A stretch of 64,000 nucleotides of DNA. It comes from Collinsella aerofaciens. GTDB taxonomy: Bacteria; Actinomycetota; Coriobacteriia; Coriobacteriales; Coriobacteriaceae. Of this stretch, positions 1 through 64,000 are shown piece after piece (within the stretch, counting starts at the first letter, position 1; every line of letters begins with the position of its first letter). The stretch spans positions 434,001 to 498,000 of the forward strand of contig NZ_CP084004.1 in assembly GCF_020181355.1 (NCBI RefSeq). The letters run 5' to 3'. A program made the translations under genes and the position numbers. The notes beneath the pieces are model-generated. The model was given only the letters and a program-made list of their open reading frames with translations. It had not been told where the DNA came from and did not search any database.

Positions 1-15
1 TTATCCGGAAGTAAG

Positions 16-750
16 ATGCGGAAAATTAAGTTCGGAACAACTGTTCAGGCGACGACCCCGGAGAAAATCGAAGAGCTACGCCTCAAGAACCCCGAATCAG
101 TCAGAAGCACCGGCGAGGCTATCGACTATCTATGCAACCTGCTCACGGGGTTGCAGCCGAGGGTCGCCAGGGCCCTCGATGAGGCGTGCCTCAGGGAAGC
201 TCGGCAAATCACCAATGAAATGAAGGCCCTTCCCGTTGACGGATCAGAAGAAATGAGTTTTAGTCAATTGGAACTTTATCGAGAGCAATTCCAGAGGCTC
301 CACGACCATTTCTCTTTATATTGCGAGAAAGAGGAGAGGCCCCAGGGAATGAGACGGGTCGATCTCCTCGGCGGCGATTACGCTGTCCTCCCCTCCTCTT
401 GGACTTTATTGGAAACAGAGGAATGCGCGAAGTCTTGCAGCCAGGTCGGAATTATCGAAATTCGCGGCGGCGCAAAATACGATGCGCCTCATTTTGCCTT
501 CTTCCATAACGGAGAGTACAGTCAAAAGGACAAATTGCAGCGCGCAACCAAACTCTGGCCCCGCATGACCGACGTGATGCGCGACGAGGTCAAACTGGTC
601 ACAGATGATGAGGGACATTACCTAAATATGGACGAGCACCTAGCCGCCCCCATCATTTGTTATTTCAACCTTCTAGATGCCAGCTACTATCAGTCTATGG
701 AGCTGGAGCCGCCATATGGCGCAATGATCTACCGAAACAATGTCGCTTAA
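16..750 (+). CDS. Hypothetical protein on integrative element
   Basis: A 244-residue protein that I do not recognise. It has no signal peptide, membrane segment or obvious catalytic motif; it is mixed charged, probably soluble and cytoplasmic. A weak ribosome site (GGAAG) lies just before the ATG at 16. It is convergent with the integrase at 788-2065 and shares a bidirectional terminator with it, so it belongs to the mobile element ending at the tRNA fragment near 2337. Its A+T content is higher than that of the chromosomal genes to the right, consistent with cargo. Function unknown. Confidence 0.7.
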   Translation: MRKIKFGTTVQATTPEKIEELRLKNPESVRSTGEAIDYLCNLLTGLQPRVARALDEACLREARQITNEMKALPVDGSEEMSFSQLELYREQFQRLHDHFSLYCEKEERPQGMRRVDLLGGDYAVLPSSWTLLETEECAKSCSQVGIIEIRGGAKYDAPHFAFFHNGEYSQKDKLQRATKLWPRMTDVMRDEVKLVTDDEGHYLNMDEHLAAPIICYFNLLDASYYQSMELEPPYGAMIYRNNVA

Positions 751-779
751 AAAAGAGGCCCCAAAGGGGCCTCTTTTTT
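749..779. terminator. Bidirectional rho-independent terminator
   Basis: The arms AGAGGCCCC and GGGGCCTCT close a small AAA loop, with an A-run on the left and a T-run on the right, so the hairpin can stop both the unknown gene (plus) and the integrase (minus) that converge here. Confidence 0.9.
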
Positions 780-787
780 AGCCCTTT

Positions 788-2065
788 TTAGCCCTTCAGC
801 AGATCATCCAGCACTGATGCTGCCTTCTGGTCATTTGCCTCGATAAAGTGGCTATAGATAGACAGCGTCGTCGATGGGCTAGCATGGCCCAAACGCGCCT
901 GGATCGTCTTAATGTCCGCATTGGCACCAACGAGCAAAGTCGCTTGCGTATGTCTAAGCTCATGAGGCTTCAGCCCGCTATAACCCGTATAGCGGGTACG
1001 TTTGACGCCGTCACTCCCAATGACTTCCCTGCTCTCCTTAAAAGTACCGAAGCCGTTTTTCGCCGCAAACAGCCTAAACGCCCTTGAATAGTTATGTCCA
1101 TCCATCCGGGTCACAAGAGCCCGTTTGCCGTTGGCGGCGTCAACGATCCCAATGGAATGGACAATGGGCGTTTCTCCAGTCTGCCCCACTGCAAAGGAAT
1201 CGAACTCACTCCGCTGAATGGCTTTCCACCTGTCCAGATAGTCGGCAAGTTCATTTCCAACCGAAATCTTACGCCTGCTCATCTTTGATTTAGGCGGCCT
1301 CAATGTCCTGTCGTTCGTATATTGCTTTACTATCCTCAGAGTCTTGGCGTCGGGGTCATAATCCTCCCATGAGAGACCAAGGGCCTCCCCCTTCCTCAAA
1401 CCGCAGAGAAGTAGAAGCATTGTGCATGTGATAAAGGAAGATGGCTTCTCCTCCAAAAGGACCGCAAGAAGCCTTGCCGCCTCATCGGCGCTCAGCGCCT
1501 TACGAGCCTCGACATTCTGCTTGGGCAGTTTCACTCCCCTACAAGGGTTTTTGCCCACGAGGTCGTTATCGACGGCATCCTCCATTACCTGTTTGAGCTT
1601 GATGTGGATGCGGCGAATTTCACTTTCGCTGAATCGGCCTTCTTTTCTAGCCTTGGCATAAGCAGTGCGAACGTCATCCGATTTAAGCCGAGTGAGATCG
1701 GGATTGCCGAACAGCTCGCGTATGTGACGAATGTCCAAACCTTCACGCTCATAAGCAAGAGGTGATCCCATGGTCGACTCCCTGTTCGCGTGAAACCTGT
1801 CCGCATAATCTGATAGGCCCAGAGGACCATTGCCACGGTTGGAAGCGCCCTCAAGTTCAGCTCTATAGGCCTCCAGCGCCTTGGCGACTTCACTCGGCCA
1901 GTTTTTCGGGTTCTTGCTTCTGCAGTGAACCCTGCGTGACGGACTACGGCGGTACCGTCCTGTCTCCGGATCTTTTCCCAGGGAAAAATAAATCCGATAG
2001 ACGCCTTTGCTCTTATCGATGCATTCCGATGTGCCGCGAGCGGTCTTTTTTATCAATCCCTGCAA
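788..2065 (-). CDS. int: Site-specific tyrosine recombinase (phage/ICE integrase)
   Basis: A 425-residue integrase that would catalyse integration and excision of the element at the tRNA-Thr site near 2293-2337. The N-terminal ~70 residues are basic and resemble an arm-binding domain; residues ~80-180 form the SAM-like core-binding domain; the C-terminal catalytic domain carries CGLRKGEALGL (first Arg), HELRH (His-x-x-Arg), LGH and the nucleophile Tyr in SIYSHF. The start is taken as TTG at 2065, preceded by GAGGG with 6-7 nt spacing; the nearby ATG is out of frame. It reads away from the att site, the usual arrangement for integrases sited at one end of an element. A 25-bp hairpin lies directly upstream of its ribosome site. 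Confidence 0.95.
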   Translation of the reverse strand: MQGLIKKTARGTSECIDKSKGVYRIYFSLGKDPETGRYRRSPSRRVHCRSKNPKNWPSEVAKALEAYRAELEGASNRGNGPLGLSDYADRFHANRESTMGSPLAYEREGLDIRHIRELFGNPDLTRLKSDDVRTAYAKARKEGRFSESEIRRIHIKLKQVMEDAVDNDLVGKNPCRGVKLPKQNVEARKALSADEAARLLAVLLEEKPSSFITCTMLLLLCGLRKGEALGLSWEDYDPDAKTLRIVKQYTNDRTLRPPKSKMSRRKISVGNELADYLDRWKAIQRSEFDSFAVGQTGETPIVHSIGIVDAANGKRALVTRMDGHNYSRAFRLFAAKNGFGTFKESREVIGSDGVKRTRYTGYSGLKPHELRHTQATLLVGANADIKTIQARLGHASPSTTLSIYSHFIEANDQKAASVLDDLLKG

Positions 2066-2083
2066 TCATATCCCTCGTTAGAT

Positions 2084-2140
2084 TTTCGATTAGGCTTGCT
2101 GGCAAAGCCTTTAAAGCTTTGCCAGCAAGCCTAATCGAAA
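2084..2140. repeat. Perfect 25-bp inverted repeat upstream of integrase
   Basis: Arms 2084-2108 and 2116-2140 are exact reverse complements around a 7-nt loop CTTTAAA. The structure would lie in the 5' leader of the integrase transcript, a few bases before its ribosome site, or it could be a recombinase/excisionase binding region of the attachment site. Confidence 0.85.
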
Positions 2141-2141
2141 C

Positions 2142-2175
2142 TTTTCACACTTTCAAGTCTCTCTAAGTGTGAAAA
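2142..2175. repeat. 11-bp inverted repeat near att site
   Basis: TTTTCACACTT at 2142-2152 and AAGTGTGAAAA at 2165-2175 are exact complements with a 12-nt spacer. It is in the AT-rich stretch between the integrase and the tRNA fragment; it could be a regulator operator or an integrase arm-type site. Confidence 0.7.
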
Positions 2176-2292
2176 TAGTGGGAAATATGATTCTAATAGC
2201 TAGCTCAATAATTGTTAATTACCTATTTCTACCTGCGCTTCCTTTTAATTCAGTGAAATTGGCCTCATCTCGTCAAATGCCGAATTCACGTA

Positions 2293-2337
2293 CTCGTAAA
2301 GCGGGGGTCACCGGTTCGAGCCCGGTCGCTGGCTCCA
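2293..2337 (+). other. Attachment site: 3' part of tRNA-Thr (CGT)
   Basis: From CTCGTAA (anticodon loop, anticodon CGT) through the anticodon 3' strand AGCGG, a five-base variable loop, a paired T-arm ACCGG-TTCGAGC-CCGGT, acceptor strand CGCTGGC, discriminator T and CCA, every segment has canonical length. The 5' half is absent: the bases before the anticodon loop do not pair with AGCGG, and no GCCAGCG is present upstream. This is what integration within the anticodon loop leaves at one end of an element; the intact tRNA-Thr should lie beyond the left edge of the window. Confidence 0.85.
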
Positions 2338-2348
2338 TTGCACAAGAT

Positions 2349-2371
2349 AGCCGCCTTCGGGCGGCTTTTTT
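2349..2371 (+). terminator. Terminator after tRNA-Thr fragment
   Basis: AGCCGCC-TTCG-GGCGGCT followed by a T-run. It sits 11 bases after the CCA and is probably the original terminator of the target tRNA gene. Confidence 0.9.
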
Positions 2372-2545
2372 GTTGCTGATTTCGGGCGCGCTTCCGCCAA
2401 TCCAAGCACAACGCCGCCGGAAACTCTCCTACTCAACAAAAGCCCCGCCAACCGCAATCCCCAAAGGAACCGCGTTCAGCGGGGCCCAAGCGAGCTCCCC
2501 CAAGGGATAACGCTCGCAACACGAACAGCTCAGCCGAGCAGCGCG

Positions 2546-3019
2546 CTACTCCTCCCAGTAAGCATCTGCAAGCAGCTTAAAGCAAATCTTCTTGACCGGC
2601 TGCGCGCCATCGCCCTGGAACTCGAGCGTGGGCATGTGAGGCTCGCCGGCAACAAACAGCGCAAACTTGTCGTCAGCAAGATCGCCGGCGATCGAGGCGT
2701 CGGAATCGACCAGATCGTAGTCGTCCTTCTCGTCAAACTCCTGAACCAGCGTCAGGCTGCCCGTGGCAACCTTAAAGGCCTCGCGACCCTCGACATCGAT
2801 CTGCAGGTCGTGATAGCGCTGATGCGTCTCATAGTGAGCCTCGGCTTCGGGACGCGTCGTGGGAGCCATGACGTTCGCAAAGACCTTGTCGCCCAGAATC
2901 GGATGGCTGCCGACCTCGAGCTTCGCCGGATCGTTCTCCTCGAGCCAGTCGATCAGCACGTCGAGGCCCTTGAGCATTCCACGGTACTCCTCGATATCGC
3001 CCAATGCACCGTAAATCAT
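2546..3019 (-). CDS. YhcH/YjgK/YiaL family protein
   Basis: A 157-residue cupin-fold protein of the YhcH/YjgK/YiaL (DUF386) family, members of which act on sugars such as sialic acid or accompany beta-galactoside and sialic acid operons, possibly as anomerases. Family features visible are HYETHQRYHDLQ and the C-terminal KKICFKLL stretch. It lies downstream of the PfkB kinase, on the same strand, separated by a remnant of a nagA gene. It probably helps process amino-sugar or hexose intermediates of this locus. Substrate cannot be told from sequence. Confidence 0.9.
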   Translation of the reverse strand: MIYGALGDIEEYRGMLKGLDVLIDWLEENDPAKLEVGSHPILGDKVFANVMAPTTRPEAEAHYETHQRYHDLQIDVEGREAFKVATGSLTLVQEFDEKDDYDLVDSDASIAGDLADDKFALFVAGEPHMPTLEFQGDGAQPVKKICFKLLADAYWEE

Positions 3020-3051
3020 CTAAATCCCCTCTCGGATCGTTTCTTTGGCGG

Positions 3052-3195
3052 CTACTCGGCAAACGCATTACCGACGCTGTTGCCACCCACATGCGTCTCG
3101 ACCAGGGTAAGGTCGGGATTGAACACGACAGTGTCGGCGTCGCGCCCCGGCATAATGCTACTGCACTTGTCGTCGACATGAGCTGGCAACCGATG
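3052..3195 (-). pseudogene. Remnant of nagA (C-terminal 40-odd codons)
   Basis: Read on the minus strand, this stretch encodes about 45 residues ending in SVGNAFAE and a stop. It aligns with the last 42 residues of the intact NagA at 5910-7079 at 31 of 42 positions, sharing SIMPGRDAD, LTLVET and SVGNAF. No upstream part of nagA remains: the fragment begins only about 20 bases after the kinase stop. It is therefore a decayed duplicate or recombination scar. The divergence shows it is not a recent copy. Confidence 0.85.
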
Positions 3196-3216
3196 CCGGG
3201 GCCGCAGCACAAGCTC

Positions 3217-4152
3217 CTACAGCTCGGTCACGACAACGCCGTTGTAAACCTCGTCCCAACGATCCATAACCAAGTGGCCAGTCATGGGATCCATGGCATT
3301 GAGTTTGCCGCAGGTGTTGGCGGTACGCAGCACCGTCTCGTCGTCGGCTCCGGCAGCAATCGCATGTGCGAAGCCGGCAATGGTCGAATCGCCAGAGCCC
3401 GTAGCGTTAACGGCGGGGATATCGGGGGTCTTGGCGCGGAACGCACGGCCGTTATGGAAACCAACGGAGCCGGCAGCGCCCATAGATACGACGACCCAGG
3501 GGATATCGGAGAAGCGGGCGTCAGAGGCGAGCGCGGAACGGAGCTCGTCCACATCGTCGGTGGTAAAGCTCGTGCCCAGAAGGCCGTTAATTTCGGTCAG
3601 GTTAGGCTTAACCAGCTCAGGCTTGACCTCGGACTTGAGCGCAGCCTCGAGCGAGGCGCCCGAGGTATCGAGCAGCACCTTGGCGCCGGCGTTCTCTGCA
3701 ATGCCCGTGATCTTAGCGTAGTAGTCCGCCTCGACGCCGCGGGGCAGCGAACCCGAGATGGTAACGACATCGGCCTTGCTCGCAAGCTCGGCGAACTTGG
3801 CGGTAAAGGCATCGAGCTCCTCGGGGGCAATCGTCGGGCCGCTCTCGAGCAGCTCGGTCTGGTTGCCGGCGTGGAGGATGTTGAGACAAATGCGAGTCTC
3901 GCCCTTGATGGGCACAAAATCATTCTTAATGCCGTTAGCATCCATGAGCTCGGCCATATAGGCGCCCATATGACCACCAAGCAAGCCGGTTGCCACGACA
4001 TCGTCGCCCAGCTGGCCCAGGACGCGGGCCACGTTGAGGCCCTTACCGCCGGCGGTCTTTTCGGGCGTCACGCGGTTGACGTCGTCGATAATGAGCTCAT
4101 CGAGCTGATAGCGCGTATCGACGGACGGGTTCATCGTAACGGTGAGGATCAT
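3217..4152 (-). CDS. PfkB-family sugar-phosphate kinase (probable tagatose-6-phosphate kinase)
   Basis: A 311-residue ribokinase-fold kinase of the 1-phosphofructokinase/LacC type. It has the N-terminal TMNPSVD, the glycine motif TAGGKGLNVAR, and the C-terminal anion hole and catalytic base NATGSGDSTIAGF. In context with AgaS and a galactosamine-type PTS, phosphorylation of tagatose-6-P to tagatose-1,6-bisP is the likely reaction; fructose-1-P kinase is the alternative. The start is ATG 4152 because AAGGAG lies 6-7 nt upstream; a longer in-frame extension to 4191 has no such site. It is 59 bases after the mutarotase gene and probably co-transcribed. Confidence 0.9.
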   Translation of the reverse strand: MILTVTMNPSVDTRYQLDELIIDDVNRVTPEKTAGGKGLNVARVLGQLGDDVVATGLLGGHMGAYMAELMDANGIKNDFVPIKGETRICLNILHAGNQTELLESGPTIAPEELDAFTAKFAELASKADVVTISGSLPRGVEADYYAKITGIAENAGAKVLLDTSGASLEAALKSEVKPELVKPNLTEINGLLGTSFTTDDVDELRSALASDARFSDIPWVVVSMGAAGSVGFHNGRAFRAKTPDIPAVNATGSGDSTIAGFAHAIAAGADDETVLRTANTCGKLNAMDPMTGHLVMDRWDEVYNGVVVTEL

Positions 4153-4211
4153 TTCTAGCTCCTTATCTCGCAGGCTCCTTATGCCTTGCAAAACGAATTG
4201 GCTACATGCGA

Positions 4212-5093
4212 CTACAGAATCTCGATTGTGAACGAGCGCACGATGGTTTCTTTGGGCTTGGCGATAAGGCAGCCGCGCTTGTGCTCAAGCACGTCGTCCT
4301 CATCGGAGCAGGTCGAAAGACCGCCCCAGGGCTCAACTGCCACAAAATCACCCTCGGGCTTGCTCCACACAATGAGGTACGGGAAGCCCTCAAAGCTCAG
4401 GCGAACACCCTTGTCCTCGCCCTTTTTGGAAAGCGTGACCTGACGGCTCTCGAGCACGTCAAAGATGGTCTCCGCAAAATCGAAGAGCTCATGTGACAGA
4501 GGCAGCGTCTTTCCCACCATGGGGTTCTTGGAGCGGTTGGTCACGTCAATCAAGCCAGTCGAGGGGACGGCAGCGCAAAGCTCAGCAGCCTCGTCTTTCT
4601 CAAAACGCAACTCGTAGTCCGTATAGGCCTCGCCCTCATCGAGCGGGCACCTAAAGCCGGGGTGTCCACCGATAAAGAAAGGCATGTCCTCGGTGCCCTC
4701 GTTGGTAACCTCATAGGAGACGCGCACGGCGGCGTCCTCGAGCGTATAGCGGGCGACAAGCTTAAACGGATACGGATAATCGCTCAGCAGCGCGGCGTTA
4801 TCCTCCGAAGCCAGGCACATCGCCAGCTCGTTCTCGCTCTGGCTCAGCAGCTTCCACTCCTGTTTGCGCGCAAACCCATGGCGGGCGAGCTTCACATGAT
4901 GTCCGGCAAACGTCATGGCGCTGTTATCGCGCAAACCTCCGCAAATCGGGAAGCAAATCGGTGCCTGGCCGGACCACACGGCGGGATCGCCCTGCCACAA
5001 GTACTCGCGACCTCCAGCCTCAATCGAGGTAAACGAACCACCGGCCGTGGAGACCTTGATAGAAATCGAATCGTTGGAGAGAGCGTATTCCAT
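4212..5093 (-). CDS. Aldose 1-epimerase family protein (LacX-like)
   Basis: A 293-residue galactose-mutarotase-like protein. It carries GGRDNS-like ICGGLRDN, the catalytic-type His in HGFAR, GGHPGF and the C-terminal VEPWGG motif of the YeaD/LacX branch, which interconvert anomers of hexoses or hexose-6-phosphates. Start ATG 5093 is preceded by AAAGGA; the longer reading to 5228 is not supported. It is upstream of the PfkB kinase on the same strand, the LacC-LacX pairing known from tagatose-6-P pathways of Firmicutes, though there the gene order differs. Confidence 0.9.
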   Translation of the reverse strand: MEYALSNDSISIKVSTAGGSFTSIEAGGREYLWQGDPAVWSGQAPICFPICGGLRDNSAMTFAGHHVKLARHGFARKQEWKLLSQSENELAMCLASEDNAALLSDYPYPFKLVARYTLEDAAVRVSYEVTNEGTEDMPFFIGGHPGFRCPLDEGEAYTDYELRFEKDEAAELCAAVPSTGLIDVTNRSKNPMVGKTLPLSHELFDFAETIFDVLESRQVTLSKKGEDKGVRLSFEGFPYLIVWSKPEGDFVAVEPWGGLSTCSDEDDVLEHKRGCLIAKPKETIVRSFTIEIL

Positions 5094-5249
5094 TGTCCAT
5101 CCTTTCGAACAACTGCTTTTTGCTCGCAAGAACCCGTCTCGGCCCTGACCAAAGGACAAACCCGCACGTTCATCGATGCGTCCGGTTTCCCAGCCATGCA
5201 ACGGGGTACCATACAGACATTGATGCAATTACAGCTGAAAGGCCTTCTT

Positions 5250-5834
5250 ATGCGAACCATCATCCTTTATGCCTCACACCACCACGGCAATACGAAAAAG
5301 CTCGTGGACGCCATCGTCGAGGCGCACCCCGAGATCGATACCCTCGACGTGAAGTCACTCGGTAAAAACGAGTACCCCGACCTGCACGAATACCATCTGA
5401 TCGGTGTCGCCACGGGCATCTATTACTCCGAGATCGACAAGGACATGGCACGCGTGCTCACGAACGTGCTGCAGCCGCAGGACAAGGTGTTTGGCCTTAT
5501 GACCTACGGTGGCAAAAACAAGTGGTACGGCAAGGATATCGATGGCATCTGCCGCATGAGGCAGGCCATCTTTATGGGCGTCTACGGCTGTCCCGGCTTT
5601 GATACGTGGGGGCCGTTCAAACTCACCGGCGGCGTCCAGAAGGGACACCCGACCGCTGAGGAAATTAAGGGCGCCGTCGACTTCTTCGACAAGATCGAAG
5701 ACGAGTATGGCGACATCATCGTCGAAGAGTACGCCAAGCGCGAGAAGCGTCTAGCATACGAAAAGGAGCATCCCGCGGGGGGTCTTGTGGCCGGCGTCAA
5801 GCGCACGGCAAAGAAGATCGTTAACAAGCTGTAA
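5250..5834 (+). CDS. Flavodoxin-domain protein
   Basis: A 194-residue flavodoxin-like protein, the only plus-strand gene in this block. The N-terminus IILYASHHHGNTKKL is the FMN phosphate-binding loop, followed by GVATGIYYSEID and the FGLMTYGG segment expected near the isoalloxazine. A basic C-terminal tail (RTAKKIVNKL) follows. It would act as a cytosolic electron carrier or flavin-dependent enzyme; its partner is unknown. Start ATG 5250 matches the family N-terminus; GAAAGG upstream is a modest ribosome site. It is divergent from the mutarotase gene, with a 156-bp shared promoter region. Confidence 0.9.
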   Translation: MRTIILYASHHHGNTKKLVDAIVEAHPEIDTLDVKSLGKNEYPDLHEYHLIGVATGIYYSEIDKDMARVLTNVLQPQDKVFGLMTYGGKNKWYGKDIDGICRMRQAIFMGVYGCPGFDTWGPFKLTGGVQKGHPTAEEIKGAVDFFDKIEDEYGDIIVEEYAKREKRLAYEKEHPAGGLVAGVKRTAKKIVNKL

Positions 5835-5865
5835 CTGTTAAGGTGCTTTTGAGCGTTTAACCCAT

Positions 5866-5903
5866 ACGGCGGGTCCGAGCAGATTCGGGCCCGCCGTCTT
5901 TTT
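5866..5903 (+). terminator. Terminator of the flavodoxin gene
   Basis: ACGGCGGGTCCGA and TCGGGCCCGCCGT pair closely around a GCAGAT loop and are followed by CTTTTT. It also lies at the end of convergent nagA. Confidence 0.85.
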
Positions 5904-5909
5904 CTATCG

Positions 5910-7079
5910 TTAATCGGTAAAGGCGTTGCCGACGCTCTGGCCGCCAACATACGTCTCGACGAGGGTGAGCTCATGGTCGAACACGACAAAGTCGGCGTCG
6001 CGACCCGGCATGATGCTGCCGCACTTATCCTCGATGTGCGCAGAGCGAGCCGGCACCTCGGTTGCCATGCGAATGGCGATATCAGCGCTGGCGATGCCCC
6101 AATCGACAATGTTCTTGACGCCCTGGGCAAGCGTGAGCACCGAGCCGGCAATGCTTTTGCCGTCGGCGAGCCAGCACAGGTTGTCCTTCATGATGACGTC
6201 CATGCCACCACTGGTGTAGCTGCCCTCGGGCATGCCGCCGCAGCCCAGGCAGTCGGTGATGAGCACCGTGTGCTGCCAGCCCTTTGCCTGCAGCAGTGCC
6301 TTGATGGCGGCAGGGTTTACGTGCTTGCCGTCACAGATGATCTCGGCGTAGGTCTCGGGCGTGGACATGGCAGCACCCACGACACCGGGCTCACGGTGAT
6401 GCAGACCGCGCTGGCCGTTATAGGTATGCGTAAAGCAGCTGGCACCGGCATTGATAGCGGCGATGCACTCATCGTAGGTGGCGTCGGAGTGACCGATGCT
6501 GGTCACCACGCCCTTGGCGTTCAGAGCAGCCGCATAAGCAGCGGCACCGTCGCGCTCGGCGGCCATGGCGCTCTTAACGATGCGACCGCCCGCAGCCTCC
6601 TGCCACTGGTCGAAAACCTCCTCGGAGGGGTCAATCAGGTAAGCGGGGTTCTGCGCGCCCACGTGCTTCATGGTAAAGAAGGGGCCCTCCAGGTAGATGC
6701 CCTGAATGCGGGCACCGCAGAAGTCGGGGCCGCGGCCCTCGTCCGCCTTGGCGATAGCAGCGCAGGCGTCCTTGATCTGTTCGACGCCATCGGTGAACGT
6801 CGTGGGCAGCCAGCTGGTGGTACCGCGACGGGCGAGCTCGGTTGAGCTGATATCGATGCCCTCGGGATCGTTATCGGTAGTTGAGTGGTTGTAGAAGCCA
6901 TGGATGTGAGTATCGACCATACCCGGTGCGATCCACGATCCCGTGTAGTCCTTAATCTCGCAAGAGGGCTCGTCGGCCTGCCAGGCGCCAAAAACGCCAT
7001 CCTCGACCATAAGATAGCCGCCCAGTTGCGGGCCTGCCGGCAAGAAGAACTTGTCAGCCTTAATTGCGTACGTGCTCAT
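5910..7079 (-). CDS. nagA: N-acetylglucosamine/galactosamine-6-phosphate deacetylase
   Basis: A 389-residue amidohydrolase that removes the acetyl group from N-acetyl-hexosamine-6-phosphate. Visible motifs: metal-site HIHG at residues 58-61, YLEGPF with the metal-binding Glu, IGHSDAT, FTHTYN (substrate/metal His), the catalytic Asp in ITDCLG, and the C-terminal PGRDADFVVFD. Start ATG 7079 has GAGGAG five bases upstream; a GTG two codons earlier is less likely. It follows agaS on the same strand, but a terminator stands between them. In this locus it probably supplies galactosamine-6-P (the AgaA role) as well as or instead of glucosamine-6-P. Confidence 0.95.
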   Translation of the reverse strand: MSTYAIKADKFFLPAGPQLGGYLMVEDGVFGAWQADEPSCEIKDYTGSWIAPGMVDTHIHGFYNHSTTDNDPEGIDISSTELARRGTTSWLPTTFTDGVEQIKDACAAIAKADEGRGPDFCGARIQGIYLEGPFFTMKHVGAQNPAYLIDPSEEVFDQWQEAAGGRIVKSAMAAERDGAAAYAAALNAKGVVTSIGHSDATYDECIAAINAGASCFTHTYNGQRGLHHREPGVVGAAMSTPETYAEIICDGKHVNPAAIKALLQAKGWQHTVLITDCLGCGGMPEGSYTSGGMDVIMKDNLCWLADGKSIAGSVLTLAQGVKNIVDWGIASADIAIRMATEVPARSAHIEDKCGSIMPGRDADFVVFDHELTLVETYVGGQSVGNAFTD

Positions 7080-7140
7080 ATGCACTCCTCGCTTCTAAAG
7101 CAGTTGACTGTGGTAATGCTTATACCCAGCTCACGTAAAA

Positions 7141-7178
7141 CAAAAAGCGCCCGCCCGCCGTTATGAGCGGACGGGCGC
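7141..7178 (-). terminator. Terminator of agaS
   Basis: On the minus strand GCGCCCGTCCGCTC pairs with GGCGGGCGGGCGC (with G-U pairs) and is followed by TTTTTG. It separates agaS from nagA. Confidence 0.85.
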
Positions 7179-7196
7179 CCTTACAGGGGGACGCGA

Positions 7197-8363
7197 TTAA
7201 GCGGTGAAGGGGTGAATCGTCACGCCCTTAACCACGCGGTTGACCGTGCCGGTGGGGCTCGGCGTATCGGGCGTGTTGCCCACGCGGACGGAGTTGAGCA
7301 GGCTGATAGCCTGGGCAAACATCACGAACGGCAGAGCAAGGTAACCCTCGGGAAGTGCCTCGTAGCCCTTAAAGGTGAAGGACTCACCCTCATAGACGGT
7401 GGCACCTTCCTGCTGAACGGCGATGGTGTGCTGAGCGATCTCGTCGCCACCGATCTCGTTGAGGATGTCGATGTCGTACTGACGGGTGTAGGCGTCGTTG
7501 TTGACGAACACGAAGACGAGCGTCTTATCGTCGACGAAGGACTTAGGTCCGTGACGATAGCCCATGGAGGTGTCGTAGGAAGTAGCGACCAGACCGTGAG
7601 CGAGCTCGAGGATCTTGAGCTGGCTCTCCTGAGCAAGGCCACCGAAGGAGCCAGAACCCAAGTAGGTCACGCGGTTGAAATCGCCAGCCAGGTAATCGGC
7701 GATCTCGGGCTCACGGGAGATGACCTCCTCGCCCATCTTGGCAATCGTCTCGACCCACTCGGCCTTCTGCTCGTCAGAGGCAGTGTCGAAAATAAGGGTG
7801 GAGAGCAGGGTCATGCAGGAATAAGAACCGGTCATGGCGAAGCCCTTGTCGTTGGCGCGCGGAATGAGCAGCGTCAGCGCATTGGGATCATCGGCAGACT
7901 CGACGGCAAGCTTGCCCTCGGGAGCGCAGGTGATGTTGAGGAACTTGACGTTGTGGACGAGCTCCTTGGCAACGGCAACGGCGGCAAGGCTCTCGGGGCT
8001 GTTGCCAGAGCGGGCAAAGGAAACCACGAGCGTGGGATCCTCGGCGCGCAGGAAGTCGCGCGGGGCGCTCACGATGTCGGTCGTGGCGATGGGCTTAAAG
8101 TCGTAGAGATCAGTGTTGCCAGCGTGACGCAGGTACGGGGCGCAGGTATCGCCAACGTAGTCGGACGTACCGGCACCGGTGAAGACAACGGACAGACGAC
8201 CCTCGCCCATAGCGCGAGCCTCGGCCAGGAAGGCCTCGATGGCCTCCTTGTTCTCGCGATAGATGTTGAGCGTATCACGCCAAAGCTCGGGCTGCTGAGC
8301 AATCTCGGCCGTGGTGATCTGGGCGCCGAGCTCGGTGAGCTCCTCGACACTCTTCTCGAACAT
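7197..8363 (-). CDS. agaS: SIS-domain galactosamine-6-phosphate deaminase/isomerase AgaS
   Basis: A 388-residue double-SIS-domain protein of the AgaS family, which converts galactosamine-6-phosphate to tagatose-6-phosphate plus ammonia. SIS motifs include FTGAGTSDYVGD near residue 60 and SFARSGNSPES near residue 115, with a second domain around YLGSGSFGGLA; MGYRHGPKSFVDD is characteristic of AgaS. It is preceded by a perfect TATAAT box and an operator-like palindrome, and followed by its own terminator, so it is probably monocistronic and induced by the amino sugar through the GntR regulator next door. Confidence 0.95.
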   Translation of the reverse strand: MFEKSVEELTELGAQITTAEIAQQPELWRDTLNIYRENKEAIEAFLAEARAMGEGRLSVVFTGAGTSDYVGDTCAPYLRHAGNTDLYDFKPIATTDIVSAPRDFLRAEDPTLVVSFARSGNSPESLAAVAVAKELVHNVKFLNITCAPEGKLAVESADDPNALTLLIPRANDKGFAMTGSYSCMTLLSTLIFDTASDEQKAEWVETIAKMGEEVISREPEIADYLAGDFNRVTYLGSGSFGGLAQESQLKILELAHGLVATSYDTSMGYRHGPKSFVDDKTLVFVFVNNDAYTRQYDIDILNEIGGDEIAQHTIAVQQEGATVYEGESFTFKGYEALPEGYLALPFVMFAQAISLLNSVRVGNTPDTPSPTGTVNRVVKGVTIHPFTA

Positions 8364-8402
8364 TTCTAATACCTCTCTCTAGAAGTAATCCTCTGACGTG
8401 CA

Positions 8403-8438
8403 ATTATACACTTCGGTTGGTTATCTGGTAGTAACCAG
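8403..8438 (-). promoter_or_regulatory. agaS promoter and operator
   Basis: On the minus strand TATAAT (8408-8403) precedes agaS by about 40 bases. The palindrome CTGGTAGTAACCAG at 8425-8438 covers the expected -35 region, which has no good TTGACA match. The same core recurs at 12718-12730 before the PTS operon. Repression by the adjacent GntR protein is the likely role; this is inference. Confidence 0.75.
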
Positions 8439-8477
8439 TTAAATGCAAAGAATCACCATATGGAAACGATGCGAGCA

Positions 8478-9209
8478 CTAGTTACTGCGCTGGTGGTAAA
8501 CCTTGTATTTAAACTGATCGGCACGAGCAACCGAAAGTGTGTACTCCACTACCTCGTTTGACTCGTTATACGTAGTCCTGACCAAATCGAGCACAGGCGA
8601 GCCCTCGACAATTCCCAAAAGGTGGGCATCGGTGGGACGGGCTATGCTCGCATAGAACTCCTCTTCGGCCACGCGAATCTTTTGCTGAAAGTCCTGCTCA
8701 ATCACATCGTAAAGCGGCTTACGCTCCAGCAGCGGTCGCTTTAGGGACAGAAATTGACGAACCGGTAGATAGCTGCGTTCGACCATCATGGGCATGTTGT
8801 CGGCAGAGCGAAGACGCTTGAGCTTAAAAATGCGATCACCGATGCGCAATCCCATATGCTCGGCCAGATTCTTATCGGCCTCCATCTCGCAAAACTCGAG
8901 AATCGTGGTCTCGGGTTCTCGACCCATCGCGCGCATCTGCTCGGTAAAGCTGTAGGACTGCATAAGATTGGTTGCTTTTGCCGAACGGTCGGTCACAAAG
9001 GTACCGCGACCGTGCTGCCGAACCACCAGTCCTAAACGCTCCAGTTCCTGCAGAGCCAGGCGTACCGTAGTGCGCGAGAGACCATAGCGCTCCGAAAGTT
9101 CGCGCTCGGAAGGAATCATGTCACCGGCGCGATATTCATGGTCAATCTTTTCGGTCAGAATATCGACCAGCTGATCGTACAGCGGTTGCTTACGCGCTCC
9201 GATCGCCAT
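8478..9209 (-). CDS. GntR-family (HutC/UTRA) transcriptional regulator
   Basis: A 243-residue regulator. Residues 1-75 form the GntR winged helix (MIPSERELSERYGLSR, VRLALQELERLGLV, HGRGTFV); residues ~90-240 are a UTRA effector domain, ending VEYTLSVARADQFKYKV. Such proteins bind palindromic operators and release them on binding a phosphorylated sugar; NagR/DasR bind GlcNAc-6-P or GlcN-6-P. Placed between agaS and the PTS operon, with one operator-like motif before each, it is very probably the local regulator of amino-sugar use. It is transcribed separately from the PTS operon, which ends in a terminator upstream of it. Confidence 0.95.
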   Translation of the reverse strand: MAIGARKQPLYDQLVDILTEKIDHEYRAGDMIPSERELSERYGLSRTTVRLALQELERLGLVVRQHGRGTFVTDRSAKATNLMQSYSFTEQMRAMGREPETTILEFCEMEADKNLAEHMGLRIGDRIFKLKRLRSADNMPMMVERSYLPVRQFLSLKRPLLERKPLYDVIEQDFQQKIRVAEEEFYASIARPTDAHLLGIVEGSPVLDLVRTTYNESNEVVEYTLSVARADQFKYKVYHQRSN

Positions 9210-9290
9210 CCTATCCTCCCTTTTGCTCGAATTCGGCTAACTACCTAGGGTGTTATGCATTATCTGTCTGCCACACCCGAATCATTAAGA

Positions 9291-9330
9291 AAACAAAAGC
9301 CGCGCGCTCTTTCGAGCACGCGGCTTTTAA
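9291..9330 (-). terminator. Terminator of the mannose-family PTS operon
   Basis: AAGCCGCGTGCTCG and CGAGCGCGCGGCTT-type arms with CTTTTG following on the minus strand, 60-100 bases past the IID stop. Confidence 0.85.
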
Positions 9331-9394
9331 CATACACATGGCTTAAGGGGTCGGGGTGTGAGCCGCGTAGGGACACACCCCTCAAGCTAGAGCC

Positions 9395-10477
9395 TTACCA
9401 GATGCTCGGCCAGAGACCAAGCGGGCCAGCGCCCAGGATGCCAAGGACGAAGAGCAGGAGAATGCCCTTGGTCGGGGTCCAGCTGTGCTTAGCGAACATG
9501 TAGTAAAGCAGCAGCGTAAGCATAAGCGGGACGAGCTTCGGGACGATGGTGTTGAGGGTGTCGGCAACAGAGAAGTTGACCGGATCCTCGGTAACGGTGC
9601 CGTAGGTCACGGACTCCATGCCGTTACCCAGATCGGTGACGCCGCACTCGACAGCGTTGCCGTCGGCATCGGAAGCGGTAAGGGCGTTGCCGTCCTTATC
9701 GGTCATGGCGATGGTACCGGCCTCAGCGGTCTCGGTATCGATGCCCTCCATACCGGTGAAGTTCTCGGCCTCCTTCTCGGAGACGATCACGGTAGTAGCG
9801 GAGAGACCACGGGTGGTGCCGTTGGGGATCTGGAGGTTGATCTGGGTGCCACCCATGGTGACGACCAGGCAACCGACGACGAAGACGCCCATGATGGAAG
9901 CGGCACGCGTGAAGGCCTGCATGTTGGCGGTCAGAGCGTCAATAGCGCTGGTGCCAAGCTTGTAGGACCAGTTCATGAGCCAGAAGCGCAGAGCGAACTG
10001 GACGACGTTGAAGATCACCAGGAAGATGATCGGTGCAGCGGCGTTGCCGTTGATGGCCATGTTGGAGGTGATGCCGGCCGTGATAGGCACGAGCGTCAGC
10101 CAGAACAGGGCGTCACCGATACCACCGAGCGGGCCCATTGCGGCGACGCGGACGGCGCGGATCGTGGGGATGTCAACCTTGTTCTGCTCGAGCGAAAGCA
10201 CGATGCCCATAACAAAGGTGACAAGGAACGGGTGGGTGTTGAAGAACTCCAGGTTGTGGCTCATGGAAGCCGCGAGGTCGTTCTTGTTGGTGTGGATCTT
10301 CTCCAGACCGGGGATGATGGAGTAAAGCCAGCCAGCGGCCTGCATGCGCTCGTAGTTGAACGATGCCTGCAGGAAGCAGGAGCGCCAAGCCATCTTGTTG
10401 AGGGTCTTCTGGTCGAGCTGCGGAGCAGGAGTGAGATCCTCGTAGTGCTCCGGGATCACATACTCATTAGATGCCAT
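9395..10477 (-). CDS. PTS mannose/GalNAc-family IID component
   Basis: A 360-residue membrane subunit that with IIC forms the sugar channel. Family features: N-terminal WRSCFLQASFNYERMQ, GWLYSIIPGLEK, the FFNTHPF motif and MGPLGGIGDALFW, with hydrophobic segments in the second half. The start is ATG 10477, which overlaps the end of IIC by 11 bases and has GGAGGTGA upstream. It is about 70-80 residues longer than usual IID proteins: residues ~200-290 carry an acidic, Gly/Thr-rich insertion between two hydrophobic segments, likely exposed outside the membrane. It is last in the operon. Confidence 0.93.
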   Translation of the reverse strand: MASNEYVIPEHYEDLTPAPQLDQKTLNKMAWRSCFLQASFNYERMQAAGWLYSIIPGLEKIHTNKNDLAASMSHNLEFFNTHPFLVTFVMGIVLSLEQNKVDIPTIRAVRVAAMGPLGGIGDALFWLTLVPITAGITSNMAINGNAAAPIIFLVIFNVVQFALRFWLMNWSYKLGTSAIDALTANMQAFTRAASIMGVFVVGCLVVTMGGTQINLQIPNGTTRGLSATTVIVSEKEAENFTGMEGIDTETAEAGTIAMTDKDGNALTASDADGNAVECGVTDLGNGMESVTYGTVTEDPVNFSVADTLNTIVPKLVPLMLTLLLYYMFAKHSWTPTKGILLLFVLGILGAGPLGLWPSIW

Positions 10478-11267
10478 CTTCGAAGTCACCTCCGTCAGAA
10501 ACAGCTGCACCCTTCAGCTCGGTCTGCTGCTGGAAGTCCCAGAAAGCGATGCCGAAGCCGATGAGAGCGAGGATGAGCAGAGCAGGGGTTGCCAGCGAAT
10601 CGTTGGCAACGGTGATGAGCGCGAGGCCAAAGCCCATGAGGAAGAAGCCCCACATATCGCGGTTCATCATAACCTTGAGCAGGACGGCGAAGCCGACGAA
10701 GCGCATCATGCCGCCTGCAGCGGAGAGACCGGTCTGCAGCCAAGTCGGGATGGCAGAAGCGATGGTCTGACCGATGGTAGCGCCAGCGATGAAGAACAGG
10801 GTGACGACGACAGCGAAGATCAGGCCGAGCAGAGCCATGGCGAAGTAGTTCAGGCGCTCGATGCCCTTGGTGTCCGCGTTGTGAGCCATGTTATCGGCCG
10901 TGGACATAAGCGGGGACATAAGCGTGAAGACCAGGGTAACGCCAAGCTGGCCAAGCAGAGCGAACGGAATGGCGAGGCCGACTGCCGCGTTGGGCTCGAG
11001 GCCCGTGGCGATAGCGAGAATGGCTGCCATGATGCCGCCGATGACGGCGTTAGGCGGCTGAGCGCCTCCGATCGGCATGTTGCCGATCGTCATGAGCTGA
11101 TAGGTACCACCCACGAGAAGACCGGTGTTAAGGTCGCCAAGGATAAGACCGATGACGGCGCCGGTGACGATGGGCTGATAGAGAGACTCGAGGAAGTCAA
11201 ACTGGTCGATTGCCGCGATGAACGTGACGACGAAGACCAGAGCGATCTGGATGATCGAGTATTCCAT
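10467..11267 (-). CDS. PTS mannose/GalNAc-family IIC component
   Basis: A 266-residue polytopic membrane protein (about seven or eight hydrophobic segments). IIC signatures are IAAIDQFDF near residue 18, GLILGDLNTGLLVGGTYQL, and the NMPIGGAQPPNAVIGG loop. The GG-x-QPP-N-A signature is typical of galactosamine/sorbose-type IIC. It forms the translocation unit with IID. Start ATG 11267 is preceded by GGAGGAG. Confidence 0.95.
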   Translation of the reverse strand: MEYSIIQIALVFVVTFIAAIDQFDFLESLYQPIVTGAVIGLILGDLNTGLLVGGTYQLMTIGNMPIGGAQPPNAVIGGIMAAILAIATGLEPNAAVGLAIPFALLGQLGVTLVFTLMSPLMSTADNMAHNADTKGIERLNYFAMALLGLIFAVVVTLFFIAGATIGQTIASAIPTWLQTGLSAAGGMMRFVGFAVLLKVMMNRDMWGFFLMGFGLALITVANDSLATPALLILALIGFGIAFWDFQQQTELKGAAVSDGGDFEDGI

Positions 11268-11357
11268 CTTGCTCCTCCTTTCAAAATGTATGTACGCACT
11301 TTGGATTTCACGTACAGAACGTCAGGGTTTCACTCCTGACAACGTGGATCACGAGGA

Positions 11358-11840
11358 TTACGAGAAGAGCTTGCTCGTGTCCTCAACAGGCGTGCTCGGA
11401 ACGCGCCTGATCTCCAACTCCACCCCCAATTCCTGCAGCTCTTTAAACGCAGCGACATCCTCGTCGTTAACTGCGACGGAGGTGGCGACTTGGCGCTTTC
11501 CTTCCGACATGTGCATGTTGCCGATGTTTACCTTCTTTATAGGCACACCGCCCTTGACGAGCGTAAGCACGTCTTCCGGTGTTTCGGCCACGATGAAGAT
11601 CTTCTGGCGCGGGCTCGCCTTGCCAATGACGTCGATGGTCTTCTGCAGAGAGAAGAAACGCGTAGCGACGCCGGCGGGAGCGGCCATCTTCATGAGGTTC
11701 TGGCGCATGGTGTTGGACGCCACGTCGTCGTTGGCGACGAGGATGAGGTTGGAGCCCAGGGTGGAGTTCCACTGGGTGGCAACCTGACCATGAACCAGTC
11801 GGTTATCGATGCGGGTAAGAAGAATGTTGGGTTCTGCCAT
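11358..11840 (-). CDS. PTS mannose/GalNAc-family IIB component
   Basis: A 160-residue cytosolic phosphotransfer subunit. RIDNRLVHGQV places the phosphorylated His at residue 17; IGNMH and VPSTPVEDTSKLF agree with the IIB(Man) fold. It takes phosphate from IIA and passes it to the sugar entering through IIC/IID. It follows yajC after 36 bases. Confidence 0.95.
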   Translation of the reverse strand: MAEPNILLTRIDNRLVHGQVATQWNSTLGSNLILVANDDVASNTMRQNLMKMAAPAGVATRFFSLQKTIDVIGKASPRQKIFIVAETPEDVLTLVKGGVPIKKVNIGNMHMSEGKRQVATSVAVNDEDVAAFKELQELGVELEIRRVPSTPVEDTSKLFS

Positions 11841-11876
11841 GTTGATCAGCTTCCTTTCGTTATTTGCTGACGACAG

Positions 11877-12158
11877 TTACTTGATCTCCTGAATCGCGTA
11901 ACGCGAAACATCTACGACGGCTCCGGATCGGACTTTGATCTGGACCTTCTCGCCTTCGATGCCTTTGACGGTTCCGTAGATACCGCCGGCGAAAAGAACC
12001 TCTTGACCCGGCTTGAGCTCGGTGTGCAGCTCCTTGAAGTACTTCTGCTTCTTCTTCATGTTGATTTGCGACCAGATGGTGTAAATCAAGCCCATGATGA
12101 CAAGCAGGCCTAAAAGGGCGACCGAGGAGCTCAGGACGTTGGCTCCGAAATCGGCCAT
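11877..12158 (-). CDS. yajC: YajC-family protein inside the PTS operon
   Basis: A 93-residue protein with one N-terminal membrane segment (residues ~9-28), a basic stretch MKKKQKYF, and the small cytosolic domain LKPGQEVLFAGGIYGTV typical of YajC, the accessory Sec translocase subunit. It overlaps the IIA stop codon and is followed by IIB, so it is co-translated with PTS subunits. A YajC-like gene is also known in streptococcal mannose-type PTS loci for host glycans. It may assist membrane insertion of IIC/IID, but this is inference. Confidence 0.9.
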   Translation of the reverse strand: MADFGANVLSSSVALLGLLVIMGLIYTIWSQINMKKKQKYFKELHTELKPGQEVLFAGGIYGTVKGIEGEKVQIKVRSGAVVDVSRYAIQEIK

Positions 12159-12601
12159 TAGATGCCGTCCTCGTCGCCGAAGATATCCTCTTCCTCGGAG
12201 CCGGCAACGGATGCGACCGTCTGGGCGGTGACGCCCGTCTGTCCAACGGTCACGGCCTGCTCGCCAAGCTCGGCGAGCGTGGCATTGCCTCGGAGGAACA
12301 GAAGCTCAATAACCATGGGAAGGTTGGTGCCAGTCAGAACCTCGACGTTGTCGACATCCTGGGCAATCATCATCGACTGGTTGAACGGGGTGCCGCCAAG
12401 CAGGTCGGTAAAGACGAGCACGCCATCGCACTCCTCGCGCATGGCGGTAATAGCGGCGCGGAGATCCTCACCGTAGGATGCGGCCTGGTCGCCCTCAAAA
12501 GGAACGACGGTAAAAGCAGGCTGGTCGCCGGCAACCATCGCGATAGCGCTTGCAAGGCCGGGTGCGAACTGTCCATGACCGGTAAGAATAAAGCCAACCA
12601 T
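12158..12601 (-). CDS. PTS mannose/GalNAc-family IIA component
   Basis: A 147-residue IIA subunit, first gene of the operon. ILTGHGQFAPG places the phosphorylated His at residue 9; VFTDLLGGTPFN is the second conserved segment. It accepts phosphate from HPr-P and passes it to IIB. The acidic C-terminal tail (SEEEDIFGDEDG) is a little longer than in minimal IIA domains. Its leader of about 150 bases contains the operator-like site at 12718-12730. Confidence 0.95.
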   Translation of the reverse strand: MVGFILTGHGQFAPGLASAIAMVAGDQPAFTVVPFEGDQAASYGEDLRAAITAMREECDGVLVFTDLLGGTPFNQSMMIAQDVDNVEVLTGTNLPMVIELLFLRGNATLAELGEQAVTVGQTGVTAQTVASVAGSEEEDIFGDEDGI

Positions 12602-12702
12602 TCAAATTTCCCTTCCGAAGGTGTGTACAATCTGAGTCCGATGATTTTCGGAAGCCAGCGGGCGCTCGCCCTTAAAGCTTCTTGGAAAGCGTTCTTTGAA
12701 GA

Positions 12703-12753
12703 CCAGTGGTTTCTAAACTGGTAGTAACCACGTGACGTGTTGTTGTCACTATA
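12703..12753 (-). promoter_or_regulatory. PTS-operon promoter and operator
   Basis: On the minus strand TATAGT (12753-12748) is a possible -10. Just downstream lies CTGGTAGTAACCA (12718-12730), identical over 13 bases to the site before agaS, overlapping a second palindrome CCAGT-n9-ACTGG (12703-12721). A related sequence, ACCAGTTAGAACCAGTT, is at 12999-13015. Probable operators of the GntR regulator. Confidence 0.7.
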
Positions 12754-12786
12754 TCACCCCAGAAGAGGTCGCTTTCCTTGATTCAT

Positions 12787-13056
12787 ACGGTAAAACGTTT
12801 TTGCACCGCTCACGGTGATAAATCGACCGTTTACCGGTCGTTAACACTTCTACCTGCGGTTTTGAAACCGTTTCGAAATGCTTTGGCAAAAGATCGGATC
12901 TTTTCCTGTGTCTAAACAACGCAGGGCGGCTAAAAATAGCGTGAAGAAAAATTGCAGGTCATTGTGAAGATATGTGAATTGGTCTTTTTGACTTAATACC
13001 AGTTAGAACCAGTTTTGAGATTATCGGTGAACGGTAGTTTTCGACCGTTCACCGGT
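12787..13056. promoter_or_regulatory. AT-rich regulatory region with repeated palindromes
   Basis: No gene was found between the IIA start and the IS3 element. The region holds a 16-base motif TCGACCGTTYACCGGT at 12823-12838 and 13041-13056; an 11-bp inverted repeat CGGTGAACGGT / ACCGTTCACCG (13025-13035, 13044-13054); CACCG-ctca-CGGTG at 12804-12817; and GAAACCGTTTC at 12864-12874, which resembles a LacI-family or cre-type operator. The spacing and repetition suggest several regulator sites upstream of the PTS operon. Confidence 0.55.
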
Positions 13057-13155
13057 TACTTGCAATCGTTTGCAGTTGTTTTCCCAGATGAATTAGGGAA
13101 GCGCGATGGAGCGCTTGCGCGGGCGCAAGGCCTACCCCAGTGGTTTCGGCAGCAA

Positions 13156-13171
13156 TAAGCCCGCTAGAACG
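13156..13171. repeat. Left arm of a hairpin interrupted by the IS3 element
   Basis: TAAGCCCGCTAGAACG here is the exact reverse complement of 14629-14644. Removing the insertion sequence and one copy of its TTG duplication restores a 16-bp stem with a five-base TTGTC loop. It was probably an extragenic palindrome or weak terminator downstream of the gene at 14684-15769. Confidence 0.85.
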
Positions 13172-13181
13172 TTGTGAACTG

Positions 13182-13213
13182 CCTCCCATTTCTTGGACAT
13201 GAGAAATGGGAGG
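13182..13213 (+). promoter_or_regulatory. Hairpin sequestering the IS3 orfA ribosome site
   Basis: CCTCCCATTTCT (13182-13193, inside the left terminal repeat) pairs exactly with AGAAATGGGAGG (13202-13213), which contains the GGGAGG ribosome site of orfA. Transcripts entering from outside would fold and hide this site, a known way in which insertion sequences avoid activation by host promoters. Confidence 0.7.
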
Positions 13214-13221
13214 CTTTCTTT

Positions 13222-13713
13222 ATGCGCGTTGATTTGAGAGTGAAGCATGATATCGAGGCCAGGAAGGCGGCCATAGGGCTCTTCGAGCTCGGGCACGGGT
13301 ATAAATCTGCCGCGATCGCCCTTTCGCTTCCCGTGGAAGCCGTGAGAAGATGGCAGGAGATATACCGCGCATTCGGGAGCGAGGTGCTGCTGCGCATGGA
13401 CGGAAAGCAGGGCAGGTACACATACGAGCAGAAGGTCGCCGCCGCCTCCGCCGTCGTCGACGGCGGCATGACGAAGACCGAGGCGATGGCGGCGTTCGGC
13501 ATAATGTCGATGTCGCCGCTCAAGAAGTGGTGCGCGCTATACCGCCGGGGCGGCGCGGAGGCCCTGCGCCCGAGGCCCAAGGGCCGCCCGAGCGGTTCCA
13601 AGGCGAGGCCGCGGACCCGCGAGGAGGAGCTCGAGGAGCGGTGCCGTAGGCTCGAGGCCGAGGTGGCCTACCTAAAAAAATTACGCGCCCTGGTCGAGAG
13701 GGACGGGCTCTGA
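13222..13713 (+). CDS. IS3-family transposase orfA
   Basis: A 163-residue protein with two helix-turn-helix units (residues ~15-45, YKSAAIALSLPVEAVRRWQ, and ~70-105, MTKTEAMAAFG with SPLKKW), a basic linker and a C-terminal leucine-zipper-like helix (EELEERCRRLEAEVAYLKKL). It binds the terminal repeats. Start ATG 13222 has GGGAGG eight bases upstream. Its last 11 codons overlap orfB, and the shift site AAAAAAA is at 13674-13680. Confidence 0.93.
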   Translation: MRVDLRVKHDIEARKAAIGLFELGHGYKSAAIALSLPVEAVRRWQEIYRAFGSEVLLRMDGKQGRYTYEQKVAAASAVVDGGMTKTEAMAAFGIMSMSPLKKWCALYRRGGAEALRPRPKGRPSGSKARPRTREEELEERCRRLEAEVAYLKKLRALVERDGL

Positions 13714-13721
13714 CCAGGGCG
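13674..13721 (+). promoter_or_regulatory. Programmed -1 frameshift signal
   Basis: The heptamer A-AAA-AAA (13674-13680) is in the right phase for tandem slippage from the orfA frame into the orfB frame. Five bases later, CGCCCTGGTC (13686-13695) and GACCAGGGCG (13712-13721) form a perfect 10-bp stem able to stall ribosomes. The shifted reading continues without a stop into orfB. Confidence 0.88.
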
Positions 13722-14585
13722 AAGGCCGAAGCGGTCGCGGCCCTGCGCGCCGAGGGGCACGCGCTCGGGCACCTGCTCGCATGCGCCGAGCTCAAGCGGT
13801 CGACCTACTACTACGCCCTCGCGCACCCGCCGAGGCCCACGCGCCCCGAGCTCTGGGAGGCGGCCGCCGAGATCTTCTCGCGCACCGCCAACGGCTGCGG
13901 GCACCGGCAGATAGCGATGTGCCTCAGGGCGGAAGAGGGGGCCGTGATAGCCGACAAGACCGTGCTCAAGATGATGCGCGAGATGGGGATTCGCTGCGGT
14001 ATCAGACGCGAGACGGCCTACCACAGGTACAACTCGTACAGGGGCGTCGTCGGCAGGACGTTCGAGAACGTGATCGCGAGGGATTTCGACGCCGGGGCCC
14101 CGTGGCGGAAGCTGGGAACGGACGTCACCGAGTTCAAGGTGGCGGGCGGCAAGGCCTACTGGGCCCCGACGCTGGACTTCTGCACCAAGGAGATCGTGGC
14201 GAGCGACATATCGACCACGCCCGACATGGCCCAGCAGGTCAGGATGCTCGACGAGCTGCTGTCCAAGATCCCCGAGGGCGCCGCCCCGACCATGCACTCG
14301 GACCGGGGCTGGCAGTACCAGCACGCCTCGTACACATCCAGGCTCGAGGCCGCCGGCATCGTCCAGAGCATGTCCAGGAAGGCGAACTGCATCGACAACG
14401 CCGCCACCGAGCAGCTCTTCGGCCACGTCAAGGACGAGTTCTACCGGGGCCGCGAGTGGGAGACGTTCGAGGATTTCAAACGCGACCTGGAGGAATACAT
14501 AGTCCACTGGAACACGAGCCGGAGGCAGGTAAGATTGAAGGGCCTGACCCCGGAGGAGTTCCGGAATCAGGCCCTCGCGGCCTAG
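13680..14585 (+). CDS. IS3-family transposase orfB (frameshift-dependent)
   Basis: About 300 residues in the -1 frame relative to orfA, giving an OrfAB transposase by frameshifting. It has the HTH_21-like YGHRQI equivalent GCGHRQIAMCL, then an rve integrase core: first Asp in LGTDVTEFKV, second Asp in MHSDRGWQYQ, and Glu in CIDNAATEQLFGHVKDE; the C-terminal WNTSRRQVRLKGLTPEEFR is typical. There is an internal ATG at 13917, but it would lose the N-terminal part, so the frameshift product is the functional reading. Confidence 0.92.
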   Translation: MTRPGREGRALTRAKAEAVAALRAEGHALGHLLACAELKRSTYYYALAHPPRPTRPELWEAAAEIFSRTANGCGHRQIAMCLRAEEGAVIADKTVLKMMREMGIRCGIRRETAYHRYNSYRGVVGRTFENVIARDFDAGAPWRKLGTDVTEFKVAGGKAYWAPTLDFCTKEIVASDISTTPDMAQQVRMLDELLSKIPEGAAPTMHSDRGWQYQHASYTSRLEAAGIVQSMSRKANCIDNAATEQLFGHVKDEFYRGREWETFEDFKRDLEEYIVHWNTSRRQVRLKGLTPEEFRNQALAA

Positions 14586-14628
14586 TCGCTATTTAGGGCG
14601 TCCAAGATTTGGGACGCAGTTCATTGTC

Positions 14629-14644
14629 CGTTCTAGCGGGCTTA
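14629..14644. repeat. Right arm of the hairpin interrupted by IS3
   Basis: CGTTCTAGCGGGCTTA, the exact complement of 13156-13171; see that entry. Confidence 0.85.
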
Positions 14645-14683
14645 ATCAGGTGATCGGTTAACGCGCAGTAGTGCAGGCAAACC

Positions 14684-15769
14684 TTACGCAAACAGGCCGT
14701 AGATGCTGATGTTGGCCTTGGCGTAGAGGCCGTTAGCATACTCGGTCCACTTGGAGCTGGCGCTCGAAGCCTGCGAAGAGTACTGCTGGTAAGCAGTGTA
14801 GTAGGCGGTCATGGCCTGCTTATAGGTGGCGCTATCGGCCGTAAAGGCATCGTCGGCAAAGGCCTTAGCGTAGGTGCTATCGGCATCCTTCCAGGTGCCC
14901 TTCTCGCTATCCCACTCGTCGCCGGCAAGTTTGATGATGTAATCGGCGTAGTCCTTGCTCGCGGTCTCCTCGTTGCCGTCAGAAGGCTCGGTCGGAGCGG
15001 TCGGCATGCTTGCGGAGCTATCGCCCACCTTCTTCTTGTAGAGCTTCTGCAGCGTCGCGGACTGGCGGACGATCTGCTTGGCCTGGTCCTTGGACACGCC
15101 ATACTGCGTGGCCATGGTCTTGTAGTCCGAAGTGCCGATGGATTCCTCGGCGTACTGCTTCATCTCCTTAGAGGAGACGGTAATGCCCTCGTCCTCGGCA
15201 GCGTCGAGCAGGATCTTGTTGCGCACGTAGGACAGGATGACGTCGGCAGAAGGAGCGGTGTAGTTGCCATCGCTATCCTTGACGGTGTCGAGGCTGTACT
15301 GGCTCTCGATGGCCTCGCGCGCGGTGATGTCGCTCTTCTTGCCGTTGTAGCTGTAGCTTGCCACGGTCGAATCGAGCTGGTCCTCGGTCAGGGTCGACGA
15401 GCCGACACCCTTGCCGCCAAAACCACCATTGCCAATAAAGAAGCCAATCACGGCAGCAATCACGACTGCAACCACAAAGGCGGCAATCATCGTCTTCTTG
15501 TGCTTGCAAGTGTGGTCATCCACGTCGGAGTCGTCGTCCTCGTCCTGCTCCTCGGGCATCAGATCCTCGTCAGCGGCATCCGCGGCAATCTGAGCCTCCA
15601 GACGGGCGTCCTCCTCCTCGGCCGTCGTACCGGCAGCAATGTGCTCGGCAGACGTACCGGCGACCAGATCGATCTTCTCGTCCTCGTCACCGTCGGGGCC
15701 TTCGCCGCGCTCGATGATCTGGATGCCGTCGATCTCGTCCTTCTCGTCCTTCTTTTGAATCAGACCCAT
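14684..15769 (-). CDS. Membrane-anchored SurA N-domain-like protein
   Basis: A 361-residue protein. Residues 1-90 are very acidic and probably cytoplasmic; a single membrane segment (~94-113, MIAAFVVAVVIAAVIGFFIG) follows a Lys-rich HKKT stop-transfer; the extracellular part resembles the helical N-domain of SurA/PrsA-type chaperones (ITAREAIESQY, SYVRNKILLDAAEDEGI, MKQYAEESIG, KQIVRQSATLQKLYKKK). No PPIase domain is evident. It could assist folding of exported proteins. It lies alone, followed by the IS3-split hairpin. Confidence 0.7.
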   Translation of the reverse strand: MGLIQKKDEKDEIDGIQIIERGEGPDGDEDEKIDLVAGTSAEHIAAGTTAEEEDARLEAQIAADAADEDLMPEEQDEDDDSDVDDHTCKHKKTMIAAFVVAVVIAAVIGFFIGNGGFGGKGVGSSTLTEDQLDSTVASYSYNGKKSDITAREAIESQYSLDTVKDSDGNYTAPSADVILSYVRNKILLDAAEDEGITVSSKEMKQYAEESIGTSDYKTMATQYGVSKDQAKQIVRQSATLQKLYKKKVGDSSASMPTAPTEPSDGNEETASKDYADYIIKLAGDEWDSEKGTWKDADSTYAKAFADDAFTADSATYKQAMTAYYTAYQQYSSQASSASSKWTEYANGLYAKANISIYGLFA

Positions 15770-15807
15770 ATCGGTTACTCCTTGTTAGGAAACATAGTCT
15801 TCAATAG

Positions 15808-15836
15808 AATACGCCCGACAGAGTGCCGGGCGTATT
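15808..15836 (-). terminator. Hairpin after the isocitrate dehydrogenase operon
   Basis: AATACGCCCG and CGGGCGTATT are exact 10-bp arms around a 9-nt loop, past the stop of the four-gene minus operon. There is only a weak T-run, so termination is probable rather than certain. Confidence 0.6.
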
Positions 15837-15895
15837 GATTCTTAGGTTATACGCAAACACTTAAGTACTATTTAGGCGTTTGCAGCGTGCATACC

Positions 15896-16981
15896 TTAGG
15901 CCAGGTGCGCGATAACGGCATCGGCAAAGGCCTGTGTGCCCACGGCGCCCTCGACGGAGCCGGTCTGGGCACGACGCACGTCACCGGTAACCTGCTCGCC
16001 CTCGTCGAGCGTGGCAGATACGGCGGCACGGATACGATTGGCAGCGTCGTTCTCGCCCAGGTGATCGAGCATCATCGCAGCAGAGAGGATCTCGGCCGTG
16101 GGGTTGGCGATATCCTGACCGGCGATATCGGGCGCGGAGCCGTGCGTTGCCTCGAAGATGGCGCAGTCGGCACCGATGTTGGAGCCGGGGGCCATCCCTA
16201 AGCCGCCCACCAGGCCGGCGCACAGGTCGCTCACGATGTCACCGTACAGGTTGGGCAGCACCAGGACATCGAAGTCGTTGGGGTTCTGGACCAGGCCCAT
16301 GCAGGTGGCGTCGACGATCTTGTCGTTGAACTCGATATCGGGATAGTTGGCGGCCACCTCGCGCGCAACGCGCAGGAACAGGCCATCGGTCGCCTTCATG
16401 ATGTTGGCCTTATGCACGGCCGTCACCTTTTTGCGGCCGCAGCGGCGGGCGTACTCAAAGGCGTACTCCACAATGCGGCGGCTCTTGGCGATGGAGATGG
16501 GCTTGATCGAGATAGCGGAATCGGCGGCGAAGGCCTTCTGACCCGAGCGCTCGACAAGCTGCGAGAGCTCCTCGACCTCGGCAGCCCCCTCATCGAACTC
16601 GATGCCAGCATAGAGGTCCTCGGTGTTCTCGCGCACGATGACCAGGTCGACGTCGCGGAAGCGCGAGCCGTCGCCCGGCTGCGACAGGCAAGGGCGCACA
16701 CAGGCGTACAGGTCAAAGTGCTTGCGCAGGGCGACGTTAACGCTGCGGAAACCCGTGCCAACCGGCGTAGTAATGGGACCCTTGATGGCAACCTTGGTCT
16801 CGGCGACCGCATCGAGCACGTGCTGGGGCAACGGCGTGCCAAACTCGTCCATGACGCCGGCACCGGCCTCCTGGACATTCCAATTGATCTGGACACCGGT
16901 GGCCTCGACCACGCGGCGCATGGCCTGCGTAATCTCGGGACCGATACCGTCACCGGGAATCAGGACTACATCGTGCGCCAT
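15896..16981 (-). CDS. icd: NAD-dependent isocitrate dehydrogenase family protein
   Basis: A 361-residue decarboxylating dehydrogenase of the isocitrate/isopropylmalate family. [10 protein letters not shown] at the N-terminus, [12 protein letters not shown] and CVRP for substrate binding, [23 protein letters not shown] with the catalytic Lys, and [17 protein letters not shown] with the metal Asp residues are all present. [21 protein letters not shown] fits NAD-dependent IDH better than IPMDH. It makes 2-oxoglutarate from isocitrate. It is the last gene of a tight operon. Confidence 0.9.
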
Positions 16982-16987
16982 AATCTG

Positions 16988-17686
16988 TTACTCCTCGTCT
17001 TCGGCGGCGTCAGATTTTTTAACGCTAGCACGCTTCTTCTTTTTGGAGAGATCAAGGTCAAAGCGTTTAACAAGCATTTCGCAAATCTCGCTCGAACGGG
17101 CTTTGAGATAGCTGCCCTTGCCGTTCTCGGCATCGAACTTAAGGCGCAACGCGAGCTTCTCGGCGACCTCGGCGTCGATCTCGCCCTGGCCAAACTCGTA
17201 CAGGCAACCGAGCATGTCGCGATACTCGAGGTCGCCGTGGTAGCACTGAATGGCCTCGTCCAGGATGGGCCAAGCCTCGCGCGAACGCTCGACACTCGTG
17301 GCGCCCCACACGCACAGCAGGCGGAAGGCGGCATAGCGCAGCGTGGAGGAAATCTCGTCGAACAGTGCGGTCTCGGCGCCCTCAAAGGCATCGCCCAGCT
17401 GCTCGGGACAGGTGGTGGCAAGCGCCGTCAGGGCATCGAGGGCCTCCCAGCGGGTCTGAGCCTCGGGGCGGTCGAGCGCCTCGATCAGCGCGGGCACGCA
17501 GGGCACGACGCGCTGGGGATCGCGCTCGGCAAGCAGGTGCAGCACACGAGCGGCAAACTGGCGGATGCGGCGCGTGGGGCAGCCGAGCTCCTGGACCAGA
17601 CGGTCGACGGCGTTCTCGTTCTCCTCTGCCAGCTGAAGCTGTGCCAGCTCCTCGTCGGTGAGCTGTTCGTCTTTGTTTTCTGCCAT
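16988..17686 (-). CDS. HEAT-repeat-like hypothetical protein
   Basis: A 232-residue, mostly helical protein. Residues ~25-165 form HEAT-like repeats (RIRQFAARVLHLLAERDPQ, ALIEALDRPEAQTRWEALDALTAL, LRYAAFRLLCVWGAT), with a Lys-rich, then acidic C-terminal tail. It probably acts as a protein-binding scaffold. It starts 15 bases after the small membrane protein and ends 6 bases before icd, so it is co-transcribed with them. Function unknown. Confidence 0.75.
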   Translation of the reverse strand: MAENKDEQLTDEELAQLQLAEENENAVDRLVQELGCPTRRIRQFAARVLHLLAERDPQRVVPCVPALIEALDRPEAQTRWEALDALTALATTCPEQLGDAFEGAETALFDEISSTLRYAAFRLLCVWGATSVERSREAWPILDEAIQCYHGDLEYRDMLGCLYEFGQGEIDAEVAEKLALRLKFDAENGKGSYLKARSSEICEMLVKRFDLDLSKKKKRASVKKSDAAEDEE

Positions 17687-17701
17687 AGTTACCTCTTCTT
17701 A

Positions 17702-18130
17702 CTATTTCTTAGCGTGCTTGCCAGCACCCTTGCTGTCATCGGTGACCGAGATGAGCTGTCGGTCGGCCGCGCCATTGCGACGCGCACGGCGGCGCTCCTC
17801 GGCGTCGCCCGCGTCGGCAGCGGCGCGATGAGCCTTGTTGACGTTAAAGACCTCGTCGTGCTTGCGCCACGGACCGACGGACTCGCCAAAGCTCATTTTA
17901 AGACCGGCGATAAAGCCGCCGAGCCAGCCGATCGGCGCAAACTGCACCAGCGGGAACAGCGAGAACACCCAGGTCAGCAGGACGACTGCCGCCGCGCCTG
18001 CAAAATTGGCAATCCAGTAGTCGCGCTTGGTGATCACGCGCTTTTCGCAGGCCCACTGGCCGCACAAAAAGCCAATGTAGATCGCAAAGAGAAAGAGCAC
18101 CAACGCTAGTACCACGAACGTCCAGCTCAT
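17702..18130 (-). CDS. Small membrane protein
   Basis: A 142-residue protein with two membrane segments (residues ~3-22 and ~35-60) and a basic cytoplasmic C-terminal half. Start ATG 18130 has GGGGAG upstream; an upstream reading to 18166 overlaps the previous gene and is not favoured. It starts five bases after the dehydrogenase gene ends. No family recognised. Confidence 0.75.
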   Translation of the reverse strand: MSWTFVVLALVLFLFAIYIGFLCGQWACEKRVITKRDYWIANFAGAAAVVLLTWVFSLFPLVQFAPIGWLGGFIAGLKMSFGESVGPWRKHDEVFNVNKAHRAAADAGDAEERRRARRNGAADRQLISVTDDSKGAGKHAKK

Positions 18131-18135
18131 GGGCG

Positions 18136-19215
18136 CTACTCCCCGTGATGGTGGCCGCAGCAGCACTCGTGGCCGTCATCATGGCCGTGGCCGCCGCAGC
18201 ACTCGTGGTCCTCGCCATGGTGGTGGCCACAACCGCACTCGTGGTCGTCGCCATGCTCGCCGCAACCGCAGCCTTCCTCGTGAGCGCCATGCTCCTCGGG
18301 ACGATACTGCGACCAGTCCAGACCGGCGGCGATGGCGTCGGCCTCCTCCTTATAGAGGACCGTAATGGCCTGGGTGCCCAGCTTGGCACCACCGATGGCG
18401 TCAAGCATGTCGTAGAGCGTAAAGGCCACGTCGGCGCCGGGCAGCGCAAGCTCGCGGTCGTCGGCATAGGCGAGCGCCAAGCGCAGGTCCTTGATGAAGT
18501 GCTCGACCATAAAGCCGGGCTTGTAATCGCCGTCGAGCGCCTTGGGCGCCAGGCTCTCCATAGCACCGGACTTGCCGGTGCCGCCCAGGATCATCTGACG
18601 GGTCTTTTCCAGATCGAGGCCGCTCAGCTCGGCAAATGCCATGGCGTCTGCCATGCCGACCATGCAGGCGCCCAGCGACACCTGGTTGGCGAGCTTGGCA
18701 GCCTGGCCCTTGCCGGCGCCATCGAAGCAGCAGATGTTGGCCGCGAAGGTGGCAAGGATGTCGCGGACCGGCGCGATGTCGTTCTCGGTGGCGCCCACGA
18801 TAGCCGTAAGCGTGCCGGCGATAGCACCCGACTCGCCGCCGGTGACGGGGCAGTCAAACGCCATGCGACCGGAAACCTGGGCGGCCTCGGCAATGTCGCG
18901 CGCCAGCTCGGGCGAGCTCGTGGTGAGGTCGATCAGGACCGTGCCGGGCTTAGTGCACGAGAGCAGGCCGTCGCCCGCCAGGTAGAGCTCCTCGACCTCG
19001 GAGGGATAGCCCACCATGGTAAAGACAACATCGGCGTTAGCCACGGCATCGGCCGGCGTATCGGCCCAAGCGGCACCGCGCTCGATAAGCGCGGCAGCCT
19101 TGGACTTGGTGCGGTTGTTAACCGTGACGGGATAGCCGGCATCCAGGATGTGGCCGGCGATGGGGGCACCCATGATTCCGGTGCCGATAAATGCGACGGA
19201 GAGCTTGTTTGCCAT
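18136..19215 (-). CDS. Beta-hydroxyacid dehydrogenase with His/Cys-rich metal-binding tail
   Basis: A 359-residue protein. Residues 1-305 are a complete 3-hydroxyisobutyrate / 2-hydroxy-3-oxopropionate dehydrogenase: Rossmann motif FIGTGIMGAPIAGHI, substrate loop CPVTGGESGA, and the catalytic Lys in GKGQAAKLANQV. The final ~51 residues, after the normal family end, contain 14 His and 9 Cys in loose repeats of DHEC-G-HHHGE type, a likely Ni/Zn/Cu-binding tail. It is the first gene of a four-gene operon with a small membrane protein, a HEAT protein and icd. Substrate is unknown. Confidence 0.9.
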   Translation of the reverse strand: MANKLSVAFIGTGIMGAPIAGHILDAGYPVTVNNRTKSKAAALIERGAAWADTPADAVANADVVFTMVGYPSEVEELYLAGDGLLSCTKPGTVLIDLTTSSPELARDIAEAAQVSGRMAFDCPVTGGESGAIAGTLTAIVGATENDIAPVRDILATFAANICCFDGAGKGQAAKLANQVSLGACMVGMADAMAFAELSGLDLEKTRQMILGGTGKSGAMESLAPKALDGDYKPGFMVEHFIKDLRLALAYADDRELALPGADVAFTLYDMLDAIGGAKLGTQAITVLYKEEADAIAAGLDWSQYRPEEHGAHEEGCGCGEHGDDHECGCGHHHGEDHECCGGHGHDDGHECCCGHHHGE

Positions 19216-19313
19216 GAAACCTTTCCTTTTGGGTTGGGTGTTGTTACCAGGTTGAATACTCGGTGCCAGCGTTTGGGCTGTGAGTCGAGGGCGATAACGG
19301 ACGCAGCGCTTGC

Positions 19314-20267
19314 CTACTGACCGCGCACGCGGCGGGCGATACGGTCGGAAAGCGACGCCTTGTCGGCGCGGTTCTTACCCCAAAACGCGCAGCCCACCAT
19401 GCCGGGGCCCACGTGCGAGCCGATGGTGGGACCCACGGAGCCGCGAATGATCGTGACGTCGGCGCAACCCTCCTCCTTGCGGATGGCAGCTTCGAGCCAG
19501 TCGCCGTCCTTCTCGGCATCGGCCGTCATGATGGCGATGGGCATGGTGCGATCGGGCACATAGTTCTCGCGGAACGACTTGAGGATGGACTTGAGCGCCT
19601 TCTTGCGGCCGCGGTTGACGCCGATCAGCGACAGCGAGCCGGCAAGGTCGTAGGAAAGCTCGGGCTTGACGTCGAGTTTTGCCGTGAGCTGCGCCGCCGC
19701 GGGCGGAATGCGGCCGCCAGCAGCCAGTGCGTCGAAGCTCTCGAGCGTAAAGTAACCGTGGACATAGGTCTTAGCCTCGTTTACCCAGTCGACCAGCTGC
19801 TTGGCGGTCAGTCCCGCCGAACGCTGGCGCACGGCCTCGAGCGCCAAGAGCGCGCCGGTCGCGCAGGGCAGAGCGTTGTCGACCACGTAGAGCTCAAAGT
19901 TGGGATACTCGGCGCGCACGGCATCTGCCGCCTGGCACGCGGAGTTGTAGCTCGACGACAGCGCCGAGGTAAAGCACAGGTAGACCGTGGGCGTGCCCTC
20001 TTTGGCGCACTCGGTAAAGAACTCGATATAGCGACCGAGCGACACAGCCGAGGTGGACACGCGGGCACCGGCGCGCATGCGGTCGTAGAACTCCTTAGGG
20101 CTCATGCTCGACCAGATGTCGTCCGTACGCTCCTCGCCATCGATAATGAAGGGGAAACCCAGGATATCGACATCGAGGTTCGCGGCGACCTCGGGGCTAA
20201 AGTCGCAGCAGGTATCGACGACGATGCGGCAACGGTCCGAATGACCGGCGGATGCGGCCTTGTCCAT
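19314..20267 (-). CDS. DegV-family fatty-acid-binding protein
   Basis: A 317-residue DegV protein. The N-terminus RIVVDTCCDF, the FPFIIDGEER strand, the R-V-STSAVS pocket, SALSSSYNSA and the C-terminal VGPTIGSHVGPG are all family marks. DegV proteins bind a fatty acid and include FakB, which presents it to the kinase FakA; no fakA is seen nearby. Start ATG 20267 has AAGGAG upstream; a TTG one codon earlier is less likely. Confidence 0.93.
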   Translation of the reverse strand: MDKAASAGHSDRCRIVVDTCCDFSPEVAANLDVDILGFPFIIDGEERTDDIWSSMSPKEFYDRMRAGARVSTSAVSLGRYIEFFTECAKEGTPTVYLCFTSALSSSYNSACQAADAVRAEYPNFELYVVDNALPCATGALLALEAVRQRSAGLTAKQLVDWVNEAKTYVHGYFTLESFDALAAGGRIPPAAAQLTAKLDVKPELSYDLAGSLSLIGVNRGRKKALKSILKSFRENYVPDRTMPIAIMTADAEKDGDWLEAAIRKEEGCADVTIIRGSVGPTIGSHVGPGMVGCAFWGKNRADKASLSDRIARRVRGQ

Positions 20268-20285
20268 CAAAGCGACTCCTTACGT

Positions 20286-20318
20286 AAAAAGGCGGCCACC
20301 CGCATGGGATGGCCGCCA
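20286..20318 (-). terminator. Terminator of hpf
   Basis: GGCGGCCA and TGGCCGCC arms around CCCGCATGGGA, followed on the minus strand by CTTTTTACG. Located between hpf and the DegV gene. Confidence 0.85.
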
Positions 20319-20346
20319 GCCGTTAACTCATGCAAGTTAACGTATT

Positions 20347-20931
20347 TTACTCGTCAAGTGTTTCGATGCGGGGCTTGATGATGCCATATCCACCATTCTT
20401 ACGGTGATACACCACATTGATAAGGCCGGTCGTCGCGTTCTCGAACACGTAGAAGTCGTGACCGAGCAGATCGGTCTGCACCAGCGCCTGCTCCTCAGTC
20501 ATCGGAGTGACGTCGATAACCTTCTCGCGGACGAGCAGGTCGTCTTCCTCCTCGGGCAGCAGCAGGTCGGCCAGATCCTCGACGCGCTCGACCGGTGCGA
20601 CATCCGCGGCGCTGGCACCACCCTGGCGGTTGTCCACGACCTTAGTCTTGAACTTGCGCAGCTGGCGGGTAACCTTATCGGCGGAGAGGTCGATGGCGGC
20701 ATACATATCTGCGCCGTGCTCGGCAACGCGAATCACAGAGCCGCGGGCACGAACCGTGACCTCGACGATTGCCGGGTTGGGGTTCGAGGGGTTCTTCTCA
20801 TAACGAAGCACGACGTCGACTGTCATGGGCTCGATATCGAAAACCTTGAGCGCCTCGCCGATCTTCTCATCCACATGCGCACGCAGAGCATCGGTTACCG
20901 TCGTCTTGCGTCCAGAAACCTTGATATCCAT
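20347..20931 (-). CDS. hpf: Long ribosome hibernation promoting factor
   Basis: A 194-residue HPF/RaiA protein. Residues 1-100 (MDIKVSGRKTTVTDALRAHV, VEVTVRARG, DMYAAIDLSADKV) bind the 30S decoding centre; residues ~135-194 (VTPMTEEQALVQTDLLGHDF and VYHRKNGGYGIIKP) are the dimerising C-domain that makes 100S ribosomes. Start is ATG 20931 with GGAG upstream; a longer reading to 20991 is not supported. Monocistronic with its own terminator. Confidence 0.95.
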   Translation of the reverse strand: MDIKVSGRKTTVTDALRAHVDEKIGEALKVFDIEPMTVDVVLRYEKNPSNPNPAIVEVTVRARGSVIRVAEHGADMYAAIDLSADKVTRQLRKFKTKVVDNRQGGASAADVAPVERVEDLADLLLPEEEDDLLVREKVIDVTPMTEEQALVQTDLLGHDFYVFENATTGLINVVYHRKNGGYGIIKPRIETLDE

Positions 20932-21248
20932 ACGTGGCTCCAATCTGCCTCGGGGACTTACTGTACTGGCTATGTACCCATTGCCGTGCATTTAATCACG
21001 CGGATTCCTAAAGACCCGAATAACGATTGCTTGATACCGCATACCGAAGTCTCGCACTTTTCTGTGGCAAAGTGCGCTATAGGAGGGCGACGGCGACTTT
21101 GGTTTTGCACCTAAAAAATGTCTTTGACCTGCTGGTTTTACGGAAACGAAAAAGCCGGGCTCCCCTGTTGGGAAAGCCCGGCAATGCGTGTTGAAACCGT
21201 GAAGAGGCGTCTCTCTTAGCGCATAGGAGACGCCACCCCTAGCAATAA
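20932..21248. other. Intergenic region (317 bp)
   Basis: No gene seen. It contains the hpf leader, a perfect 8-bp hairpin CGCACTTT / AAAGTGCG (21053-21076), the terminator at 21148-21183, and a further hairpin GGCGTCTC / GAGACGCC (21206-21234) close to the stop of the solute-binding protein gene. Confidence 0.7.
21148..21183 (-). terminator. Terminator of the solute-binding lipoprotein gene
   Basis: On the minus strand GCCGGGCTTTCCC pairs with GGGAGCCCGGC and is followed by TTTTTC. Confidence 0.9.
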
Positions 21249-22259
21249 CTAGCTATTGAGCTTGTTAATGTCGTCGTCGGTGATAGCGCCCTCTTGGCTG
21301 GACGACTTATCCTCGGAGGTTGCACCCTCGCTGCTCGAATCGGAGGATGCAGACTCGCTGGATCCGGTGTCGGACGACTGCACGTCGGCGCCCGAGACCG
21401 TCTTGGTGGTGAGATCATAGGGCATCGTGCCGTACCAGACGGAGTGGACCGCCTCGAGCGTGCCATCGACCGTGATACCGTCGAGGGCATCGCTCACGGC
21501 ACGGCATAGCTCATCGTTGGCCGCGAGGCCCGCGACGCCGAGCGTCGAGGGTGTCTCGAGCGCGCCGACGTAAGAGATCTGGCTCATCAGGCGCGCAAGG
21601 TAGCCGCCGGCCGTGGAATCGCAAATCACGTAGTCGATCTCGCCGGACTCGAGCGCCTCAAAGCACTCGTTGATGTTGGAGAAGGTCTTTTGGTTGGCCG
21701 TGATGCTCTGCTTGGCGAGCGCTTCCTGCGAGGCCGAAGAGGTCTGAACGCCCAGGGTAGCGGCGTTAAGCGTTTCGGCGGAAACGCTCAGCGACTCGCC
21801 GTCGCTCGTCTTTCCGAACACTGCCGCAGCGTCGTACAGGCAAGTACCAAGCGTGCTTATGTCACCATCCGTGGAATTGATGTCGCCAATGAAGATGTCG
21901 GCCTTTTTGTCGCCAAGCGCGGAATCGGCAGAAGACGCATCGACGAAGGCAACCTTAAGGCCCATACGGCTTGCAAGGGCGCGGGCAGCATCGACCGCGT
22001 AGCCCGTGAGGTTACCATCGGCGCCCTGCATGGCCTGCGGGGCATCGGAGGTATCGAGGGCAACCGTCAGGGTGCCGGGAGTGACCAGGGCATCGTCCGA
22101 CACCGTAGGGGTAACGGTCTCGCGCTCGATCTGGTCAATCGTGGGTGTCGTGAACGTGGACAGTGGATTGAACGCGCATCCGCTCAAGCCCAATACGGCA
22201 ATGACCGCCGCGGTCCCAGCACCTAACCGAGCCGCGTGCATCAAGCTGCCCCTCACCAT
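21249..22259 (-). CDS. Solute-binding (family 3-like) lipoprotein
   Basis: A 336-residue exported lipoprotein. The signal peptide ends in the lipobox LSGC at about residue 28. The mature part resembles amino-acid-type periplasmic binding proteins: LTVALDTSDAPQAM, NLTGYAVDAARALASRMGLK, IFIGDIN, and a Ser-rich acidic C-terminal tail not found in most members. No permease or ATPase is adjacent, so it is an orphan receptor. Start ATG 22259 is the one that gives a proper signal peptide. Confidence 0.85.
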   Translation of the reverse strand: MVRGSLMHAARLGAGTAAVIAVLGLSGCAFNPLSTFTTPTIDQIERETVTPTVSDDALVTPGTLTVALDTSDAPQAMQGADGNLTGYAVDAARALASRMGLKVAFVDASSADSALGDKKADIFIGDINSTDGDISTLGTCLYDAAAVFGKTSDGESLSVSAETLNAATLGVQTSSASQEALAKQSITANQKTFSNINECFEALESGEIDYVICDSTAGGYLARLMSQISYVGALETPSTLGVAGLAANDELCRAVSDALDGITVDGTLEAVHSVWYGTMPYDLTTKTVSGADVQSSDTGSSESASSDSSSEGATSEDKSSSQEGAITDDDINKLNS

Positions 22260-22866
22260 GTCCACTACCCTGCCTTCTATGTCGTATACAATCCGTGCGT
22301 TGCGCGGAATAACGGGTGTTCCCACCAGCTGACCTGGTATTTGACCCCACACTTGCGCACCGGGGTGTTTGCTCGGGAGGCCGTAACCACCTTCACGACT
22401 GGCCCGCTCGCCCGCGAGGCGGTATTGCCCCAAAGAAAGTAGAACGGACGGTGCGGCTTACATCTAGGACGCGCCATGATCGCGCCGCGCGCACGCGGTC
22501 GCTTACGTGGATCCCTTTGACCGCGTCTGTCTTGGACTAGGATGGACATTTCGTCCGTCCGCAACCACAGCCTGGCAGGAACGTAGCGCATTATAGCTAA
22601 GTTCAAGCTAAAGTTTAAGGTTAGGGGCGTCATTCGCACCGTGAGCACAGATTTTGCAGGTCGGAGCGGACCATTCGTGCCCCCATGAAGCCCGGAGCTC
22701 CCCTACGGGGAGCTCCGGGGCACCCGCCTCAGAGCGCCGTGTGCAAAAAACGGCAAATATGAGTACTGTCACCAATTTAGTAGCAGCGTTTTTCCGCCCC
22801 GCGAGCCCTTTTTGAGTTCCGCACAGCCTGCTTGGCGCCAAGATATTCCACATTCGTTTATTATCT
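22260..22866. other. Intergenic region (607 bp) before IS256 copy 1
   Basis: No gene seen in either strand. It holds a perfect 13-bp hairpin CCCGGAGCTCCCC / GGGGAGCTCCGGG (22691-22719, loop TAC, no T-run) and repeat M1 (22741-22788). The 150 bases just upstream of the lipoprotein are GC-rich and partly self-complementary; a small RNA is possible but I cannot assign one. Confidence 0.6.
22741..22788 (+). repeat. Extragenic repeat M, copy 1
   Basis: Contains CGGCAAATATGAGTACTGT and TTAGTAGCAG. Close copies occur in reverse at 24424-24469 and forward at 40085-40134. In each case an IS256 copy lies nearby. Confidence 0.8.
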
Positions 22867-24372
22867 GGTAGCGCGCAGAGATGTGGTGTAAGAGGCGGGG
22901 CATGCCCCGCCTCCGCCCTTTCTTGAAAGGGAGGGGACACCGCCTAGAATTCGTCGTTGGAGTAATGAAGGTGACGAATGGAAGGAAAGGCGATGCCCCA
23001 AGAAGAGAGTGTACTGCGCCTCGGCCGCGACGAGGCCCTCGAGGCGGCGAGGCTTTGGCAGGAGTGCGGCGACGCGCGCGAGTTCGCGTGCAGGGTGCTG
23101 GGCAGCGTGATGAACGCGCTGATGGACTCCGAGGCCCAGCAGATGTGCGGCGCGAGCCGCAACGAGCGCAGCGACGGCAGGGAGAACAGCCGCAACGGCT
23201 ACCGCCCCAGGTCGCTCAAGACCGCCGTGGGCGACGTGGAGCTCGAGATACCCAAGCTCAGGCACGGCACCTACTACCCCGAGGGCATGCTCGCGCGATG
23301 GTCGCGCGTCGACACCTCGGTGGCCGCCATCGTGCAGGAGATGTACGTATGCGGCGTGTCCACCCGCAAGGTCGAGCGCGTGGCGTCCAAGCTGGGCATA
23401 TCCTCGCTGTCGAGCTCGGAGGTCTCGAGCCTCTGCTCCGACCTCGACGCCGAGGTGGCGGAGTTCCGCCGCCGCGACCTGTCGGGCACGCCGTGCTGCT
23501 ACCTGTGGCTCGACGCCACCTACATGAGCTGCAGGGTCGGCTCGTCGGTCGTCTCGCAGGGCGTCGTGACCGCGATCGGGCTGGGCGCCGACGGGCGCAA
23601 GCACTTCCTGGGCTGCGACGTGGTCGACACCGAGAGCGAGGACTCCTGGGCGGCATTCCTCGGCGGGCTGCGCGAGCGCGGGCTGGCCGGCGTTCGCCTC
23701 GTGGTCTCCGACAGCCACGCCGGGCTCGTGGCCGCCGTCTCGCGCCTGTTCCAGGGCTGCGCCTGGCAGCGCTGCGTGACGCACCTGCAGCGCAACCTCC
23801 AGAGCGCCTGCTCGGGCAGGCCCGAGGACTCCAAGGCGGCCGTCAGGGACCTCGTGCACGCCGCGGTCTACCAGGACGACCCCGACCTCGCGCGCTGCGT
23901 GTGGGCCGAGGCGGCGCCCTGGGTGGCGTCGGTGTCCGCCAGGGCCGGCGAGGTCTTCGAGCAGGCCGAGGACTCCGCGCTGGCGTTCACGGCCTTCCCC
24001 AGGGCGCACTGGGCCAAGCTCCGCACCAACAACGTCCAGGAGCGCGCCAACCGCGAGATCAAGCGCCGCTACAGGGTCGTGCAGTCCTTCCCCTCGAGGG
24101 AGTCGATGCTGCGCCTGACGTGCGCGAGCCTCATGGAGACCGAGGGACAGTGGTCCCAGCAGCGCGTGTTCTCCGAGGCCTCGGCCGCCGAGGGCTTCGC
24201 CGAGCCCGCGGACAGGCCGGCCCCGACAGAGGGGAGGCGCCGCGCGCTCGGGCGGCGCGCCAGGGAGATAGTGGACGAGATAGTCGAGAGGCGCGGTCTC
24301 AAGAAGGAGTAATATCGGGACTTGCAGCGACGGACCTCAGGACGCTCTTACACCACGTCTGCGCGCGCCACC
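22867..24372 (+). mobile_element. IS256-family insertion sequence, copy 1
   Basis: A 1506-bp element with ends GGTAGCGCGCAGAGATGTGG and, on the other strand, GGTGGCGCGCGCAGACGTGG, flanked by the exact 8-bp duplication TATTATCT (22859-22866 and 24373-24380). It is identical to copy 2 at 40172-41677 as far as I can read. Near the left end there is a palindrome GGCGGGGCATGCCCCGCC. Intact transposase; evidently active recently. Confidence 0.97.
22978..24312 (+). CDS. IS256/Mutator-family transposase, copy 1
   Basis: A 444-residue DDE transposase. First Asp in YLWLDATYM, second Asp in LVVSDSHAGL, the C/D2H-type region CAWQRCVTHLQRN, and Glu in NNVQERANREIKRRYR. The N-terminal region with SRNERSDGRENSRNGYRPR is typical of the family. 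The start could be ATG 22978 or, with GGAAGGAAAGG upstream, the ATG five codons later. Confidence 0.95.
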   Translation: MEGKAMPQEESVLRLGRDEALEAARLWQECGDAREFACRVLGSVMNALMDSEAQQMCGASRNERSDGRENSRNGYRPRSLKTAVGDVELEIPKLRHGTYYPEGMLARWSRVDTSVAAIVQEMYVCGVSTRKVERVASKLGISSLSSSEVSSLCSDLDAEVAEFRRRDLSGTPCCYLWLDATYMSCRVGSSVVSQGVVTAIGLGADGRKHFLGCDVVDTESEDSWAAFLGGLRERGLAGVRLVVSDSHAGLVAAVSRLFQGCAWQRCVTHLQRNLQSACSGRPEDSKAAVRDLVHAAVYQDDPDLARCVWAEAAPWVASVSARAGEVFEQAEDSALAFTAFPRAHWAKLRTNNVQERANREIKRRYRVVQSFPSRESMLRLTCASLMETEGQWSQQRVFSEASAAEGFAEPADRPAPTEGRRRALGRRAREIVDEIVERRGLKKE

Positions 24373-24423
24373 TATTATCTCTTCAATGAATCCAAATACT
24401 CGGCCCAAGTTTCTTTGTTTTTA

Positions 24424-24469
24424 CTGCCACTAATCTAGTAACAGTACTCATATTTGCCGTTTTTTGCAC
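24424..24469 (-). repeat. Extragenic repeat M, copy 2 (inverted)
   Basis: Reverse complement of copy 1 with a few changes (GTGCAAAAAACGGC, ATATGAGTACTGT, TTAGTGGCAG). Copies 1 and 2 thus face each other across IS256 copy 1, about 140 bases apart if the element and one duplication are removed. Confidence 0.8.
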
Positions 24470-24507
24470 AGGGCATATAAACAGACCCCTCCTATAAAGC
24501 CATAGTT

Positions 24508-25635
24508 TTACGCCGGCTTGAGCCCAAAGCACGCTCGGAGCGTATTCAGCAGAGCATCTTGCCTCTTTCGACGCGCCTCTACGCGATTCTGATATCGCTT
24601 ACCCATGCGTTGGTAAATGCGCCATGCGAGCGCTTCCATCGCTTCCATGTCGCAGAGCATTTCGTTGTTGACCGTCGCGACCTCGATTCCCATAGTAATC
24701 AAGCCCGTGTTGCGTTTTTCATCATGGACACGTCCCCTTCGAGAGGAATGACCCAGCTCACCGTTGTATTCCAGGTCAAACCGGGCTGTTTCCTGGTACG
24801 CATCGCAAACTGCATGCGGCATCCCCGAGATTGCCTGCGCGCGGTCATCGAACTCGATCTTGTAGTCGGTCTTAAAGGGACCGCAGGCAAATCCGCCATA
24901 GGAAAACGGAAGCGAAAACATGGCAAGCATGATGCACTCCATGGGTGAGCGCAGGTTTTCTGACAGGTAGGGACACAGGCGTAGCAGTTGTTTGGCCGCA
25001 CTCCCCTTGCATGCCGCAAGGTAATCTGCCAGGCGATCGGGCGTCAGCACCGGCTCGACTTCAAAGTAGCCCACGTCTGCCGGTTGGTCCTTGTCCTTTG
25101 CAAGTCTATTCGCAACAGGTGAGGTGTAGGGAGGCAGATACTTCCCGCGATCACTCAGTGAAATCTTGGAACACAGTTCCTGGGCCAGGGCAAACGCCTG
25201 GATACAGCCGACCTCGCGGGCGACGGCAACACAAAGGGCCTCGGGAGATAGGCTGCACACCCCCGATTCCACCTCTAGAATCGCGCCGGCAGGCAACCCG
25301 GAACACACGGACCAGTCCACGCCAGGCATACGGCGGCGCTGCGCCGCAGATCCCACCAGCAAGCAAAGATCTTCTTGCACCTCGCCGCTTTTGGCTCCAA
25401 TTCGCACCAGGTCGGGAAGATAGATATCCTCGGTCGAAGGCGATGACGTACACAGCACGCGGCACTCCTCCTCGGGCTCAAGGTCCTTCCAGCCGATGTA
25501 GCCCATCTGTCGGCGCTCGGCGCGCATCATGCGTAGCGCCGAGGCGCCTGTTAGGATTGCGGAAGCCGCTAGCTGCTCTTTTGTCGGTTTGTTGCACTGC
25601 CTGATTGTTACCGCCACACGAATCACCCCTACCAA
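24508..25635 (-). CDS. Hypothetical protein (possible nuclease-like C-terminus)
   Basis: A 375-residue protein not assigned to a family. The C-terminal third, RFDLEYNGELGHSS followed by D-KR-GLITMGIEV, has the spacing of a very-short-patch-repair/DUF559-like endonuclease core (Asp, Glu, His, Arg), but this is a weak resemblance. It overlaps the start of comF by 7 bases and is downstream of it on the same strand. Other start codons within the first 30 residues are possible. Confidence 0.6.
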   Translation of the reverse strand: MVGVIRVAVTIRQCNKPTKEQLAASAILTGASALRMMRAERRQMGYIGWKDLEPEEECRVLCTSSPSTEDIYLPDLVRIGAKSGEVQEDLCLLVGSAAQRRRMPGVDWSVCSGLPAGAILEVESGVCSLSPEALCVAVAREVGCIQAFALAQELCSKISLSDRGKYLPPYTSPVANRLAKDKDQPADVGYFEVEPVLTPDRLADYLAACKGSAAKQLLRLCPYLSENLRSPMECIMLAMFSLPFSYGGFACGPFKTDYKIEFDDRAQAISGMPHAVCDAYQETARFDLEYNGELGHSSRRGRVHDEKRNTGLITMGIEVATVNNEMLCDMEAMEALAWRIYQRMGKRYQNRVEARRKRQDALLNTLRACFGLKPA

Positions 25636-26435
25636 ACGCGTGCGATAGCAAGGCCATCAACGGCCGCGGCACCGGCGCGTTTGAGTTCCGCCGAAGCCGC
25701 TGCCATCGTCGCACCCGTGGTGATAACGTCGTCGATAAGCAGCAGGCGGCGGCCCCGCACGTCCTCAACGGTCTCGTACATGCCTCGGGCGCGTTCACGG
25801 CGTTCTTCACGACCGAGTTCACGCTGGTCGCCATGGCCGTACTTAACGAGGGCGTCGAGCAGCGGAACACCAGACAGCTCGCAAAATGGGCGCGCGATGG
25901 CTTCCATATGATCGAAACCGCGTCGCCGAAACGCCGCCGCCGTCGCGGGCACAAACACCACGGCATCGGCGCCGGACAACACACCGCCGTAGCGTTCGGG
26001 TGCCGCGACCTGGGCATGTAAGGCGGTGTCGTATAGCAGCTCTGCCAGATACGGCGCCAGACGTCGCTCGCCCGCGTCTTTGTACGCTTTAATGATCCGC
26101 GGCAGCGGATGCGTGTAAACGGCACATGCCAGGCACCGGTCGAGCGCTTCGGCCATCGCCGAAGACGCACCCTCGACCGAGCACTCGGTGCACAGCAAGT
26201 CTCCAAACGGGGCTCCGCATCGGGTGCAGCTATGCCGCGGGTCGATGAGTGCAAGCGCCGCCAAGCAGTCTTGGCAAATAAGCGCGCCGGAGCGCTCGCA
26301 GCCGGCGCATCGCGTGGGCGACAACGCCTCAAGCCCCTCGTGCGCCAACCGCTCGGCAAACGGTAGCAATTCGTCCGCAAACGGTAGGATGCCGGCACCT
26401 TGCAGGCATCCCAACACATTCAAATGTCTCTTCAC
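25629..26435 (-). CDS. comF: ComF family protein
   Basis: A 268-residue ComFC-like protein. The N-terminal half has zinc-type pairs CAGCERS, CQDCL, CTRCG and CTECS; the C-terminal half is a phosphoribosyltransferase-like domain with LLLIDDVITTGATM, the PRPP-binding loop. ComFC works with ComFA in uptake of transforming DNA; no ComFA is visible here. Monocistronic or with the next downstream gene. Confidence 0.9.
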   Translation of the reverse strand: MKRHLNVLGCLQGAGILPFADELLPFAERLAHEGLEALSPTRCAGCERSGALICQDCLAALALIDPRHSCTRCGAPFGDLLCTECSVEGASSAMAEALDRCLACAVYTHPLPRIIKAYKDAGERRLAPYLAELLYDTALHAQVAAPERYGGVLSGADAVVFVPATAAAFRRRGFDHMEAIARPFCELSGVPLLDALVKYGHGDQRELGREERRERARGMYETVEDVRGRRLLLIDDVITTGATMAAASAELKRAGAAAVDGLAIARVW

Positions 26436-26438
26436 GAC

Positions 26439-26474
26439 ACAACCCTCCCTACGCTCGGTCGCAGGGAGGGTTGT
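26439..26474 (-). terminator. Hairpin downstream of ricT
   Basis: ACAACCCTCCCT and AGGGAGGGTTGT are exact 12-bp arms. It lies between ricT and comF; no strong T-run, so possibly a rho-independent terminator of low T content. Confidence 0.6.
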
Positions 26475-26537
26475 TGATTCAGCGCTATGGTACCCCGACG
26501 CGTTTGGGGTCAGGCAGGTTAAATCCGTTTGCGGGCG

Positions 26538-28241
26538 CTATTCGCCGGTGGGCGGTTGCGGTGCGGACGAGTTTTGGGTCGAGCCCTCGCCACCATCCTG
26601 GCGCGGCTTGCGGGAACGGCGACGGCGACGGCGCTTTTGACCCTGGTCGGCCGAACCCTCGCCACCACGATCGTCGCGCGACTCGCGTTCATCGCGAGCA
26701 GCGCCGCGCGCGGCCTTGGCGGCCGCCCCTCCGCCATCTCCGGGGCGACGGCGCGTGACCTTGACCTCGCCATCCGAGACCTGATCGGCCACGGAGGGCA
26801 CCGAAGGCTTTTGCTGCGCGCCCGAGGAATGGCGACGACGCGGACGCGGGGTGCGCTCGTCATCGTTGCGCTGCTTGCCACCCTTGTCGGCAGGCGTATC
26901 GGAACCCGAACCACCCTTGGGGGCGGCGACGGCTTCGCGAGCGGCTGCGGCGCGGAAGGCGTCCTCGCGCTCCTCGCTCGACAGATGACGGCGGCGGCGA
27001 CGGCGCGTGGGATTCATGCCACCGCCGCGGTTTTGCTGCTGGGGCTGCTGAGCCTCGCGCTCGCGGGGGGAATTCTTGCCTGCGGGAGCGGCCTCGCCGG
27101 TATCGCCCGAACCCGAGCGCTTGCGGCGGCGACGTCCACCGGCAGCCTCCTCGGCCTCGGGTGCCTCGGCCTTGCCGCGACCCTTACCGCGGCCGCGACC
27201 CTCGCCCTGGCTCTGACCCGCACGGGTATCGGCGTCCGCATCGCGACGGCGGCGCTTGGGCATCGTCGTCCCCGCCAGACGGTCGGCGCTCGACAGGCCA
27301 TCGCCCACGTCGACGCCGTTCTCGCGGTCGAGCTCCATAAGCGCCAAGCGCATCTCGGGCGACTCGATACGCTCGAGCACATCGCGCGTCACGCAGTCGG
27401 GGCGGCAGTTGCAGCCCTGCTCGGCGGCCTTCTTTTTACAGCCCTCCGAGCAGGTCATGTCGGCCAGGTTGACCTTAAAGACTTTGCCGTTCTCCAGGCG
27501 CAACACCAGCTGCTCACGCGGCGTGTCATATTCCTGGATACGCGCCTTGCCAAGCGGCGTATCGATAAGCGTCTTCTTTTTGGGCGCGCGGCTCTTAAAG
27601 TCCTTGTACGCCTCGAACTCGTAGCGCAGGCAGCACATCAGGCGGCCGCAGACGCCGCTAATTTTGGACGAGTTGAGCGGCAGGTCCTGCTCTTTTGCCA
27701 TGCGAATCGAAACCGGCTCAAACTGTCCGCCAAAGCGCGTGCAGCAGAGCTCCTGGCCGCACTGGGCATAGCCGCCCACCAGGCGGGTCTCGTCACGCAC
27801 GCCGATCTGGCGCATGTCGACGCGAATGTGCAGCGTCGAGGACAGGTCCTTGACGAGCTGACGGAAATCGACGCGCTCCTCGGCAGCAAAGTAGAACACA
27901 GCCTTCTCGCCGCCAAACAGGTACTCGACGCCGACCGGCTTCATCTCGAGGTCGAGCTCCTTGACCAGACGGCGGAAGTCGACCATGGCCTCGTCACCCT
28001 GGATAGCCAGGTCGTCGGCAAGCTGCAGGTCGATGTCGCTCGCTACGCGCAACACGGGCTTGAGCGGCTGACCGATTTCGTCGAGCGGCACCTCGAAGGG
28101 ATCGGCCGTGACCAGGCCGATCTCGGTTCCGCGCTCGGTGGAGCAGATAGCATAATCGGCCTCGAGGATATCCAGATCCTGTGGGTCGAACCACAGGTCG
28201 CGCGAGGCGTAGGTAAACTTAACGGGTACGACTAACGGCAT
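26538..28241 (-). CDS. ricT: PSP1-domain protein RicT/YaaT with long basic tail
   Basis: A 567-residue protein. Residues ~1-290 are the PSP1 domain of RicT (YaaT): FVVPVKF-like start, EYLFGGEKAVFYFAAEERVDFR, RMRQIGVRDE, CGQELCCTRF and GVCGRLMCCLRYE, whose Cys residues hold an Fe-S cluster in the Ric complex controlling RNase Y and development in Bacillus. Residues ~300-567 form a disordered Arg/Gly/Ala-rich tail (RRRRRR, KRRRRRSRK), absent in Bacillus, likely binding RNA. It overlaps holB by 10 bases. Confidence 0.9.
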   Translation of the reverse strand: MPLVVPVKFTYASRDLWFDPQDLDILEADYAICSTERGTEIGLVTADPFEVPLDEIGQPLKPVLRVASDIDLQLADDLAIQGDEAMVDFRRLVKELDLEMKPVGVEYLFGGEKAVFYFAAEERVDFRQLVKDLSSTLHIRVDMRQIGVRDETRLVGGYAQCGQELCCTRFGGQFEPVSIRMAKEQDLPLNSSKISGVCGRLMCCLRYEFEAYKDFKSRAPKKKTLIDTPLGKARIQEYDTPREQLVLRLENGKVFKVNLADMTCSEGCKKKAAEQGCNCRPDCVTRDVLERIESPEMRLALMELDRENGVDVGDGLSSADRLAGTTMPKRRRRDADADTRAGQSQGEGRGRGKGRGKAEAPEAEEAAGGRRRRKRSGSGDTGEAAPAGKNSPREREAQQPQQQNRGGGMNPTRRRRRRHLSSEEREDAFRAAAAREAVAAPKGGSGSDTPADKGGKQRNDDERTPRPRRRHSSGAQQKPSVPSVADQVSDGEVKVTRRRPGDGGGAAAKAARGAARDERESRDDRGGEGSADQGQKRRRRRRSRKPRQDGGEGSTQNSSAPQPPTGE

Positions 28242-29359
28242 TTCAGTGCCTTCCTGATATCGAACAGCATGACCTCGATGGCCAGCTGGGGAGTAACGTT
28301 TCTGGCGATGTTGCGCTCAGCGGTCGCGACTGCCTCGAGCGCCCGGGTGGCACCCGCAACATTCGTCGCCGCGGCAAGCCGCCCGATCGTGTCGCGCACG
28401 TCCTCGTTCACAACGTCTGCCGCCTCATCCTGAAGTGTCAGCAGCACGTCGCGCATGAGCGTCCGCGCGCTCGCCAGCGCTTCCATGATACCCGAACGCT
28501 CGCGCGCGTTGAGTTCGCGCTTGTTGCGGTCCTCAAGCTGCTTCAATGCTCCACGCGACAGGTAGTCGGCATTTTGCTCGAGCACCTTTTCCTGCGTGGA
28601 CTTGACCTCGGCGAGCGGCGCCTTGACGGCGACGATGAGTGACTTGGCGCGGCTGAGCACGTCGGCCTCGTCGGCAGCGATGAGCGAGTCGATGGCGCGG
28701 ACCATCTGACGACGGGCGTCCTGGCGCTCGGCGCTCTTGAGAAACTCGATGCCACGCGTGGGGCTTCCCGCCACAGCGACGGCCATGCGGCAACGCGCAG
28801 GGTCCTGACCGGTGGCGCGGCTCACGGCCTGCGCGGCCACAGTGGGCGACACCAGCCGAAACGGTACGCACTGGCAACGGCTCACGATGGTGGGCAGCAT
28901 CACGTCGGCCGAGGTGCCCAACAGGATGAACATGACGCCCTCGGGCGGTTCCTCGAGCGTTTTGAGCAGCGCGTTGGCGGTGTTGGCGCGCAGCTGCTCG
29001 GCACGGTCGATGATGTAGACCTTTGCCTTGGCGCGGATGGGCGCCAAGGGCACGTCGTCGAGCAGCTCGCGGGTCTGCGCGATGAGGTAGCCCGTAGCAC
29101 TTTCGGGGGTGTAATAGTGCACGTCGGGATGCGTATGGCGGGCGACGCGCACGCAGCTGTCGCACGAGCCACAGCCGTCCCGCTCGCACAGGAATGCCTG
29201 GGCAAGCGCCCATGCGGCGTCGAGCTTACCGGCGCCGGAAGCGCCCAAGAACAGGTAGGCGTGCGATGCGCGGCCGCTTGCGATGGCGTTGGTCAAAAAA
29301 TCGCGCACGCGCTGTTGGGTGTCGAGCTTGGCCAGCAGGCTTGTCTGCGCGGGGGCCAT
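28232..29359 (-). CDS. holB: DNA polymerase III subunit delta'
   Basis: A 375-residue clamp-loader subunit. FLGASGAGKLDAA is the P-loop; CERDGCGSCDSC is the zinc site; KVYIIDRAEQL is Walker-B-like (DEAD-like Asp in IID); NALLKTLEEPP is the hallmark of delta'/gamma; and TIVSRCQ is the SRC motif. Start ATG 29359 is one base after the tmk stop, with AGGAGG inside the end of tmk, so the two are translationally coupled. A longer in-frame reading would overlap tmk. Confidence 0.95.
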   Translation of the reverse strand: MAPAQTSLLAKLDTQQRVRDFLTNAIASGRASHAYLFLGASGAGKLDAAWALAQAFLCERDGCGSCDSCVRVARHTHPDVHYYTPESATGYLIAQTRELLDDVPLAPIRAKAKVYIIDRAEQLRANTANALLKTLEEPPEGVMFILLGTSADVMLPTIVSRCQCVPFRLVSPTVAAQAVSRATGQDPARCRMAVAVAGSPTRGIEFLKSAERQDARRQMVRAIDSLIAADEADVLSRAKSLIVAVKAPLAEVKSTQEKVLEQNADYLSRGALKQLEDRNKRELNARERSGIMEALASARTLMRDVLLTLQDEAADVVNEDVRDTIGRLAAATNVAGATRALEAVATAERNIARNVTPQLAIEVMLFDIRKALKCR

Positions 29360-29360
29360 G

Positions 29361-30044
29361 TTACTCGGCCTCCTGGGCAAGCGCGGCGGCGACGGCATCT
29401 TGGGGGACATCGAGGCCATACGCACGAACCAGCTCGACCGTCTGCGCGAAGACGTCTGCGATCGACGCAGTGGCGTCGATGAGCTTCACGCGGTCTGGCT
29501 CCTCGGCAGCAATGGAACAAAATCCCTGATAAACGCGCTCCTGGAAGGCCATGCCCTTTGCCTCCATGCGATCCGCCGCACCGCGGGCCGCCATGCGCAG
29601 CGCCGCCTGCTCGGGCGTGATGTGATAGACGAGCGTGAGCGCCGGATGCGTACCGGTGACAGCCAGGTTGTTGGCATCGCGCACCATCTGACGGTCGAGG
29701 CCATCGGCAAACGCCTGGTAGCAGGTCGTGGAATCGTAGAAACGGTCGCACAGGACCACCTTGCCGGCAGCGAGGGCGGGAGCTATGACCTCATGCACCA
29801 ACTGAGCGCGTGCCGCCTCGTAGAGCAGCAGCTCGCAGGTGTCGCCCATCGCCGTATTGGCAGGGTCGAGCAGCAGGGCGCGGATCTTTTCGCTGATGGC
29901 GGTACCGCCCGGCTCGCGCAGGCTCACAACCTGGTAACCAGCGAGCTCGAGCGCACGGGCAAGTAGGCGCGCCTGCGTGGACTTGCCGGCGCCGTCGACG
30001 CCCTCGAGCGTGATAAAGCTATGTTGAGCGGGCTCAAAAGCCAT
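29361..30044 (-). CDS. tmk: Thymidylate kinase
   Basis: A 227-residue dTMP kinase. FITLEGVDGAGKSTQ is the P-loop; REPGGTAISEKIR is the DR-like motif (Arg/Glu); LCDRFYDSTTCYQ is the conserved DRY-type loop. It makes dTDP for DNA synthesis. Start ATG 30044 has AAGGGG upstream; residues before it are not conserved. First of the tmk-holB-ricT operon. Confidence 0.95.
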   Translation of the reverse strand: MAFEPAQHSFITLEGVDGAGKSTQARLLARALELAGYQVVSLREPGGTAISEKIRALLLDPANTAMGDTCELLLYEAARAQLVHEVIAPALAAGKVVLCDRFYDSTTCYQAFADGLDRQMVRDANNLAVTGTHPALTLVYHITPEQAALRMAARGAADRMEAKGMAFQERVYQGFCSIAAEEPDRVKLIDATASIADVFAQTVELVRAYGLDVPQDAVAAALAQEAE

Positions 30045-30132
30045 GGGCGCATCCCCTTCCCACAAGGCGCGAAAGTGCAAGTTATAGCAACCAAGCCATG
30101 ATACCCCAGCGTCCGGCGCACCCCAAATCCCA

Positions 30133-30218
30133 CCTAGTCATTGGGGACGTTCTTAAATGACTAGGCGACAGTTAGGGACGTTCCTAAAGTGCCGGCCGGA
30201 AAGGAATGTCCCTAACTG
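30133..30218. repeat. Two extragenic palindromes with GGGACGTTC
   Basis: CCTAGTCATT / AATGACTAGG (30133-30165) and CAGTTAGGGACGTTCC / GGAATGTCCCTAACTG (30169-30184, 30203-30218, one mismatch). They lie between the tmk promoter region and repeat R1; no gene is present. Confidence 0.8.
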
Positions 30219-30231
30219 CCGACCCTCTAAG

Positions 30232-30294
30232 TTGCGGTGAAATAGGGACTGAATACGCCTTCTAACAGCAAATACAATCCCTATTTCACCGCAA
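30232..30294. repeat. 63-bp palindromic repeat R, copy 1
   Basis: Arms TTGCGGTGAAATAGGGA (30232-30248) and its exact complement (30278-30294), with a 29-nt spacer. A second copy of identical length and arms is at 32521-32583, its spacer matching at about 21 of 29 positions. It ends two bases before the stop of the lipoprotein gene. Confidence 0.92.
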
Positions 30295-30295
30295 G

Positions 30296-31369
30296 TTAGG
30301 AGTGGGCGCGGGCGTTGATAGCGAAGGAAATGTCGCGCTCGAGGGCTAAGGCTTGCTCGCGTTCGAGGTCTTGGGTGAGGATTGCCAGCACGTAGGGGCG
30401 CTCGGTGTAGACGATTGCGGCATCGTGCTGAGCATTCGCCAGGCTGCCCGTTTTGTGCGCGACCAAAACGCCGCCGGGAACGCCCTCGACAATACCGCGC
30501 GCGTCTTCCTGCGCCAGCAGATATCCGCGCGCTCGCTCGCACAGCTCGGGCGTCGCGATTGTCCCCGCCGCCAGCCGCTGCAACACGGCCGCAGCATCAC
30601 GAGCGCTCGTATAGTTCTCGCGACCTTGTGCCTGGGCCTCGGTGTCCATCATCAAACGAGCGAGCACGGTCTGGGTCAACCCCAATGCGGCACACGTTTC
30701 GTTGACCGTATCCATGCCAAGTCTGCCGATAACAAGGTTCGCTGCCACGTTATCGCTCTGGGCGATCATAGCGTGCAGCAGCTCGTCAATACTGTACGAC
30801 ACACCCGCACCGCGCGACTGAATGTTGCCGCTGCCACCCACGATATCCTGTTGCGTTACCGTTATCTGCTCGTCGAGGGACAGCTCGCCCGCCGTCACGG
30901 TCTCGAGCGCACAAGCGAGAATGGGAAGCTTGATGATGCTTGCCGCCACATGTCGCGCGTCCGGCGCCACAGCGACTTCACCATCGAGCGACGCGAACGT
31001 TTGAGGATCAAGCGCCACGGCGTAAACCGAGACGGAATCGCCATACGACTCGACCAGGGCCTCGATATCTTGCTGAATGGCGGCGATCCAAGAAGACTTA
31101 GGGGCGGCCGTCGCTTTTGTCGCGGATGACCGCTTTGACGTTTGTTTGGCAGGGACAGCGGAGCCCTCAGCCTCGTTGCGGCGCGCGGCACAACCGCCGA
31201 GACTCATCACCGAGGCAAGCGCTCCGGTCAACATCCCGGCACAAAACACTCGACGCGAGCAATCGCGCGCAGTGAGGGGTGCATCCCCCGGCGGGAACCG
31301 GAACGCCTCCACGTTTTCGCCGCCACCCCGACCTTGCTCGCCGCAGTACACAGACTCACTCCCCACCAT
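30296..31369 (-). CDS. Beta-lactamase-like (class A fold) Tat lipoprotein
   Basis: A 357-residue serine hydrolase related to class A beta-lactamases and D-Ala-D-Ala carboxypeptidases. Catalytic motifs are SIIK (Ser/Lys), AQSDN (SDN) and HKTGS (KTG). The N-terminus contains SRRVFCAGMLTGALASV and the lipobox LGGC, a twin-arginine lipoprotein signal; tatA and tatC lie further along the same strand (36421-37796). It may act on peptidoglycan or beta-lactams outside the cell. The omega-loop Glu is not certain. Start at 31369 gives a rather long region before the signal. Confidence 0.85.
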   Translation of the reverse strand: MVGSESVYCGEQGRGGGENVEAFRFPPGDAPLTARDCSRRVFCAGMLTGALASVMSLGGCAARRNEAEGSAVPAKQTSKRSSATKATAAPKSSWIAAIQQDIEALVESYGDSVSVYAVALDPQTFASLDGEVAVAPDARHVAASIIKLPILACALETVTAGELSLDEQITVTQQDIVGGSGNIQSRGAGVSYSIDELLHAMIAQSDNVAANLVIGRLGMDTVNETCAALGLTQTVLARLMMDTEAQAQGRENYTSARDAAAVLQRLAAGTIATPELCERARGYLLAQEDARGIVEGVPGGVLVAHKTGSLANAQHDAAIVYTERPYVLAILTQDLEREQALALERDISFAINARAHS

Positions 31370-31552
31370 CGCATTCTACCGAGCCGTCGATAAACGGCCG
31401 CGCCGGACACCCAGCACGCCGCACTCATTGTGACGCATGCGACAGGGCTTGCGCGACATGATCATCCTCACATAACCAGTTGGGTCGGCGCGGCCCAACC
31501 GCACCTGAACCACCTTATAATCTAGCCAACACATCGAATGGAAGGAACCATC

Positions 31553-32500
31553 ATGCCCCGGTTTTGTACCCATTGCGGCAAGCTTCTGAATGACGACGAG
31601 CGTTTTTGCACCAGCTGCGGAACGCCGGTAACCGATGATGGCCAGGCCTCTCAGTCGCAAGAGAATGCGCAGGCGGACGTGACCGTGCAGTCCGCCCATC
31701 AGCCCGCGCCCGCTCCCCAGCCCGAAGTCGGCACGACGCAGCAATGGGCGACGCCAGCCGGCTCCGCGCCGCAGCAGCCCATACCGACCGCCGCTCCGCA
31801 GGCCGGTGCTCCCGCTGCGCCCAAAAACAACAACGCTCTGCTTATCGGCATCATCGCCGTACTGGTCGTCGTGATTATCGCGCTGGTCGCATTCTTTATG
31901 ATCGGACCGTTCAACAAGAACGCCGACGATTCCAAGGGCACAACCATCGAGAAGGTCAAGATCGACCACGATGACGACGATATGTCCGTCAAGGGCGACC
32001 CCAACAAGCTTGACGATGATGACGATGACGCCCGCGATGCCGCCACCATCAGCGAGCAGAACGTCTACGACCAGCTGAGCTCCTACTACAGCAGGCTCTC
32101 CGATCTTGATCAGCAGGTTCGCGACTGCGCTACCACGTTTAACACGTACTATCTCAAGGATGACCGCAGCTCGCGTCAGTCGGCCAGCGATGCCGCCGAG
32201 GCGCTCGAGGATCAGATCGGCGACCTCAAGGACGAGGTCGAGGACCTGGATGTTCCCATCGACTCGCAGAACTACAGCTCGTGGAAAGATATCATCACGC
32301 TCTACGACGACTTGGAGAATCGCATTGACGTCATTTGCGATGCCTGGGAGATCAGCCTTGAATACTCCAGCCCCGCCAACCACAAGGACGAGATCGTGGC
32401 GCCGCTGGCGCGCGACAACGTAGCGGGCACCAACGACAACAAATACCGTCTGGACTTTGAGGACCGCTACCCCGGCGCCGCACCCGTCGAGGTGAAATAA
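31553..32500 (+). CDS. Zinc-ribbon membrane protein
   Basis: A 315-residue protein. The N-terminus MPRFCTHCGKLL plus CTSCGTPV is a zinc ribbon (residues 5-27); then a Pro/Gln/Ala-rich linker; a single membrane segment at ~98-120; a very acidic stretch (DHDDDD, LDDDDDD); and an extracellular helical C-terminal domain of ~150 residues. Proteins of this layout are common in Gram-positive bacteria with unknown job. Start ATG 31553 has GGAAGGA upstream. Confidence 0.8.
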   Translation: MPRFCTHCGKLLNDDERFCTSCGTPVTDDGQASQSQENAQADVTVQSAHQPAPAPQPEVGTTQQWATPAGSAPQQPIPTAAPQAGAPAAPKNNNALLIGIIAVLVVVIIALVAFFMIGPFNKNADDSKGTTIEKVKIDHDDDDMSVKGDPNKLDDDDDDARDAATISEQNVYDQLSSYYSRLSDLDQQVRDCATTFNTYYLKDDRSSRQSASDAAEALEDQIGDLKDEVEDLDVPIDSQNYSSWKDIITLYDDLENRIDVICDAWEISLEYSSPANHKDEIVAPLARDNVAGTNDNKYRLDFEDRYPGAAPVEVK

Positions 32501-32520
32501 TCCCAACAACTGATCAAAAC

Positions 32521-32583
32521 TTGCGGTGAAATAGGGATTGATTAGGCCTTTTGCCAGCAAAAACAGTCCCTATTTCACCGCAA
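32521..32583. repeat. 63-bp palindromic repeat R, copy 2
   Basis: Arms TTGCGGTGAAATAGGGA (32521-32537) and its complement (32567-32583); see the copy at 30232-30294. A 14-bp perfect GC-rich hairpin (GGGGCCGGGCGCGC, 32593-32630) follows and may end topA transcription. Confidence 0.92.
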
Positions 32584-32651
32584 CTTAGAAGTGGGGCCGG
32601 GCGCGCATTTGCATTTGCGCGCCCGGCCCCGCCGTGTCTATATGTGCTCGG

Positions 32652-35264
32652 TTACTTGTCGGCAGCAGTCTTTTTGGTAGTCGACTTCTTGGCCGTCGTC
32701 TTTTTGGCGGCCGTCTTCTTGGCCGCCGTGGCCTTCTTTGCCACCGTCGTCTTCTTTCCCGCCGTGGTCTTCTTCGCCGTGCTCGCCTTGGTCGTGGTCT
32801 TGCGGCCGCGGGCGGGCTTCTTCTCCTTGGTCGGGCAGTCCATGTTGACGCAGATACGCCACGGGCCGCGCGCCGTGTTGACCACCACGATGGGAGCGCC
32901 GCACTCGGGACAGGTCTCACCCGTCGCCTCGAGCTTGCCACGTGCCGGCAGCGGATAGCTCACGCCACAGTCATCGTAGTTGGTGCAGCGGATAAAACGC
33001 TTGCCGCTCTTCTCGCTCTTGTGCGCAATCAAATCGCCATGGCGTCCGGCCTCGGCACACACCTTGCACTCGCCCACCTTAAGGTCAGGCTCGTAGTTGG
33101 TGGGGCACGTGGGATTCACGCAGATCTCGAAAGCCTTCTGGCGGAACGGCTGGCACTTAATGCGCGGCGCACCGCACTCGGGGCACACGGCGGCCTCGCC
33201 CTCGAGCGGGCTGACCTTGACGCCGCTCGGCACCGGATAGGTCACGTCGCAGTCGGGCCAGCCCATGCAGCCAATAAAGCTGCCACGGGTCTTGGCGCTC
33301 GTCTTCATAACCAGGTCCTTGCCGCACTTGGGGCAGGCGCCCACGCGCGCATCGGCCGTAACGGCGTCGCTGATGGCGTCGCCCAGCTCCTGCGTGTGCT
33401 TGAGCAGCTCGTCGAGCACGCCAGCCAGCAGCGCGCGCGAGTGCGTCACGACATGCTCTTCGGTATCCTCGCCGTGCTCCACGCGAGTCATGTCGCCGTC
33501 GAGCTCGCTGGTCATATCGGGGCTCGTGATGCGCGGGGCAAACTGCGTCAGCGCGTCGATGATGGCGATACCCAGCTGGCTCGGCTCAACGGGATCGTTT
33601 TTGAGGTAGCGCACGGCATACAGGCGCTCGATGATGCTCGCGCGCGTGGACTTGGTACCCAGGCCGCGCTTTTCCATCTCCTGCACGAGCTTGCCCTGGC
33701 TGTAGCGCGCAGGCGGCTCGGTCTGCTTGGCCTCGAGCTTAATGTCGAACACGTCGACCGTATCGCCCTGCTCCAGCGGCGGCATCTGCTCGTCGCGCTT
33801 GAGTCCATACGGGTACGCCTCGCGGAAACCCGGGGTCACGAGCACATCGCCCGAGGCCACGAACGGCTCGCCATTCACATCGAGTTCGAGCTTGGTGTTC
33901 TCGATGGTCGCGGGCCCCATGAGCGTTGCCAGGAAGCGACGGGCGATGAGGTCGTAGAGCTTACGCTGGCCGCCGTCGAGCGTGGACGGGTCGCCCTCGC
34001 CCGTGGGATAGATAGGCGGGTGGTCGGTGGTCTCGACCTTGCCGCGCGTGGGCTTCATGGGGCCCGCGAGCACCTTTTTGCATACGGGCGCTAGTGCCGG
34101 GTTGATCTTTGCCAGGTCGCTCACCACGGCGCCCAAATCGAGCGTCGCAGGGTACACGGTGTTGTCGACACGCGGGTAGCTGATAAGACCCGCCATGTAG
34201 AGGGACTCGGCGATGCGCATGGTGCGCGCAGGCGAAATGCCCTCGGCCGCGGCGGCAGCCTGCAGCGAGGTGGTCGCAAACGGCGTGGGCGGCTGCTGCT
34301 TGCGCGAGCGTTTGGTCACCGCGGCGACGGTCGCCGTCGTAGCGCCGTCGACATGGCCGTACGCCGTCTCAGCAGCATCTTTGTCGGTAAAGCGCGCCGT
34401 CTTGTGAGCGATCTTAAAGCGATCGTCCTCGGCAGCGCCCTGCGCGGCACCCATGCCGCGAATCTGCCAATAGTCCTCGGGCACAAACGCCATGCGCTCG
34501 CGCTCGCGCTCGACCACCAGGGCGAGCGTCGGCGTCTGCACGCGGCCGGCAGAGCGCACGTTACCAAAGCCGCCGAACTTGGCGAGCGTCAGATAGCGCG
34601 TGAGCACCGCGCCCCAAATGAGGTCGATGTGCTGGCGGCTCTCGCCGGCGTCGGCCAGGTTCTGGTCGAGCGAGACGAGATTATCGAAGGCGTGCGTGAT
34701 CTCGGCCTTGGTAAACGAAGAGTACTGGGCGCGGGCGACCGGCAAGTCCGGCGCAACCTCGCGCACCTTGTTGAGAGCATCCGAGCCAATCAGCTCGCCC
34801 TCGCGGTCGAAGTCCGTGGCGATGATGACGCTGTCGGACTTTTTAGCGAGGTTCTTGAGCGAACGAATGAGCTCCTTCTCGGCCGGCAGCTTAATGACGG
34901 GCGCCCAGGTGAGATAAGGCAGGCTCTCGAGCTTCCAGCCCTTGATGGAAATGCCATCGGCAAGAAACGGCTTACGCTTGGTGTCGTAGGGCGGACGAGC
35001 CAGGCCATCGGGCATGTCGGCCGGCAACATCTCACCGTCCTCGGTGACCGAATACCAACCCAACTTTTTATCGAACAGCACGCTGTCGCAAAAATCGGGT
35101 GCAAGGATGTGACCGGCAAGGCCGATGGTCACGCATTCCTCGCCCTTCCACTCAAAACGGTAGATTGCGGTGTTGTACACCTTGTCCTTTTTGGGTTTGC
35201 CCGTGGACAGACGCTCGGCAATCTGACGCGCGGCGTCGTTTTTCTCTGCGATGATGAGCTTCAA
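32652..35264 (-). CDS. topA: Type IA DNA topoisomerase with zinc ribbons and Lys-rich tail
   Basis: An 870-residue topoisomerase. Toprim: MKLIIAEKNDAARQIAERL, LAGHILAPDF and ATDFDREGELI with the acidic triad; catalytic Tyr in GLISYPRVDNTVYP; then R-x-G-SAGRVQTPTL. Residues ~640-800 hold several zinc-ribbon pairs (CPKCGKD, GCMGWPDC, CPECGAP, CKVC, CPECG). The end (~810-870) is a histone H1-like KKTTAK repeat region. The overall order is of the archaeal-type/TopoI-III family. It relaxes negative supercoils. Start ATG 35264 with GGCTCC-type site weak but begins at the toprim as expected. Confidence 0.95.
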   Translation of the reverse strand: MKLIIAEKNDAARQIAERLSTGKPKKDKVYNTAIYRFEWKGEECVTIGLAGHILAPDFCDSVLFDKKLGWYSVTEDGEMLPADMPDGLARPPYDTKRKPFLADGISIKGWKLESLPYLTWAPVIKLPAEKELIRSLKNLAKKSDSVIIATDFDREGELIGSDALNKVREVAPDLPVARAQYSSFTKAEITHAFDNLVSLDQNLADAGESRQHIDLIWGAVLTRYLTLAKFGGFGNVRSAGRVQTPTLALVVERERERMAFVPEDYWQIRGMGAAQGAAEDDRFKIAHKTARFTDKDAAETAYGHVDGATTATVAAVTKRSRKQQPPTPFATTSLQAAAAAEGISPARTMRIAESLYMAGLISYPRVDNTVYPATLDLGAVVSDLAKINPALAPVCKKVLAGPMKPTRGKVETTDHPPIYPTGEGDPSTLDGGQRKLYDLIARRFLATLMGPATIENTKLELDVNGEPFVASGDVLVTPGFREAYPYGLKRDEQMPPLEQGDTVDVFDIKLEAKQTEPPARYSQGKLVQEMEKRGLGTKSTRASIIERLYAVRYLKNDPVEPSQLGIAIIDALTQFAPRITSPDMTSELDGDMTRVEHGEDTEEHVVTHSRALLAGVLDELLKHTQELGDAISDAVTADARVGACPKCGKDLVMKTSAKTRGSFIGCMGWPDCDVTYPVPSGVKVSPLEGEAAVCPECGAPRIKCQPFRQKAFEICVNPTCPTNYEPDLKVGECKVCAEAGRHGDLIAHKSEKSGKRFIRCTNYDDCGVSYPLPARGKLEATGETCPECGAPIVVVNTARGPWRICVNMDCPTKEKKPARGRKTTTKASTAKKTTAGKKTTVAKKATAAKKTAAKKTTAKKSTTKKTAADK

Positions 35265-35318
35265 AAGAGGCTCCTATCTCGTATCTCTGCGGCTACGCCC
35301 GCCCGTATGGCGGCCGAC

Positions 35319-36002
35319 TTACGCCCTTGCTTGCTCAATCTGCCCGATGAGCCAATCACACCAGGCATCCATGCCCTCGCCCTTGCGCGCGCTCACGGCA
35401 AACCGCGGCGCCTGCGGATTGAGGTCATCGAGTGTCTTAGTATACCTATCCATGTCAAAATCGAAAGCCGGAGCCACGTCGACCTTGTTGAGCAGCTGCG
35501 CGCCGGCGTGTTGGAAGATGCCCGGGTACTTGATAGGCTTGTCGTCGCCCTCGGGCACCGAAAGAATCATGATGGACAGGTTCTCGCCCAGGTCAAAGTC
35601 GACTGGGCAGACCAGGTTACCCACGTTTTCGATAAAGATGACGTCGATGTTTTCCAGACCCACCGCCTGGTCGAACGCGTCAACGGCCTCCATGATCATG
35701 TTGCCCTCGAGGTGGCACAGGCCGCCCGTGTTGATCTGGATGGCGGGCATGCCGGCTTCCTTCATGGTAATGGCGTCGACATCCGAGGCAATATCGCCCT
35801 CGATGACGGCGCAGCGCAGGCCAGCCTTGTCGCGCAGGCGCTCGTTGGTGCCCAGGATCGTGGTGGTCTTGCCCGAGCCGGGGCTCGACAGCACGTTAAT
35901 CACGTAGGTGTTTGTCTCTTTAAATCGCTCACGCAGCTGATCTGCCAGGCGCTCGTTGCGCGACAGAATCGGCGACGCGATATCAATCGTTTTCTCGGCC
36001 AT
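35319..36002 (-). CDS. hypB: Hydrogenase nickel incorporation GTPase HypB
   Basis: A 227-residue HypB. LSSPGSGKTT is the GTPase P-loop; EGDIASDVDA, NTGGLCHLEG (with the Cys-His metal pair), IFIENVGNLVCPVDFDLGE and NKVDVA follow. It delivers nickel with HypA during [NiFe]-hydrogenase maturation. It has no N-terminal His-rich store. Start ATG 36002 with AAGGAG; a GTG three codons earlier is less likely. Downstream of hypA with 55 bases between; no hydrogenase genes in this window. Confidence 0.95.
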   Translation of the reverse strand: MAEKTIDIASPILSRNERLADQLRERFKETNTYVINVLSSPGSGKTTTILGTNERLRDKAGLRCAVIEGDIASDVDAITMKEAGMPAIQINTGGLCHLEGNMIMEAVDAFDQAVGLENIDVIFIENVGNLVCPVDFDLGENLSIMILSVPEGDDKPIKYPGIFQHAGAQLLNKVDVAPAFDFDMDRYTKTLDDLNPQAPRFAVSARKGEGMDAWCDWLIGQIEQARA

Positions 36003-36057
36003 ATTCGGCACTCCTTACTTCTGCCCCTTTATACCCCGTCCCCAGATGGCTGATGGG

Positions 36058-36414
36058 CTAATCGTCGGGGGTCTCGATTTCGATACTTGCGATGTCGAGC
36101 TCGCGGCCGTGCAGTAGGCGCACATTGGCGCCGCCGCACTGGGGGCAGCGGCAGTGGAAGCGGTCATGATCGAAAACCTCACCGCAGTCCAGACACTCGC
36201 TTTGCGGATGGACCTCCTCTACCGCAAGCTCGCAACCTTGCGTGAGCGGGTCCTCGTCACGAAACGTCTCCCACGCAAAGTCAAGCGCCTCGCGCACGAC
36301 CTCGGTCATATCCCCGATACGCAGCGTTACCAAAACGGCGCGCGAGGCCCCCGCCCCACGCGCCGCACGAATCACTGTATCGAGTATGCCGTTGACAATG
36401 CCAACCTCGTGCAT
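36058..36414 (-). CDS. hypA: Hydrogenase maturation nickel metallochaperone HypA
   Basis: A 118-residue HypA. The N-terminal MHE binds nickel; CLDCGEVFDHDRFHCRCPQCG holds the structural zinc as two CxxC pairs. It hands Ni to HypB. It begins 6 bases after tatC ends, so it is part of the tatA-tatC-hypA-hypB transcription unit. Confidence 0.95.
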   Translation of the reverse strand: MHEVGIVNGILDTVIRAARGAGASRAVLVTLRIGDMTEVVREALDFAWETFRDEDPLTQGCELAVEEVHPQSECLDCGEVFDHDRFHCRCPQCGGANVRLLHGRELDIASIEIETPDD

Positions 36415-36420
36415 ACCGAT

Positions 36421-37212
36421 TTACTCCTCGTCGTCCTCATCGTCCGAGAACAGGTCCAGACGACTCACGAACAAGCCCTCCTTGCCCTCGCGCGCGGTAA
36501 TGACCACACGGGCGATGGCGAGCGAAATCTCGTAGAGCGAGAGCAGGGCGCCATACATGAGGCCCAGCGTAACGGGCGAGCCGTCGGGCGTAATCACAGC
36601 CGAGCCCACAAGCAGGCCAACGTATACGTAACGCCAGGCGCTGCGGAAGGCCGCGTAGGACACGATATGGAAGACGGACAGGTAAAAGATGATGAGCGGC
36701 AGCTCAAACGCCACACCAAAGCCGATCATAAAGAGCAGCTCCATGTTGACGTAGTTCTCCAGATCGGGCAGCGCCGTGGCGACGGCCGAGGTTTCGCCGA
36801 TGAGCCACTCAAAGCCCGCAGGGATGATGATGAAGTAGCAAAAGATTGCGCCCAGGAAGAACAGCACCGTCGAGGCGAGCACCGTGGGCACGACCCACTT
36901 GCGCTCGTTGGGGCGAAGCGCCGGCAGGAAAAACGCCAGAATCTGCCAGATGATCATGGGCGTGCACATGACCACGGCCATCTTGATGGCCAGCGAGAAG
37001 CGCAGGCCAAAGCCGCCGAGCGTGGTGGTGATGTAGAACTTACCATCCGGCACAAAGGAGCGGATGGGATCTTCCAGGATGTCGAGCACCACGGGCGTGG
37101 CGAAATACAGCACGATGGCTGCGGCAAACACCGAGACGACCACGATGGTCAGGCGGCGACGGAGCTCTCCCAGGTGATCGAAGAGCGGCATACGCGCAGG
37201 TCCGATAGGCAT
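36421..37212 (-). CDS. tatC: Twin-arginine translocase subunit TatC
   Basis: A 263-residue polytopic membrane protein with six membrane segments. MPLFDHLGELRRRL is the conserved N-terminal loop that binds the RR signal; the FLPALRPNERK and GAIFCYFIIIP segments are typical. It overlaps the tatA stop by one base. With TatA it exports folded proteins such as the Tat lipoprotein at 30296-31369. Confidence 0.95.
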   Translation of the reverse strand: MPIGPARMPLFDHLGELRRRLTIVVVSVFAAAIVLYFATPVVLDILEDPIRSFVPDGKFYITTTLGGFGLRFSLAIKMAVVMCTPMIIWQILAFFLPALRPNERKWVVPTVLASTVLFFLGAIFCYFIIIPAGFEWLIGETSAVATALPDLENYVNMELLFMIGFGVAFELPLIIFYLSVFHIVSYAAFRSAWRYVYVGLLVGSAVITPDGSPVTLGLMYGALLSLYEISLAIARVVITAREGKEGLFVSRLDLFSDDEDDEE

Positions 37213-37796
37213 TACTCATCGCCTCCCTTCGGGGCATCGGCAGCGGCATCGTCCTCGGCCTCGAGCTCGCGGGCAAGCTGGTCGACGACGGCCTTGCGCT
37301 TGCGGGGACGACGGGCATAGAGGTCGGCCGTCGTGGGCTCTGCCGGCTCGGGCTCGGGCTCCGGCTCTGCAGCAGGCTCGGGCTCGACGGCGGCATCGGC
37401 AGACCCGGCGTCGGCACCCTCGGCTTCAGTCTCCTTGGCAGCATCCTCGCCCTCAGCAGCACCCTCGCTTGCGGCCTTCTCGGCGGCAAGGCGGGCACGG
37501 CGCTCGGCAAAGGTCTCCTTCTTTGCGGGCGCAGCCGTCTCGACGGCATCCTCGTCCGCATCGGAATCGTCGTCGGTCGCAGCAGCCTTCTTGGGCTTGA
37601 CCGGGGCCGACGCGGCCTCGCTTACCGGATCGATGATCTCGGACTGAACAACAGCCGTCATCTTTTCCTGCGTCTCGCGGAACTGACGGATGGCACGGCC
37701 GATCGTGCGGCCCATCTGCGGGAGCTTATCCGGGCCAAACAGCAAAAAGCCGAAGACCACGATGATCGCGAGCTCACCCTCTCCAATACCAAACAC
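37212..37796 (-). CDS. tatA: Twin-arginine translocase subunit TatA/TatB
   Basis: A 194-residue protein. The N-terminus FGIGEGELAIIVVFGFLLFGPDKLPQ is the TatA/B membrane helix and hinge, followed by an amphipathic helix (RTIGRAIRQFRETQEK). Residues ~60-194 are a long acidic, Ala/Glu/Pro-rich tail ending in a short basic-acidic block, unusual for TatA but known in TatB-like proteins. The start is GTG at 37796, which has GGAGG five bases upstream and begins at the family N-terminus. Confidence 0.92.
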   Translation of the reverse strand: MFGIGEGELAIIVVFGFLLFGPDKLPQMGRTIGRAIRQFRETQEKMTAVVQSEIIDPVSEAASAPVKPKKAAATDDDSDADEDAVETAAPAKKETFAERRARLAAEKAASEGAAEGEDAAKETEAEGADAGSADAAVEPEPAAEPEPEPEPAEPTTADLYARRPRKRKAVVDQLARELEAEDDAAADAPKGGDE

Positions 37797-37949
37797 ACAT
37801 ACCTCCAAGGCTCGATGTGAGTCGAGCCCGCACCGCGCCATTCGGCCGGAACTCGTCTATTCATTCGGTCAAGTATAGCGCCCGGACGCCAAAACGTCCG
37901 AGCGCATCACAAACATATGCCAAACGGCACGCCCTTTTGGGGGCAAAGA

Positions 37950-38264
37950 TTATGCAGCGGTGATCGAAATCTCCTGGTCGACACCCAGCAGCTGAACCAC
38001 GCGCATCACCGGGGGCTGCACGTTAACGCAGCTAAAGCGCTTACCGTGGTCGACCGCGTGGTGTGCGGCGCCCACGAGCACGCCGATGCCCGTCGAATCG
38101 ATGTAGCTCACCTGGGCAAAATCGAGCTCAACGGCCTCAGTGGGCTGCTCGAGCGCCAGGTCGATGGCATTGCGCAGGCTATCGGCGTTAGAGATATCGA
38201 TCTCGCCGGTCACCCTAATGGTGTAGAGCTCTGGCGTGGGGTTGGTGGAAATACCCAAATCCAT
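37950..38264 (-). CDS. STAS-domain anti-anti-sigma factor-like protein
   Basis: A 104-residue STAS protein of the SpoIIAA/RsbV type: RVTGEIDISNADSLRNAI and the phosphorylatable Ser in SYIDSTGIGVLVGA. It would switch on a sigma factor by binding its anti-sigma kinase; neither partner is nearby. Lies between the aminotransferase and tat genes as a separate unit. Confidence 0.9.
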   Translation of the reverse strand: MDLGISTNPTPELYTIRVTGEIDISNADSLRNAIDLALEQPTEAVELDFAQVSYIDSTGIGVLVGAAHHAVDHGKRFSCVNVQPPVMRVVQLLGVDQEISITAA

Positions 38265-38315
38265 GTATACGCTCCTTTACGTATCGAAAGTGCGGATAGT
38301 ACGGGAAGCCGCGCG

Positions 38316-39620
38316 TTAGGCGCGCTCGGCACGCGCAAGCTCGGCAGCGACAAGCTTAACGGCCAGCACCAGCACATCGAGCGCGGCCTCCAGGTCCTCG
38401 ACCGTGGGATAGCTCGGCGCGATGCGGATGTTGGTGTCGCGCGGGTCCTTGCCATAGGGCCAGGTAGCACCGGCCGGCGTGAGCTTGACGCCCAGGTCTG
38501 CGCAAAGCGCGGCGACCTTCTGGGCCGAGCCCTCGGGACCATCGAAACTCACAAAGTAGCCGCCGCGGGGGTGCGTCCAGGTGGCGCAGCCCGTGTCGCC
38601 CAAGCCCTCGGTGAGCTTGCGCTCGACGGCCTCAAAGCGCGGACGCAAAAACTCGGCATGCTTTTTCATGTGCTCCTTGACCGCCTCGATGGTAGGAAGG
38701 AAGCGCACGTGACGCAGCTGGTTGAGCTTGTCGGCGCTGATGAGGCCGGCCTTCAGGCGCTTTGAGAACTCGGCGATGACCGCGGGGCTCGCACCGATAA
38801 AGCCGATGCCGGCGCCCGGGAAGGTAATCTTGGACGTCGAGGCAAAGGCCACCACGCGGTCCTCGGTGCCCGCCGCGCGAGCGAGGTCAAAGATGTTGGC
38901 GAGCTCGTCGGTCTCGTCGTACAGATCGTGCACGCAGTAGGCGTTGTCCCAGAAGATGCGGAAATCGGGCGCGGCCGTGGGCATCTCGACCAGGCGGCGC
39001 ACAGTATCCTCGCTAAAGGTGATGCCCGTGGGGTTGGAATACTTGGGCACGCACCAGATACCCTTGATGGAATCGTCGGCGGCAACGAGGCGCTCGATCT
39101 CGTCCATGTCGGGGCCGTTGTCGGTCATCGAGACGGGGACGTTCTCGATGCCCAAGTCGGCGGTAATGCCAAAGTGGCGATCGTAGCCGGGAACGGGGCA
39201 CAGGAACTTGACCTTCTTGCCGTCGTGCGCGGCCTCGTAGGCGTCCCAAGGCTCACTGCCGCACGAACCGCAACGCCAGAACATGCCGGCGATGTCGTGC
39301 TCGATCAAAAGGCTCGACGAGCCCAGCACAAGCGTCTGCTCGGCGGGGCAGCCCAGGAACTCCCCTGCCAGCTTGCGTGCCGAAGGAATACCCTCGAAGC
39401 AGCCGTAGTTGGAGCAGTCGACGTTGCCATCGTGCAGATCGGCGTCGGCGTTGAGGATATCGAGCATGGGTCGAGAGATGTCCACCTGGGAGGGCGACGG
39501 CTTGCCGCGGGCCATGTCGAGCGCCAGGCCCTTGGCCTTGACCTCGGCGACCTCGGCTTTGAGTGCCTCGATAGCGGCATCGAGTTCGGTGGTTTCCATC
39601 TTCTGGTAGATCGTCTGCAT
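38316..39620 (-). CDS. PLP-dependent aminotransferase (aspartate aminotransferase Ic type)
   Basis: A 434-residue class I/II aminotransferase of the MocR-like aspartate aminotransferase branch (type Ic), known from actinobacteria. LALDMARGKPSPSQ, NYGCFEGIPSARKLAGEFLG, CPVPGYDRHF, YSNPTGITF, DNAYCVHDL and the PLP Lys in FASTSKITFPGAGIGF are all seen. Aspartate or a related amino acid is the likely substrate. Start ATG 39620. Confidence 0.9.
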   Translation of the reverse strand: MQTIYQKMETTELDAAIEALKAEVAEVKAKGLALDMARGKPSPSQVDISRPMLDILNADADLHDGNVDCSNYGCFEGIPSARKLAGEFLGCPAEQTLVLGSSSLLIEHDIAGMFWRCGSCGSEPWDAYEAAHDGKKVKFLCPVPGYDRHFGITADLGIENVPVSMTDNGPDMDEIERLVAADDSIKGIWCVPKYSNPTGITFSEDTVRRLVEMPTAAPDFRIFWDNAYCVHDLYDETDELANIFDLARAAGTEDRVVAFASTSKITFPGAGIGFIGASPAVIAEFSKRLKAGLISADKLNQLRHVRFLPTIEAVKEHMKKHAEFLRPRFEAVERKLTEGLGDTGCATWTHPRGGYFVSFDGPEGSAQKVAALCADLGVKLTPAGATWPYGKDPRDTNIRIAPSYPTVEDLEAALDVLVLAVKLVAAELARAERA

Positions 39621-39770
39621 GGGGTGCGACCTTTCGCGAAGCGGTACGTTGCAGTTCGTCTAAGTATAGACCGCCACCGCCGCAACGTTATGAAGCCGTG
39701 ATAGATTAAGTCCATCGCAATAAATTACGAATCGCCGCGCATGCCGGCGTGGGGCGCCCAAGGAGGCACT

Positions 39771-40025
39771 ATGGAGTATGGAACGTTCCAGGCCGAGGAA
39801 TTCGGCGACCTGCAGCGCCTGGTCGACGGACTGTTTTACGACCGCCACGCCATCGACCGCCTGGATCTGATCGTACAGGCCGAGATCTTGGACCTCGCGC
39901 CCGACCTCATGGAAATCGTCAACCTTTTGCCGCCCGGCTACTACGACCGCCAATCGCTTTGCGACCAGCTCAACTCCGCCTTGGCCGCCCACGGCTGGGG
40001 CGCCGTCTACGGAACGGTGGAATAA
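39771..40025 (+). CDS. Small hypothetical protein
   Basis: An 84-residue acidic protein (MEYGTFQAEEFGDLQ..., AEILDLAPDLMEIVNLLPPGYY) with an AAGGAGG ribosome site, divergent from the aminotransferase gene. It has no membrane segment and no family I recognise. The IS256 copy 2 is inserted about 145 bases downstream and may have displaced its terminator. Confidence 0.7.
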   Translation: MEYGTFQAEEFGDLQRLVDGLFYDRHAIDRLDLIVQAEILDLAPDLMEIVNLLPPGYYDRQSLCDQLNSALAAHGWGAVYGTVE

Positions 40026-40084
40026 GCCTCGAGGCCGACGATTTGGCCCGTTTCCCGACCCTGGCGAGGCTTGTTTTAGGGCTT

Positions 40085-40134
40085 GTGGCCAAAAAAGGGC
40101 AAATATGAGTACTGTTACCTTTTTAGTAGCAGCG
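40085..40134 (+). repeat. Extragenic repeat M, copy 3
   Basis: Contains GGGCAAATATGAGTACTGT and TTTTTAGTAGCAGCG, as in copy 1. IS256 copy 2 begins 38 bases after it. Confidence 0.8.
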
Positions 40135-40171
40135 ATTCTCGGTCGAAATCGGCAAAACTCGACTTGAAACT

Positions 40172-41677
40172 GGTAGCGCGCAGAGATGTGGTGTAAGAGG
40201 CGGGGCATGCCCCGCCTCCGCCCTTTCTTGAAAGGGAGGGGACACCGCCTAGAATTCGTCGTTGGAGTAATGAAGGTGACGAATGGAAGGAAAGGCGATG
40301 CCCCAAGAAGAGAGTGTACTGCGCCTCGGCCGCGACGAGGCCCTCGAGGCGGCGAGGCTTTGGCAGGAGTGCGGCGACGCGCGCGAGTTCGCGTGCAGGG
40401 TGCTGGGCAGCGTGATGAACGCGCTGATGGACTCCGAGGCCCAGCAGATGTGCGGCGCGAGCCGCAACGAGCGCAGCGACGGCAGGGAGAACAGCCGCAA
40501 CGGCTACCGCCCCAGGTCGCTCAAGACCGCCGTGGGCGACGTGGAGCTCGAGATACCCAAGCTCAGGCACGGCACCTACTACCCCGAGGGCATGCTCGCG
40601 CGATGGTCGCGCGTCGACACCTCGGTGGCCGCCATCGTGCAGGAGATGTACGTATGCGGCGTGTCCACCCGCAAGGTCGAGCGCGTGGCGTCCAAGCTGG
40701 GCATATCCTCGCTGTCGAGCTCGGAGGTCTCGAGCCTCTGCTCCGACCTCGACGCCGAGGTGGCGGAGTTCCGCCGCCGCGACCTGTCGGGCACGCCGTG
40801 CTGCTACCTGTGGCTCGACGCCACCTACATGAGCTGCAGGGTCGGCTCGTCGGTCGTCTCGCAGGGCGTCGTGACCGCGATCGGGCTGGGCGCCGACGGG
40901 CGCAAGCACTTCCTGGGCTGCGACGTGGTCGACACCGAGAGCGAGGACTCCTGGGCGGCATTCCTCGGCGGGCTGCGCGAGCGCGGGCTGGCCGGCGTTC
41001 GCCTCGTGGTCTCCGACAGCCACGCCGGGCTCGTGGCCGCCGTCTCGCGCCTGTTCCAGGGCTGCGCCTGGCAGCGCTGCGTGACGCACCTGCAGCGCAA
41101 CCTCCAGAGCGCCTGCTCGGGCAGGCCCGAGGACTCCAAGGCGGCCGTCAGGGACCTCGTGCACGCCGCGGTCTACCAGGACGACCCCGACCTCGCGCGC
41201 TGCGTGTGGGCCGAGGCGGCGCCCTGGGTGGCGTCGGTGTCCGCCAGGGCCGGCGAGGTCTTCGAGCAGGCCGAGGACTCCGCGCTGGCGTTCACGGCCT
41301 TCCCCAGGGCGCACTGGGCCAAGCTCCGCACCAACAACGTCCAGGAGCGCGCCAACCGCGAGATCAAGCGCCGCTACAGGGTCGTGCAGTCCTTCCCCTC
41401 GAGGGAGTCGATGCTGCGCCTGACGTGCGCGAGCCTCATGGAGACCGAGGGACAGTGGTCCCAGCAGCGCGTGTTCTCCGAGGCCTCGGCCGCCGAGGGC
41501 TTCGCCGAGCCCGCGGACAGGCCGGCCCCGACAGAGGGGAGGCGCCGCGCGCTCGGGCGGCGCGCCAGGGAGATAGTGGACGAGATAGTCGAGAGGCGCG
41601 GTCTCAAGAAGGAGTAATATCGGGACTTGCAGCGACGGACCTCAGGACGCTCTTACACCACGTCTGCGCGCGCCACC
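40172..41677 (+). mobile_element. IS256-family insertion sequence, copy 2
   Basis: 1506 bp, apparently identical to copy 1, flanked by its own exact 8-bp duplication TTGAAACT (40164-40171 and 41678-41685). Same orientation as copy 1, 17.3 kb apart. Confidence 0.97.
40283..41617 (+). CDS. IS256/Mutator-family transposase, copy 2
   Basis: A 444-residue DDE transposase, the same protein as at 22978-24312 residue for residue. Catalytic Asp, Asp and Glu are present, so it is likely functional. Confidence 0.95.
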   Translation: MEGKAMPQEESVLRLGRDEALEAARLWQECGDAREFACRVLGSVMNALMDSEAQQMCGASRNERSDGRENSRNGYRPRSLKTAVGDVELEIPKLRHGTYYPEGMLARWSRVDTSVAAIVQEMYVCGVSTRKVERVASKLGISSLSSSEVSSLCSDLDAEVAEFRRRDLSGTPCCYLWLDATYMSCRVGSSVVSQGVVTAIGLGADGRKHFLGCDVVDTESEDSWAAFLGGLRERGLAGVRLVVSDSHAGLVAAVSRLFQGCAWQRCVTHLQRNLQSACSGRPEDSKAAVRDLVHAAVYQDDPDLARCVWAEAAPWVASVSARAGEVFEQAEDSALAFTAFPRAHWAKLRTNNVQERANREIKRRYRVVQSFPSRESMLRLTCASLMETEGQWSQQRVFSEASAAEGFAEPADRPAPTEGRRRALGRRAREIVDEIVERRGLKKE

Positions 41678-41786
41678 TTGAAACTCCCTAATCACCGTCA
41701 GCTAGCGCCAAATTGGAAGTCGATGGTCACTCATTAACGTACAGTTCTTATAACTTTGTTCATTATTTTCCGCACCTAAAATGATA

Positions 41787-41828
41787 CGCCGTTTGTGACA
41801 GTACTCACAAACGGCGTTTTTTGGCCAC
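41787..41828 (+). terminator. Strong terminator-like hairpin with repeat-M core
   Basis: CGCCGTTTGTGA and TCACAAACGGCG are exact 12-bp arms with a CAGTAC loop, followed by TTTTTTGG. It stops plus-strand transcripts arriving from the IS or the gene at 39771. Read in reverse it shows GAGTACTGTCAC and GTGGCC-AAAAAA as in repeat M, so it may be a distant member. Confidence 0.8.
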
Positions 41829-41912
41829 GGGGGTATCTGGCAGTGGGCCAGTAGCACCCTGATCCGAGTTTCGAACGCATCCAAACCGGTTCTGGTGTCT
41901 GTTTTCGAGCTT

Positions 41913-43271
41913 TTACTCGCCCTTGGGCGCGGGGTGCTTGCAGACCACGCTCATGTAGATCATGCCGAGCACGGCAGCGGTGACCGAACCGGCAAGGATG
42001 GCGGCCTTGGCAGCCAGAACCTCAAACTGGGCCGTCGGGAAGGCAAGACCGCTAATGAGAATCGACATGGTAAAGCCGATACCGCCCAGAATGCCCACAC
42101 CGGCAATCATGTGCCAGTTGACATTGTGCGGCAGCTCACAGACCCTAAACTTAACCAGGGCAAACGTCATGCCAAAGATGCCGATCGGCTTGCCCAGCAG
42201 CATGCCAAAGTACACGCCGAGCGTCACCGGGTCGGTGAGCAGCGTGCTCATGTCCACGCCCACCAGGCGAACCTGTGCGTTCACGAACGCAAAGATCGGC
42301 AGAATCACAAAGTTGACCGGCGTGGAGATCAGACGCTCCATGCGGATGAGCGGCGGGGTCACGCGGTGCATGACGCGCTCGACCTTGGTGGTCGAGACGG
42401 TAAAGTCATGCTGGCCCAGGATGTGTGCCTCGTCGTCGTAGCGGTCATCGAGCAGCGGCAGGCACTCGCCCAACCAATCGGTGAGGCTATCGAGCTTAAC
42501 GCCGCACTTGGCCGGGATGGTAAAGGCCAAGATGACGCCAGCAAGTGTGGCATGTACGCCGCTCTTGAACATGCAGAACCACAACAGCAGACCCAGTACC
42601 GAATACGGGGCAAGGCGGTAATGCTGCGTCTTGTTGAGCCACACGAGCGCGCAGGTCACAAGCGCGGCGGCGCCCAACCAAAACGGATTGGGGCTCTGAC
42701 CGTAGAAGATGGCGATGGCGGCGATGGAGATGAGGTCGTCGGCGATGGCGAGCGTCGAGAAGAACACGCGCACGCCGTTGGGCACGCGATTGCCCAAAAG
42801 CGACAGCACGCCCAGCGCAAAGGCAATATCGGTTGCCATGGGGATGGCCCAACCGTTGTGGGCGCCGGCATGGTTAAAGATCAGGTAGATGCAGGCGGGA
42901 ACGACGACGCCGCCCACGGCCGCCAGCATGGGAAGCATGGCCTGACGCGGATTCTTGAGCTCGCCGACCGTCATCTCGTACTTAAGCTCAATGCCCACCA
43001 GCAAAAAGAAAATCGCCATGAGGAAGTCGTTGACGAAAAGCTCAACGGTGAGACCGGCCGTAAGGTTGCCCAGACCCACATACAGCGGGGTCTCCAAAAA
43101 GTGATGGATGGCCTCATAGGCATCGGTGTTGGCGCAAACGACGGCGGCGATGGCGGCGAAGACCATGACGGCGGCGGAAATCGTGCCGTTCTCGGCGATG
43201 CGCTCCCAAATGTCGTGGCGCTCAAAACGCTTGCGCTCACGAACGTTGAACAGCTGCTCGGGTGCTGCCAT
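41913..43271 (-). CDS. nhaA: Na+/H+ antiporter NhaA
   Basis: A 452-residue membrane antiporter with about twelve segments. FFLLVGIELKYEM and MATDIAFALGVLSLLGNRVP are conserved; LAIADDLISI carries the ion-binding pair of Asp residues (D163/D164 in E. coli). It exchanges internal Na+ for external H+ to keep pH and sodium. Start ATG 43271 with AAGGAG upstream. A central hydrophilic loop (~LTDWLGECLPLLDDRYDDEA) is longer than in E. coli. Confidence 0.95.
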   Translation of the reverse strand: MAAPEQLFNVRERKRFERHDIWERIAENGTISAAVMVFAAIAAVVCANTDAYEAIHHFLETPLYVGLGNLTAGLTVELFVNDFLMAIFFLLVGIELKYEMTVGELKNPRQAMLPMLAAVGGVVVPACIYLIFNHAGAHNGWAIPMATDIAFALGVLSLLGNRVPNGVRVFFSTLAIADDLISIAAIAIFYGQSPNPFWLGAAALVTCALVWLNKTQHYRLAPYSVLGLLLWFCMFKSGVHATLAGVILAFTIPAKCGVKLDSLTDWLGECLPLLDDRYDDEAHILGQHDFTVSTTKVERVMHRVTPPLIRMERLISTPVNFVILPIFAFVNAQVRLVGVDMSTLLTDPVTLGVYFGMLLGKPIGIFGMTFALVKFRVCELPHNVNWHMIAGVGILGGIGFTMSILISGLAFPTAQFEVLAAKAAILAGSVTAAVLGMIYMSVVCKHPAPKGE

Positions 43272-43481
43272 GGGCGGCTCCTTTCACGGGAAGGCTCCCG
43301 TCTTAAAAAAGCACGGCCCGCCCAAGTGGCGGCGCCGCGCTCTAACGTATTACGCTTGCATCCAGCCTACCCTGCACGACAAGCGCACAAGCACGGCCGA
43401 AAAGCGGAACCACAGGTTGAACATTATTTGCTCAACGGCACGGGCACGCCCGTCCAAGAGACGACGCGGCGCCGTGCACAA

Positions 43482-43520
43482 AAAACGACCGGAGCGCGGG
43501 GTGTCCGCGATCCGGTCGTG
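43482..43520 (-). terminator. Terminator of ppaC
   Basis: CGACCGGA and TCCGGTCG arms with an inner CGCGG / CCGCG extension; on the minus strand followed by TTTTTTG. Confidence 0.9.
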
Positions 43521-43538
43521 GCATTTGGTCAACTAAAC

Positions 43539-44462
43539 CTAGCAGGCGGCCATAATGGGGGCAGCGACCTGCTTCTTACGGGAGAGGACGCCCGGCATCC
43601 AGACGCCGTCGTGCTCGTCGGCAATGCCCAGGCCCTTCTGAGCGGCCTCGGTCTCGCCCTCGAGCAGGACCTGCGAGCCCTCCTCCATAATGTCGGTGAT
43701 GCACAGAACAATGCCGTCAGCACCCTTCTCGGCGGCGTAGGCGCGCATGGCCTCGCGAATCTCGTCGATCATGCCGAGCGCACGGCTCTTGTCGACGGTC
43801 TCGTACTGGCCGATGAGTAGCTTCTTGCCGGCGGGCTCAAACATCTTGATGTCGTTGCCGACCATCTCGGCTGCGGTGAAGGAGCCGGACGGACGGGTAA
43901 GGAAGACCTCCATGCCAAACTTGACCGGGTCGACGCCCACCTGCTCGCCGAGCTTGGCGGCGACGGCGCGGTCGACATCGGTGGTGGTGGGGCTCTTGAG
44001 CATGAGCGTGTCGGTCATCATGGCCGAGAGCAGCAGCTTAGCCTGGACGTCGGAAAGCTCAACGCCGAGCACGCCGGCGAGCTTGGTGACGATGGTGCAG
44101 CTGGAGCCCCAGGGCAGGCAGATGTAGTGCAGCGGGCCGGCGGTCTCGAAGTCACCGATGCGGTGATGGTCGACAACGCCAAAGACCGTGGCGTCCTTAA
44201 GGCCGGCGACGGACTGGGCGGACTCGTTGTGGTCGGTGAGGACGACGAGCTGACCGGCCTCGACGGACTCGATCACGCGAGGCTCGGCGATACCGGCGTC
44301 GGAGAGCAGCTTGGCGGACTCTGCCGGAAGCTGACCAAGGGCGCAGGCCTCGTAGGTGTTGCCGGCATACTCAACCTGGTTGAGCAGCTGGGACAGGACG
44401 ACGGCGCTCATGATGGCGTCGTTATCGGGGTTCTGGTGACCAAAGACAAGAACGTTTGCCAT
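43539..44462 (-). CDS. ppaC: Manganese-dependent inorganic pyrophosphatase
   Basis: A 307-residue family II (DHH) pyrophosphatase. FGHQNPDNDAI, LTDHNE, VVDHHRIGDF and the C-terminal SRKKQVAAP are the four signature segments that bind Mn and PPi. It removes pyrophosphate from biosynthesis. Monocistronic, with a strong terminator. Confidence 0.97.
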   Translation of the reverse strand: MANVLVFGHQNPDNDAIMSAVVLSQLLNQVEYAGNTYEACALGQLPAESAKLLSDAGIAEPRVIESVEAGQLVVLTDHNESAQSVAGLKDATVFGVVDHHRIGDFETAGPLHYICLPWGSSCTIVTKLAGVLGVELSDVQAKLLLSAMMTDTLMLKSPTTTDVDRAVAAKLGEQVGVDPVKFGMEVFLTRPSGSFTAAEMVGNDIKMFEPAGKKLLIGQYETVDKSRALGMIDEIREAMRAYAAEKGADGIVLCITDIMEEGSQVLLEGETEAAQKGLGIADEHDGVWMPGVLSRKKQVAAPIMAAC

Positions 44463-44594
44463 GGATATCCTCCACTTGATATGTGTACTTGGACGTAGCT
44501 ATGGTAGCACGCTGGCGCCGAGCCTTCTGAGACGGAAGGGCCGCGGCACAATTTGGGGCAAGTGTCGGGGCGAAGTCTGTCCCCTTTGTACCAG

Positions 44595-45548
44595 CTATTT
44601 GCCGGCGGCGCGCAGGGCTACGTAGGCGGCACCGATGATGCCGGCGTCGTTTCCGAGCGAAGCGACCTTAATGGGCGTCTCGCGCGAGGCAGAGAGCGCG
44701 TATTGCTTAAAGTGCTCGCGAACCTTGTCGAGGTAGACATCGGCCGAGGCGGAGGCGCCGCCGCCGATGAGGAACATCTCGGGATCGACCACGTTGGCGA
44801 TAAGCGCCAGTGCACGACCGAGATAGTCGGCCATGGTATCGGCCGCGGCCAGCGCAAGCTTGTCGCCCTCGCGGCAGGCTTGGAACACGTCCTTGGAATC
44901 GGAGGGGCCGGTGAGCTCGATGGGATCGACGCCCGCTTTCTTGCACTCGGCAAGGTAGTTGCTCACCACGCCGGTGGCGCTGGAATACTGCTCCAGGTGG
45001 CCATGGCCGCCGCAGCCGCAGGTGCGCTCCTCAGCCGGGTTCAGGCACATGTGGCCAATCTCGCCGCCAGCACCCACAACGCCCGACACCACGTCGCCGT
45101 TGACGATAACGCCGCCGCCCACGCCGGTGCCGATGGTGACCATCACCACATTCTGCACGCCCTTGGCAGAACCGAGCCAGGCCTCGCCCATGGCAGCGGC
45201 GTTGGCATCGTTCTCGTACTTAACGACCGCGTCGGGACAGTGCTCCTGAATGGCGATCCTCAGCTTGGGCAGGTTAATGGCAATGTTGGCCTTGACCTTG
45301 GCATCGCCCGACGCCGGAATGGGGCACGGAACGGCCAGGCCAATGCCCGCCACAAAGGCACGCGGAATCTGAGCCTTGGCGACCACCTGGTCGATAGCCT
45401 CGGTCACCGCGGCAAAGCCCGCGGCGTCAACGATGGGAGGCGTAGGCACGCTGGCCTTGGCAAGCAGGTTGCCGTCTTCGTCGAACAGACCTTCCTTAAC
45501 CGAAGTGCCGCCGACGTCGATGCCGATGTAGTACTGCTTAGGTTCCAT
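44595..45548 (-). CDS. ROK-family glucokinase-like protein
   Basis: A 317-residue ROK kinase. YYIGIDVGGTSVKEGLFD is the phosphate-1 loop; ENDANAAAMGEAWLG carries the catalytic Asp region; TIGTGVGGGVIV and the zinc site CGCGGHGHLEQYSS follow. It most likely phosphorylates glucose. Start ATG 45548 with AAAGGTGGG. It has no sugar-binding HTH, so it is an enzyme rather than a ROK repressor. Confidence 0.93.
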   Translation of the reverse strand: MEPKQYYIGIDVGGTSVKEGLFDEDGNLLAKASVPTPPIVDAAGFAAVTEAIDQVVAKAQIPRAFVAGIGLAVPCPIPASGDAKVKANIAINLPKLRIAIQEHCPDAVVKYENDANAAAMGEAWLGSAKGVQNVVMVTIGTGVGGGVIVNGDVVSGVVGAGGEIGHMCLNPAEERTCGCGGHGHLEQYSSATGVVSNYLAECKKAGVDPIELTGPSDSKDVFQACREGDKLALAAADTMADYLGRALALIANVVDPEMFLIGGGASASADVYLDKVREHFKQYALSASRETPIKVASLGNDAGIIGAAYVALRAAGK

Positions 45549-45601
45549 GGGAGCCCACCTTTCTCGTTTAAACATTGCCTGTATGGTACCGCTCCCAAGG
45601 C

Positions 45602-45645
45602 AAAAACCTACCAAAAAGGGACAGGTTTGTTTTGGCAGGTTTTAT
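45602..45645. repeat. Extragenic palindrome of the TTTGGCAGGTT family
   Basis: AAACCTACCAAAA and TTTTGGCAGGTTT form imperfect arms. GGGACAGGTTTGTTTTGGCA here is closely matched by 50261-50284. Confidence 0.7.
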
Positions 45646-45701
45646 CTGGGGTAACGCAATTGGCCGCCCAACAGACCGCGCAAGACCATCCCCAAAAATC
45701 A

Positions 45702-45726
45702 AAACCACCCCTAAAAGGGGTGGTTT
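45702..45726. terminator. Hairpin AAACCACCCCT / AGGGGTGGTTT
   Basis: Exact 11-bp arms with a three-base loop, followed on the minus strand by TGATTTTT; probably ends transcription coming from the IS200-like transposase. Confidence 0.75.
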
Positions 45727-45739
45727 GCTCTTAGGGTAT

Positions 45740-46445
45740 AACCCTTGGATTTCCGGCACGCGTCTAAAGGCGCCGGCCCTCACGGGATTCGGGCCGCACT
45801 GCAGATTGACCCGTGACGGGCCGGTCAAACCGGCGCTATTTACGCCCCGGCCCCCTATCGAAGGGGTCCTCGTACTCCTTGACGCTCAGCCGGTCGATCG
45901 CGATGTCGGCCTTCTCCTGCTCCCGGATGTACTTCGCAATGGCGGCCTCGTTCAGGCCGACGGTGGACACGTAGTAGCCCTCGGCCCAGAACTTCCCGTT
46001 GCCGAACTTGTACTTCATGTTCGCGTGCTTGTCGAATACCATCAGCGAGCTCTTCCCCTTCAGGCAGCCCATCACGCTCGATACGCTGTACTTCGGCGGT
46101 ATCGCCAGCAGCATGCGGACGTGGTCGGGCATCAGGTGCCCCTCGATGATCTCTATCCCCTTGTACTGGCAGAGCTTCCTGAAGATCTCCCCGAGGTCGG
46201 ACCTTATTTGGTTGTAGATGACTTTGCGCCTATACTTCGGCGTGAACACGACGTGGTACTTGCACATCCACTTCGTGTGCGACAGGCTGTAGGCCTTCTG
46301 GGCCATACGCCACCACCGCCCTCTCGACTCGGATTCCTTGCGGCCTGAACAATCGCAAGTGTCCGGCGAGGGGGCGGCTTTGTAAAGCCGTTTGGCCCCA
46401 CCCGCATAGCGGGTGGTTTCTGATGCGGCGCGCTGCGCGCCCCGC
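45740..46445 (-). mobile_element. IS200/IS605-like element (single tnpA)
   Basis: Approximate bounds. The element has no inverted terminal repeats; instead small hairpins flank the gene: CGGCTTTGTAAAGCCG (46376-46391) and CCACCCGCATAGCGGGTGG (about 46400-46418) upstream and GGCCGGTCAAACCGGC downstream. These are the subterminal structures used by single-strand TnpA transposases. No tnpB. Confidence 0.75.
45836..46306 (-). CDS. tnpA: IS200/IS605-family transposase TnpA (HVR variant)
   Basis: A 156-residue Y1 transposase. YHVVFTPKYRRKV near the start, GCLKGKSSLMVFDKHAN, KFWAEGYYVSTVG, and the catalytic Tyr in AAIAKYIREQEK are as in IS200. In place of the usual His-hydrophobic-His the sequence reads PDHVRMLL: the second metal His is replaced by Arg, which may weaken or end activity. 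Start ATG 46306 matches the family; the longer reading to 46447 lies over the subterminal hairpins. Confidence 0.9.
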   Translation of the reverse strand: MAQKAYSLSHTKWMCKYHVVFTPKYRRKVIYNQIRSDLGEIFRKLCQYKGIEIIEGHLMPDHVRMLLAIPPKYSVSSVMGCLKGKSSLMVFDKHANMKYKFGNGKFWAEGYYVSTVGLNEAAIAKYIREQEKADIAIDRLSVKEYEDPFDRGPGRK

Positions 46446-46460
46446 ACAGGCTAAAGCCCG

Positions 46461-46497
46461 TAAATAAAGGCGCCGTGAGGCGGAGACTCCCGGCGCC
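46461..46497 (-). terminator. Terminator of the beta-glucoside PTS operon
   Basis: GGCGCCG and CGGCGCC arms followed on the minus strand by TTTATTTA, about 60-95 bases past the IIA stop. Confidence 0.75.
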
Positions 46498-46555
46498 CGT
46501 CAAAGGGACTATGTTGTCTGTTGGACCGCACGGTCCATCGCGGCGATAACGCCGA

Positions 46556-46888
46556 CTAGGCCTTAAGTGCCTGCAGCTGCTTGTGGATCTCGATGAGCTC
46601 CGTTGCCATGACGCGCATGGTCTCGGTGCCGGCCATCTGGTCCTCGGCATGCAGCAGAATCAACGGGGCCTCGCCGTTACGCTCGCCGTTGGCCTCTTTC
46701 TTCAGAAGCCCCATGTGAACATCGTGGCCACCGTTATAGGCCTCGTCGCCCTGCTTGATAAGCTCCTCGGCGGCGTCAAAATCGCCCTCCTTGGCCTTCT
46801 GCACGGCATTGATGTACATGCTCTTGGCGGTACCGACGTAGCTGATGATCTCGAAGCAGGTCATCTGCAGCTCGTTCATATCCTCCAT
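46556..46888 (-). CDS. PTS lactose/cellobiose-family IIA component
   Basis: A 110-residue all-helical IIA. CFEIISYVGTAKSMYINA, AYNGGHDVHMGLL and LILLHAEDQMAG, with the phosphorylated His in LLHAEDQ region or in GHDVH as in family, are present. It accepts phosphate from HPr. Start ATG 46888 is chosen among several near codons; it directly follows IIB. Last gene of the operon. Confidence 0.93.
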   Translation of the reverse strand: MEDMNELQMTCFEIISYVGTAKSMYINAVQKAKEGDFDAAEELIKQGDEAYNGGHDVHMGLLKKEANGERNGEAPLILLHAEDQMAGTETMRVMATELIEIHKQLQALKA

Positions 46889-46897
46889 ATGCTGCAC

Positions 46898-47200
46898 CTA
46901 ACCCATCACGCTGACGCAATGGTCGATGATGCCCGCAGCGTTCATGAGGCCGTAGTCGACCATGTTGATGACCTCGACCGGGAAGCGACCGGCGGCCTCC
47001 TTCTCAAAATCGCCCTTGGTGTAGCCGATCTGCGGACCAAGCAGCAACATGTCGCACTCATCCAGGTGATCGTGGGCCTCATTCATGGGGCGAGCCTCGA
47101 CCTCGATATCCAGGCCACGGTTTGCAACCTCGGCCTGCATCTTCTGGACCAGCAGGCTCGTAGACATACCGGCATTGCAGCAGAGCATGATCTTCTTCAT
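46898..47200 (-). CDS. PTS lactose/cellobiose-family IIB component
   Basis: A 100-residue IIB. IMLCCNAGMSTSLLVQKM places the phosphocysteine near residue 7-8. It transfers phosphate from IIA to the sugar on IIC. It is separated from IIC by 149 bases that contain a GC-rich hairpin (47299-47329), which may lower its expression relative to IIC. Confidence 0.95.
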   Translation of the reverse strand: MKKIMLCCNAGMSTSLLVQKMQAEVANRGLDIEVEARPMNEAHDHLDECDMLLLGPQIGYTKGDFEKEAAGRFPVEVINMVDYGLMNAAGIIDHCVSVMG

Positions 47201-47298
47201 GGTTTCCTCCTTATAACTGCGCGGCGCGCAGACGACAACTGGTTGTATTCCTTGCGGTTATTGTGCCCTCTTTCTGCGCCCTTACGCAAAAGAGAGGT

Positions 47299-47329
47299 GC
47301 GGGCACCGGCACCGCGTACCGGCGCCCGC
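47299..47329 (-). terminator. Partial terminator between IIC and IIB
   Basis: GCGGGCNCCGG arms around a 9-nt loop, followed on the minus strand by ACCTCTCTTTTG. A leaky terminator or mRNA-stabilising hairpin. Confidence 0.6.
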
Positions 47330-47349
47330 AAAGGTGAAAGGGACGAACG

Positions 47350-48702
47350 TTAGGCGTTCTGCTCGGCGAGAGCCTCCTGCTTGGCGATTGCCTTCTCGGA
47401 AATCTTCATAAAGGGCAGGTAGACGGCCATGCCAATGACAATCTCGAGAGCCTGCCACACGCCGGCGCGCCAGTCAAAGCCCGTAGCGAGCAGGGCATTG
47501 ATGACGGGAGGCATAGTCCAGGGCACCTGGGCGATGCAAGGGCTGATGATGCCTGCGCAGGTAAGGCCATAGGTGATGCCGATGAACAGATCGGGAAGGA
47601 GGACAAACGGAATCATGAGCGGCAGGTTGTACACGATGGGGTAACCGTAGATAACCGGCTCGTTGATGTTGAACAGACCAGGCAGGATAGCCATCTTGGA
47701 AACGGTCTCGGAAGCCTTGTTCTTGGAGAACAGGAGCGTGTCGAGCAGAAGCATGAGGGTGCAGCCCGAGCCGCCGATGAGGGCAAAGCTATTAACGATC
47801 TGCATGTTCATGTAGTGATCGGGCTGAATGGTGCCACCGGCGGCAAAGGTAGCCATGTTGTCGACGATGAGCATGGTCAGGATCGGCTCGACGGTAGCGC
47901 CAGAGATGGTGGACTGGTGAATACCGACGCAGAACAGCAGGTTGGCAAGGGTGTAGATGAGGATAACAGCCCACGGGCCGGCGTTCATGATGTTCTTGAG
48001 CGGGTTGGAGATGCACGTTGAGATGATGGTGCACAGATCGGTGCCGGCGCACACGGCGAGCAGGGCTGCGGCAAGAGCGAAGATCGCGAGGTTGAGCAGC
48101 ATCGGGATCATGACGTTGAAGGAGTTGGAGACCGCTGGAGGCACGCCCTCGCCCAGCTTAACCTTGAGCTTCTCGACGCCAGAAATCTTGATGAAGAGCG
48201 AGACGGAAAGCAGGGCGATGATAATAGCCGAGAACAGACCGTTGGTGCCGGTGTTGGTAGTCGAAAGGGCGCCCGTGACCTCGGCGGAGGTGATCTTGTC
48301 GGTGAGCAGCGGGCTCGTGGCGGCAAGCGTGGCGGTGATCTGCTGCGGCATCATGATGACGAAGGCAGAGATAGCGACGACCACGCAAGCGAGCGGGTTA
48401 TCGAAACGCTTGTTCTTAGCGAGGCTGTAGCCAATCAATCCGGCCAAGATAATGGCAGAGACGTTGAGGGTGCCCAGCGTAATTGCCGAACCCCACGTCT
48501 GAAGGTTGGCAAGGCCCGCCGCATCGAGCGGGAACAGAGGGAACACGACGTTGTTAATAAGAACCGCGATACCCGCAAGGATATAGAGCGGCGTGATGGT
48601 CGCGAAGGCGTCGCGCAGGGAACGCAGGTGAACCTGGTTTCCCACCTTCGCAGAGACCTCGGCAAACTTGTCGAGGAAGCTCTTTCCGTTGTCACTGGCC
48701 AT
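47350..48702 (-). CDS. PTS lactose/cellobiose-family IIC component
   Basis: A 450-residue permease with about ten membrane segments. LNVSAIILAGLIGYSLAK, FCVGIHQSTISGATVEPIL (substrate region), FALIGGSGCTLML, and GLFNINEPVIYGYPIVYNL, the hallmark NEP motif, are present. It imports a beta-glucoside such as cellobiose. Second in the operon after GH1. Confidence 0.95.
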   Translation of the reverse strand: MASDNGKSFLDKFAEVSAKVGNQVHLRSLRDAFATITPLYILAGIAVLINNVVFPLFPLDAAGLANLQTWGSAITLGTLNVSAIILAGLIGYSLAKNKRFDNPLACVVVAISAFVIMMPQQITATLAATSPLLTDKITSAEVTGALSTTNTGTNGLFSAIIIALLSVSLFIKISGVEKLKVKLGEGVPPAVSNSFNVMIPMLLNLAIFALAAALLAVCAGTDLCTIISTCISNPLKNIMNAGPWAVILIYTLANLLFCVGIHQSTISGATVEPILTMLIVDNMATFAAGGTIQPDHYMNMQIVNSFALIGGSGCTLMLLLDTLLFSKNKASETVSKMAILPGLFNINEPVIYGYPIVYNLPLMIPFVLLPDLFIGITYGLTCAGIISPCIAQVPWTMPPVINALLATGFDWRAGVWQALEIVIGMAVYLPFMKISEKAIAKQEALAEQNA

Positions 48703-48822
48703 GATTGCTCCTAACTTTCAAATCCGGCCTTTTCCTATGCGCACGGTGGTCTGTCGCCCTCTGCCACCAGATGTGCCATGTGTTGCGCGCGGCGGCGCGC
48801 GGTCTGGGCGTTCGCCCGGTCG

Positions 48823-50223
48823 CTAATCAACCACGTGGGTCGTGGCGACCTGTTTGAGCCAAGCCGCCGACTTCTTAAGGCGGCGCTTATAGCCGTCCAT
48901 AAGGTCGACCTCGACAAAGCCGTAACGATTCTTAAAGGCATTGGCCCAAGACCAGTTATCGATGACGGCCCAATAATGGTATCCGCGGCACTTGGCGCCC
49001 TCGGCAATTGCCTTGGCAACCCACTCCAGGTGCTGGCGTACAAAGTCGACACGGTAGTCATCCTGGATGGTTCCTTCGGCGTCACGGTTCTTGTATTCGT
49101 CCATGATGCCGATGCCGTTCTCGGAAACGAACCACTCAAGATCGGGGTAGTTCTTGGCGCAGTTCATGCCAAAGTCGTAGAGGCCCTGCGGGTAGATTTC
49201 CCAGCCGCGGCTCTCGTTCATAACGGCGTCGGGCCACACGTACTCGTCGGCAAAGTGCGGCAGGCCGTACTGGTCAATCTTGCTCGCCGGCGCCTGAACG
49301 CGCGTGGGGTGGTAGTAGTTGCAGCCGAGCCAGTCGACAACACCCTGCTTGAGAATCTCTTGGTCGCCGGCACGGAACGGGAGCTTAACGCCGCCCTCGG
49401 CCAGGCTGTCGAGCACGTCGGCAGGAAGCTCGCCCTTGGTAATAAGGTCGAGCCACCAGCGATTGTTGATGCCGCTGGTCATACGCACGGCCTCAAGGTC
49501 CGCCTCGCTGGGGTTCTCCTTGGTGTAGACCGGGGTAAAGCAGTTGATCATGCCGATTTTGGCATCGGCGCGAACGGCGCCCTCGTCATAGGCGCGACGG
49601 TAGTTGGCCACGGCCAGCGCGTGCGCCAGCGAGATGTGATACTGCACGGTGCGGGCGCGACCATAGTCGTGGAGCTGCGGGAACCACACACCCTCCTGAT
49701 AGCGCTGTTCGGGCTCGACGATGGGCTCGTTAAAGGTGAACCAGTACTTAATCTCCTGGCCAAACTCGTGGAAGGCGACGTCGGCGTAATGCGCGTAAGC
49801 CTCGACGACCTCACGGCTCTCCCAGCCGCCACGGTTAAAGAGGTAGGTGGGCATGTCAAAGTGGTACAAGTTGACAAACGGCTCCAGGCCGGCCTCGCGA
49901 GAGGCGCAGAACAGCTCGTGATACCACGCAGCGCCCTCCTCGTTGAGGTTGCCGTCGGCATCGAGCAGACGGCTCCACTGGATGGAAGTGCGATAGGTAT
50001 CCAGGCCCAAGTCCTTCAAAATGCGAAAGTCTTCCTGGTACTTGGCCATAAAGTCGTTGCCGGCATAAGAGCCAACGCAGTTGTAGAACGAACCCAGATC
50101 CTGGATGGACCAGGTGTCCCACAGGTTCTCGAGCTTGCCGCCCTGGTTCCACTGACCCTCAGTCTGCGGGCCGGACATAGCAGCGCCAAAGAAGAAGTCG
50201 TTAGGCAGCTGATACTGTGCCAT
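48823..50223 (-). CDS. 6-phospho-beta-glucosidase (glycoside hydrolase family 1)
   Basis: A 466-residue GH1 enzyme. FFFGAAMSGPQTEG is the N-terminal signature; the acid/base Glu is E166 in TFNEP and the nucleophile E368 in SENGIG. RYGFVEVD near the end matches the region that holds the 6-phosphate in phospho-glucosidases. With the Lac-family PTS behind it, it hydrolyses imported phospho-beta-glucosides to glucose-6-P and aglycone or glucose. Start ATG 50223 with GAGGA upstream. First gene of the PTS operon. Confidence 0.93.
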   Translation of the reverse strand: MAQYQLPNDFFFGAAMSGPQTEGQWNQGGKLENLWDTWSIQDLGSFYNCVGSYAGNDFMAKYQEDFRILKDLGLDTYRTSIQWSRLLDADGNLNEEGAAWYHELFCASREAGLEPFVNLYHFDMPTYLFNRGGWESREVVEAYAHYADVAFHEFGQEIKYWFTFNEPIVEPEQRYQEGVWFPQLHDYGRARTVQYHISLAHALAVANYRRAYDEGAVRADAKIGMINCFTPVYTKENPSEADLEAVRMTSGINNRWWLDLITKGELPADVLDSLAEGGVKLPFRAGDQEILKQGVVDWLGCNYYHPTRVQAPASKIDQYGLPHFADEYVWPDAVMNESRGWEIYPQGLYDFGMNCAKNYPDLEWFVSENGIGIMDEYKNRDAEGTIQDDYRVDFVRQHLEWVAKAIAEGAKCRGYHYWAVIDNWSWANAFKNRYGFVEVDLMDGYKRRLKKSAAWLKQVATTHVVD

Positions 50224-50527
50224 CAAAGTCCTCGCTTTCGTGTTCTAGAGCTTACGGTTGGAGACGGGTTTGCTTTGGCAGGTTATCCGGCGCGGGCGCG
50301 CACCGGTTATACCGATATCCAACCCGCCAAAACAAAACCGTCCCCAAACGGTCGATCCTGTTGTGCGGAAGGATTCCGTTCGTTGCTTAAACTATAGCGC
50401 TCTAATTTTAAAAGTAAAGCGTCTTTTTCTTTTTTCTTTCTCGAACTTCTTAGATAAAAGTAATATGGATGCCCTGTTGAGGGTTATACTTACTTTTTGT
50501 ATTCATATATGTCGGAAAGGAGGTTCC
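50224..50527. promoter_or_regulatory. Divergent promoter region between GH1 operon and GntR gene
   Basis: 304 bp without a gene. It holds a large palindrome (50261-50284 with 50321-50345; core GACGGGTTTGCTTTGGCAGG) near the GH1 start and, further right, an AT-rich stretch with AAAAGTAA-type repeats at about 50410, 50455 and (inverted, TTACTTTTT) 50489, which are candidate operators for the GntR regulator. It cannot be told which is the operator. Confidence 0.6.
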
Positions 50528-51247
50528 ATGATTCCCAAATACGAGGCGATAGCTGCAGATATTCGTCGAAGTATCGAGGATGGCGCTCTTAAACCGGGCG
50601 ACAAGCTTCCCACCGTCGTTGAGTTCTGTGAGCTCTATAGCGTTTCCAAAATCACCGTCAAACGAGCTATCGAGCAAATCACCGAGGAAGGTCTTATTAC
50701 CAGCCGTCGTGGATCGGGTACCTACATTAAGGACACGGCGGGACTTCCCGGCCAGGCGTTTTTCCAGGGCAAAAACGACCGTGCCCAGGGTTTTTCGTAT
50801 GAGCACCGCGGGGAGAAGGTGACCTCGGTGGTCTACGATTTCTCGATTGTTAATCCACCAGCGGACATCGCAGCCCAGCTGGGAATTGCCGAGGATGACT
50901 TTGCCTATCACATCGTGCGCGTGCGTCAGGCCGATGAGAAGCCCATCGTTATCGAGTACACCTACATGCCCCTCGAGCTGATTCCAGGCCTTAAAAAGAA
51001 GGACCTGTACGGATCGGTCTACCACTTCATCCGCGAGCAATGTGGGCTGAAGATATCGAGCTTCCACCGTACCATTCGCGCCGTGGCAGCAACCGAGGAA
51101 GAAGCCAAGCGTCTGGACACCAAACTTGGCTCTCCCCTGCTCGAGCTCACCCAGATTGGCTTTTTGGACAGCGGCGCCGCCTTTGAGTATTCGGTCTCGC
51201 GCAACGTTGGCGACCGCTTTGAGTTGCACAACGTAACGTTGGCATAG
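50528..51247 (+). CDS. GntR-family (UTRA) regulator of the beta-glucoside operon
   Basis: A 239-residue regulator. The GntR winged helix is at residues 1-65 (LPTVVEFCELYSVSKITVKRA, GSGTYI), and the UTRA domain at ~75-235 (IVIEYTYMPLELIPGL, FEYSVSRNVGDRFELH). It is divergent from the GH1-PTS operon and very likely represses it in response to a phosphorylated glucoside. Start ATG 50528 has AAAGGAGG eight bases upstream; the longer open frame leftward is not coding. Confidence 0.93.
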   Translation: MIPKYEAIAADIRRSIEDGALKPGDKLPTVVEFCELYSVSKITVKRAIEQITEEGLITSRRGSGTYIKDTAGLPGQAFFQGKNDRAQGFSYEHRGEKVTSVVYDFSIVNPPADIAAQLGIAEDDFAYHIVRVRQADEKPIVIEYTYMPLELIPGLKKKDLYGSVYHFIREQCGLKISSFHRTIRAVAATEEEAKRLDTKLGSPLLELTQIGFLDSGAAFEYSVSRNVGDRFELHNVTLA

Positions 51248-51321
51248 GTTTTTGTAGTCATCCGGGCGCTCGCTTTGAGCTGTTTCGTGCAGCGTCCGCG
51301 CAACACAATGGGGGTATGAAC

Positions 51322-52254
51322 ATGTCCGATTTGATTAAACTGACGCCGATCTTTCACGAGAAGATCTGGGGCGGCCGCCAGCTCGAAACCGTATTTGGTT
51401 ACGACATTCCCAAGGGTCCCATCGGTGAGTGCTGGGCCATCTCGGCCCACCCCAATGGCGACTGCCAGATTGCGGAGGGCCCGTATGCCGGTCACACGCT
51501 GTCGTGGCTGTGGGCCGAGCATCGCGAGCTCTTTGGCAACTGCGAGGGCAAGGAGTTCCCGCTACTCGTTAAGATTCTGGACGCCAAGGACGACCTTTCG
51601 ATCCAGATTCACCCCAACGACGAGTACGCCGCCGAGCACGAGAACGGCAGCCTGGGCAAAACCGAGTGCTGGTATGTGCTGGACTGCGAGCCCGGCTCCA
51701 CGATTATCGTCGGCCAGCGCGCGCATGACCGCGCCGAGGCCGCACAGATGATCGAGGACGGCCGCTGGGACGACATGCTCAACGTGCTGCCGATCCACAA
51801 GGGCGACTTTTTCCAGATTGATTCCGGCACTGTGCATGCCATCAAGACCGGCACGCTCATTTTGGAGACGCAGCAGTCGAGCGACGTGACGTATCGCCTG
51901 TATGACTACGACCGCCCTGGCACCGACGGCAAGCTGCGTCCCCTGCACATTGAGCAGAGCCTCGACTGCATCGACTTTGATGCTCAGGCTCCGACCGACG
52001 GCACGGTGACCGCGCCCGAGGTGGACGGCGTGACCGAGCTCGAGTCTAACTCCTGCTACACCGTCGATCGCGTGCGTGTCGACGGCAGCAAGACCCTCGA
52101 CCAGCGCTGGCCCTTCATGTGCCTGTCGGTCATCGACGGCGAAGGCACCGTCTGCGGCGACCCCGTCCACAAGGGAAGCCACCTGCTAGCTCCGAGCACC
52201 GTGGACAAGATTGAGCTCGAGGGCAATATGGAACTGATTGTCAGCCACCTGTAG
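51322..52254 (+). CDS. manA: Mannose-6-phosphate isomerase (type I, zinc)
   Basis: A 310-residue phosphomannose isomerase. Zinc ligands are seen in SIQIHPND (Gln, His), GKTECWYVL (Glu) and SGTVHAIKTGTLILETQQ (His). It interconverts mannose-6-P and fructose-6-P. ATG 51322 is preferred because GGGGG stands seven bases upstream; ATG 51316 is too close to that site. Followed by structured element A. Confidence 0.95.
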   Translation: MSDLIKLTPIFHEKIWGGRQLETVFGYDIPKGPIGECWAISAHPNGDCQIAEGPYAGHTLSWLWAEHRELFGNCEGKEFPLLVKILDAKDDLSIQIHPNDEYAAEHENGSLGKTECWYVLDCEPGSTIIVGQRAHDRAEAAQMIEDGRWDDMLNVLPIHKGDFFQIDSGTVHAIKTGTLILETQQSSDVTYRLYDYDRPGTDGKLRPLHIEQSLDCIDFDAQAPTDGTVTAPEVDGVTELESNSCYTVDRVRVDGSKTLDQRWPFMCLSVIDGEGTVCGDPVHKGSHLLAPSTVDKIELEGNMELIVSHL

Positions 52255-52273
52255 GTCACCGGTCCCCAAGCGC

Positions 52274-52400
52274 TCGCCGGGACGGGGCGCGGGGTTTGAT
52301 CGCCTGCTCGGACAGTCCCGCTCGAACGGAGAGCACATTAAGTGCTCTCCGGCTCGTGCAGAACTCGCAATCGACCAAATCCCGCGCCCCGTCCCGGCGA
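52274..52400 (+). ncRNA. Conserved structured element, copy A
   Basis: A 127-nt element. A 20-bp perfect outer stem (TCGCCGGGACGGGGCGCGGG, 52274-52293, with 52381-52400) continues as an eight-pair extension; inside are TCGCCTGCTCGG (52300-52311), CAGTCC, a perfect 10-bp hairpin CGGAGAGCAC / GTGCTCTCCG with ATTAA loop (52327-52351), and CGTGCAGAACTCGC (52355-52368). All these internal features recur in copy B (54501-54630, other strand) while the stems differ by compensating changes. It could be a structured RNA or a small mobile palindrome. It starts 20 bases after manA, in the sense direction. Confidence 0.75.
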
Positions 52401-52428
52401 ACCTCTGACTAGTTACGACAATCAAAAA

Positions 52429-52473
52429 GCAACAAGGGGCTCTTCCGTTCATCAACGGAAGAGCCCCTGCCAT
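52429..52473 (-). terminator. Terminator T1 of the AbiE-type operon
   Basis: GGGGCTCTTCCGTT and AACGGAAGAGCCCC form a 14-bp stem with a four-base loop; on the minus strand followed by TTGTTGCTTTTTG. It has nearly the same sequence as T2 at 54375-54420, with compensating changes in the stem. Confidence 0.85.
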
Positions 52474-52492
52474 ACATTACGAATCAAGATGC

Positions 52493-53260
52493 CTACAAAT
52501 ACACTCTTTCGAGAAACGATAACGTGTCCTGAAGCCGCGCCCTTTCCTTACGGTTGGTCTGCCGATTTACATACGAAGCAAAGTCCGTAAGAAAATCCTC
52601 CGCATCAACCCTCATTTGCCCCGTTAGCTCCAAACGCGCTGAGGACGACAACAAACCGGCAAGTCGAGCAACATCTGAACGATGCTTCCGCCGATCTATA
52701 TCGTTGCAATGACGCCCTTCTTCATAGCTCCTGTTGATATCAATGTGCGCACGCATCTTGAGGGGGATGATATGGAGCGCATCGAGCAACGTGATGCCCT
52801 CTACGTTCGTTGCGTTGTCGCGAATAAATTCGTAGTAGCCATCGTCGAGAATAATGGCGGAAAGACTCGATATCGCCCCGTCAAAGGAAAGAGGAGCTAC
52901 CTCGCTCATTTCGTCTTCGAGCACAAAATCAGGATGTCGGGCAAACAACTCGATTTGACCGGGATAGTCTAGGGCTCGCCTTGATCCTTTGGGCAAACAG
53001 AACCGATAGTAAGTGCACTTTCCATCGCCGACCTTTCCAACCTCGTATCCAGCTGCTTTGATAAATGCCCACAATGCAGTGGCAAATTCAACGCCTTCCC
53101 CATCAACAATTACGACGACATCCAAATCTTCGGTAGCCCTGAATGAATCACCTTCGCTGTCAAATAGAACGCTGCAGGCCCCTCCACCAATAAGGACGTA
53201 ACCACCTTTGCAGCTGCTCATGGCGTCGGCAAATCGCTCTATTCCCCTCACTTTTGGCAT
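52493..53260 (-). CDS. AbiEii-like nucleotidyltransferase toxin
   Basis: A 255-residue protein of the AbiEii/AbiGii (type IV toxin-antitoxin) nucleotidyltransferase family. LIGGGACSVL and the acidic pair in RATEDLDVVV are the nucleotidyltransferase GS/DxD motifs; PLKMRAHIDI is a conserved later motif (Lys). Such toxins block growth, often by modifying tRNA, and can act in phage defence. It overlaps the antitoxin gene by 13 bases, as expected for coupled translation, with AGGAGG before its ATG. Confidence 0.88.
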   Translation of the reverse strand: MPKVRGIERFADAMSSCKGGYVLIGGGACSVLFDSEGDSFRATEDLDVVVIVDGEGVEFATALWAFIKAAGYEVGKVGDGKCTYYRFCLPKGSRRALDYPGQIELFARHPDFVLEDEMSEVAPLSFDGAISSLSAIILDDGYYEFIRDNATNVEGITLLDALHIIPLKMRAHIDINRSYEEGRHCNDIDRRKHRSDVARLAGLLSSSARLELTGQMRVDAEDFLTDFASYVNRQTNRKERARLQDTLSFLERVYL

Positions 53261-54270
53261 ATCGTCCTCCTGAGTTGTTCGACCGCATCGAGCAGACGGT
53301 CATCTTTGTAATCCGCTTTTGCGCAGGCAACGTATAAGGAGAACGGGTCGACACATTGCAAACCTGTCGTATCAAAACTAACATCGGACGGCGCGTCCAC
53401 GGGATACGACCAGATCTCAATCTCGATAGCGGCCGGTTCGTACCACTGGGCCTCCAACCATCTGTCGCCCATGTGCTCTCTTAAGGCATCTACCTGATAC
53501 TTTTCGAGAGCAACGGTTGGGACAGAATCATTATGAGCAAGGTCGGACATATAGCTAAGGGCAGACACACCGGAAAGCAGCGCATCAACGGCGCGTAGCT
53601 CTGTTCTCTCGATAACCTTCTTGAGCCGGATTCGCTCTAAAACGGGTGTGCGAAGATAGTCCTCAAATCCATCCAGCAACGTCTCGGTCGACAGCCCGGC
53701 GTCGCACAATATACGCTTTTTGCCGTCCCGCATAATCAACCCAGGAGCTATAGCGGCGATTTCCGAAAGATAGCCGCTGACGCTTGCCGCGCTTTTGCCA
53801 CACAGACGAGCTAGGTCGCCGGCGGAGCAGTCAACCCATCGTCCCGCGATGAGATTTAGAACGATTCGTTGAGATTGGGGCGAAAGCGAAGCAGCAGGAG
53901 AAGCACCCAGCACCTCATCGGAAATAACGGCTCCGATAAACGGCAGAAACGCATTTCGCTCATCTCGGATATATGCGATCCCCTCCGAAGAAAGCGCGCG
54001 CATAAAGCCTAAATCCATAGCATCCCAGCAAATTGCCACCGGGCGAGCATCTATCTTACGCACTGCATTGACGAAATTTCGCGCCGAAATGACACTGGGC
54101 GGTTCTTTTGGTTCCGCAACAATAAAACGGCCTTGCTCAGACATGCCGAGCCGCGCTAAGCGAAGCGAATACCGCTCGAGATACATGCGAGGAATCTGCA
54201 TCTCAACTGGCTCCGAGTCGATGGCGAGCTCTAAAGAGAAGAGCCTTTTTGGGAGACAATTTAGCAGCAT
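53248..54270 (-). CDS. AbiEi-like antitoxin/regulator
   Basis: A 340-residue protein upstream of the toxin. Residues ~130-180 look like a winged helix (VDCSAGDLARLCGKSAASVSGYLSEI); the rest is a C-terminal domain that in AbiEi binds DNA and counters the toxin. It is longer than typical AbiEi (200-300 residues), and only its position, the HTH and the partner support the call. Start ATG 54270; a GTG two codons earlier is possible. It lies behind a promoter with an inverted repeat, as in autoregulated AbiE modules. Confidence 0.65.
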   Translation of the reverse strand: MLLNCLPKRLFSLELAIDSEPVEMQIPRMYLERYSLRLARLGMSEQGRFIVAEPKEPPSVISARNFVNAVRKIDARPVAICWDAMDLGFMRALSSEGIAYIRDERNAFLPFIGAVISDEVLGASPAASLSPQSQRIVLNLIAGRWVDCSAGDLARLCGKSAASVSGYLSEIAAIAPGLIMRDGKKRILCDAGLSTETLLDGFEDYLRTPVLERIRLKKVIERTELRAVDALLSGVSALSYMSDLAHNDSVPTVALEKYQVDALREHMGDRWLEAQWYEPAAIEIEIWSYPVDAPSDVSFDTTGLQCVDPFSLYVACAKADYKDDRLLDAVEQLRRTICQK

Positions 54271-54288
54271 GTCCACTCACCGTTTTCA

Positions 54289-54345
54289 TTTCAGTTACAT
54301 TTAAGTATCTAACTGAAATTATACTGAATCGTATAAAATCATCAA
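54289..54345 (-). promoter_or_regulatory. AbiE-type promoter and operator
   Basis: On the minus strand TTGATG (54345-54340), 16 bases, TATAAT (54323-54318), then an inverted repeat TTTCAGTTA / TAACTGAAA (54289-54297 and 54310-54318) just downstream of the -10. AbiEi-type antitoxins repress by binding such repeats. Confidence 0.8.
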
Positions 54346-54374
54346 TCATCAAAGCCAAGCGCACCATTTAAAAC

Positions 54375-54420
54375 GCAACAAGGGGCTCCCCCGTTCTTTA
54401 ACGGGGGAGCCCCTTGCCAT
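54375..54420 (-). terminator. Terminator T2, near twin of T1
   Basis: GGGGCTCCCCCGTT and AACGGGGGAGCCCC with a CTTT loop, then TTGTTGCGTTTT on the minus strand. It lies after element B and probably ends transcription from uvrD. Confidence 0.85.
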
Positions 54421-54500
54421 GTCTAAGTATTCAGCCCACCCGGTTCTCCAGATCAAAAAGCGAACCAGCAAAGCGACGTTCGTCCAGCAACGTTACCCAA

Positions 54501-54630
54501 GGACCTGGGCGGGCGTATAGGGCAACATCGGTCGCGAGTTCCGCACGCAAAGGAGGCCACTTAATGTGGCCTCCGTCTTGCGCAGGACTGCCCGAGCAGG
54601 CGATGTTGCCCTATACGCCCGACCAGGTCC
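54501..54630 (-). ncRNA. Conserved structured element, copy B
   Basis: A 130-nt element homologous to copy A, on the opposite strand. Its outer stem is 30 bp with one mismatch (54501-54530 with 54601-54630) and shares no sequence with A's; the inner hairpin GGAGGCCAC / GTGGCCTCC (54552-54574) differs from A's by paired changes; TCGCCTGCTCGG, CAGTCC and CGTGCGGAACTCGC are kept. It begins 8 bases after the uvrD stop, in the sense direction. Confidence 0.75.
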
Positions 54631-54637
54631 GCCGGGA

Positions 54638-57538
54638 TTACGACAGCTTGACGATCGGTGCAAAACCTTTCATAAGCTTTTTGGTCTGGCCGGTCTTTTC
54701 GAATTGAACCTCGATCATGTCTCCGGCGACCGAGATCACGGTACCCGTGCCAAAGGTCTTGTGGCTCACGGTATCGCCCGCGGCAAAGTCCTGCGATGCG
54801 CTGGCGCGATCGACCTTGCGCTCCACCGTCGGGGACACCTTGGACGACGGCTTTTTGGCTCGCGGCGCGCCCGAGCCAAAGGTCGAGGCAACACGGCCGG
54901 CATCGGGCGAGACCCCACGATGGCGTTCGGTCCCGTAGCTGCTACCGCCAAAGAAATCGTCAAAGCTCGATCCGCCGCGCGAACCGGAACCGCCGGTCGA
55001 GCGCGTATGCGAGCCGAACACCTTGCCGCCATACATATCCGAGCCCATGCCCGAGCCAAAGGTGCCGTGACGGTCGCCGCGCTTCTCCCAGCCCGTGCCC
55101 TCAAAACCGGCAGAACCGATACCGCTAAACTCGATATCCTCAAACGGAATCTCGTTGAGGAAGCGCGAGCGCGGGTTGGCAGAGGTCGAGCCGTAGGTGC
55201 GACGCGTGGCCGCATAGGTCAAGAACAGGCGCTTACGGGCGCGCGTGATGGCGACGTAGGCCAGGCGACGCTCCTCCTCGAGCTTGCCCGGGTCATCGCC
55301 GCCGCCAAAGTCGTGCACGTGCGGGAAGATACCCTCCTCCATGCCGGCCACGAACACCGCCGGGAACTCCAGGCCCTTGGCGGAGTGGATGGTCATCATG
55401 GTGATGGCATGCGTCTCGCCGGCCAGGGAATCCAAGTCGGAGCGCAAGGCCAGCCACTCCATGAGCGCCGGCAGCGCCTTACAGGTGAGCGGACCGTAGG
55501 TGCGCTCGATCTCGTCGGCATGCACGGCACCCGCCGGCAACTCTGTTGGCACGGCATACGCGTTGCCCGCGATGGCGGCGGCCAGGGCATCCTGCGGAGA
55601 CAGCGCCGGAGCGGCCAAGCTATCGAGCGGATTGGAGCCCGCGGCGTCACGCGCACCAACGAGCGCCTCAAACGAGGATACCGGGGCAGACGGCCCCGGT
55701 TCGGGCGCAGGCGCGCTCACCACGACGGGCTCGGGCTCGGCGCTGACAGGCACATCGGCAACACCGGCAGCGCGCAGCTCTTCCAAGCTCTCGAGCGTAC
55801 CTTCGATATCCTCATGCGTCTCCTCAAATTCGGCAGCGACACCCAGGAATTCCTGGATGTTCTCGGCGCGGCTCTCGGACTCCATGGTGCCCTCGGCGCG
55901 GAAAGCCTGCAGCAGGCCCGTCTTATCGACGATCATCTCGACAACGTCCTTGAGCTCGCCGTCCATGCGGCGACCCTCGCGCACCAGCGACACAAAGCTC
56001 GACAGGCCATTGCGCACCTTGGCGCTAAACATGCCGGTTTCGGCGCACGCGATCTCGCAAGCCTGGAAGAACGAGCAACGGTTGTCGCGCGCCAGCTGCT
56101 CAATCTTTTGGATCGAGGTGGAGCCGATGCCGCGGCGCGGCGTGTTGATGACGCGCTTGACGCTCATCTCGTCTGCCGGGTTCACGATCATCTTGAGGTA
56201 GGCCATGACGTCGCGGATCTCGGCACGATCGAAGAATCGCGTGCCGCCCACAATCTTGTAGGGCACGCCTGCGCGCAGGAACATATCTTCGAGGATACGC
56301 GACTGGGCGTTGGTGCGGTAGAACACAGCAATATCGTCGTAGCTCGTGCCCTTGGAGTGCAGCTTTTCGATCTCGCCGGCAATCCAGCGGCCCTCGTCGC
56401 GCTCATCGCTTGCCTGGAAGGCCTGGATCTTCTCGCCGTCGCCCTCGGCCGTAAACAGGCGCTTCTCCTTGCGCTGCGAGTTGTGACGCACCACGGCGTT
56501 GGCGGCGCTCAGGATATGACCCGTGGAGCGGTAGTTCTGCTCTAGCTTGACGGTCTTGCAGTTTTTAAAGTCCTTCTCAAAGTCCAGGATATTGGTGATG
56601 TCGGCGCCACGCCAGCTATAAATGGACTGGTCGTCGTCGCCCACGACCATGAGGTTTTGGTACTTGGCGGCCAGCAGGTTGGCGATCTCGTACTGGACGT
56701 GGTTGGTGTCCTGATACTCGTCGACGCTAATGTAGCGGAAGCGCTCCTGGTACTTGTCGAGCACCTCGGGGCGGGTGCGCAGCAGCTCGAGCGTGCGCAC
56801 GAGCAGGTCGTCGAAGTCCATCGCGTTGGCGGCGCGCAGGCGGCGTTCCAGCTCCAGGTAGACCTGCGCGGCCTTTTTGTCATTGGGGCTGTCGGCGGAT
56901 TTGAGCATGTCCTCGGGGCCGATCATGGCGTTTTTGGCCGAGCTGATCTTGCTGCGGATCATGTTGATGGGGAACTGCTTTTGCTCGATACCGAGCGCCT
57001 GCATAATGTCGCGCACCATGCGCTTTGAGTCATCGTCATCGTAGATGGTGAACTGACCGGTGTATCCCAGCAGGTCGGCGTCCTCGCGCAGCATACGCAC
57101 GCACATGGCATGGAAGGTGCATACCCACATGCCACGGGTGCCGCTGGGAATGAGTGCCGCCAGACGCTCACGCATCTCGGCCGCGGCCTTGTTGGTAAAC
57201 GTGATGGCAAGGATCTGCCAGGGCTTAACGCCCAGGTCGCCGAGCATATGTGCGATACGGAAGGTCAAGACGCGGGTCTTGCCCGAGCCGGCGCCGGCAA
57301 GGACCAGCAGCGGGCCCTCGGTGGTCAGGACCGCCTCGCGCTGAGCGGGATTAAGGCTGTCGATGTCGACGAGCGGCTTGGCGGGCTTGGGCGCCGGCGC
57401 GGGAGCGTCGTAGATGTCGAGCGGAACGAGCTCGGGCTCCGGCGCAGCAGGGGCGGTGTATGCATCGAGCGGCACGGGTTCCGGCGCGGGCGGCACAGGT
57501 ACCGCGACATTCTTTTCCCAGGGCAGGGGCTGGGTCAT
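54638..57538 (-). CDS. pcrA: UvrD/PcrA-type ATP-dependent DNA helicase
   Basis: A 966-residue SF1A helicase. LNPAQREAV (Q motif), VLAGAGSGKTRVL (Walker A), ITFTNKAAAEMRERL (Ia), VDEYQDTNHVQY (II), VGDDDQSIYSWRGAD (III), LEQNYRST (IV), TIHSAKGLEFPAVFV (V) and EERRLAYVAITRARKRL (VI) are all present. It acts in repair and in stopping recombination. Unusual parts: a Pro-rich ~60-residue N-terminus, an Ala/Pro-rich insertion of ~100 residues before motif V, and a Gly/Ser-rich C-terminal region before the final Tudor-like SH3. Start ATG 57538 with GAGGAG. Confidence 0.95.
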   Translation of the reverse strand: MTQPLPWEKNVAVPVPPAPEPVPLDAYTAPAAPEPELVPLDIYDAPAPAPKPAKPLVDIDSLNPAQREAVLTTEGPLLVLAGAGSGKTRVLTFRIAHMLGDLGVKPWQILAITFTNKAAAEMRERLAALIPSGTRGMWVCTFHAMCVRMLREDADLLGYTGQFTIYDDDDSKRMVRDIMQALGIEQKQFPINMIRSKISSAKNAMIGPEDMLKSADSPNDKKAAQVYLELERRLRAANAMDFDDLLVRTLELLRTRPEVLDKYQERFRYISVDEYQDTNHVQYEIANLLAAKYQNLMVVGDDDQSIYSWRGADITNILDFEKDFKNCKTVKLEQNYRSTGHILSAANAVVRHNSQRKEKRLFTAEGDGEKIQAFQASDERDEGRWIAGEIEKLHSKGTSYDDIAVFYRTNAQSRILEDMFLRAGVPYKIVGGTRFFDRAEIRDVMAYLKMIVNPADEMSVKRVINTPRRGIGSTSIQKIEQLARDNRCSFFQACEIACAETGMFSAKVRNGLSSFVSLVREGRRMDGELKDVVEMIVDKTGLLQAFRAEGTMESESRAENIQEFLGVAAEFEETHEDIEGTLESLEELRAAGVADVPVSAEPEPVVVSAPAPEPGPSAPVSSFEALVGARDAAGSNPLDSLAAPALSPQDALAAAIAGNAYAVPTELPAGAVHADEIERTYGPLTCKALPALMEWLALRSDLDSLAGETHAITMMTIHSAKGLEFPAVFVAGMEEGIFPHVHDFGGGDDPGKLEEERRLAYVAITRARKRLFLTYAATRRTYGSTSANPRSRFLNEIPFEDIEFSGIGSAGFEGTGWEKRGDRHGTFGSGMGSDMYGGKVFGSHTRSTGGSGSRGGSSFDDFFGGSSYGTERHRGVSPDAGRVASTFGSGAPRAKKPSSKVSPTVERKVDRASASQDFAAGDTVSHKTFGTGTVISVAGDMIEVQFEKTGQTKKLMKGFAPIVKLS

Positions 57539-57679
57539 GGGCGACTCCTCATCTGACGGACGGCGCGCCTGCGGGCAGCGCCATAGTTTGAGCCGTACCA
57601 GTATACCGAGCCGCGCGGACACCGACGCAAATCACACCACGACTCCGTCCGCCACCATCGGGCCCGCCCCAGCGGATTT

Positions 57680-57742
57680 GGCGCAATGGGGTCAGATTTG
57701 TCTGCACCAAGCTGGTGCAAAGTAACCTGACCCCATTGCGCC
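57680..57742. repeat. Extragenic palindrome GGCGCAATGGGGTCAG
   Basis: GGCGCAATGGGGTCAG and CTGACCCCATTGCGCC are exact arms; inside is a second palindrome TGCACCA-AGC-TGGTGCA. Total length 63, the same as repeat R but with different sequence. Confidence 0.85.
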
Positions 57743-57780
57743 AATCACAGAGCCACCGATGTCACGGTAGCAGCAGCGAG

Positions 57781-57878
57781 CGGCGGCCAGAGCGAACAAA
57801 TTGGCATGAAAAGAGGGCGGCATAGACCTTTTGGTCATGCCGCCCTCTTTGAATGACAAGTTGTCGCTCTGGCCGCCG
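57781..57878 (-). terminator. Long hairpin ending uppP transcription
   Basis: An imperfect stem of nearly 45 pairs: CGGCGGCCAGAGCGA pairs with TCGCTCTGGCCGCCG and, inside, AGAGGGCGGCAT with ATGCCGCCCTCT. On the minus strand the inner stem is followed by TTTT, so it can serve as terminator of uppP. Confidence 0.8.
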
Positions 57879-57894
57879 CGCAGCGTCAACCAAG

Positions 57895-58869
57895 TTACAG
57901 GCCGAGCATAGGCTCCAGAACGAAGAAGTATGCGAGCACTACGACGCCCAGGATGATGCGGTAAACACCGAAGCACTTGAAGTCGTGACGGCGGACGAAG
58001 CCCATGAGCCACTTGATGGCGATGAGCGAAACCACAAAGGCCACAACGCAGCCCACGCCCAAGATAGCGACCTCGTTGGCGCCGAACGTGCCGCCCTTGA
58101 TGAAGTATTTGACCAGCTTGAGTGCACTCGCGCCAAACATGACAGGGATGGCCAGGAAGAACGTAAACTTGGACGCCACCGAACGCGTACAGCCCAAAAG
58201 CAGGCCGCCGATGATGGTAGAACCGGAGCGAGACGTACCAGGCACCAGCGAAAGCACCTGGAAGCAGCCGATACCCAGCGCAGTCTTCCAGCTCAGGTCC
58301 TCGAGCGTGGCGATGGAGCCAAAGTCCAGATTATCGTCATCGTCTGCAGCGGCAGTCGCAGCGGGCGCGGCAAAATGCGCACCAGCGGGTCGTCCGCCCG
58401 CCACCACGGCACGCGAACCAAACGAACCGGCAAGAGCGGCCTGGTCGCGCTTGTTCGCGCGCCAGTTCTCGATCACGATAAACAGCACGCCGTACACAAT
58501 GAGCGCCAGCGCCACGACGGGAGCATTATAGAAATGCTCCTCCATCCAGTCGTTAAGCGGCAGACCGATCGCCGCGGCGGGAATGCAACCGAGCACAATC
58601 TTGCCCCACAGCACCCAGGTGTCGCGACGGCCTTCCTTGCCCTTGCTGGGAGAAAACGGGTTGAGCTCATGGAAGAACAGCACACAGACGGCCAGAATGG
58701 CGCCGAGCTGAATCACGACCAGGAACATATTCCAGAACGTCTCGCTCACGTTCATCTTGACGAACTCGTCCACCAAGATCATGTGACCGGTCGACGAAAC
58801 AGGCAGCCATTCGGTGATGCCCTCGACCAGGCCCATGAAGGCAGATTTTAGAAGCTCGATAATATCCAA
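57895..58869 (-). CDS. uppP: Undecaprenyl-diphosphatase
   Basis: A 324-residue membrane enzyme that recycles undecaprenyl-PP for cell-wall synthesis. EGITEWLPVSSTGHMIL and LVPGTSRSGSTIIGG are its two catalytic motifs; seven or eight membrane segments. Between residues ~140 and ~180 it carries an extra Ala/Asp-rich loop (GARAFAAPAATAAADDDDN-like). The start is taken as TTG 58869, with GAGGGGG five bases upstream and the family N-terminus following; GTG 58890 is the alternative. Confidence 0.95.
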   Translation of the reverse strand: MDIIELLKSAFMGLVEGITEWLPVSSTGHMILVDEFVKMNVSETFWNMFLVVIQLGAILAVCVLFFHELNPFSPSKGKEGRRDTWVLWGKIVLGCIPAAAIGLPLNDWMEEHFYNAPVVALALIVYGVLFIVIENWRANKRDQAALAGSFGSRAVVAGGRPAGAHFAAPAATAAADDDDNLDFGSIATLEDLSWKTALGIGCFQVLSLVPGTSRSGSTIIGGLLLGCTRSVASKFTFFLAIPVMFGASALKLVKYFIKGGTFGANEVAILGVGCVVAFVVSLIAIKWLMGFVRRHDFKCFGVYRIILGVVVLAYFFVLEPMLGL

Positions 58870-59116
58870 AGGGACCCCCTCGTTAGACACCCGCCGATAT
58901 TGTTCTGCGGACGGTGCGGGCGATGTCCCATTATCAACCGTTCGGGCGCGTCTACGCCTACCCTTACCAAAAAACTCGCCCGTTCACAGAATTGCGAGCG
59001 GTCAAACCCAAATCCTTGGGTATAACTGCAACAAGATAAAGTGTCCGGCGGCCAACGCGCCCGCGCCCGCCCGATGCACGAGCCCCGCGCCCGTGCGATA
59101 GACCAAGGAGGAAACC

Positions 59117-59554
59117 ATGAACGAGGGCTACACCAAGGTATTTGTTTCACTCGACGGTACTGAGCAGCAGGATTTTGTGCTCGCACGCGCCATCAAGGTC
59201 GCCGCGAACAACGGCGCCAAGCTAATCATCGGCCACGTTATCGATTCCACGGCGCTCGAGAGCGCCGGTTCCTATCCGGTCGATCTGGTCAACGGCCTAG
59301 AGGAGGCATTTAAGAACTCCATCGCCAAGCAGCTCGAAGAGGCCAAGGCCAATCCCGATATTCCCGAGGTCGAGGTCATGATTCGCGCCGGCCGTATTCG
59401 CGAGACGCTCAAGGACGAGATGCTCGACGTGGTTAAGCCCGACCTGGTGCTCTGCGGCGCCCGCGGCCTGTCCTCGATCAAGTATGCGCTGCTGGGTTCG
59501 ATTTCGACGTTCCTGCTGCGCAATACGGACTGCGACATCTTGGTCGTGAAGTAG
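59117..59554 (+). CDS. Universal stress protein (UspA family)
   Basis: A 145-residue Usp. KVFVSLDGTEQQDFVLARAI at the start and the ATP-type loop GARGLSSIKYALLGSISTFLLRNTDCDILVV at the end. The G-2x-G-9x-G motif is somewhat altered (GARGLSS...GSIS), so ATP binding is likely but not sure. AAGGAGG precedes the ATG. Terminator at 59611-59646. Confidence 0.93.
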   Translation: MNEGYTKVFVSLDGTEQQDFVLARAIKVAANNGAKLIIGHVIDSTALESAGSYPVDLVNGLEEAFKNSIAKQLEEAKANPDIPEVEVMIRAGRIRETLKDEMLDVVKPDLVLCGARGLSSIKYALLGSISTFLLRNTDCDILVVK

Positions 59555-59610
59555 CAAACGTACGCCTAACGCATCGCGGAGCGCAAGCCCACGTGCCCAA
59601 GTCTTCCAAG

Positions 59611-59646
59611 AGCGGGACCACCATTACGGTGGCCCCGCTTTGCTTT
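59611..59646 (+). terminator. Terminator of the universal stress gene
   Basis: AGCGGGACCACC and GGTGGCCCCGCT arms (one mismatch) with an ATTAC loop, then TTTGCTTT. It overlaps the hipA stop codon, so it serves convergent genes. Confidence 0.85.
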
Positions 59647-60934
59647 AGGCTGAGAATTGCTCCAGAACCCTCATTCTCTCAACGGAATCCGTCTGAATTT
59701 TCAGAGCGACCCGACCCAAATCTCCGGTTGCAGAGGCAAGTTCTGCAAGCTGGGCAGACACCTCTTCAGCCACTTCCGCCGCGATGTTCTTGATCATCTT
59801 GAGTGGCAGATGCAAATCTTGAGACATGAATTCGAAATCTTCAGGAGTCACCCCATCGATCACCCGGTGATCCCCAATATCAATCCCAAGATTATGGTCG
59901 TATCCCATTATCGTCGTGCAAACAATATCGTATGCAGGGGCCAACCTCTTTTCCCGCCAACTCGGACTATAAAGAAACGAATGGTTCTTGAGATGCGAGT
60001 CGCAATTCCCCAACGCATAATCGACCATTACCTGACGAGCGAACATTTGAGTATCAGCAATTACGTTAGACGATTGCTCTCTTATCAATCGGCCGCAAAG
60101 AGCCATATAGCAGCTATCGGGACGTGTCTCGTATTTCATATACGAAGGCCAGCCAACCGCTTGGCAAAAATCCTCCTGATGCAGCCTCAGAGGCACATCG
60201 AATCCGCTCATCGACGGCGGCTCATTGCTCCAGATTCTGTCATAACGCTCGGAAAAGAACGCACCAGGAATCGTATCCGAAGCTTCTGAACGGGCAATTT
60301 CAAGCCCAGCAGCAGACGCTGCCGTCATGCAAATTAATTCGTTGAACGGCAAATCCGGATGTTTAGTTGAAGCAATCTTGACTATGTGAGTCGAGGGGGC
60401 AGAGCCGAGCGGCAGCATCCAATCCCCCGACCCGGCCTTTTTTGCATCTTTACCGCGCGGTAAAAACCAACCGGTTTTAGACTGAGCGCCCGCCAACGAC
60501 AGCCTCGAATCCTGCATATCATTTGCAATCTCAAACACTTCCGCCTTAGAAAGTGCCTCAAAATCCTCGTCTTGCAGAGGACGATAGCCCGGATCGTAGC
60601 TCGATTTCTCATCGCCGAGAAACCTCAAGGCACCAACGCACTCATCGCCCAAACGCTCGAGCATCGATAAATAGTCTGACTGGGGGATTTGAAAACGCAT
60701 CGACAGCTCATGCCGAACCGGGCCCTCGGGAAGCATGCCCGAAAAGAAGGCCGAAAACTCATTGCTGGCATATGGCTCATGTCGCAAGGGAAGAGAAGCT
60801 GAGAGTGCGGCAGCATCGTCGCGTTCAAGATATCCCTCATCATATGCAAACGTCTCGTTTACGGGGTCGGCCCTCTCAAATTCTCCGACCAGCTCAAACG
60901 TTCCCCGATACTCACGATAAACCTTTAATGCCAT
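59645..60934 (-). CDS. hipA: HipA-like serine/threonine kinase toxin
   Basis: A 429-residue HipA-family kinase. FFSGMLPEG in the N-domain, SLAGAQSKTG (the ATP/Ser loop), THIVK (catalytic Lys), DYALGNCDSHLKNHSFLY (catalytic Asp and Asn) and LAPAYDIVCT (metal Asp, DFG-like) are all kept. HipA phosphorylates an aminoacyl-tRNA synthetase to induce dormancy. It overlaps hipB by 10 bases. Confidence 0.93.
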   Translation of the reverse strand: MALKVYREYRGTFELVGEFERADPVNETFAYDEGYLERDDAAALSASLPLRHEPYASNEFSAFFSGMLPEGPVRHELSMRFQIPQSDYLSMLERLGDECVGALRFLGDEKSSYDPGYRPLQDEDFEALSKAEVFEIANDMQDSRLSLAGAQSKTGWFLPRGKDAKKAGSGDWMLPLGSAPSTHIVKIASTKHPDLPFNELICMTAASAAGLEIARSEASDTIPGAFFSERYDRIWSNEPPSMSGFDVPLRLHQEDFCQAVGWPSYMKYETRPDSCYMALCGRLIREQSSNVIADTQMFARQVMVDYALGNCDSHLKNHSFLYSPSWREKRLAPAYDIVCTTIMGYDHNLGIDIGDHRVIDGVTPEDFEFMSQDLHLPLKMIKNIAAEVAEEVSAQLAELASATGDLGRVALKIQTDSVERMRVLEQFSA

Positions 60935-61170
60935 GAGCCGTCGCCCCTCTCCCTCAGGATCAAATCGACCCCCAAGCTGTTAGCGATTTGAAGGGTTTGG
61001 CGAAGATTGGCACCCGCCTTTCCACGCTCAAGCTCGCTCACAAAGCGCAAACTGCACTGGTTGAAATCAGCCACATCGCGTTGGGTATAACCGAGCTTCT
61101 TCCGGCGCTCACGCAAATATGCACCGAGTTCAGCTGGGTCAAAAATCGTTCGCTCATTCCAGTCTTGCAT
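60925..61170 (-). CDS. hipB: HipB-like antitoxin (XRE helix-turn-helix)
   Basis: An 81-residue XRE protein. LGAYLRERRKKLGYTQRDVADFNQCS is the HTH; RFVSELERGKAGANLRQTLQIANSLGV completes the fold. It binds HipA and the operators upstream. Gene order hipB-hipA with overlap is standard. Confidence 0.93.
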   Translation of the reverse strand: MQDWNERTIFDPAELGAYLRERRKKLGYTQRDVADFNQCSLRFVSELERGKAGANLRQTLQIANSLGVDLILRERGDGSWH

Positions 61171-61181
61171 GCTAATCCCCT

Positions 61182-61244
61182 ATGATTATCCCAAACGGGA
61201 TAATCATAGCACATCATGATGGAATTATCCCGTTTGGGATAATT
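61182..61244 (-). promoter_or_regulatory. Two HipB operators
   Basis: O1 at 61182-61207 is a perfect 11-bp palindrome ATGATTATCCC-aaac-GGGATAATCAT; O2 at 61223-61244 is AATTATCCC-gttt-GGGATAATT. Centres are about 39 bp apart. The core TATCC-n6-GGATA resembles the E. coli HipB site TATCC-n8-GGATA. A TATGAT -10-like box on the minus strand overlaps O1. Confidence 0.9.
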
Positions 61245-61286
61245 GTCTTAACGTGAATGACGCTCCGGGACGTTACACCGCGACGA

Positions 61287-62330
61287 CTACTCAAAGTATT
61301 GGAATTTGTTGGTCGAGAAGGCAAACGTGACGACGAAGCCTTCGCCGGGCTCGGATGCCGCGGTGACATCGATACCCATCTTGGAGCACAGACGCGCCAC
61401 CAGGTAGAGGCCAATGCCCGTTGCGCGCTTGGTGGTGCGGCCGTTATCGCCGGTAAAGCCCTTCTCGAACACGCGCGGCAGGTCGGCCGCGCTCACGCCG
61501 CAGCCGTTGTCCGCGACGGTGAGCTCGATGCGTTCGCTCGCCAGGCCCTCGTCCAGCAACGCGCCCGAAAACACGATCTTTGCGCCGTCCTCGCGCGCAT
61601 ATTTAATGCTGTTCTGAATGAGCTGGCCCAGAATAAACTCGAGCCACTTCTCGTCGGTAAAGACCTCAAAGTCGAGGTTCTCGCACACCGGGGCCACGTG
61701 CGCCGCGATGAGCTCGCGCGCGTTGGCCTTAATCGCGCCCGTCACCAAGGTCTTGAGATCCCAGCGGCGAATCAGGTAGTCGCGCTCCACGACTTCCGAG
61801 CGCGCGTAGTACAGCGCCTGGTCGATATAGCGCTCCACGCGAGCCAACTCACGGCCCAGGTCATCCACACGAGACAGGTCGTCTTCGCTGCCATCCAGGT
61901 TTTCCAAAATTAGATGAGCCGCCGCCAGGGGCAGTTTGGCCTCGTGGACCCAGCTCTCGATATAGTCGCGATAGTCATCGGTCTGACGCCGGCCTTCGGC
62001 AACCTCGTCGCAAGCGGCTTTGCCCACCCGGCGCAAGACCTCGTACTCGAGCTCGCCCTCGGCATAGGTCGGGCATTGCACCATCTCCTGCACCCATGCG
62101 GGGCTCTCGAGCTCCTCGGCCGCGCGCTCCAGCTGACGCAGAAAACGGCGGCGACGCGCGTACTCGACCACGATGCCGAGCATACCAAAGATAAAGGACA
62201 CGCCGACCGCCACGACCACGATAGAGACGGGTGCACCGGCAACCGTCAGCACAAAGCAGCTCAGCAGCACACCGCACGTCCACACGGCGACGGGAAGCAG
62301 CGCATCTTTAAAGAACTTGCCAAACGACAT
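61287..62330 (-). CDS. Intramembrane-sensing histidine kinase (BceS-like)
   Basis: A 347-residue kinase. Two membrane segments (residues ~12-31 and ~36-55) with almost no external loop, then a cytosolic HisKA-like segment with the phospho-His at 129 (ESWVHEAKLP), and an HATPase with N-box QLIQNSIKYA, G1 DNGCGV and G2 RATGIGLYLV. Kinases of this shape usually sense antibiotics together with a BceAB transporter. None is near, so its trigger is unknown. Downstream of its response regulator by 9 bases. Confidence 0.93.
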   Translation of the reverse strand: MSFGKFFKDALLPVAVWTCGVLLSCFVLTVAGAPVSIVVVAVGVSFIFGMLGIVVEYARRRRFLRQLERAAEELESPAWVQEMVQCPTYAEGELEYEVLRRVGKAACDEVAEGRRQTDDYRDYIESWVHEAKLPLAAAHLILENLDGSEDDLSRVDDLGRELARVERYIDQALYYARSEVVERDYLIRRWDLKTLVTGAIKANARELIAAHVAPVCENLDFEVFTDEKWLEFILGQLIQNSIKYAREDGAKIVFSGALLDEGLASERIELTVADNGCGVSAADLPRVFEKGFTGDNGRTTKRATGIGLYLVARLCSKMGIDVTAASEPGEGFVVTFAFSTNKFQYFE

Positions 62331-62339
62331 AGCCGGCCC

Positions 62340-63011
62340 CTAGACCGAATAGCCTTGGCCGCGATGCGTGGTCAAATACCCCTTGATGCCGATTTTTTCG
62401 AGCGTGGTGCGCAGGCGGTTGATGTTGACGGTGAGCGTATTGTCGTCCACGAAGGCGTCGGAGTCCCACAGGTCCTGCATGATGGCCGAGCGCGAAACGA
62501 TCTTGCCCGCGCGGCTCAGAAGCAGCGAGAGGATACGCAGCTCGTTTTTGGTGAGCTCGGTGCTGGTGCCCGTTTGCGTGTTGGTGACCATTGAGCGGGC
62601 GAGGTCGAGCTCCAGCCCCTTGTGGACAAGTGTGCTGCGCTCGCCTGACGCCGCGGTGCGACGCAGCAGTGCGTTGATGCGCGCCACAAGCACACGGGCG
62701 CTGTAAGGCTTGGGAACAAAGTCGTCCGCGCCGAGCGTCATGGCCATAACCTCGTCGATCTCGGTCGTGCGCGACGTGAGAACGATGATGGGAACCTCGG
62801 ATTCGCGGCGAACCTCGTGGCAGATATGCTGGCCGTCCTTGACGGGAAGCGTGAGGTCGAGCAGCACCAGGTCGGGCACGGCGGCGAGAATATCGCGCGA
62901 GACATGCTCAAACGATTCGCAGGCCTCGACTTCAAACCCGGCGCGGGCAAGGATGTCGACAAGCTCACGACGAATGGGCTCGTCGTCCTCAACGATATAG
63001 ATCAGCGCCAT
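62340..63011 (-). CDS. OmpR/PhoB-family response regulator (BceR-like)
   Basis: A 223-residue regulator. Acidic pocket EDD at 8-10, phospho-Asp 52 in LVLLDLTLP, switch Thr in VLTSRT and Lys in PKPYS; DNA-binding winged helix at ~125-223 (LTKNELRILSLLLSRAGKIVSR, DDNTLTVNINRLRTTL). Partner of the kinase next door. First gene of the pair. Confidence 0.95.
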   Translation of the reverse strand: MALIYIVEDDEPIRRELVDILARAGFEVEACESFEHVSRDILAAVPDLVLLDLTLPVKDGQHICHEVRRESEVPIIVLTSRTTEIDEVMAMTLGADDFVPKPYSARVLVARINALLRRTAASGERSTLVHKGLELDLARSMVTNTQTGTSTELTKNELRILSLLLSRAGKIVSRSAIMQDLWDSDAFVDDNTLTVNINRLRTTLEKIGIKGYLTTHRGQGYSV

Positions 63012-63188
63012 TGATTCCGCTCCCCTCTTGGTTGTCTTGTCCCATTATGACCGCAAAGCTGCAGGTACACGCCTCGCGCGGTGCCAGGTGACAGAACTGT
63101 TCGCGAGCGGGGGCGTTTTGTCCGCCTCGCACTCGCAGCGGTGGCGGGGACCAAAATGATTCTTTAATCCCCGTCCCAGAAAAATCAT

Positions 63189-63920
63189 TTAGCGGCGGGC
63201 GCGGAGCTTTTCGTAGCCTTCGGCGAAGAAGGCGACCGTGGCGGCGTCGGCCTCGGCGGCGTCCGTCTCGGTTGCGGGGACCACGCCGTGCTCGTCACTC
63301 ACCAGGAACAGCGCGCCCTTGAGCTGCGCGGGAATGTCCACGCGCGTGACCGGGATGCCCTTGGTCTGGGCCAGCTGCTCAATGAGCGTCGCCGTGCCGC
63401 ACAGACACTCGTCCGCTGGCGCCACAAAGGCCAGCTCGCCGTTATCGACGGCGGCGAGCAGCTCGGGCGCCACGCCGGTTTCGTCGGCCTCGGAGCGGGC
63501 CTCGGCGGAGCGGGCACGTAGCGCCTTGGCCGACGTATCGGCCAGCGGCTCGTACTCGCCCACCGTCATGGCGGCGTTGCCGTTGATGTCGATCACCAGC
63601 ATGAGCACGCCGTCGTGTGCGGTGTAATCACCCTCGGCAAGCGACCACTCAACGTGTTGTTTGGCCCAGCTGAGCATGTTGTGGGTAAGCGGCTCGCCCT
63701 GCACCAGGCGCTCGGACAGCGCGCGAATGTGGCGGTTGAGCATGGGCACCTTTTTGTTGGACATGCGCCAACGGCAGACAAGCGCGGGCTTGTCGAGCGT
63801 AAACTTCTCGACCGCCTCCTGATTGGCGCAAAAGTCCTCGTACGCACGCTGATCCTCGGCATTGCCAAACAGCTCGGCATCATCAATCTGGGGCATGGTC
63901 ATACCTTTCGTGTTAGTCAT
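63189..63920 (-). CDS. Hypothetical protein
   Basis: A 243-residue soluble protein that I do not recognise. It is acidic and Ala/Glu-rich without membrane segment; the middle has HDGVLMLVIDINGNAAMTVGEYEPL, and the C-terminal half, with a VAPADECLCGTATLIEQLAQTKGIPVTRVDI stretch, resembles in general pattern the distal part of aminodeoxychorismate-lyase-like proteins, but I cannot support that. The start may be ATG 63920 (AGAGGA upstream) or one of two ATGs 18-24 bases later. Confidence 0.6.
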   Translation of the reverse strand: MTNTKGMTMPQIDDAELFGNAEDQRAYEDFCANQEAVEKFTLDKPALVCRWRMSNKKVPMLNRHIRALSERLVQGEPLTHNMLSWAKQHVEWSLAEGDYTAHDGVLMLVIDINGNAAMTVGEYEPLADTSAKALRARSAEARSEADETGVAPELLAAVDNGELAFVAPADECLCGTATLIEQLAQTKGIPVTRVDIPAQLKGALFLVSDEHGVVPATETDAAEADAATVAFFAEGYEKLRARR

Positions 63921-63936
63921 TCCGTCCTCTTATACC

Positions 63937-63972
63937 AAAAAGACGGCCCTCCAAACGGAGCAGCCGTCTTTT
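63937..63972. terminator. Bidirectional terminator at right edge
   Basis: AAAAGACGGC and GCCGTCTTTT are exact arms, with A/T on both sides, upstream of the last gene; it probably ends a minus-strand gene beyond the window. Confidence 0.8.
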
Positions 63973-64000
63973 GCAGAGATTATTTTGACGATACGGTCAG

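What the first reader, a model, noticed from the sequence alone, without database searches (positions are those of the whole stretch)
52274..54630. Two covarying ~130-nt structured elements flank an AbiE-type toxin-antitoxin pair
Element A (52274-52400, plus) and element B (54501-54630, minus) share an internal core (TCGCCTGCTCGG, CAGTCC, a hairpin with ATTAA loop, CGTGC-GAACTCGC) in the same order and orientation, while their 20-30 bp outer stems are entirely different yet each is near-perfectly paired, and the inner hairpin differs only by compensating changes. This pattern means that structure is selected or that the element reshapes by inverted repeats. Both begin soon after a stop codon (manA; uvrD) in the sense direction and point toward the AbiE genes. 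Candidate novel structured RNA or small palindromic mobile element; the Rfam motif Collinsella-1 is a possible known match that I could not check.
Basis: seen in the sequence. Interest (0 to 1): 0.85.

Follow-up and report, generated by a model that had tools for sequence, protein, structure and literature searches.

The report
New gene-end hairpin family in Coriobacteriales
Next to two genes of a gut bacterium lie copies of a hairpin element that no searched catalogue names; it is repeated about 25 times in the genome and scattered through the bacterium's order, its centre stays the same while its long paired arms are renewed, and it mostly sits just behind the stop codon of a gene.

Summary
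A and B are two of 25 copies in this Collinsella genome. The family occurs, patchily, in 180 of 395 genomes searched in the order; an exact core pattern hit 16 of 35 genomes of the order and 0 of 361 other Actinomycetota. A nearly invariant core (CAGTCCTG, a compensating hairpin, CGTGCGGAACT) sits between arms of about 20-50 bp that differ from copy to copy yet stay paired. In 4 of 17 locus groups with near-identical flanks some strains carry quite different, still palindromic arms. Upstream genes are sense in 53 of 68 cases, with fixed spacing to the stop codon in 49 of these; an intrinsic-terminator-like site follows in 43 of 120, against 7 of 120 on the other side. Best reading: a transcribed 3'-UTR hairpin family. 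Arm mismatches show no clear G.U preference (63 G.T, 54 A.C), so DNA-level arm-to-arm copying probably maintains pairing. The "AbiE" pair is incidental: strains have A and B without it, and Pfam and PADLOC do not recognise it. Not Collinsella-1; no Rfam family. The molecular role is inferred, not shown.

The parts
52260..52414 (+). Element A, whole unit (about 155 bp) that is absent from otherwise similar strains
   Evidence: manA-uvrD gap 438-439 nt with A and B, against 281-285 nt with B only; arms absent from the empty site. Ends read by eye, +/- a few bases.
52274..52302 (+). Element A, left (5') arm, locus-specific sequence
   Evidence: (I2)
52303..52371 (+). Element A, conserved core with internal loop, bulged helix and 9-bp inner hairpin (ATTAA loop)
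52372..52400 (+). Element A, right (3') arm, pairs with the left arm
54601..54630 (-). Element B, left (5') arm; 7 bases lie between the uvrD stop codon and the arm
   Evidence: (I4)
54531..54600 (-). Element B, conserved core
54501..54530 (-). Element B, right (3') arm
51316..52254 (+). manA, gene upstream of A in sense
   Evidence: the same arrangement is annotated manA in NZ_OY725717.1
54638..57622 (-). uvrD-type helicase gene, upstream of B in sense
   Evidence: UvrD-helicase domain protein in NZ_OY725717.1
52435..52468 (.). terminator-like hairpin downstream of A
   Evidence: I8, I3
54379..54416. second, similar terminator-like hairpin (81% between the two, I3), downstream of B in its sense
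   Evidence: I6, I3
   Evidence: absent in strains that keep A and B; no Pfam or PADLOC match; the two genes at this place in NZ_OY725717.1 are annotated 'hypothetical protein'

Best explanation
A and B belong to an undescribed family of transcribed 3'-UTR hairpins spread through the order Coriobacteriales. Shown: the copies have one conserved core; most lie just behind a stop codon in sense orientation; they are enriched before an intrinsic-terminator-like site; and most sampled places are occupied in related species. Inferred: in the mRNA the element folds into a long rod whose arms are a sequence-free double-stranded handle. The nearly invariant bulged helix (AGUCC / GGAACU with an extra A, next to a UCGGA-type internal loop) is a docking site for a protein of this order, and the rod guards or processes the 3' end of the message. 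Inferred from near symmetry of mismatches: the arms are kept identical at the DNA level by arm-to-arm template switching, which explains how pairing survives very fast sequence turnover.
For: 25 copies in the genome. In one search, 33 of 35 genomes of the genus (own included) have a match and 15 of the 35 have at least 40 matches, where most copies match on both strands. Same core in distant genera. Helix counts on 31 chosen sequences: inner hairpin 99.5% paired with two-sided changes in 6 of 7 pairs, bulged helix 99.4% paired and nearly invariant; covariation score 0.543, against 0.10-0.22 for slid versions and 0.188 shuffled. Sense upstream gene in 53 of 68 cases, stop-to-core gap 35-67 nt in 49 of those 53 (orthologues not collapsed, ORFs not annotated). 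Terminator-like site 3' of the element on the same strand in 43 of 120, 7 of 120 on the other side, 31 of 478 control windows. Six of nine copies inspected in an annotated record follow a gene in sense. U.G wobble on the sense strand at one core pair in 97 of 132. For 13 of 14 sampled own loci both flanks are listed in at least one of six related genomes, 204-241 nt apart (one about 293), as for an occupied site; no listed pair has empty-site spacing, but the list was cut (read by hand). 41 distinct two-sided Watson-Crick exchanges against 43 other changes between close orthologues. Template switching as a hairpin-maintaining process is published (PMC8794818, abstract and passages seen).
Against: In the arms G.T and A.C mismatches are about equally common (63 v 54, p 0.46; 59 v 57), so selection on RNA pairing of the arms is not visible. 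15 of 68 upstream neighbours are antisense. In the annotated record 3 of 9 inspected copies lie against their neighbours: one in the thrC-thrB gap, one above groES, one of the two between the pnp and ribonuclease J genes. 77 of 120 copies have no terminator-like site by my simple scan. The A site shows a clean gain or loss of about 155 bp, as a mobile unit would. In A4 the short helix outside the internal loop pairs in only 61% of cells, and the arms in 75%, partly from register shifts. No transcript was seen, no partner protein was found (RT, Y1, TROVE tested), and I saw no gene class shared by the hosts of the element.
Confidence: 0.5

Rival explanations
1. A non-autonomous mobile palindromic DNA element: the core is a hairpin recognised by a transposase or recombinase, copies insert whole (arms included) near gene ends, and sense placement reflects target choice or tolerance.
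For: The A site is occupied in 7 of 17 readable regions and empty in 10, with the whole palindrome missing and no clear target duplication by eye. Three convergent pairs start 211-276 nt apart in the genome. G.T about equals A.C in the arms. Y1 transposase genes in 11 of 13 element-bearing genomes and 1 of 10 without a listed match.
Against: Most sampled places are occupied across related genomes, and one is shared with a low-copy species of the genus (L013 and L080 = G017). The conserved part is the centre, not the ends. Element-rich G289 and G276 have no Y1 match. The 20 Y1 regions I fetched, of 38 listed, carry no copy of the core; the hairpins seen in the printed part are unrelated. No transposase stood out among the 25 largest neighbour clusters printed. 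No hit in viral contigs (exact pattern) or phages; the only plasmid-collection hit is a 900-kb C. aerofaciens record with housekeeping genes.
Confidence: 0.27
2. A self-maintaining DNA palindrome without host function: replication template switching keeps and renews the arms, and the core is kept by conversion between copies.
For: Template-switch-like symmetry; chimeric arms such as L226, L048, L069; inner-hairpin versions exchange at one locus.
Against: Core constancy between families of the order, spacing to stop codons and terminators, and retention of the same sites suggest selection.
Confidence: 0.13
3. A variant transcription terminator or RNase-blocking stem with no specific partner.
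For: Position behind stop codons; very stable stem.
Against: No T-run at the end of A or B, a separate terminator-like site often follows (43 of 120), and a plain stem would not need an invariant bulged core.
Confidence: 0.07

Closest known systems
REP / RAYT system (repetitive extragenic palindromes)
   Same: Dispersed intergenic palindromes, often in inverted pairs, with palindromic features kept; described in PMC2817692 (passages seen).
   Different: REPs are given as 20-40 bp (abstract of PMC3733652 in the listing) with a GT(A/G)G head, and they flank their rayt gene. Here the core is about 70 nt, arms about 20-50 bp of free sequence, no such head (19 of 155 v 19 of 155 control), and no core at 20 fetched Y1 regions.
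Collinsella-1 RNA (RF01700)
   Same: Same host group.
   Different: One locus elsewhere in the genome; no match at A or B.
Hairpins maintained by template switching (Monttinen and Loytynoja 2022, PMC8794818)
   Same: Compensatory changes, sometimes of several bases, with few intermediates (abstract and passages).
   Different: That paper treats RNA genes such as rRNA, and speaks of helices of 2-10 consecutive pairs; here arms of about 20-50 bp are replaced in whole at several loci.
Candidate structured RNAs of human microbiomes (Fremin and Bhatt 2021, PMC8040213)
   Same: Reports 250 palindromic candidates in human-associated bacteria (passages seen).
   Different: The palindromic examples described in the passages seen are mostly or entirely from Bacteroidetes; the one Collinsella candidate named there (HMP2_254, 51 bp) lies upstream of a ribosomal protein gene. 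Supplementary lists were not open to me, so an unnamed overlap is not excluded.
Integron attC sites (from recall)
   Same: Folded sites with conserved extrahelical bases and variable stems.
   Different: In attC the conserved boxes are at the ends; here the centre is conserved. No integron integrase was sought.

Membership tests
REP/RAYT | GT(A/G)G head at the 5' base of the palindrome | tested here: not met
   19 of 155 near the arm base, 19 of 155 in control windows
REP/RAYT | rayt gene flanked by two inverted copies | tested here: not met
   no core in 20 fetched Y1 regions of 38 listed; element-rich G289 and G276 have no Y1 match
Collinsella-1 RNA (RF01700) | match to the covariance model | tested here: not met
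   no match at A or B; single copy at C1:3652-3848
any Rfam 15 family | match above gathering score | tested here: not met
   only sub-threshold matches, e.g. the microRNA model MIR3454 over A on both strands (33 bits, gathering score 142), judged a chance match to a long hairpin
intrinsic terminator | GC-rich stem followed by a T-run | tested here: not met
   no T-run after the arms of A and B (other copies not scored for this); a separate terminator-like site follows in 43 of 120 copies
terminal-inverted-repeat transposon / MITE | conserved ends (TIRs) | tested here: not met
   ends are the variable part, centre is conserved
terminal-inverted-repeat transposon / MITE | target-site duplication at an occupied site | tested here: inconclusive
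   none evident by eye at the one occupied/empty comparison, the A site
structured cis-RNA family (as a kind) | covarying pairs and near-invariant unpaired or bulged positions | tested here: met
structured cis-RNA family (as a kind) | transcribed | not testable with these tools
   placement only
   Pfam and PADLOC none; weak nucleotidyltransferase-like hit E 0.04

The most novel reading that the evidence does not exclude
A gene-end RNA family of a whole order in which only the pairing, not the sequence, of the long arms is inherited: arms are renewed wholesale while an invariant core is docked by a dedicated, still unknown protein or enzyme. It would be a natural system where DNA template switching drives the evolution of a functional RNA.
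Probability: 0.25. Interest if true: 0.9.

Novelty: new variant of a known kind. Interest (0 to 1): 0.74.

Why it matters
It adds a sizeable element family, absent from Rfam, to a major group of human gut bacteria. About 25 places in this genome carry it, mostly at gene ends, which matters for reading transcripts and mRNA decay in Collinsella and its relatives. At several loci the stems change completely between strains with near-identical flanks yet stay paired, so the question of how long RNA or DNA stems survive mutation becomes directly testable in bacteria, separating selection on RNA from DNA template switching.

Tried and rejected
Rfam families: none; Collinsella-1 tested on the whole genome and rejected. 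A first pattern search also hit 12 copies of another sequence (CGCCTGCTCGGGCAGGCCCGA); these read like an insertion-sequence gene (recalled resemblance, no family search made) and are unrelated. Arms as inverted duplication of the target: rejected at A, because the empty site holds neither arm. Arms copied recently from another locus: no clear donor; apart from instances of the A site, the best cross-locus matches are about 20-24 nt with one or two mismatches and follow a weak shared consensus. Linked reverse transcriptase, Y1 transposase or Ro60/TROVE: RT in 3 of 23 genomes, TROVE in 0 of 23, Y1 in 12 of 23 and correlated, but without the core at the 20 regions fetched. A conserved 6-mer at the arm base: enrichments were dominated by orthologous copies, left open. 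Papers: the listed rows (20 of 138; 15 of 295; 15 of 2,574; 15 of 1,468; 12 of 186; 10 of 29) show no title or abstract start describing this element; passages were read in PMC8040213 and PMC2864571, PMC12306157 (no mention of Collinsella or Eggerthella) and PMC2817692, and the abstract and passages of PMC8794818. No paper was read whole.

Rows dropped before counts: one search counted 2,336 arm pairs from 117 instances after dropping arms scoring under 12; one search kept 155 of 195 candidate instances (arm score at least 14); one search kept 149 of these and aligned 59 different cores; alignment A4 holds 31 rows chosen by me; one search used only orthologue pairs with 1-5 differing positions; one search skipped 25 of 157 for the three-pair count, used arms with at least 15 of 20 paired, and chose the best-pairing inner hairpin in each core; one search used pairs with enough flank. 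In one search three of 20 regions ended at a contig edge; two of them (L088, L094) show the left part of A. Four more distant manA loci printed (L103, L104, L106, L110) show no A in the stretch printed and were not counted. In one search only ten candidates per genome were scored and stricter filters applied, so their counts are lower bounds. Several named contigs and numbered genomes are the same assemblies (contig lengths agree); exact duplicates were removed in the scripts, but orthologous copies are not independent.
Full report
Observation. The window region holds A (52274-52400, +) and B (54501-54630, -). The repeat finder gives 34-bp arms 88% complementary for A and 30-bp arms 97% complementary for B. 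The cores align with nearly all motifs in common while the arms do not. Both fold about ten standard deviations below shuffles. The core is 69 nt in A and 70 nt in B, and in the eight first copies the arms pair from next to it, with single mismatches in two of them. Seven bases lie between the uvrD stop codon and B, nineteen between the manA stop codon and the arm of A.

A family, not two copies. A degenerate pattern found eight copies in the genome. A covariance model from these eight (R1) found 25 full-length copies above 64 bits; the other 24 of its 49 rows are 22 mirror matches of the same places and two weaker places. In 58 genomes (own included) 39 match; 33 of 35 of the same genus do, 15 of them with 40 or more matches, roughly 20-26 copies each since most copies match on both strands. 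Over 395 genomes of the order 180 match, in 41 of 123 genera, with only ten candidates scored per genome. Twelve distant genomes were re-searched, and the 29 sequences printed from them carry the same core. The exact pattern CAGTCCTG-N24-42-CGTGCGGAACT hits 16 of 396 Actinomycetota genomes: all 16 are among the 35 of this order in the sample, none among 361 others, and the reversed control pattern is silent. An exact pattern in viral contigs and a blastn search of phages found none; in plasmids one C. aerofaciens record of 900 kb with groEL, pnp and manA.

Anatomy. Order-wide alignment (59 cores; 31 in A4): CAG, CCT(G) and (C)GTGCGGAACT are almost invariant. They form a helix AGTCC/GGAACT with an extra A. 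Outside it lie an internal loop (TCGGA, TCTA, TCAAA and similar) and a short helix, then the arms. Inside it lie three interchangeable block pairs (GCTCGCAC/GGCTCGTGC, GCTCACGAC/TGTTCGTGC, GCGCAAGAC/TTTGCGTGC) and a 9-bp hairpin. With the structure I named, 84.9% of cells pair, against 64.3% shuffled and 37-48% when slid. The inner hairpin pairs in 99.5% of cells with two-sided changes in 6 of 7 pairs. The short outer helix pairs in 61% of cells and the arms in 75%; part of this comes from the loop length shifting the register in some rows. The structure came from these same sequences, which favours it over the slid versions. In 79 different cores, 704 of 711 inner-stem pairs are Watson-Crick, choosing the best-pairing hairpin in each.

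Arms. 155 of 195 candidate instances, in 67 locus groups, were kept. Within a locus the arms can be near-identical with mirror-image double changes (B locus: GTATGGGG/CCCCATAC and GTATAGGG/CCCTATAC). They can also be quite different although the flanks are nearly identical. In the group of L030 the upstream flank is 95-98% identical while left arms reach only 42-51% against L200 or L204. In 4 of 17 locus groups with upstream flanks at least 90% identical some pair of strains has left arms below 60% identity (36 of 273 such pairs). At the B site L097 and L098 have other arms altogether. L226, L048 and L069 carry the left arm of one version and the right arm of another, which looks like recombination in the core. 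Close orthologues show 41 distinct two-sided exchanges and 43 other changes. Mismatches are G.T 63, A.C 54, others 45 (binomial p 0.46 for G.T against A.C); an RNA-selected stem should prefer G.U on the sense strand. The arms share a weak consensus near GGGCGGGGCATAAGGTT, and the left arm is richer in G and T than the right.

Placement. In 95 loci, 53 have as longest upstream ORF (at least 150 aa, ending within 120 nt) a sense one and 15 an antisense one; in 49 of the 53 the stop lies 35-67 nt before the core, so the base of the arm is close to the stop codon (ORF calls only). A terminator-like site follows on the same strand within 300 nt in 43 of 120 copies, occurs on the other strand on the 5' side in 7 of 120, and in 31 of 478 control windows. 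Annotated neighbours in NZ_OY725717.1 (an incomplete gene table) agree in part: of nine copies looked at, six follow a gene in sense (pnp, manA, uvrD, tsaD and two hypothetical genes) and three lie against their neighbours (thrC-thrB gap, above groES, and the second copy between pnp and the ribonuclease J gene). Upstream genes are mixed housekeeping and metabolic proteins by their sequences, judged by eye.

Stability and change. Flanks of 14 own loci were sought in six related genomes. For 13 of the 14 both flanks are listed in at least one genome, 204-241 nt apart and once about 293, as expected for an occupied site; none of the listed pairs has the spacing of an empty site; L048 could not be judged because its flank is repeated, and the list was cut by the tool (read by hand). 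One locus is shared with a low-copy species of the genus with a wholly different arm (L013 and L080, the latter from G017). The A site varies: of 17 readable manA-uvrD regions 4 have A, the two-gene insert and B; 3 have A and B; 8 have B only; 2 have no A and a different element at B. Three further regions end at a contig edge, two of them inside A. The difference is about 155 bp, the entire palindrome.

The insert. The two genes between A and B match nothing in Pfam or PADLOC. The 255-aa protein has a marginal hit to a nucleotidyltransferase-like structure, so 'AbiE-type' is a plausible guess but not established. The insert lies between two similar terminator-like hairpins and is absent from strains that keep A and B; it is not part of the element.

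Interpretation. Core conservation across families of the order, block covariation, spacing behind stop codons and terminators behind it point to a transcribed 3'-UTR element. Near strand-symmetric mismatches and mirror-image changes point to DNA template switching as the keeper of the arms, a process published for RNA hairpins. What binds the core, and what the element does to the message, are inference. A mobile palindrome remains the main rival because of the A-site gain or loss and three close convergent pairs. Links to RT, TROVE and Y1 transposases were tested without a positive lead; the Y1 correlation (11 of 13 against 1 of 10) is noted, but the core is absent from the 20 Y1 regions fetched.

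Known or not. No Rfam family above threshold, not Collinsella-1, not REP by head motif or rayt flanking. The listed rows of literature searches show no description, but each list was cut; supplementary tables of PMC8040213, which holds thousands of microbiome candidates, could not be opened, so an anonymous entry there is possible.

Noticed in passing
22320-22580 (-): raiA RNA (RF03072), 145 bits, the only Rfam match above gathering score in the window.
   Followed up: no
23805-23825 and 41110-41130 (+): Two of 12 genome copies of a sequence CGCCTGCTCGGGCAGGCCCGA inside what reads like an insertion-sequence transposase gene (recalled resemblance).
   Followed up: partly
52435-52468 and 54379-54416: Two similar terminator-like hairpins flank the two-gene insert like a direct repeat; in the regions without the insert whose start was printed I saw one, so the insert may have come in by recombination at the terminator.
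   Followed up: partly
L332, L349, L351: Three regions with Y1 transposase genes carry other short palindromes or repeats of their own (GACGGGG- and CCCCAGGGG-type) near them (printed part).
   Followed up: no
L226, L048, L069: Elements with the left arm of one allele and the right arm of another, apparent recombinants broken in the palindrome.
   Followed up: partly
L222: A partly duplicated left half next to an intact element.
   Followed up: no
NZ_OY725717.1: Listed as plasmid 6 of C. aerofaciens but 900 kb with groEL, pnp, manA, tsaD: probably a chromosome piece.
   Followed up: no
L171 (G169): A genome of another family carries a copy and flank very like C. aerofaciens at one locus: recent transfer or contamination.
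   Followed up: no
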